From IMG/VR virus record IMGVR_UViG_3300047094_000048, positions 1-21,765 of that record: a DNA stretch of 21,765 nucleotides. The stretch is one strand, 5' to 3'. Shown piece after piece: positions 1 through 21,765 of the stretch. Source of the DNA: a virus. Both the position numbers and the translations under genes were made by a program. The notes under the pieces were generated by a model that had not been told where the DNA came from, ran no database searches, and worked only from the letters and a program-made list of their open reading frames with translations. Position 1 is the stretch's first letter, and every line of letters starts with the position of its first letter.

Positions 1-1734
1 TGTGTCAGCTAATTGTTGTGCCCATTCAGGTCGTCTAGCCATTAAAGATGTTGTTGCACCCCTAGCAAAATAAGGCAGAGTTCCAACTCCTAATGCTGTT
101 GCAACATATGGGTTTATTAAACCGCTTGCTGCTGCTCCACCAGCACCACCTATTGCAAAAGGTGTTAATAAACGACCTGCTGTGCCAGATTCAGGATATT
201 TATTAGGTAAAACTTTTTCTGCCGCATCAGCCAAATCTTGCATGATTGCTGTGCCAGTAGCATATTTATCCTTGCCTGAAGAAATATCAGTTCTTCTAAC
301 AGCAGCCGATAGTTGTGCTGGGCTAAACATTTCTGTTGTGTTTGCCATAGAACCAGCAGCACGAATACGGGCATACCTTGAAAAAGCGGTATTAATATTT
401 GCCAATCTTTCTGCATATTCGGGGTTGTTTCTTGCCAATGATTCACGAATATCGCCAATCATTTTTTGGTAGGCTTCACCCATCAAACGCTCATCCGTAT
501 TGCCTGAGCTTCCAAATTGTTTGGCTAATTTGCCAAGTTTTTCTTCTACTATTTTGAATGTTTTGCCTTCAATTTTTCCATCTATGGTGTAGTCATTCAA
601 TATTTTATTTACAGTATTAGTTACTTTTGTGGCATTGTCGGTAGTTAAACCATCTATTTGAGAGCCAACATTAGCCAATTTTGTTTCTAAATCAGCATCA
701 CGAACAAAAGTAATTTTAGGCAATACATCATCGTAAGCCTTTGTAATTTCTTTTTTTACAAGCCTTACGCCTTCTCGACCAACATTATCGGGCACTTTTC
801 CTTTAATTGGTTCAAGCACTTGTTTAAAAGCAGCTTTGTTAAATTCTTCTATGCCTTTAGTTCTAGCAAAATTAATAACATCCCCAATAATAGGAATTGA
901 TGTCATTTTATCTTCAAAAGATTTAAGATAACCGCCTGTTATTTGTGCAGGTGTTAAATTTACGCCTTTATCAACAAGTTGTTGAACTTCAGGTTTAATT
1001 CTAGGTCTAAGCATTGATGCAAAACGCTCACCCAATGCACCGCCACCAGCACCTAAAGCTACATCCATAGGCAATCTTTCAGCCTTTTGTTCATAAAACT
1101 GTTGACCTGTTTCACCTGTTTCTATAGGTGTAGTTGCTCCTATAATTGGAGCAGTTGTAGCACCACCAATAGCGGCTCTACCAGCTTGATACGATTTTGG
1201 AAAATTGGTTGCCAAAGAACCAAAAGTGGGTGCTAAACGCTCAAAACTTGGTAACATACCAATTCCTTTTTGAACGCCTTTATAAATTAATCCTGATGGT
1301 GCTAAAGCTCCAGTAATTTGACCACCACCAAATGCTGTGGGATTAGTTTGTTGATATGGTGAAAATTGTTGCCCAACTTGTTGTGCTAAGTCGCTTGTAC
1401 CTAAATTGCCACCTGTAACTAATTGAGCAGTTCCCAATATTGGGTCAACAATACCGCCTTTAATAGTTCCAGCAGTAAATGATTCTAATGGGCGAGGTTG
1501 AGTTTGCACATTAGTTCTGTCAATCATTCTTGGGCGACCTGTTGCAGCACCACCAGCAGTAGAAGCCCATTGTGGATATTCTTCTAAAACAGGTTCAGTA
1601 GGTGCAGAAACTTGCACAGATGCTTGTGGTTCAGCATTTCCTTGCATTCTGTTATATCTAGCAAGAATTTCGCTTTGAGTCAGATTGTCAGGCACATTTG
1701 TAATAACTGTGCCGTCAGGCATCCTTACATCCAT
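1..1734 (-). CDS. Large DNA-ejection-type virion protein, C-terminus cut by the window edge
   Basis: An open frame without stops runs from an ATG at 1734 to base 1 (578 codons), so the C-terminus is missing. An AAGGA Shine-Dalgarno sits just upstream of the ATG, 8 nt after the previous stop. The N-terminus has the short motif PDGTVITNVPDNLTQSEI, which I know from the start of many large phage and prophage virion proteins. Residues about 259-330 carry a conserved-looking stretch (LTPAQITGG, SIPIIGDVI, GREGV) that I associate with the same prophage families. Residues about 524-555 are rich in Gly/Ala and hydrophobic residues and could be membrane-active. The gene is last of three after the tail-hub genes, the place of P22 gp16 or T7 gp16, so a role in delivering DNA through the envelope is inferred. 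No lytic transglycosylase motif is visible in the part seen. Confidence 0.75.
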   Translation of the reverse strand, partial: MDVRMPDGTVITNVPDNLTQSEILARYNRMQGNAEPQASVQVSAPTEPVLEEYPQWASTAGGAATGRPRMIDRTNVQTQPRPLESFTAGTIKGGIVDPILGTAQLVTGGNLGTSDLAQQVGQQFSPYQQTNPTAFGGGQITGALAPSGLIYKGVQKGIGMLPSFERLAPTFGSLATNFPKSYQAGRAAIGGATTAPIIGATTPIETGETGQQFYEQKAERLPMDVALGAGGGALGERFASMLRPRIKPEVQQLVDKGVNLTPAQITGGYLKSFEDKMTSIPIIGDVINFARTKGIEEFNKAAFKQVLEPIKGKVPDNVGREGVRLVKKEITKAYDDVLPKITFVRDADLETKLANVGSQIDGLTTDNATKVTNTVNKILNDYTIDGKIEGKTFKIVEEKLGKLAKQFGSSGNTDERLMGEAYQKMIGDIRESLARNNPEYAERLANINTAFSRYARIRAAGSMANTTEMFSPAQLSAAVRRTDISSGKDKYATGTAIMQDLADAAEKVLPNKYPESGTAGRLLTPFAIGGAGGAAASGLINPYVATALGVGTLPYFARGATTSLMARRPEWAQQLADT

Positions 1735-1742
1735 ATCTGTCC

Positions 1743-2993
1743 TTATTTTGGCAAACTATTAAAATCAACAACTCTGCCACCGCTTTGCAACTGAATAGGG
1801 CCAATGCCAGTACCTTGTATAGCTTCTTTAGGAATATTTGGTAAACGCTTATTCCAAGCATCAATAGCGGACTGTGCAACAGATTTTTCAATTCTAGCCA
1901 ATTCACGCAAAGTCTTGGAATTAAGTTCAATAGTGCCACCTTTAACTTTTTCCAAAAATTGTCGGTCTTTATCAGTAAATCCTTGACCTGCACCAAGCCC
2001 TGAAGCCTTAATAGAATCAAGAACAATCTGACCACGATTTGCAACTAACTGTTCAGTATTTTTAATAATTTCATTGTTGTTAGCACCAGCAACATTTAAT
2101 GCTCTTGCAAGATTAAGTTTGTATTCTGCACCCAAACCTGTAATCGCACCTTTATCTAATAATTGCTCAGTATTTAAAGCGTTTTGATAAATAGCTGGGG
2201 CTTTTTCAGCAATACTGTATTTGCCTAAATCTTCTTTAGCTATTCCTTCACCAAATGCACCTGTATAGGCTTTACCAGTATTAACAACAAGATTTGTTCT
2301 GCCAGCTTCTTTGTCAGCAACAATACGATTATTTATTAAATTAAGTTCATTTTGACCCCATGTATTAGCTTTGCTTGGGTCTAAACCAACACGAACTGCC
2401 GCAGATTTAACATCAGAAGGTAAGCTCATACCACCCATAACCATAGGCTCATATTTGCCAGTAGCAAGGTTAAGTTGCGATATAGTTTCGCCTTCTTTAA
2501 CTGTTTTTGGTTTAAGCATTTCTGCAGCTTGTGATTTAAGCCAAGCAGGTGCGTAAGGGTCTGTGGCAATACCAAATGCTCTACGATAATCAGGCCCAGT
2601 AGCAGGGCTAATCATTGAACCTTTAACAGTTTCATAAGTTTCAGTTGGCACATCTGCACCATAAGTAGCAGGTTTTCCTTGTAATGCTTCAAAATATTGC
2701 TCGCCCATTTTTTGTTGTTGGTCACGCAGTTTTTGAGCTAATTCAACTGCGGCTTTATCGCCTTTTTCTGCTAGGCGTGTACCTGCATAGGTTTGAAATA
2801 AAGGTGCAGCGTATTGAAAGAAACTAGGTGCAACATAACGCCCACTTACCATTTGACCTGACGGCATAGATTGACCCTGTTGCATTAGCAACTGAGCCAT
2901 TTGCTGTTGGCGGTTTAAGGCTTGCTGTTGCTGTAGGATTTCGGGTGGAAGTCCACCGCCTACATTTATCATGGGCATTTGTCCGTTTGACAT
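1743..2993 (-). CDS. Ejection-type internal virion protein (416 aa)
   Basis: The first 50 residues are extremely rich in Gln and Met. The middle (about 100-245) is of mixed composition with an S-P-x-T-G-P-D-Y-R segment. Residues about 255-385 are predicted by eye to be helical and contain the LLDKGAITGLGAEYKLNLAR stretch, which I recognise from conserved proteins encoded next to tail genes in many podovirus-like phages and prophages. No enzyme motif is visible. It starts one base after the stop of the 113-aa gene and ends 8 nt before the next large gene, so the three are co-translated. By position it matches P22 gp20 or T7 gp15, an ejected internal protein. The ejection role is inferred from order and composition, not from a recognised domain. 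Confidence 0.75.
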   Translation of the reverse strand: MSNGQMPMINVGGGLPPEILQQQQALNRQQQMAQLLMQQGQSMPSGQMVSGRYVAPSFFQYAAPLFQTYAGTRLAEKGDKAAVELAQKLRDQQQKMGEQYFEALQGKPATYGADVPTETYETVKGSMISPATGPDYRRAFGIATDPYAPAWLKSQAAEMLKPKTVKEGETISQLNLATGKYEPMVMGGMSLPSDVKSAAVRVGLDPSKANTWGQNELNLINNRIVADKEAGRTNLVVNTGKAYTGAFGEGIAKEDLGKYSIAEKAPAIYQNALNTEQLLDKGAITGLGAEYKLNLARALNVAGANNNEIIKNTEQLVANRGQIVLDSIKASGLGAGQGFTDKDRQFLEKVKGGTIELNSKTLRELARIEKSVAQSAIDAWNKRLPNIPKEAIQGTGIGPIQLQSGGRVVDFNSLPK

Positions 2994-2994
2994 A

Positions 2995-3336
2995 TTAATA
3001 GTCCATATCGCTTTGAATATTCATAGGATTCATACCAGCAGAATAGTAATTTTGTGCAGGTCTTTGGTTATAAGCCGACATTTCTGCATTAGCCATGTCT
3101 ATTTTTTGTTGGTCTTGTTGTCTGCGTAAAGCATTAGCCATAGCAATTTGGTCGTATCCAGCACCAACTTGTTTACCATCAACTGTCATACCCGCTTGAT
3201 TGGTCAAATTCATGCCTTGTTGTAAAGCCTGTTGTTGCATAGCTTGTTGTGCGGCTATGTTTTGCATATACGGGGATAGCCCACCTAAATCTTGGGTTTG
3301 TGGCATTTGTTGAATGTAGGGGTTGTACATATTCAT
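2995..3336 (-). CDS. Small Gln/Met-rich virion protein (113 aa)
   Basis: This short protein is rich in Gln, Met, Asn, Ala and Tyr (repeated Q-rich runs around residues 8-40, then NPYI- and NYYSAGMNPM-type segments). It has no transmembrane segment and no recognisable motif. Its ATG overlaps the TGA of the S74-domain gene in an ATGA junction, and its TAA lies one base before the ATG of the 416-aa gene, so translation is probably coupled on both sides. Position and size resemble the smallest member of a three-protein ejection set (P22 gp7, T7 gp14), but similarity in sequence cannot be claimed. Composition is close to the N-terminus of the following protein, which suggests that the two interact or share ancestry. 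Confidence 0.7.
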   Translation of the reverse strand: MNMYNPYIQQMPQTQDLGGLSPYMQNIAAQQAMQQQALQQGMNLTNQAGMTVDGKQVGAGYDQIAMANALRRQQDQQKIDMANAEMSAYNQRPAQNYYSAGMNPMNIQSDMDY

Positions 3337-4391
3337 GGTAATAGTCCGTAATCTACGACTTTATAGCCGTCATCTAGGGTTTTAACTGCGTATGGGAATA
3401 CTTGCTCTACTTCTTGTGCCATTACACCAACATGGATACCATCACCTGCTAATGGGTGCGATTTAACTTCATTTTTGTATTCAAAGCTATACAAGGTCAA
3501 ACCATTATCCATTACACCGATTGCTTTAATATTTTCTTTTGCACGAATGTCAGACATTAATGGGATACCTGCACTAGCTAAACTAAATAAACCTTGATTT
3601 AGATTGGCTTGGGCGGCTTGTTTAGCGTTAAAGTCACCCATTTGGGCGTTGTATCCCATCTGTGTTGCACCCAATATATCAGGGCCAGCAGTTGTAGCTT
3701 GTTGAGCAGAATTAACAAATTGTGGGCCTTGTACTTGTGCCCCTGTACGAACCGCAGAAAGGGTGTTCAAAGGCTCATTTCTAAGATAAGCCAATTCTTG
3801 CAATGCAGATTGACGAGCAGTTTGACCAACATTAAAGCCTTGAGTTGTGGCTGCAGCTAATAAATCATTTTCACGCCTTGCTTGTGTCAACATTGCTCTT
3901 TGATAGGCCTCAGAACCAATATCAATTCCACGATTAGCTAAGTCTTGATTTAAGCGGTCACGACTTTCTTGAATCTGTGGTTGTAGCCGTTGCATATACG
4001 CATCTTGATAGCTTTGGCTAGGATTAAACCCTGTAGTCGGTAATTTGCTGACATCAAACGGGGTTTCAAGCATATTTTGTACATAGCCCAAACCTTTTTC
4101 AGACAGTTGACCTAGACCAACACTAGCTTTATTTTGATAGTCAAGCAGTTGTTGTTGGGCTGGGCTTAATGCTTGTGTAGCAGTCCAAGTAGGGTTTCCG
4201 TAGGGGTCAGCACCAGTAACTTCGTACTTTAAAGTACCATATGGTGTAATTTGATTAACACGATTAGCTGCAGTTGCAACACGAGCCGCATCAATATTGC
4301 CAGCAGCCGTTTCAACAGCCGCACCCCTGTAATCAGGTGCGGCAGGTGCACTCGGAGGAGGCCCTAATCCTAAAAATCCACCACCACCCAT
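3333..4391 (-). CDS. Tail protein with short C-terminal S74 intramolecular-chaperone domain
   Basis: Residues 1-20 are a Gly/Pro/Ala-rich leader. Residues about 20-270 are Ala/Gln-rich and largely helical, with PYGTLKYEVTG and NRGIDIGSEAYQRAM segments. The last 73 residues are a peptidase S74 domain: it opens with S280-D-I-R-A-K285-E-N-I and continues through LYSFEYKNE, GVMAQEVEQVFPYAV and VDYG. In endosialidase-type S74 domains the first Ser and the Lys five residues later form the self-cleaving dyad, and both are here. The protein ends right after VDYGLLP, so the long C-terminal helix usual in these chaperones is absent. The gene follows the gp10-like hub, where P22 has its needle gp26. It is probably a tail needle/tip or ejection-linked protein that trimerises and may be cleaved. 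It starts one base after the acetyltransferase stop. Confidence 0.8.
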   Translation of the reverse strand: MGGGGFLGLGPPPSAPAAPDYRGAAVETAAGNIDAARVATAANRVNQITPYGTLKYEVTGADPYGNPTWTATQALSPAQQQLLDYQNKASVGLGQLSEKGLGYVQNMLETPFDVSKLPTTGFNPSQSYQDAYMQRLQPQIQESRDRLNQDLANRGIDIGSEAYQRAMLTQARRENDLLAAATTQGFNVGQTARQSALQELAYLRNEPLNTLSAVRTGAQVQGPQFVNSAQQATTAGPDILGATQMGYNAQMGDFNAKQAAQANLNQGLFSLASAGIPLMSDIRAKENIKAIGVMDNGLTLYSFEYKNEVKSHPLAGDGIHVGVMAQEVEQVFPYAVKTLDDGYKVVDYGLLP

Positions 4392-4392
4392 A

Positions 4393-4827
4393 CTATTCTC
4401 CCTTGTTTAAAGAGCATCGGATGTTAAGAAACCGACACTCCTCTTTTTTCATAGCCATAATCACCAAATCACCACTCATGTGGGCATCAGGTATTTCAGC
4501 TACAACCTTAAAGCCCAAATGTCGGTTTAACTTTAGGGCTTCTGTGTTATCAGCACAGATTTGCCCTAGTATAACGCTAACTCCTAGTTTATTAAAGGGG
4601 TAATCAAATACCGCCCATATAAAATCTTTACTAGCCCAGTTCTCACCAACGCTACCAATATGAATCTCACAAGCCTTTGGCATAAAGTTGGTATATCCTG
4701 CCACCGCTACCAAATTGCCGTCTTTTAACTGCCCAATACATTGGGTGGTTTCAGGCAGAGGAAAATTGAGGATTCTGACTAGCCATTCCCCCAAATAGCG
4801 TTGATTTTCAGTAGTAACAGTCCTCAC
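4393..4827 (-). CDS. GNAT-family N-acetyltransferase (144 aa)
   Basis: The fold pattern of a small GNAT enzyme is visible: a strand pair around residues 38-62 (LVAVAGYTNF, ACEIHIGSVG), then the acetyl-CoA region with N94-T-E-A-L-K-L-N-R-H-L-G-F106, the typical N..A..L...LGF signature near motif B. Enzymes of this type move acetyl from acetyl-CoA to an amine; the substrate here is unknown. The start is GTG at 4827 and overlaps the gp10-like gene's TGA (GTGA), so expression is tied to tail-hub translation. It sits between two virion genes, which makes a virion protein or a host factor present late in infection possible targets. Length is typical of minimal GNAT proteins. The family call is firm and the role is open. 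Confidence 0.85.
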   Translation of the reverse strand: MRTVTTENQRYLGEWLVRILNFPLPETTQCIGQLKDGNLVAVAGYTNFMPKACEIHIGSVGENWASKDFIWAVFDYPFNKLGVSVILGQICADNTEALKLNRHLGFKVVAEIPDAHMSGDLVIMAMKKEECRFLNIRCSLNKGE

Positions 4828-6593
4828 AGTACCCCGCCACGCTCCATTACAAAGTCAGTTGATGCCCAATGAAACTCAATACCTTGCGATGCCACATTCA
4901 GGCTAATTGAGCCTGCATAGCCTATTCCTGTCACGCCTTGCCATGTTTTTGTAACCACTAAACCACCGCCCCAGTTGGCGTTATCCCATGTATCTAAGTC
5001 CCATTCACCAGTTTGTAAGATGGCGGGGTTAAAGGATATTTGGCTAGTCAACTCGACTGTATCAAAATCGGTGCTTAGACCGCATAAAACAGTCGGTAAG
5101 CCGTTATCGGTCTGTAGGATAGGGCGAACTAAGGTAAAGCGTTTTTGCTGTCCCCTAGACTCAAAATAAGAGTAGGCTTGCTGTACAAAGCCCTTAATAT
5201 TATTGCCTGCATCGGCAAAAGTGTCGTAAAACTTGCCTACAAAGCCAGTTCCACCAAAATACATATCGTCACCGCTAGATTCCCAGCAGTTTGCACTAAT
5301 ATTGGTAAACCTTCCCCATGATTTAGTAATGTTGTGCATGACATACTGTTCAGAACCCCCTGTTACGGGGATATTTAGAATCAGCATATTTTGTTTAGCA
5401 AAGTAATTCATCTGCCAACCATAATTTGTGGCGTATTGGTCTGCTGCTTGGTTAATAGCGTAGAAAATCTTATCTGTAATGTTAACTCGTGGGTCTAAAC
5501 GAGTAGATTGCAAGCCTGCCGATAGGGGTACAAGACCATCTTCGGTCAAAAGTAGGATGTCACCACCAAATTTAAAGACGCATTTACGGGCAAAAGTCTG
5601 TCCGATGTTCCAAATACCTACTAAAGCCCAATCTGTAGGGTCGGATGGGTCAGAACCCTTGTAAACAGCGACTTCTCCGTTACTTGTAACGAATACGGCT
5701 AGGTCATCGACCCCGTAGCCAGCGTCAATAGTCCAAGTTCCCATCGCTTGTAGGTAGCCACCCTTTTTAAAGATGCCACCAAGAGGGAATTCGCTTACTG
5801 CCCCGTTAATACTGTCAACAGGCAAGTACCAAAAAGACAAACTATTCTTCTCTACAAAGTACAAACGCTCTTTAAACAAGTTGACATAAGCAAATGTATT
5901 AGAGTTTTTACCTGTAATGTAGTAATTAATCGTATAAGTGCCAACTGTGGTCGCATCACCGCTTGGGGCAGTAGCCATCGTATAAGTGAGGGTCGTTCCA
6001 CCCGTTACAGTAATGCGGTAAGTTCCGTTAAATTCGGCAGGTATCGCCCCTGCGACTGTTATGGTGTTACCTGTAACGAGGTTATGGGCACTTGCCGTTG
6101 TTAGGGTAGCGGTTAAATTGCCTGTTCCACCCCTAGTAATCGTAGAAATAGTCTGTGCGGTGTTTGTTGTGGCACTTCTTGACCATCTTGTACCATCATA
6201 AACGACCATCGGGTCAACCCCGTTGACAGCAGGCATAAACGAGCCACCAGCCGTTGTAATCATGGAATGAATCCACTTTCCATCGGTGTTACCTGTTAGG
6301 CTTTGGGTAGCCGTAGAGGTGCTTGCATCGTAAATAATCGTAGAAGTAGATGCAAACAGCTTGCTACCTGTTGGGCTACTGTAATTCATTAGCGATAAAA
6401 CCGCCCCAGCTATACCTGTTGAATACTTTGAATAACCTTTTCTAAGGGTCACATCCGTAGGCGTAGGAAAGAAGTTAACCATTTGAACCGCATCTAATGG
6501 GTTCATTTCTGCCAAAGAATCCCTAGCGTTCCAACCCCCAATGGGGGATGGTAAGGAAGCTGTAACTGCCCGTCTTTGTTGAGCTACAGCCAT
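4824..6593 (-). CDS. P22 gp10-like tail hub / DNA-stabilisation protein (589 aa)
   Basis: The N-terminus has the pattern of this family: a basic start, then P-S-P-I-G-G-W-N-A-R-D-S, NPLDAV and NFFPTPTDVTLRKGY, followed by propeller-like blades with repeated G-K-x-Y-x and W-G-R-F motifs (SFWYLPVDS, GYGVDDLAVF, SWGRFTN). Proteins of this type bind below the gp4 adaptor, close the portal channel and hold packaged DNA. Residues about 150-225 form an extra Thr/Gly-rich beta domain (NTITVAGAIP, FNGTYRITVTGG) that looks like an inserted Ig-like or carbohydrate-binding-like module. The gene starts two bases after the gp4-like stop and overlaps the acetyltransferase GTG. The assignment rests on order plus the N-terminal pattern. 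A tail tubular protein B-like role is the main alternative. Confidence 0.8.
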   Translation of the reverse strand: MAVAQQRRAVTASLPSPIGGWNARDSLAEMNPLDAVQMVNFFPTPTDVTLRKGYSKYSTGIAGAVLSLMNYSSPTGSKLFASTSTIIYDASTSTATQSLTGNTDGKWIHSMITTAGGSFMPAVNGVDPMVVYDGTRWSRSATTNTAQTISTITRGGTGNLTATLTTASAHNLVTGNTITVAGAIPAEFNGTYRITVTGGTTLTYTMATAPSGDATTVGTYTINYYITGKNSNTFAYVNLFKERLYFVEKNSLSFWYLPVDSINGAVSEFPLGGIFKKGGYLQAMGTWTIDAGYGVDDLAVFVTSNGEVAVYKGSDPSDPTDWALVGIWNIGQTFARKCVFKFGGDILLLTEDGLVPLSAGLQSTRLDPRVNITDKIFYAINQAADQYATNYGWQMNYFAKQNMLILNIPVTGGSEQYVMHNITKSWGRFTNISANCWESSGDDMYFGGTGFVGKFYDTFADAGNNIKGFVQQAYSYFESRGQQKRFTLVRPILQTDNGLPTVLCGLSTDFDTVELTSQISFNPAILQTGEWDLDTWDNANWGGGLVVTKTWQGVTGIGYAGSISLNVASQGIEFHWASTDFVMERGGVL

Positions 6594-6595
6594 GT

Positions 6596-7519
6596 TTAAG
6601 TTCCGTAGCCAGTATCAGGAATGTTGGCGTAACCAATAAGCACCTTCGTTGGGTATGGTGCAAACGACAGGTTAGCAGAGCCTTTATCGTTGGCTTTAGC
6701 GACATTCAGATAGCGGAAATAGTCTTGTTGCAATGCAGTAGTATCAAATCCTTTTATTTGAAAATACTTAAGTTTTGTGCTTAGAACCAATACTGTATCG
6801 TCAAATATGGTCGTATCCGTATCAGCCGTAAAGCTATTCTTTACTTGGTCGGTGGCACTTCTAGCCCAACCTTTTGAGCGGTATTCAAAACCTAAATACT
6901 CTTGTGTGTTATATGGTGGCCAAATTTGGAACTTATCGCCTAGAATACGCCACCTAATGCGTGGGCCTGTCGAGATATAACCCGACTTTAGCCATTGCCA
7001 TTGTTGAGCATCTTCAGGGCCTAACATCTGCCAATGCTTCGTTTTGTCCCAATGCGTATTGTCCGTAATGGTTTCAAAGTCAGGCGGTAATGGGTACTTA
7101 GTCTGTGAAAAGGTAAAAGTCACATCTACATAAGTGCCACTAGCCAACTGGCTCATAACAATAGTCGATAAGTTTGTGCCTGAGTTGTAAGTTACGCTTG
7201 ACACATAGGTATCTTGATTAATCCCTTCGCCTGTAATGGAATAATTGCCGTTTAGGGCGGTAGCATCACCAGTAACAATAATGTTATAACTTTGGTTGCT
7301 AACTGTAGCCCCTACAAAGGTTACGGCATCGGTGTAAAACCGATACTCCAACTGTAAGGCTTGCCAATCATATTCTTTAACCAAGTCGTAGCCAGAACGA
7401 TTCATCAAGGCTAGAACTTGTTGTACATCTTGATTGGTATTACCCGCAACATAGGTAGGAATAGCAAGGTTTAACTCGCTAGTGGTCTGTTGCACGAGTT
7501 GGAGCATCGTTGATGACAT
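6596..7519 (-). CDS. P22 gp4-like head-to-tail adaptor (307 aa)
   Basis: The first 60 residues are helical and end in the DLVKEYDWQALQLE pattern usual for short-tail adaptor proteins. After residue 138 the family pattern resumes: YPLPPDFETI, then the GPRIRWRILGDKFQIWPP strand region, then YRSKGW. Residues about 66-137 are a Thr/Ser/Val-rich beta segment (LNGNYSITGEGI, TYVSSVTYNSG) that looks inserted between the helical part and the core. Such proteins bind the portal ring and give the platform for the hub. Order supports this: capsid genes upstream, gp10-like gene two bases downstream. A T7 gp11-like adaptor is a related alternative name. A few C-terminal residues are Gly/Tyr-rich. Confidence 0.78.
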   Translation of the reverse strand: MSSTMLQLVQQTTSELNLAIPTYVAGNTNQDVQQVLALMNRSGYDLVKEYDWQALQLEYRFYTDAVTFVGATVSNQSYNIIVTGDATALNGNYSITGEGINQDTYVSSVTYNSGTNLSTIVMSQLASGTYVDVTFTFSQTKYPLPPDFETITDNTHWDKTKHWQMLGPEDAQQWQWLKSGYISTGPRIRWRILGDKFQIWPPYNTQEYLGFEYRSKGWARSATDQVKNSFTADTDTTIFDDTVLVLSTKLKYFQIKGFDTTALQQDYFRYLNVAKANDKGSANLSFAPYPTKVLIGYANIPDTGYGT

Positions 7520-7520
7520 A

Positions 7521-8159
7521 TTAGGATTCCTCTACAACTTTCTTTTTGCGGGGTTTCTTTTCACCAACTGCCGCAAGTATAGCCGCCATTTGTTCTTGCA
7601 TTAAGGCGAGCTTCGCATCAGTTTCAGCCTTGATTTTAGCAGTTTCCTCGTCTTTTTTGGCAAGTTCTTGCTTTAACTGATTAATTTCTTCAGTTCTTTT
7701 TGTGGCTTCTGCGGTTTCTTCGGCAAGGTTTAAAAAGGTTCTAGCCTTATCCCTAAAGGCGTGGGGTGACATACCAGCAATCATGCCAATGCGTTGAAGC
7801 TGTAAGTCCGATGCGTTAGCGATGGATTCTACTGTCATAAACTTAATACCCCGTAGCTCTTGGGCTTGGGATTGGCTAATTAAAGTCCATTCCTCTACAG
7901 GCGTTCCAATCATTTCGCTACTAGAGTCTTGTGTAGCCTGATATTGAAGCCATTGCTTTGGAAAACGCTGTTTATGGCTATCTCGTGCATATGTGTCAAT
8001 CTCAGTAAGGGTGTCACCAGCTACCATAATGCGTACAAAGTCGTAATCTTTGAATATTGGTCTGCCAGCCTCATTGGATTCATTTTCTAGTTTCATTGCT
8101 CGCTTATAAAACTTAACTGCTAGACGAGAATCTGCATCTCTGCTATCGCTTTCAATCAT
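7521..8159 (-). CDS. Coiled-coil structural-cluster protein of unknown function (212 aa)
   Basis: Residues 1-140 are a mixed helical region with FYKRAMKLENESNEAGRPIF and FVRIMVAGDT near the start and a W-T-L-I-S-Q-S-Q-A-Q segment in the middle. Residues about 145-197 are a Lys/Glu/Ala-rich coiled coil, followed by a strongly basic tail (KKPRKKK). I recognise the N-terminal pattern from unnamed proteins located between capsid and tail-adaptor genes of related phages, but no function is known to me. A GGGAG Shine-Dalgarno precedes the ATG. It is the first gene after the terminator at about 8202-8232 and starts the tail segment of the operon, one base before the gp4-like gene. The basic tail may touch DNA. 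Confidence 0.75.
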   Translation of the reverse strand: MIESDSRDADSRLAVKFYKRAMKLENESNEAGRPIFKDYDFVRIMVAGDTLTEIDTYARDSHKQRFPKQWLQYQATQDSSSEMIGTPVEEWTLISQSQAQELRGIKFMTVESIANASDLQLQRIGMIAGMSPHAFRDKARTFLNLAEETAEATKRTEEINQLKQELAKKDEETAKIKAETDAKLALMQEQMAAILAAVGEKKPRKKKVVEES

Positions 8160-8191
8160 TTAAAACTCCCAAGTGGTTAGGATACTGCGGT

Positions 8192-8238
8192 TAAAAAGAA
8201 AAAGGAGCTACCCCATTACGAGATAGCCCCTTGTTTTT
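8192..8238 (-). terminator. Intrinsic terminator after capsid genes, possibly working both ways
   Basis: On the minus strand bases 8232-8202 fold into a hairpin. The outer stem is nine pairs (AAGGGGCTA with TAGCTCCTT, one G-U). The inner stem can extend by four more pairs, two of them G-U (TCTC with GGGG), around a 5-nt loop (GTAAT). A T-rich run (TTTTTCTTTTT) follows on the minus strand. On the plus strand the same hairpin is followed by GTTTTT at 8233-8238. It lies in the 93-base gap between the 102-aa capsid-associated gene and the 212-aa gene, so it would limit read-through from capsid into tail genes. Confidence 0.85.
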
Positions 8239-8252
8239 ACTACAATTTTTGA

Positions 8253-8561
8253 TTAAACGCTAGTTTTTCCAAACCAACCATAATCACCTGATACCATCGA
8301 CTCTGCTGGTGCAATATAAGTGCCACCAGTAGCAGTTGCGGCAAAGGTTGAAGCATTAACAGTTACATCGGTTGCACCTGCTGCAATCGTGCCACCTGCT
8401 TTAGCAAATACATAACGCAAACCATCAGAACCAAAAGTTTGTGAGCCGAGTGGGCCAAAACTTGGGATTCCAACAACAGTCGTGCCGTTAGTGTATTCAA
8501 ACGATTCAGGCGTGATTGTTTCTAATTCAACGCCTGCAATGGGGAGTACTGAGTAAGCCAT
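8253..8561 (-). CDS. Small capsid-associated (decoration-like) protein (102 aa)
   Basis: A 102-aa protein rich in Ala, Gly, Thr and Val with beta-strand character and a Y-V-F-A-K-A-G-G-T-I-A-A-G segment, ending in a G-D-Y-G-W-F-G-K pattern. I recall this end pattern from small proteins encoded just after major capsid genes. It starts 19 bases after the capsid stop with an AAAGGA Shine-Dalgarno, and is followed directly by the terminator, so it shares the highly expressed capsid transcript. A decoration or head-fibre-base role is inferred from location, size and composition. No catalytic residues are evident. Confidence 0.72.
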   Translation of the reverse strand: MAYSVLPIAGVELETITPESFEYTNGTTVVGIPSFGPLGSQTFGSDGLRYVFAKAGGTIAAGATDVTVNASTFAATATGGTYIAPAESMVSGDYGWFGKTSV

Positions 8562-8580
8562 GATTGTTTTCCTTTACAAA

Positions 8581-9555
8581 TTAGGTGGTCAAAATACCCT
8601 GCAACTGTGCGTTGCTGGTGGTTAAATTGCCAGCCCATCCGTAGAGCTTAACAATCGCATCTTGGTTGATGGCTTGACGCTCACCACCGATAGGTACGAA
8701 ATTACGCTCTTTGTGTGGGCGGAAGAAAATGTAATTGGTGTTCAAGAGATACATATAAGTTGCAGTTTCTTGATTACCAATACCACCACCGAGTACTACA
8801 TCAGCAGATGTACCGCCACCATAGAACTTAAGGGATGCGAAACCTGCTGCACCACTTTCTTCAGTAGTAATACGCTGAATTGCTTGCAATGCACCAACAA
8901 AATACTGATATGTGGTGTTACCAGCAATATACAAGTCAGCCTTGTCTGTACCACGAACCTGCTTGATGGCTGCTTCAGTCATCTTAGCAAGGGTGTTGGT
9001 AGAGGTTAGACCAGTAGTTGCTTGGTTACGCCAAAATTCCCAGTTTGCACGATTGATACCGCCATAAGTGCCTGTAGATGGGGAAACTGCTACTGCAGCA
9101 GCTAAGCCGTCAATGTTTTTTCCACCATTACCAAGTCCATCGCCATACAAATCGCCTGAAATGCGGTTCAAAAGGCGAGCTTCAGAAACTTGCATACGAC
9201 CATCTAACAGGTCAATGATTGCCTCTTTGCTTGAGTTTTGGAGCATCTCTAAACCGCTCATTGTTACAGCAGCAGCGTACTGAGCAATCTTGAACTGAGC
9301 AGCAGAAATTGGGCTGTCAGGAGCAATGTTCAATACTTCGTAACCGCTATATGAATTAGCGTTGTTGGTGTTAGGGTCGTTGTACATGATTTCTTCCAAA
9401 ATCACATTACCACCCGAAAATGGGCGTACATTGCCCTTAGAGTTAAGTCTTTGCAGAATCGCATTGTTCTGCGTTAAGTTATCAGCCAATTCACCGCTAC
9501 GACTTTGAATGGTGGTAGCGATAATATCGGTGATTGCTGAGTTAGCAAATGCCAT
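8581..9555 (-). CDS. Major capsid protein (324 aa)
   Basis: The protein begins with the helical MAFANSAITDIIATTIQSR region and continues with NVILEEIMYND, then AQFKIAQYAAAVTMSGLEM, which matches the N-arm/E-loop-like part of phage capsid proteins with the HK97 fold as I know them. The middle (residues about 115-145) has a helix with R-M-Q-V-S-E-A-R-L-L-N-R-I-S-G-D-L-Y-G-D-G, the long-helix/P-domain pattern. The end contains N-Y-I-F-F-R-P-H-K-E-R-N-F. A strong AAGGA Shine-Dalgarno (plus-strand bases about 9562-9566) precedes the ATG. The scaffold-like gene lies just upstream and the small decoration-like gene just downstream. No N-terminal delta domain or protease gene is seen, in line with a separate scaffold as in P22. 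Confidence 0.9.
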   Translation of the reverse strand: MAFANSAITDIIATTIQSRSGELADNLTQNNAILQRLNSKGNVRPFSGGNVILEEIMYNDPNTNNANSYSGYEVLNIAPDSPISAAQFKIAQYAAAVTMSGLEMLQNSSKEAIIDLLDGRMQVSEARLLNRISGDLYGDGLGNGGKNIDGLAAAVAVSPSTGTYGGINRANWEFWRNQATTGLTSTNTLAKMTEAAIKQVRGTDKADLYIAGNTTYQYFVGALQAIQRITTEESGAAGFASLKFYGGGTSADVVLGGGIGNQETATYMYLLNTNYIFFRPHKERNFVPIGGERQAINQDAIVKLYGWAGNLTTSNAQLQGILTT

Positions 9556-9576
9556 GATATTTCCTTTTTAAGTTAA

Positions 9577-10647
9577 TTAAAGCCTACCGCTCTCTGCTTC
9601 GGTCATCTGAGCCATCAGTAGAGAACGCCTGTCCTTTGCTTCGACTTTCGCTTGTGTCCCGTTAGGAGTAACGGATTTTGGGCTAACAGCCGTTGCTTTG
9701 GCTCGTGCTACTTGTTGTGCCTTAGATGCTTGCTTTGTAGCGTTGCTCAGGAGTTTTTCCTGTTCCAACCTAAAGGCTTCATCGTTCATACGCACAGCTT
9801 TTGCATAAGCCGTTTCAAGGTCTTGGGCCTTACCTAGCTCAAGTAGTTGAGCCATTTCTTCCCTAACCATATCAAAGTGCGGAAACCGCTCTCTGTCACT
9901 TCGTACTCGCTCAATCTCATTATTTAATCGAGCTTGTTCTTCTTGCTCAAACCGCCCTTTTATCGTGCTAACCTCTTGATTAACTTGATAAAGTTGTTGC
10001 ATTAACTGTTGAGTATATGCGTCAACTGGTTGTTGCGGTTCGTTAATTTGATTTAAGTTTACTCCATAATCTTGTGCAAGTCTATGAAACATTTGCACTT
10101 TCTGTTCATGGGGAGCTTTGGTCAGAATCATGTGTGCCCGACCTAAGTTGTTTATCCATGCGGCAGGGTGGATTCCTTGTGCTTGGAGTTCGGGTACAAA
10201 CGGGGTAATTGCTTCCTCAAGAGCCTTTGCTCGTTCCGCTTCCGCTTTATATACGCTAACGCCTTTTTTAAACTCGTTTTCTCTTTGGTTAAGGTATTCA
10301 AGATGTTTCTTACTTTCTTCTTTAGTTAATGTTTCGCCTTTGGCTATCTTATCCCAAAGAGGTAAAAGGTCTTTCTTCCAAGTCGTAGGCTTTGGTATAT
10401 CGCTAACCTCAGGCTGTTCTTCGGGCTGTTCGGATTCAGTCGTATCTTCTGCAACAGCCTCAACGCTTTCTTCCTCTGCCACCGCTTCATCTTTAGCGAC
10501 AAACTGTCCCTTCTCATTGCGAGCAGGTTCGTCTTGAGAAACTTCCTCTTGCACTTCCTCATGTTCTTCCTCTAAGGGTTTACCCTCATCTTGTGGGATT
10601 TCTACATCTGCCATTGCTGCTTCCAACATCTCTCTGCGGTCTGCCAT
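9577..10647 (-). CDS. Scaffold-like head-assembly protein (356 aa)
   Basis: Residues about 10-90 are strongly acidic (Glu/Asp-rich with EEVQEEV and EEESVEAV runs), residues 95-145 are charged and helical (TKEESKKHLEYLNQRENEF), and residues about 215-310 form a Gln/Glu/Arg-rich coiled coil. The last 50 residues turn basic (SKAQQVARAKATAV then KVEAKDRRS), the arrangement expected if a basic C-terminal tail binds coat subunits, as in P22 scaffold gp8. The gene lies 21 bases upstream of the capsid gene, the usual scaffold position. Sequence-level family membership cannot be shown because scaffolds diverge quickly, but position, acidity and coiled coil together are persuasive. A P-K-P-T-T-W-K-K segment near residue 88 is frequent in such phage proteins. 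Confidence 0.82.
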   Translation of the reverse strand: MADRREMLEAAMADVEIPQDEGKPLEEEHEEVQEEVSQDEPARNEKGQFVAKDEAVAEEESVEAVAEDTTESEQPEEQPEVSDIPKPTTWKKDLLPLWDKIAKGETLTKEESKKHLEYLNQRENEFKKGVSVYKAEAERAKALEEAITPFVPELQAQGIHPAAWINNLGRAHMILTKAPHEQKVQMFHRLAQDYGVNLNQINEPQQPVDAYTQQLMQQLYQVNQEVSTIKGRFEQEEQARLNNEIERVRSDRERFPHFDMVREEMAQLLELGKAQDLETAYAKAVRMNDEAFRLEQEKLLSNATKQASKAQQVARAKATAVSPKSVTPNGTQAKVEAKDRRSLLMAQMTEAESGRL

Positions 10648-10656
10648 GATTACTCC

Positions 10657-11031
10657 TTAACGATAAGTTAGTTTGGCGTAAGCAAGCTCGGCAATCTTGC
10701 GTTTACGGGTTTCTTGGTCTTTACGGCTTACTTCAACAGGCTTATGTTGCTTGGGTACATCGTTACCTAGTTCAATCATGCGGTGCTGTTTAAGGTGTTC
10801 TCTGTGGTGACTACGACTACTAATCCAAGTGCCATCGACCTGAGATACATAGCCATCAATGTCTGACATAACCATTGGAGCTTCTTTGGCGGTCATTTCT
10901 TCCTTCTGTTTCCACGCTTCTTCAGCTTCAGGCGTACCCATCTGAAACCCCCAAAAGTCTAGGTATTTCTCTTTGTCCGACTTAGTTTCTACATGGTTAC
11001 TTTCGGTGTATCCGCACTTAGGGCAAATCAT
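10657..11031 (-). CDS. Small CxxC zinc-binding-type protein before the scaffold (124 aa)
   Basis: C3-x-x-C6 at the extreme N-terminus (MICPKCGY) and H13 suggest a half zinc ribbon. Residues 71-91 hold an S-S-R-S-H-H-R-E-H-L-K-Q-H pattern followed by E-L-G-N-D, which I know from FmdB-like zinc-ribbon proteins found in many phage head clusters. The second CxxC of a classical ribbon is missing, so metal binding may use the His cluster or a dimer. Its ATG overlaps the glycosyltransferase TGA (ATGA), and the scaffold gene begins 9 bases after its stop. Function is unknown; a role in head assembly or regulation of the capsid genes is only positional inference. Confidence 0.72.
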   Translation of the reverse strand: MICPKCGYTESNHVETKSDKEKYLDFWGFQMGTPEAEEAWKQKEEMTAKEAPMVMSDIDGYVSQVDGTWISSRSHHREHLKQHRMIELGNDVPKQHKPVEVSRKDQETRKRKIAELAYAKLTYR

Positions 11032-11921
11032 AGTTTCTCCAGTAAATGTGGCAATTTATGCCAATCGTGTTTTTTTAGCGGTACAACAGAGTCATACCAT
11101 GTTGCATTTTTCCAACGCCAACAGATGTAGTCATCTTCAGGCAATAGTAGGAAACATTTGACCCCTAACGCACCAGCAAGGTGAGCCGTAGCCGTATCGG
11201 GGGCAACCACCGCTTTCATAGACTTCATGTGGCAAGCGGTCTTAAAGAAGTTCTCTTTCCACCCGTCAGGGGGTAATGGTTGAAATATATCGTCTGTGGC
11301 TAAATTTAAGGAATAGACATCGTTGCCTAGCATTTCACGCAATATAGTGACATCAATGGATTTAATGTAATGGAGTGGCCCTGTACTGGCGTGCCAGTTG
11401 ACCCCTACCTTACGCTCAATCTCGCTTGGAATGGCGTTTAAATAGCCCTCAGAACCTACAATCTTTGCTTGGCTAATAGGGAATGACTGACGCACATACA
11501 TGGGGGCGTGTAGGGCAAAATGGGGCAAGCTCATACTACCTACCCAATAATCGGCTTCTAGCGGTCTGCCTTCATCTCGTATGCAAGAAAGGGTGTCAAT
11601 ACAATCCATCTGACCTAAAAGTTGCATAACTGACTGATGGCACATAACCGATACTTCTTTAGCACCCCAAGCCTTTAGTAATGGTAGGAATCGGGAGAAC
11701 TGAATAATGTCCCCAAAGCCTTGTTCCATCTGCACAGTAATGTGTTTACCATACAGTCGTTCACCATTCCATTTGGGGGCTTTTACCCATTTATCCCATT
11801 TTTCACCCGATGCTTCCCTAGTTTTGGGATGCCACCGAAACTCATAGAGCCGAAACCCTGATTGGTAATGCCCCATGTGGAGCAGGTCTAGTCCTTTTTT
11901 ATATTGCCCGAAAGGTGTCAT
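11028..11921 (-). CDS. Glycosyltransferase of the heptosyltransferase-like (GT9-type) family (297 aa)
   Basis: Residues 1-30 resemble the last TPR unit usually found in front of this domain (G-L-D-L-L...Y...G-F-R-L-Y-E-F-R-W), then come the tell-tale W-N-G-E-R-L-Y-G-K segment (51-59) and the E66-Q-G-F-G-D71 loop of the N-terminal Rossmann half. The C-terminal half has VGVNWHAS (172-179) and the nucleotide-sugar-side motif APDTATAHLAGALG (240-253), ending with a W-R-W...W-Y pattern. Bacterial relatives are TPR-linked GT-B enzymes. No signal or membrane segment is present, so it acts in the cytoplasm. It is joined by ATGA overlaps to the repeat protein upstream and to the zinc protein downstream, in the middle of virion genes. 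It may modify virion fibres or host surface sugars; neither is proven. Confidence 0.88.
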   Translation of the reverse strand: MTPFGQYKKGLDLLHMGHYQSGFRLYEFRWHPKTREASGEKWDKWVKAPKWNGERLYGKHITVQMEQGFGDIIQFSRFLPLLKAWGAKEVSVMCHQSVMQLLGQMDCIDTLSCIRDEGRPLEADYWVGSMSLPHFALHAPMYVRQSFPISQAKIVGSEGYLNAIPSEIERKVGVNWHASTGPLHYIKSIDVTILREMLGNDVYSLNLATDDIFQPLPPDGWKENFFKTACHMKSMKAVVAPDTATAHLAGALGVKCFLLLPEDDYICWRWKNATWYDSVVPLKKHDWHKLPHLLEKL

Positions 11922-12709
11922 AAAAGCATCAGTAAAGATTCTTCATCATCCAACTCAGCTTGTCGTTGGGCTTCAAGAATCGCTAACTGTGCCGATATAT
12001 AGGCTTGTTGCTGTCTTAATTCTGCCGCCCTGAATAACTTACTGCGTTGGTTCTCAAGGTAGGCAATAGACTGCTCTAGTTCTGTAGTATCAACTGGCGG
12101 TGTACCAGCCTTAACCTCTTGAATAGATTGTAGTTTATTTTGTTTCTGTTTAGCAACAATTTTTGGTGGGTCGATTGCATCACGCAGTTGTTGTTTTCTG
12201 CGTATTTTGGCTTCTTGTTGGGCTTTGTAAAGAGCAAGCTGTCTAGCCCTAATCTTGGCATCTAAGCGTTTGGCTCTGCGGATTTCTTCAGGAGTAAAGC
12301 CATCATGGGTATCAATGCCTGTAGGTGATGGGGCAGGGCCAGTTTCACCAATTAATAGGGCGGTGTCGTTTTCATCGGTAGTATTGATGATTCCTGATAC
12401 ATTAACTGCACCCAATAGGCTTGCGGTGTCTGTGCCATCTGTAGCACTTAGTACGCCATTGACTGCTACTGCACCTATAAATTGGTCGGTATCAGGGCTA
12501 TCAGTAGTGTCTATTACCCCGTCAACTCGGTTTTCACCGCTTAGTAAGGCAAAGTCATTGCCATCGGTGGTATTGATTACGCCTGAAACAGCAACTTGAC
12601 CTGTCAGGCTTGCGGTGTCATTACTATCTACAGCGTATAAAACACCCGTAATAACGGGCAAGCTAATGTCCGATATTGCTTGTTCAGAAAAGGCGTTAAA
12701 GCCGAGCAT
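11918..12709 (-). CDS. Repeat-containing virion-cluster protein (263 aa)
   Basis: Residues 20-124 are five tandem copies of a 21-residue unit with consensus V-x-G-V-(I/L)-x-(T/A)-T-D-x-x-D-x-x-x-(L/F)-x-G-x-x-x. After a Pro/Gly linker (about 124-135), residues 137-263 are charged, Gln/Arg/Lys-rich and helical (IRRAKRLDAKIRARQ, then LEQSIAYLENQRSKLF), ending with an acidic cap. The repeat half resembles beta-repeat segments with a D-x-D-T-A pattern that I have seen in phage fibre or head-associated proteins; spaced Asp residues might bind calcium. It starts immediately after the fibre-like gene's stop and overlaps the glycosyltransferase ATG. The helical half could anchor on the capsid or portal with the repeats projecting. 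Function is unknown and the structural role is inferred. Confidence 0.75.
   Translation of the reverse strand: MLGFNAFSEQAISDISLPVITGVLYAVDSNDTASLTGQVAVSGVINTTDGNDFALLSGENRVDGVIDTTDSPDTDQFIGAVAVNGVLSATDGTDTASLLGAVNVSGIINTTDENDTALLIGETGPAPSPTGIDTHDGFTPEEIRRAKRLDAKIRARQLALYKAQQEAKIRRKQQLRDAIDPPKIVAKQKQNKLQSIQEVKAGTPPVDTTELEQSIAYLENQRSKLFRAAELRQQQAYISAQLAILEAQRQAELDDEESLLMLL
12338..12652 (-). repeat. Five in-frame 63-bp coding repeats
   Basis: Five consecutive 63-bp units encode 21-residue repeats (residues 20-40, 41-61, 62-82, 83-103, 104-124 of the 263-aa protein). Copies 2 to 5 share the core V-x-G-(V/I)-(I/L)-x-x-T-D-x-x-D, while copy 1 has drifted (ITGVLYAVDSND). The DNA differs among copies, so this is an old duplication and not a recent one. 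Repeat-number change by recombination would stay in frame. Confidence 0.9.
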
Positions 12710-14083
12710 TTACAGGACTACCCAGCGTGACCCACTAGAAACTGTTACGACCACACCGCTAGATAGGGTTACAGGCCCAGCAGAGGTAGCGTTATCCGTA
12801 GATGGGATAGTAAAGCTAGTGCCGATAGTCTTATTGTTAGTCACAATTCCGTTGCTTGCTCGTTGAATTGGGGCAGATTGGGTAGTACCATCAAAGGTCA
12901 GGTTAGCCGATTGGTTAGGCGTTGTAGTGCCTTGACCAAAAGGAATATAGGTTGATGTGTAGGTAAATGGTACATCGGGTGCAGTATTGGTTACAGTAAA
13001 GTTGGGGTAAGTTCCCGTAACGCTAATTCCTGTACCAGCCGATATAGCGACTGTTTGGTCAGGAGCAGTATTCGTTACAGTTACCGCACCAGTAGCACCA
13101 CTAACGCTAATGCCTGTGCCAGCTACCGCAGAAGTCACGCCTGTATTAGTCAAGGCTACTGTGTCATTACCTTGCACGACTGAAAGGCCTGTGCTACCTG
13201 TTACTCTAGTTTGGAATGAAATTCTAATAGTAAGAACGCCTGAACCACCTGAGCCTGACTTGGCTACCGCAGCAGCAATAACAACAGGGCCACTTGCAGG
13301 GTATGTCTTTGTAAACCCACCAGTTACGGCAGAGTTGTAATAAAGAATGTCACCATCCAAGAAAGCTGATGTATCTACACCTCTTAGTGTTCCAACGCTT
13401 TGCACTAAGCCAAAGCCGTTGTTAGCTATATTTTCAGCAGCTACACCAATAATGGCTTCAGCAAATGGGATGGCAGTAGCTGGAGCAGCAGTCAATACGC
13501 CACTTGAGCCAACCGCACCAGTAAACATACATAGCTGACCTTTGGTGATAGTTGCACTAGCTTTTACATAAAAGAATGTATCTTCGCCAATATGTTGCAC
13601 TACATTACCGCCAATCATGCCTAAACCAAGGGTATCGTTTCCGTTCCATCCAATCTGCCCAGCCGTCAAAGTTGTGGCATAAGTGGTGTCAAACGCAATG
13701 GTATCGACTGTAGAAATAGCCCCAGTAATGCCTGAGATATTAACAATAGGCTGAGATATTGAACCACTAGCATCGGTATAAACAGCTTTACCTGCGGGGT
13801 AATCGCACCAAATAGTCTTTTGCCCTGCACTAAATGTAACCACGCTACCGCTATTACTAGACGCTAGGATGGTGTTACGAGATAGGGTCGATGGGCTTGT
13901 GTATGTGCCAATACCGACTTCCCACTCTGAACCCCCATCAAGGTAAACAGCGTAATAAGTGGTATTTCCACTACCAATTTGACCAAAAGAATCGTACCCC
14001 GTAACCGCACCAGCAAGACTAAATGAGCCTGTGCCAGTTGTGGTCGTAGTTTCTTTGACCCTATCCTTTAGGACTAAAGCCAT
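12710..14083 (-). CDS. Fibre-like virion protein (457 aa)
   Basis: Residues 1-105 match an N-terminal module common in phage fibre-type proteins (ALVLKDRVKETTTTTGTGSF, then EWEVGIGTY, LSRNTILASSNSGS and CDYPAGKA). Residues about 170-290 match a second fibre module with KASATITKGQLCMFTG, GVAAENIANNGFGLV and LRGVDTSAFLDGD. Residues 318-342 and 346-370 are two copies of an AGTGISV...VTNTAPD unit, 28 residues apart. The last 45 residues (NGIVTNNKTI to SGSRWVVL) are a conserved-looking beta tip with a terminal Trp-Val-Val-Leu. No enzymatic motif is visible. It probably forms trimers on the virion, as a head fibre or receptor-contact protein. It sits near the portal, 9 nt after the 134-aa gene, and abuts the repeat gene (stop followed directly by ATG). 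Confidence 0.85.
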   Translation of the reverse strand: MALVLKDRVKETTTTTGTGSFSLAGAVTGYDSFGQIGSGNTTYYAVYLDGGSEWEVGIGTYTSPSTLSRNTILASSNSGSVVTFSAGQKTIWCDYPAGKAVYTDASGSISQPIVNISGITGAISTVDTIAFDTTYATTLTAGQIGWNGNDTLGLGMIGGNVVQHIGEDTFFYVKASATITKGQLCMFTGAVGSSGVLTAAPATAIPFAEAIIGVAAENIANNGFGLVQSVGTLRGVDTSAFLDGDILYYNSAVTGGFTKTYPASGPVVIAAAVAKSGSGGSGVLTIRISFQTRVTGSTGLSVVQGNDTVALTNTGVTSAVAGTGISVSGATGAVTVTNTAPDQTVAISAGTGISVTGTYPNFTVTNTAPDVPFTYTSTYIPFGQGTTTPNQSANLTFDGTTQSAPIQRASNGIVTNNKTIGTSFTIPSTDNATSAGPVTLSSGVVVTVSSGSRWVVL

Positions 14084-14092
14084 AATTTATCC

Positions 14093-14497
14093 TTACTGGT
14101 TTGCTCTAATAATCGTACCTGCGGAGATGCTTACAACCTGACCTGTTGCGATACTTGTATTGTTTAGTACCAAGTCGGCATCGCTTGTAGCAACAGAACC
14201 ATCCATCACTACAGTTGAGCCGTTAGATTGGGTAATTCTAAAGAATGACGCAGTTCCAGTAGCCACCGCAGTTCCATTGGTCACAGTCGATAAGGTAATC
14301 GTGCCGTTGCTATCCGTACCAAATGAGCCTGATACTGTCAAAGTAACCAATAGGGTTTGCCCTGATATGGCTGTATTGGCGTTAGCAGGTTGGCTACCTG
14401 AATAGATGTTGATTAAAGAACCTGACCCAGCATAGGTAATAAGCCCATTTTGTTGGGCATTACGAGTTCCGTTGGAATATTTAAGGTTGGTTGGCAT
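14093..14497 (-). CDS. Small Ser/Thr-rich virion protein (134 aa)
   Basis: A beta-rich protein with the pattern N-L-K-Y-S...R-N-A-Q-Q-N-G-L-I-T-Y-A-G, then INIYSGSQPANANT, LLVTLTVSG, ATGTASFFRITQSNGSTVVMDGSV and LVLNNTSIATGQVVSISAGTI. I recognise this order of motifs from small unnamed proteins that accompany fibre genes in many tailed phages. It has no signal peptide or enzyme motif. Its ATG overlaps the portal stop in a TAATG junction, and the fibre-like gene starts 9 bases after its stop, so it is probably a base or chaperone-like partner of that fibre, or a head decoration. The structural assignment is from family memory and location. Confidence 0.75.
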   Translation of the reverse strand: MPTNLKYSNGTRNAQQNGLITYAGSGSLINIYSGSQPANANTAISGQTLLVTLTVSGSFGTDSNGTITLSTVTNGTAVATGTASFFRITQSNGSTVVMDGSVATSDADLVLNNTSIATGQVVSISAGTIIRANQ

Positions 14498-16776
14498 TAT
14501 TGGACTCCTATGATTTTGCCGTTCTCGTCACGCAGAACTTGTTTGGGTTGGTTTAGTCTGTCAATTAAAGCACTTAAAGTAGCCGTCATGTCTTGATTAC
14601 CTTGTGCAATAGCGTTAGCTATGGGGGCTAGGGGATGTTCTTGTGCCCGTAGCATATCCTCATCCATCGTATATTCTTCAGCAATTCCCTCGCCACTATC
14701 TACACCTGCTGAGATACGAGCCGTTTCAATCTTAGCCCCGTTATTGATATAAGCAAGCAAGAGTTGAGTATTACGCTCAGTCATCATTTTCATCTGAGCT
14801 AACTTCATCTCCATCTCTCGGTCTTGAGCATTACGCTGTTCTTCAAGTTGGAATTTAAGTTGATTCTCTTGTGCCTGATATTCCTGTTTAGCCTTTTCAA
14901 ATTCAATTTGAGCAGCCATTTTTTGCTGTTCCAACTGTACCGACATCTGCATTTCTTGCATCTTAGCCTGAGTCTGAGCCTGAATCTTTTGCACTTCAGG
15001 TGGGGGTGGCTTGGGTTGGCCTTCCATCGCTTTAGCTTTATTTCTAAATTGGTCGGCAGTTTCATCAATAAGCCCTTCCATACCTTTACCAGCCTTAAAC
15101 GCAGTCACGCCAAACTTGAGCATCTCCATGAGTAATGGGGTTAGTTCAGGGGCTTGGGTGGCTACTGGCAATGCTTGATTCATAAACTGGGATAAAGCAC
15201 CTAAGAACTCGATTCTGTCGGCTTTCTCTTGTTGCTCATCCTGATAAATCATCGAATCGCTAGTTACCTCAATACGGAAGTTCTTAGCGGGTTCGTCTTT
15301 CAATAACTGTAAGGCTTGCGGTACTAACTGTTGGTCTTGTGGGCTTAGTTGCATTGCACCACTAATCTTGACAATCGTATCGTCAGTAAAGTGTTTGCAG
15401 ATAATCTGAGCCTTGATACTTAGAAGCTCGGTAGCAAAGTCCACGACTGCGTGTTGCATATTCTTGAGTCTGCCTGCTGCGTTATTAGACTTAATAATCT
15501 GTGCCCCAAGCGTTTCATTGGGGTCTGTCTGTCCCCGTTGAATGTCGGCAATACCCATAATCTCGTAAATCTGACCCTTGACTTGCTCCATAGCCTGATA
15601 AGCCATCGTCAAGCCTTGAGCGATTGGGGTTATATCTACTAGGTCAATAGCCCCTTTCATGCCTTGTTTCTCAGCAAAAGCAGCCCAGTTCTTAACTGGT
15701 ATCAAGGTATTGTTCTCGCCCTCAGAGAATAATCTTGCAAGGCTAGGTTCGGATGCGTCATAAACACCCCGTACTTTTAAGGCGTTAATAAAGCCATCTA
15801 TGCGGTCTGCAAGCGTGTCTAATTGCTTGGCTTGGTCTTGGTATAGAACAAAGTCAGGTACAGGCTCTAAGCTGTCTGTAGTCAATGTAGCGTACATTGG
15901 TTTAGGGCAAGGGAAGAATCCCTCTAACTGTAGTGGGTCATCTTTTTCATCAAGAATCTCACCCATTGACTTGCTAATCCAAAAGACTTTACCTTGTTCT
16001 TTATCCCAAATCTCATAGATACATGCTTGGAAATGCTCGGCAGTCATTTGTTTGGTAGCCCATTTGTCTGACTCAGGCTTAGTATCTAGCGGAATCTTGC
16101 TACCAACTTCTTCGCCAAAGCGGTCAATCAGAGCTTGTCGGCTCATATAGACTTTACGCCATACGGCTGTTACCTCTTCCCAAGTCCGTCCAACAGTATG
16201 ACCAAAATCACGCCAATGCACATAATCAACAGGGGCACACTCATATTCAATGCGTTCCTGCGACTCCACCAGTTCAGCGTTTTCCGTTTCTGCTTCATCG
16301 GCATCCTCTGTAATTTGTAGCCCATCTTCGGGCATTTGACCTGCAACACCTTCGTTGATGTTATTTTGCTCTGCAACAATATGTGGCTCATAACGAACCC
16401 ATGCTGTACCTCTACCACCTAATAAGCGGTCAAGCACAGCGTTATCCATAGCGGAGCGATAGTCATGGTAATGCTCGACTTCGTACTCTAAAGCCCGTTC
16501 TAGCATCATAGAAGCAACACGCCCAATCGGGTCGTTATCTCTAAATCTTCGGCTTACATCGGGGCGTGGCAGTCTAGCAAAGATGGCAGGCTTGATAACC
16601 TGAACATTAGACCAAAGAATATTAAAGCGAGCATTGGGGTTATTACGGGTACGGCTGTCATCACGATAACGCTTAATGATTCTTGGTACTCTTGCTTCCC
16701 ATTCCCTAAAAGACTTGTCGTACTGGGCGATGGTGTTATACCAATCTTCGTAAGTCTTGTTTAGCGTATCGTTCAT
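14497..16776 (-). CDS. Portal protein, P22-like family (759 aa)
   Basis: The protein forms the dodecameric ring through which DNA enters and leaves the head. The N-terminal part has RYRDDSRTRNNPNARFNILWSN (about 37-57) and KPAIFARLPRPDVSRRF (62-78), followed by a helical DNAVLDRLLGGRGTAWVRYE (111-130), typical of this large portal family. A conserved-looking IADIQRGQTDPNETLGAQIIK stretch lies at 409-429. Residues about 593-675 are a long Gln/Glu/Lys/Met-rich coiled coil after a PKPPPPE linker; it would form the barrel-like helical extension seen in P22 gp1. Length is close to that of P22 gp1. It starts two bases after the terminase stop. An acidic insertion (about 148-176) is poorly conserved-looking. 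Confidence 0.9.
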   Translation of the reverse strand: MNDTLNKTYEDWYNTIAQYDKSFREWEARVPRIIKRYRDDSRTRNNPNARFNILWSNVQVIKPAIFARLPRPDVSRRFRDNDPIGRVASMMLERALEYEVEHYHDYRSAMDNAVLDRLLGGRGTAWVRYEPHIVAEQNNINEGVAGQMPEDGLQITEDADEAETENAELVESQERIEYECAPVDYVHWRDFGHTVGRTWEEVTAVWRKVYMSRQALIDRFGEEVGSKIPLDTKPESDKWATKQMTAEHFQACIYEIWDKEQGKVFWISKSMGEILDEKDDPLQLEGFFPCPKPMYATLTTDSLEPVPDFVLYQDQAKQLDTLADRIDGFINALKVRGVYDASEPSLARLFSEGENNTLIPVKNWAAFAEKQGMKGAIDLVDITPIAQGLTMAYQAMEQVKGQIYEIMGIADIQRGQTDPNETLGAQIIKSNNAAGRLKNMQHAVVDFATELLSIKAQIICKHFTDDTIVKISGAMQLSPQDQQLVPQALQLLKDEPAKNFRIEVTSDSMIYQDEQQEKADRIEFLGALSQFMNQALPVATQAPELTPLLMEMLKFGVTAFKAGKGMEGLIDETADQFRNKAKAMEGQPKPPPPEVQKIQAQTQAKMQEMQMSVQLEQQKMAAQIEFEKAKQEYQAQENQLKFQLEEQRNAQDREMEMKLAQMKMMTERNTQLLLAYINNGAKIETARISAGVDSGEGIAEEYTMDEDMLRAQEHPLAPIANAIAQGNQDMTATLSALIDRLNQPKQVLRDENGKIIGVQ

Positions 16777-16778
16777 AG

Positions 16779-18137
16779 TTAATACCTTTGATTAGTAATT
16801 CGTGGCGTAGATTTCCACATTTCCTCTAGCGTAACCTCATTCTGTCCAACAACGATGCCACGAATCGGTGCGTTTTGCTTCGCAATTTCTGCTTCATCTC
16901 GCCAAGCCACAGAAAGCATCCTAAAAGCATCCGCTCCATGACTAGTCCAATCATGTCTAGGCTTATCTCTAAATACTTTCTTATCTTCATCGTATTCCCG
17001 TTGGTACTGACGCAAACATTCAATGCCTTCTGAACACTTCATGGCATCAAACCAAGTGCGACTTAACGCCATTCTTGTAGCTTGTATGCCGTCTTGTAAT
17101 GACAGATTAGGTACGATTTTAAACAAATTTCCGCTTTTTAGGGGCAATTTATCTATTAATTGTTCAATTATTGACTTTCCACCGCTTGCTAAAGTCTTTG
17201 CTCTCGCATCGTGTGGTAGCCAATGTGTGCCATATTCGTATGGTCGTTCTTTAATTTGATTGGCGTAATACACAATCGGTTGCCCATGAGCTTCGTGGTA
17301 ATCCAATACCCGTATCTCTCCATGTACGACCTGAAACCACCAAATAGCCGTAGCATCGTTAAAGCCCAAGTCCCAAGCCGTATGCACAGGAAATAAGGTG
17401 TCGCACTCAACCTTGTCAATACGCCCTGCATCGGTCAACAATCGCATCTCTGTGCCGTATATAGCCCCAATGATGGCAGCTTCAAAGCTACATTCAAACT
17501 CTTGCTGATATTGGTCAACGCTCATAGACTTTAAGGCATCGTCTAATTCAGCCTGTAAGATTAATTGGGTCTGACTAGCCCGTAATACAGAGCTATACCA
17601 TTCATTCTTGTTAATCGTGGCGTATTGGTATATGTCGTAAAAGGTATTGTGACCCTTTGGCGTACCAATAAAGGTTGCCCAACCTTGTCTATCAGCCAAT
17701 AGGGGTCGGATTACCTCGCCCCATATTTTTGGCTTCATGTCGGCATATTCGTCTAAGACTACGCCATCTAGGTATAAACCCCGCAAAGCATCAGGATTGT
17801 CTGCACCAAATAGACGAATTCTAGCCCCGTTGAATAACTCCACCCACAACTCTGAGATATTGTGCTTAACCCTAGCAGGCTCGCTAAACTGCATAAGGTA
17901 ATCAAAAGCAATAGACTTAGCTTGAGCATAATACGGGGCAATGTAGGCATATCGGGCATTTTCCTTAGTTTCGGTCAAAGCTCGCCAAAGAATGTCGTTA
18001 ATACAGGCTACAGTCTTACCAGCCCTTCGGTGGGCAATAATCACAGCCCATCGTTGTTGTCTGTTGTGGAAGTCCTCAAATACAGTTCTTGGGGTGTATA
18101 GCTCTATGACCCGTTCATCAAAGTCTACTTCTTCCAT
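16779..18137 (-). CDS. terL: Terminase large subunit (ATPase-nuclease packaging motor, 452 aa)
   Basis: It pumps DNA into the prohead and cuts concatemers. Walker A is A35-H-R-R-A-G-K-T42; Walker B is L123-D-G-V-V-L-D-E130 with catalytic Glu at the end; the coupling motif G158-T-P-K-G162 follows. The nuclease half shows D256-L-G-F-N-D-A (first catalytic Asp), LPHDA with D310, and a C-terminal SHGADAFRM segment holding the third acidic site. Length and order are those of a complete TerL. The ATG lies inside the small-terminase gene (13-nt overlap), which supports coupled synthesis. The cutting mode (headful or cos) cannot be told from these bases. Confidence 0.95.
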   Translation of the reverse strand: MEEVDFDERVIELYTPRTVFEDFHNRQQRWAVIIAHRRAGKTVACINDILWRALTETKENARYAYIAPYYAQAKSIAFDYLMQFSEPARVKHNISELWVELFNGARIRLFGADNPDALRGLYLDGVVLDEYADMKPKIWGEVIRPLLADRQGWATFIGTPKGHNTFYDIYQYATINKNEWYSSVLRASQTQLILQAELDDALKSMSVDQYQQEFECSFEAAIIGAIYGTEMRLLTDAGRIDKVECDTLFPVHTAWDLGFNDATAIWWFQVVHGEIRVLDYHEAHGQPIVYYANQIKERPYEYGTHWLPHDARAKTLASGGKSIIEQLIDKLPLKSGNLFKIVPNLSLQDGIQATRMALSRTWFDAMKCSEGIECLRQYQREYDEDKKVFRDKPRHDWTSHGADAFRMLSVAWRDEAEIAKQNAPIRGIVVGQNEVTLEEMWKSTPRITNQRY

Positions 18138-18412
18138 GTAACCACATATCGAATGGGTTTATCTTCGCTACCAGTATGCTCAGTACGGGCTAGTTTAGGT
18201 ACATGGTATTCAGCCACTTGCATAAAGCAATCAAATGCGTGTTTAGGGCCGTATTTAGGGTCATCAGCAATCGCTTCTAGCCACTCTTGTAACTTATGGC
18301 TATTACCATCAACAAAGCGTGCTATGGCTTCTCTAGCCAATGCGGTGGATTTGTTAGGACTACCAGCAGGTCTGCCAGCACCCTTAATATTTCTTAATTG
18401 TTTATTTTCCAT
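18125..18412 (-). CDS. terS: Terminase small subunit-like DNA-binding protein (95 aa)
   Basis: The N-terminal G-A-G-R-P-A-G-S-P-N-K (11-21) is the AT-hook-like/GRPKGSPNK pattern common in small terminases and related phage DNA-binding proteins. A helical region (AREAIARFVDGNSHKLQEWLEAI) and YGPKHAFDCFMQVAEYHVPKLAR follow. At 95 aa it is shorter than most TerS proteins. Its stop lies inside the TerL coding region (13-nt overlap). A GAGG Shine-Dalgarno is close to the ATG. It would recognise phage DNA and load the large subunit. The function is inferred from sequence pattern plus position directly before TerL. Confidence 0.82.
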   Translation of the reverse strand: MENKQLRNIKGAGRPAGSPNKSTALAREAIARFVDGNSHKLQEWLEAIADDPKYGPKHAFDCFMQVAEYHVPKLARTEHTGSEDKPIRYVVTWKK

Positions 18413-18465
18413 ACTACCTCAAGTGATTGATTTAGTTAGGGTAAATTCTAATACTAAAACTAAGT

Positions 18466-18612
18466 TTATGCCATCTGTTTAACAAATTGGTTAAAGTGCT
18501 TCATTAACTCCGCTTTACGCTTCATACGCTTATCTTCGTTCTTTTCTAGCGTGGTCTGTTTGTGCGGTTGCAACAAAGAGTTCTCAGGTTTAATCTTTTC
18601 TTTTTTAAACAT
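18466..18612 (-). CDS. Short Lys-rich protein (48 aa), an easily missed small gene
   Basis: An ATG at 18612 opens a 48-codon frame ending with TAA at 18466-18468. The product starts MFKKEKIKPENSLLQPHKQT and ends with a helical, basic RMKRKAELMKHFNQFVKQM segment. The start is one base after the stop of the preceding small gene, with AAGGA eight bases upstream, so the layout matches the rest of the operon. The gene is below a usual 60-aa cut-off. It fills most of what would otherwise be a 201-base hole before the small terminase. Strong positive charge suggests DNA or RNA contact, but no family is recognised. Confidence 0.7.
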   Translation of the reverse strand: MFKKEKIKPENSLLQPHKQTTLEKNEDKRMKRKAELMKHFNQFVKQMA

Positions 18613-18613
18613 A

Positions 18614-18805
18614 TTACATATCCTTCATCTTATCGGTAAGCATTTGTTTTCTAGTCTTTTTGGGCGGTTTTGCAGTCTTAGCCGACTCAATAAAGTCTTG
18701 CTTGCTTGGAGCGTCTTTGCTACCAACCTTGTTCATCTTTTCGCCTGAACCCGCCTTAATCCTAGCCCTTTTGCGGTGAATATTGGCATATAGTCCGTCT
18801 TTCAT
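18614..18805 (-). CDS. Small basic conserved phage protein (63 aa)
   Basis: I choose the ATG at 18805, which overlaps the upstream TAA (TAATG) and has GGAG six bases before it. A longer form from an ATG at 18817 (67 aa) is possible but has a weaker site. The product MKDGLYANIHRKRARIKAGS continues with GEKMNKVGSKDAPSKQDFIE and a basic tail. I recognise the G-L-Y-A-N-I-H-x-K-R pattern from many unnamed small phage proteins. The function is unknown. It is one of four tiny basic genes in a row ahead of the terminase genes, all tightly linked. Confidence 0.78.
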   Translation of the reverse strand: MKDGLYANIHRKRARIKAGSGEKMNKVGSKDAPSKQDFIESAKTAKPPKKTRKQMLTDKMKDM

Positions 18806-19071
18806 TAGCAACTCCATCTCGCTCTTGCTGCTTTTCCTCGTTCCCCAGTCCAGCCTTTTGACCTTGCACAGAAACTATCATGGCGTGGCCCACTAGCTTG
18901 GGGGGCTTGTAAATTTGCGTTGTTCTTGCGGTTATAGGCAGCTCTGCCTTTTGCCGTCATACCTGCACCTTCTTCAACCGATAGGTAATTACGACCTTTG
19001 CCTTTAGTAGTTTTAGGTATTGGCTTATCGTGCTTATCCATTGCTGCACGAATTTGGTCTTGCCTACTCAT
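18805..19071 (-). CDS. Small basic protein, DUF6321-like (88 aa)
   Basis: The product has G-K-G-R-N-Y-L (residues 23-29), then G-A-G-M-T-A-K-G-R-A-A-Y-N-R-K-N-N-A-N-L-x-A-P, and ends with RHDSFCARSKGW and KAARARWSC. This order, with the final R-W-x-C, is the pattern I associate with the unnamed family DUF6321, found in many phages; the family name is from memory. Two Cys residues (in SFCAR and at the very end) may pair or bind metal. Its ATG overlaps the preceding TGA (ATGA) and its TAA overlaps the next ATG. Highly basic; nucleic-acid binding is plausible but unproven. Confidence 0.75.
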   Translation of the reverse strand: MSRQDQIRAAMDKHDKPIPKTTKGKGRNYLSVEEGAGMTAKGRAAYNRKNNANLQAPQASGPRHDSFCARSKGWTGERGKAARARWSC

Positions 19072-19253
19072 GCTTTTTCTTCAATGTATTTGCCGTAGGC
19101 TTCTTCTAGCTTATTCTTGCGGTTGCCTTTGGCGTATTTACGCTCAGTTGCAAGAGCAATAGCAACAGCTTGTTTCTTAGGTTTGCCAGCTTTCATTTCG
19201 GTCTTGATGTTCTTGCCTACCGCTTCTTTGCTACCTGATTTCATTAATGGCAT
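19068..19253 (-). CDS. Small Lys-rich conserved phage protein (61 aa)
   Basis: The product starts MPLMKSGSKEAVGKNIKTEM and continues with the helical KAGKPKKQAVAIALATERK. This is a very common small phage protein with the pattern K-S-G-S-K-x-A-x-G-K-N-x-x-x-E-M-x-A-G-K-P-x-K-Q-A-x-A-I-A. AAGGA lies six to seven bases before the ATG. Its TGA overlaps the next ATG. Its function is unknown to me. The helix with Lys at both ends and an Ala-rich middle could contact nucleic acid. It opens the set of four small basic genes. Confidence 0.8.
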   Translation of the reverse strand: MPLMKSGSKEAVGKNIKTEMKAGKPKKQAVAIALATERKYAKGNRKNKLEEAYGKYIEEKA

Positions 19254-19264
19254 AAAATATCCTT

Positions 19265-19621
19265 TTATTTCAAGAACTTAAGTTTATAAGTCGTAGTGTT
19301 AATTAAGTCGGCAATTTCATCAATAATGTTCTGTAGTTCGCTATCTTGCGGTAAATCTTGGCGAGCATCGGCTACAAAGTTTTGTAGAGATTCTAGGTAT
19401 TTAACAGGGTCTTTGGGTTGGTGATACACGCTTGGAAATGCGGTGAATTTGCCATACTTGCCCATATAAGCTTCTGCAAAGGCATCGGTTAAATCCACAA
19501 TGCCATCGTAATATTCGCCTAAAGCAATGTGCTTAGAATAAGAGTCGGTACTCCAATGGAAAAAATGCGTGTTAGTCGCAGAATGTAGCAATGTAGCTAC
19601 GAATAATGCACAATTTTCCAT
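19265..19621 (-). CDS. Dps/ferritin-like protein, DUF5856-type (118 aa)
   Basis: The helical N-terminal half has H13, H19, H22-W23, H31, E36, D46 and E50. In E. coli Dps the ferroxidase residues are H51 (followed by Trp), H63, D67, D78 and E82. Here H22-W23, H31, D46 and E50 keep the pattern, with exact H-to-D and H-to-E spacing (15 and 19) and a loop three residues shorter after HW. The D67 place is Gly35, next to Glu36. The C-terminal half has two further helices. At 118 aa it is shorter than Dps (about 167). I associate this form with the phage family DUF5856. Such a protein may bind iron or DNA, or only keep the four-helix fold. AAAGGAG precedes the ATG. Confidence 0.75.
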   Translation of the reverse strand: MENCALFVATLLHSATNTHFFHWSTDSYSKHIALGEYYDGIVDLTDAFAEAYMGKYGKFTAFPSVYHQPKDPVKYLESLQNFVADARQDLPQDSELQNIIDEIADLINTTTYKLKFLK

Positions 19622-19648
19622 AGAATCTCCTTTACATACCCAATTATA

Positions 19649-20329
19649 TTAGGTTTTTTGCAAAATCCATACACTCCAATAAGGGTAGGCATTAAAAAAG
19701 TTATCGTCTTTATCCTCTGTCGGTTTGTATTTAGACCTAACAAATTTGTTATATGCCTCGACATCAAACATAAATCCATGCTTTTGGAATAGCCTATACC
19801 AGTATTCAATGGGCTGAATATTGCAATGTGTAGGGTCACCCATATACATTTCTTTGGTTTCCCCATCTTTTACGGCATCTAAACAAATAAACAAACGCCC
19901 TGATTTCTTGATAATTCTTGAAAATTCTTGAAGAATGGCATCCATCTGTTCTTCGGGGATATGCTCTAAGACTTGAGCGGTATGCACCAAATCAACGCTT
20001 TCTGTTAGGGCGGGGGTGTTAGCAATAGACCCACAAACCAGTTCATTGGCGTAATACTCAAAGTGGGTACGACCTAACCCAATCATGGCATCATTTAAAT
20101 CTACCCCTAAAACACGCATATTGAGCTTCTGAAAGCCTTTTAGGATAGAACCACACGCACACCCAGCATCTACAACAAACCCGTCACGAGGCGTTTTACA
20201 AGCTTCCACGACCATTTTGGCGTATTCTTCTTGCCAGTAGCCATGCCCAAGATAATCTAAACCAGCGTCTTTATGCTCGTCATAGTAGTCTTGGGTGTAT
20301 TCGGTGACTTTAAGATTGTTCACTAACAC
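19649..20329 (-). CDS. SAM-dependent methyltransferase, class I (226 aa)
   Basis: Motif I is V52-V-D-A-G-C-A-C-G60, the SAM-binding loop; the acidic residue after strand 2 is D77 in VLGVDLND; SVDLVHTAQVLEHI (111-124) is the typical motif before a class-I helix. Further on come SGRLFICL and GDPTHCN...EYWYRLFQKHGF, the usual C-terminal pattern of methyltransferase 11/25-like enzymes. No DNA-methylase motif (DPPY/NPPY) is present, so a small molecule, sugar, lipid or protein substrate is more likely. The start is GTG at 20329, with AGGA seven bases upstream, inside the VRR-NUC gene (20-nt overlap). A second GTG lies two codons later. Confidence 0.88.
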   Translation of the reverse strand: MLVNNLKVTEYTQDYYDEHKDAGLDYLGHGYWQEEYAKMVVEACKTPRDGFVVDAGCACGSILKGFQKLNMRVLGVDLNDAMIGLGRTHFEYYANELVCGSIANTPALTESVDLVHTAQVLEHIPEEQMDAILQEFSRIIKKSGRLFICLDAVKDGETKEMYMGDPTHCNIQPIEYWYRLFQKHGFMFDVEAYNKFVRSKYKPTEDKDDNFFNAYPYWSVWILQKT

Positions 20330-20603
20330 GAATAAGTCCTATTGCCCGTAATGCAGATTCGGGGCTATCTACCCGACTAAGTGGCCCACCCTTCCAGTTG
20401 GCTATAAATTTAAGTTGGTCTGCGGTGAATTTAGCTTTAGCGTCACGCTTGACTTCCATCAAGATAGTTTCTCCGTTAAAGCACACCATCAGGTCAGGTA
20501 TTCCTCTGCCGACCATTGATAAAATATAGACATCTGCCCCCGCTTTTCTGAGGGTTTCTACTATTTCAGTTTGATTTGCATCGGTTCTTTTGGCGTATGC
20601 CAT
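20310..20603 (-). CDS. VRR-NUC domain nuclease (97 aa)
   Basis: The protein is a stand-alone VRR-NUC domain of the PD-(D/E)xK type. DANQTEIVETLRKAGADVY opens it, GRGIPD37LMVCFNG carries the first Asp, E50-V-K52 is the catalytic ExK, and the T-A-D-Q63-L-K-F motif with F-I-A-N-W-K-G-G follows. Phage relatives are thought to act as structure-specific DNA nucleases (junction or flap), helping replication intermediates or packaging. Length is normal for the minimal phage form. No Shine-Dalgarno is seen before the ATG; instead a short inverted repeat overlaps the start. It is the first gene of the leftward block. Confidence 0.9.
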   Translation of the reverse strand: MAYAKRTDANQTEIVETLRKAGADVYILSMVGRGIPDLMVCFNGETILMEVKRDAKAKFTADQLKFIANWKGGPLSRVDSPESALRAIGLIRVSEQS

Positions 20604-20617
20604 TGTTTTTTAACAAT
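20602..20617. repeat. Inverted repeat overlapping the VRR-NUC start codon
   Basis: ATTGTT, four bases, then AACAAT form a perfect 6-bp inverted repeat. Its left arm includes two bases of the VRR-NUC start codon (ATG complement at 20601-20603). In leftward mRNA it could form a weak AU-rich hairpin over the start, or serve as a repressor half-site pair. Confidence 0.5.
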
Positions 20618-20660
20618 ATTCAGTTAATATATGCTAACTTTATCACGATTAGGGTCTTGT
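20604..20660. promoter_or_regulatory. Divergent intergenic control region
   Basis: This 57-base AT-rich spacer separates the leftward structural block from the rightward phosphoesterase gene and is the only divergent junction in the window, so it should hold promoters for one or both directions. A TTGTTT at 20603-20608 and TAATAT at 20625-20630 are 16 bases apart, a possible rightward sigma70-like pair. A second inverted repeat, AGTTA (20622-20626), eight bases, TAACT (20635-20639), could be an operator. Leftward promoter elements are not clear. All assignments are tentative. Confidence 0.45.
20651..20654 (+). promoter_or_regulatory. Shine-Dalgarno deciding the phosphoesterase start
   Basis: AGGG lies six bases before the ATG at 20661. 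The earlier in-frame ATG at 20631 has no purine-rich site in front and would add ten residues (MLTLSRLGSC) of unlikely sequence, so 20661 is preferred. Confidence 0.7.
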
Positions 20661-21692
20661 ATGGCTAAAAATCAGTATGGTGATTACATTGGTGATGACG
20701 AATTTATAGAGAAATGGCGAGCATATCCTAGCCCCACAGCATTAGCAGAACATTTAGGTATCGGTGTTCGTGCCGTTATGAATCGTAGGCGGTCAGTAGA
20801 AATTAGGCAGAACATAGAACTTGTAACCGACCTTAGTTATAAGCAAGAAAAAAGCAAAGAATATATTGAAAGAGCTAAGGCTGACAAGGCAAAACGCCAA
20901 GAATTATTGCAAGAACGCCTAGATGCTGCCACCCATAGCGTTAGACGGGGTATGGAATTAGAAAAGGGTAGAGTCATTATCTTTTCTGATGCCCACTTTA
21001 CCGACTGCACTACAACAGGCTTTAAAGCCCTTATTAAATTTATTGAGCATTTCAAGCCCAAAGCCATCATCTGTAACGGAGATGCTTTTGACGGGGCTGT
21101 ACTCAGCCGATTCCCAAAGATAAATTTTGACCGCCAACCTAGCGTATTAGACGAACTAAACTACTGTAAAACGCATTTAGATGCCATTGAAAAGGTTAGA
21201 CCTGCGGGTTGTAGGCTAATATGGACTCTAGGTAATCACGATATGCGTTATGAGTCGGCTTTGGTGGCTCGTGCCCCTGAGTTTTCGGGGGTAGATGGGT
21301 TTAACCTCAAGTACCATTTTCCTCATTGGGAAACCTGTTGGTCATTTTGGGTCAATGAAGATACTGTAATTAAGCACAGGCATAAAGGCGGTAGGTACGC
21401 AGGCTATAACAATGTCCAAGCTAGTTTTAGTAATATCTTTACAGGGCATACCCATGTATTGACTCTTAGCCCTATATCGACTTTTGACCAAAAAACCTAC
21501 TGGGGTGTTCAGACAGGCACTTTAGCTGACATCAATGCGGATAGCTTCAGCTACACAGAAGATAACGCAAAGGACTGGCGGCAAGGGTTTGTCATGGCTT
21601 CGTGGGAGCGTGGTAGGCTTTTAATGCCTGAGATGATTCAAGTTTGCGGAGAAAACGAGGTAGAGTTTCGTGGTGAGATATTAGAAGTATGA
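20661..21692 (+). CDS. HTH-metallophosphoesterase fusion (343 aa)
   Basis: Residues 14-50 have a helix-turn-helix pattern (FIEKWRAYPSPTALAEHLGI, then GVRAVMNRRRSVE). Residues 55-100 form a charged helical linker. From 104 a calcineurin-like phosphoesterase follows: D110-A-H112, G140-D141, G191-N-H-D194, H239/H241 and G262-H-T-H265, the full set of metal-binding motifs for a two-metal site. Enzymes of this fold cut phosphodiesters or phosphomonoesters, including nucleic acids; the substrate here is unknown. The HTH suggests DNA targeting, and I recall the same HTH plus phosphoesterase layout in other phages. It is the first rightward gene, and its TGA overlaps the next ATG (ATGA). A longer start at 20631 is unlikely for lack of a ribosome-binding site. 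Confidence 0.88.
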   Translation: MAKNQYGDYIGDDEFIEKWRAYPSPTALAEHLGIGVRAVMNRRRSVEIRQNIELVTDLSYKQEKSKEYIERAKADKAKRQELLQERLDAATHSVRRGMELEKGRVIIFSDAHFTDCTTTGFKALIKFIEHFKPKAIICNGDAFDGAVLSRFPKINFDRQPSVLDELNYCKTHLDAIEKVRPAGCRLIWTLGNHDMRYESALVARAPEFSGVDGFNLKYHFPHWETCWSFWVNEDTVIKHRHKGGRYAGYNNVQASFSNIFTGHTHVLTLSPISTFDQKTYWGVQTGTLADINADSFSYTEDNAKDWRQGFVMASWERGRLLMPEMIQVCGENEVEFRGEILEV

Positions 21693-21765
21693 AAATTACC
21701 CCTAAGATTATCGAACACATCTACAGTATGTTGTATTGCTGCGAGCCGTTTGCGTCTTGGGATTT
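21689..21765 (+). CDS. Start of the next rightward gene, cut by the window edge
   Basis: An ATG overlapping the phosphoesterase TGA (ATGA) opens a frame with no stop to the window end: 25 full codons starting MKITPKIIEHIYSMLY and reaching P-F-A-S-W-D. The helix-then-PF-x-x-W pattern reminds me of the N-terminus of phage SprT-like putative metallopeptidases, but the catalytic part is outside the window, so the product is left open. Confidence 0.55.
   Translation, partial: MKITPKIIEHIYSMLYCCEPFASWD

Follow-up and report, generated by a model that had tools for sequence, protein, structure and literature searches.

In Dps, metal sites are formed between two subunits with antiparallel helices B, and a short helix lies between helices B and C. 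Phages also encode true Dps: 155 phage records match a search with Escherichia coli Dps, and one paper describes Dps in Lactobacillus and gut phages. DUF5856 (PF19174), or PHROG 858, is a family of shorter proteins. The family itself, a Dps-like label in crAss-like phages and the idea of a ferritin in the virion of one Vi01-like phage are all already known. Here we describe a DUF5856 protein encoded at positions 19265-19621 of the window, by which we mean the whole stretch of 21,765 nucleotides that was analysed. It is a clear member of the family and carries the same four invariant ligand residues.

The protein shares its four-helix fold with Dps (E. coli b0812, PF00210), and four of the ferroxidase positions of the two line up. 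It differs from E. coli Dps in being acidic, in having Gly at the D67 position and in lacking the N-terminal tail, the helix between B and C and a match to PF00210; it is also 49 amino acids shorter, in line with the 50 or so missing residues estimated in the first-pass annotation. RI.-1 (MobD.6) of T4 matches DUF5856 with E=5e-33 and, like the window protein, is predicted to fold into a ferritin-like four-helix bundle (pLDDT 90.6; Z >13 for YciE and YciF). Unlike the window protein, it has Asp at the D67 position, giving five ligands, and its gene lies beside rI. Sajous1 gp217, LIMEstone1 ORF078 and CBB_169 are DUF5856 proteins with the same four ligands that, in contrast to the window protein, have been found experimentally in virions; CBB_169 has Asp at the D67 position in place of the Gly of the window protein. 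DpsA of crAss-like phages has the four ligands of the window protein plus D67 and is a distant relative (22% identity to the window protein; the one example scanned, L088, scores 25.2 bits against PF19174, for which the cut-off is 34.6). Our preferred reading, to which we give a probability of roughly 0.6, is that the window protein is a virion-associated, metal-binding relative of Dps that protects from iron or carries it.

The gene and its neighbourhood

The open reading frame lies on the minus strand, starts with ATG, encodes 118 amino acids and has a well-placed ribosome-binding site. All of the residues to which the first-pass annotation had drawn attention (H22, W23, H31, G35, E36, D46 and E50) are present when the sequence is read directly. 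The gene and the codons discussed below are as follows.

19265..19621, minus strand: DUF5856 / PHROG 858 Dps-like protein, 118 aa (PF19174, phrog_858, AF2)
19627..19632, minus strand: Shine-Dalgarno sequence AAGGAG, 5 nt from the ATG (direct sequence reading)
19556..19558, minus strand: H22 codon, Dps H51 position (invariant in 216/216; hhalign and hmmsearch align it to the Dps His, one alignment disagrees)
19529..19531, minus strand: H31 codon, Dps H63 position (invariant in 216/216)
19514..19519, minus strand: G35-E36 codons, Dps D67 position and its neighbour (variable)
19484..19486, minus strand: D46 codon, Dps D78 position (invariant in 216/216)
19472..19474, minus strand: E50 codon, Dps E82 position (invariant in 216/216)

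The protein matches PF19174 with E=3.7e-26 and 92.4 bits (gathering cut-off 34.6) over positions 1-94 of the 94-position model, and phrog_858 with E=1.4e-28. Gene names among the phage matches listed are mostly hypothetical protein or starvation-inducible transcriptional regulator. The latter is also the PHROG label, and we found no support for the window protein being a transcription regulator.

The gene belongs to a run of genes on one strand, with a methyltransferase gene upstream and, after the DUF5856 gene, genes for three small basic proteins, a 95-aa protein and the large terminase. The small basic proteins and terminase downstream had been pointed out in the first-pass annotation.

19068..19253, minus strand: 61-aa basic protein (pI 9.9, phrog_2423), a linked neighbour in 79/80 close loci
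18805..19071, minus strand: 88-aa basic DUF6321 protein (PF19846, E=4.9e-10), in 61/80 close loci, many on short contigs
18614..18817, minus strand: 67-aa basic protein (pI 10.2, phrog_16028), in 77/80 close loci
16779..18137, minus strand: terminase large subunit (PF03237, E=2.1e-9; phrog_2, E=2.2e-43)

The close loci are the best 80 of the 566 viral-contig relatives described in the last section, and as many of them lie on incomplete contigs the neighbour counts are lower bounds. The start of the 61-aa frame falls a median of 12 positions past the end of the DUF5856 frame, on the same strand in 79 of 79 cases. Among the 16 loci of more distant groups (L185-L200), terminase, present in two, was the sole such neighbour found. 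Since the neighbours are kept in the close loci and are nearly absent from the distant groups, the linkage is a property of this lineage and not of the family.

Three side observations concern other genes of the window. The methyltransferase gene (19649-20329) lies between a Holliday-junction-resolvase-like gene and the DUF5856 gene; it occurs in 16/80 close loci, against 43/80 for the resolvase-like gene (many of these loci being incomplete), and may therefore be an optional insertion. The DUF6321 protein is matched by two much longer families, phrog_10346 and phrog_3477, near their C-terminal ends only, as though the tail domain of larger phage proteins here stood by itself. The C-terminal end (SDIRAKENI...) of a 352-aa protein at 3333-4391 bears what we take to be a resemblance to the intramolecular chaperone / S74 peptidase domain of tail fibres.

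Kinship with Dps and the ligand positions

When the window protein is used as a single sequence, the PDB yields weak matches only, the best being a neutrophil-activating protein at E=0.043, and PF00210, against which E. coli Dps scores 80.4 bits, is absent among its Pfam matches at E<=1. A family-profile sequence search of the PDB places Dps-type chains on top, with seven distinct chains at E<0.001 (best 8e-5). The top 24 chains (to E=0.45) carry Dps, neutrophil-activating, peroxide-resistance, Dlp and ferritin-type names together with 'antigen TpF1' and 'CAIP'; NapA, Dlp and TpF1 we take to be Dps-type proteins. The first clearly unrelated chain appears at E=0.61. Comparison of a 61-sequence family alignment with 36 Dps sequences by hhalign yielded a match of 50 columns (probability 86, E=4.8e-6) with the ligands in register, while a control against 14 ferritin-type reading frames chosen by motif gave a probability of 0.1. 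With a single E. coli Dps (probability 1.9) or two Dps sequences (1.4) on the other side, the comparison gave no significant match.

The AF2 monomer model (pLDDT 95.6, pTM 0.89) is a ferritin-like four-helix bundle, the outcome that had been named beforehand as a check on the Dps-like assignment. Its helices span residues 2-24, 28-56, 72-87 and 94-117; no helix is seen at residues 57-71, so that the B-C helix of Dps is missing. VIA-align superimposes 117 residues on E. coli Dps with an rmsd of 2.2 and Z 13.4, a value to be read in the light of the fact that helical bundles, even unrelated ones, can reach Z 13. Other ferritin-like proteins score close to Dps against the model (PA2169, Z 14.0; mini-bacterioferritin, 12.7), and Foldseek finds no match in the PDB at E<=0.001 (best 0.31), the top ranks being mostly Dps. 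Since ferritin-like proteins other than Dps score alike, structure alone cannot single out Dps. The kinship follows from sequence and structure evidence combined, fold scores by themselves being insufficient, and on this combined evidence DUF5856 stands beside Dps in the ferritin-like superfamily, as a sister branch of shorter proteins.

The central test concerns the ligand columns. An alignment of 198 sequences, drawn from T4-like, Ackermannviridae, jumbo, crAss-like and environmental phages, shows no exception in the columns of H22, H31, D46 and E50 (198/198), and the same holds for 59/59 representatives at 90% identity and 20/20 at 60%. With 18 added sequences (T4, LIMEstone1, Sajous1, FrontPhageNews, CBB-type and T4-type contigs and two bacterial-assembly members) the same four columns are invariant in 216/216, and no other column of the window protein is, in sets that hold near-duplicates: the window copy occurs twice (window and L081), and T4, CBB and GAP32 each come from two sources in the set of 216. 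The patterns of the first scan included some ligand residues, and the resulting ascertainment bias affects the distant groups less. The chance that four random invariant columns of 118 would all fall on the five Dps ligand columns is 6.5e-7; a chance origin of the match is very unlikely. The close sequences are also under purifying selection, with a median dN/dS of about 0.05 (2,430 usable of 3,160 pairs from 80 sequences; median dS 1.2, hence partly saturated).

The 36 Dps sequences behave in a parallel way. Their positions 51, 63, 78 and 82 are invariant, and position 67 is D in 16, E in 15, M in 3 and Q in 2. Profile alignments place H22, H31, D46 and E50 of the window protein on H51, H63, D78 and E82, and at the fifth position, D or E in 31/36 Dps, the window protein has Gly35. 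Among the 216 family members this position is also relaxed (Q 79, G 60, A 50, D 24, E 2, R 1), with Asp found in RI.-1 of T4 and JS98, in the CBB/GAP32/RaK2 type, in the crAss DpsA type and in one bacterial-assembly member (L206). DUF5856 thus keeps the strict positions of Dps and relaxes the one that Dps relaxes. The first-pass annotation had asked whether the His, Asp and Glu positions are conserved among homologues and had pointed to Glu36, beside Gly35, at the changed D67 position. Four of its five positions stand at 216/216 and Gly35 with Glu36 alongside is indeed what the window protein has; Glu36 itself varies (E 103, G 60, K 25, D 10 and other residues in the rest of the 216), and we reject it as a general, family-wide replacement of D67.

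The spacing from H31 onward is that of Dps, as had been claimed (H31 to D46, +15; H31 to E50, +19), whereas H22 and H31 are 9 residues apart against 12 for H51 and H63 of Dps. A spacing of 12 is found between H19 and H31, and a default alignment of seven sequences pairs H19 with Dps H51. It is H22 that takes this place in the profile alignments, in a nine-sequence alignment and in the structural match (which assumes a gapless helix A), and position 19 (H 206, K 8 of 216) resembles position 48 of Dps (K 16, H 14 of 36). H19 was rejected as the H51 equivalent on these grounds.

In the AF2 model, helix B holds H31, D46 and E50, and H22 lies at the end of helix A. D46 and E50 are found 15-19 residues further along the same helix than H31, and by helix geometry they would be about 22-28 Å away from it. 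H22/H31 and D46/E50 are thus too distant within one subunit, and a metal site would require two. As in Dps, the two subunits would pair through antiparallel helices B with the metal sites between them; the strict conservation of both ligand halves predicts such a dimer. The site would bind Fe(II) and probably oxidise it using peroxide or oxygen. A structural metal, for example Zn stabilising the oligomer, would make the protein a non-redox virion component, in keeping with the absence of the fifth ligand from most members and with the low peptide counts in virions. Yet the family retains all four ligands that are invariant in 36 Dps, and complete five-ligand members exist (T4, CBB, crAss), so that we regard a purely structural metal as distinctly unlikely.

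Relatives in purified virions

Our account draws here on published work (PMC6832632, PMC5259590, PMC3296691, PMC10892097, PMC13119998, PMC3622015, PMC6235969, PMC8008677, PMC7354516, PMC3184105, PMC7247149). In jumbo phage CBB, CBB_169, which matches DUF5856 with E=2.7e-25, was reported in CsCl-purified particles with 3 unique peptides (26.3% coverage). ORF078 of LIMEstone1 (Ackermannviridae; 13.15 kDa) was reported in virion proteomics with 3 peptides and 28.21% coverage; it is annotated as 'confirmed structural protein', has a putative late promoter directly upstream, matches DUF5856 at 8.8e-29 and is 39% identical to the window protein. Sajous1 (Ackermannviridae) gp217, a DUF5856 protein with E=1.3e-28, was listed with a count of 10 in CsCl-purified virions. 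In CsCl-purified particles of the T4-like phages ValerieMcCarty03 and ValerieMcCarty04, a 'starvation-inducible transcriptional regulator' (gp108 and gp100) is reported with 26 and 27 spectra, which ranks it within the 40 proteins exceeding 15 spectra; two spectra or more were obtained for 153 proteins in the one sample and 135 in the other. ValerieMcCarty03 gp108 matches DUF5856 at 5.2e-34 and its gene adjoins a lysis-inhibition gene. We confirmed the DUF5856 identity of CBB_169, ORF078, gp217 and ValerieMcCarty03 gp108, and ValerieMcCarty04 gp100 is included by its published name alone. As for other phages, the words Dps and DpsA are absent from the main text of the phiCrAss001 paper with virion proteomics, the text of the CBA120 paper contains none of the names sought for the DUF5856 protein, and no homologue could be assigned to the phAPEC6 table. 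The binding or storage of iron in the virion, one of the functions offered by the first-pass annotation, gains indirect support from the published proteomics of relatives.

Peptide counts in the relatives are modest and their particle preparations may include carry-over; the protein might instead act in the infected cell, clearing Fe(II) or peroxide or tuning the lysis clock. T4 rI.-1 adjoins rI; a review of the work of Golec et al. describes it as part of the rI operon and states that lysis inhibition collapses slightly later when it is over-expressed. Several members lie near genes for thymidine kinase, tRNAs or holin, outside any obvious structural block, and host dps and catalase are reported to increase during YerA41 infection of Yersinia. 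Such a role has to be set against the finding of relatives in purified particles from three groups of phages, with CsCl purification for CBB, Sajous1 and ValerieMcCarty. Moreover, RaK2 has an RI.-1 relative and yet, according to its authors, is without holin T and antiholin RI, which makes lysis inhibition unlikely as a family-wide role. All in all, we consider a protein confined to the infected cell unlikely, though by no means negligible.

The virion has also been linked with iron-dependent entry. Sajous1 gp217 was called a 'ferritin' by Phyre2 (confidence 96.7) and tied by its authors to the Ferrojan-horse idea, in which the protein would load the tail with iron and so exploit the iron-uptake receptors of the host; the authors also put its gene and that of a tail completion protein into one hypothetical operon. 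However, Vi01-like phages are reported to infect TonB- or FeoB-deficient Salmonella about as efficiently as the wild type, which argues against entry by way of iron uptake in that host, and a tail location was found for no DUF5856 member. We therefore hold this route to be very improbable.

Homology to Dps and the adjacent genes for small basic proteins might suggest that the protein condenses or coats DNA; condensation was among the roles offered by the first-pass annotation. This proposal did not survive a look at the charge. The window protein has a net charge of -7 and a pI of 5.0 and no basic N-terminal tail, the structural match placing model residue 1, where the protein starts, on residue 30 of E. 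coli Dps; in the family the median pI is 5.12, with values <=7 in 195/197 sequences and >7 in 2/197. Acidic charge and the missing tail are evidence against DNA coating, and on these grounds we rejected a DNA-condensing Dps, a role that we find scarcely credible here. Our preferred reading remains the virion-associated metal-binding protein. It would be produced late and would enter or coat the particle; it might shield virion proteins and the DNA, packaged or entering the cell, from iron, carry iron, or serve early in infection.

Distribution and meaning of the family

Relatives of DUF5856 occur in 692 of 50,697 phage records (tblastn, E<=0.01), and 566 of the 576 candidates taken from viral contigs proved to code for one. 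Bacterial genomes rarely carry the family: a close-relative scan of GTDB genomes confirmed 1/74 candidate stretches, and in one phylum DUF5856 scored above the cut-off in 2/299 genomes, one being the seed genome and the other match lying on a long contig. A bacterial housekeeping origin was rejected on the latter count. Two bacterial-assembly contigs (L202 and L206) carry DUF5856; L202, a 4.4-kb contig of a Holosporales MAG, could be a piece of a phage that was sorted into the bacterial bin.

Searches of BFVD with the window model returned proteins of the giant viruses Pithovirus LCPAC404 (TM 0.81, E=9.2e-5) and Fadolivirus (TM 0.78, E=5.9e-4), so that the short Dps-like fold may reach beyond phages. 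A weak match (E=0.39, TM 0.61) is A0A6J7WIS1, a 432-aa 'prohead protease' of an uncultured phage, possibly a capsid protease fused to a ferritin-like domain; the name 'prohead protease' is absent among the phage matches to E. coli Dps that were listed (60 of the 155 records).

The name DUF5856 was not found in the literature searched, nor was a statement uniting T4 RI.-1 and the structural proteins of LIMEstone1 and CBB as one family in which only the Dps ligands are invariant. The present analysis links T4 RI.-1, the 'unknown structural protein' of LIMEstone1, CBB_169, the Sajous1 'ferritin' and crAss DpsA into a single four-ligand family. It is tempting to speculate, as a tentative and rather doubtful extension, that DUF5856 is a common iron-handling part of tailed-phage particles in T4-like, Ackermannviridae, jumbo, crAss-like and small environmental phages, that is, an ancient shortened Dps recruited to the virion, with T4 RI.-1 keeping the full five-ligand centre. 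If this is the case, phage particles would own a metal site on a dedicated protein. Seen as one family, these proteins would let simple mutants address both the role of T4 rI.-1 and the question of virion iron on a dedicated protein.
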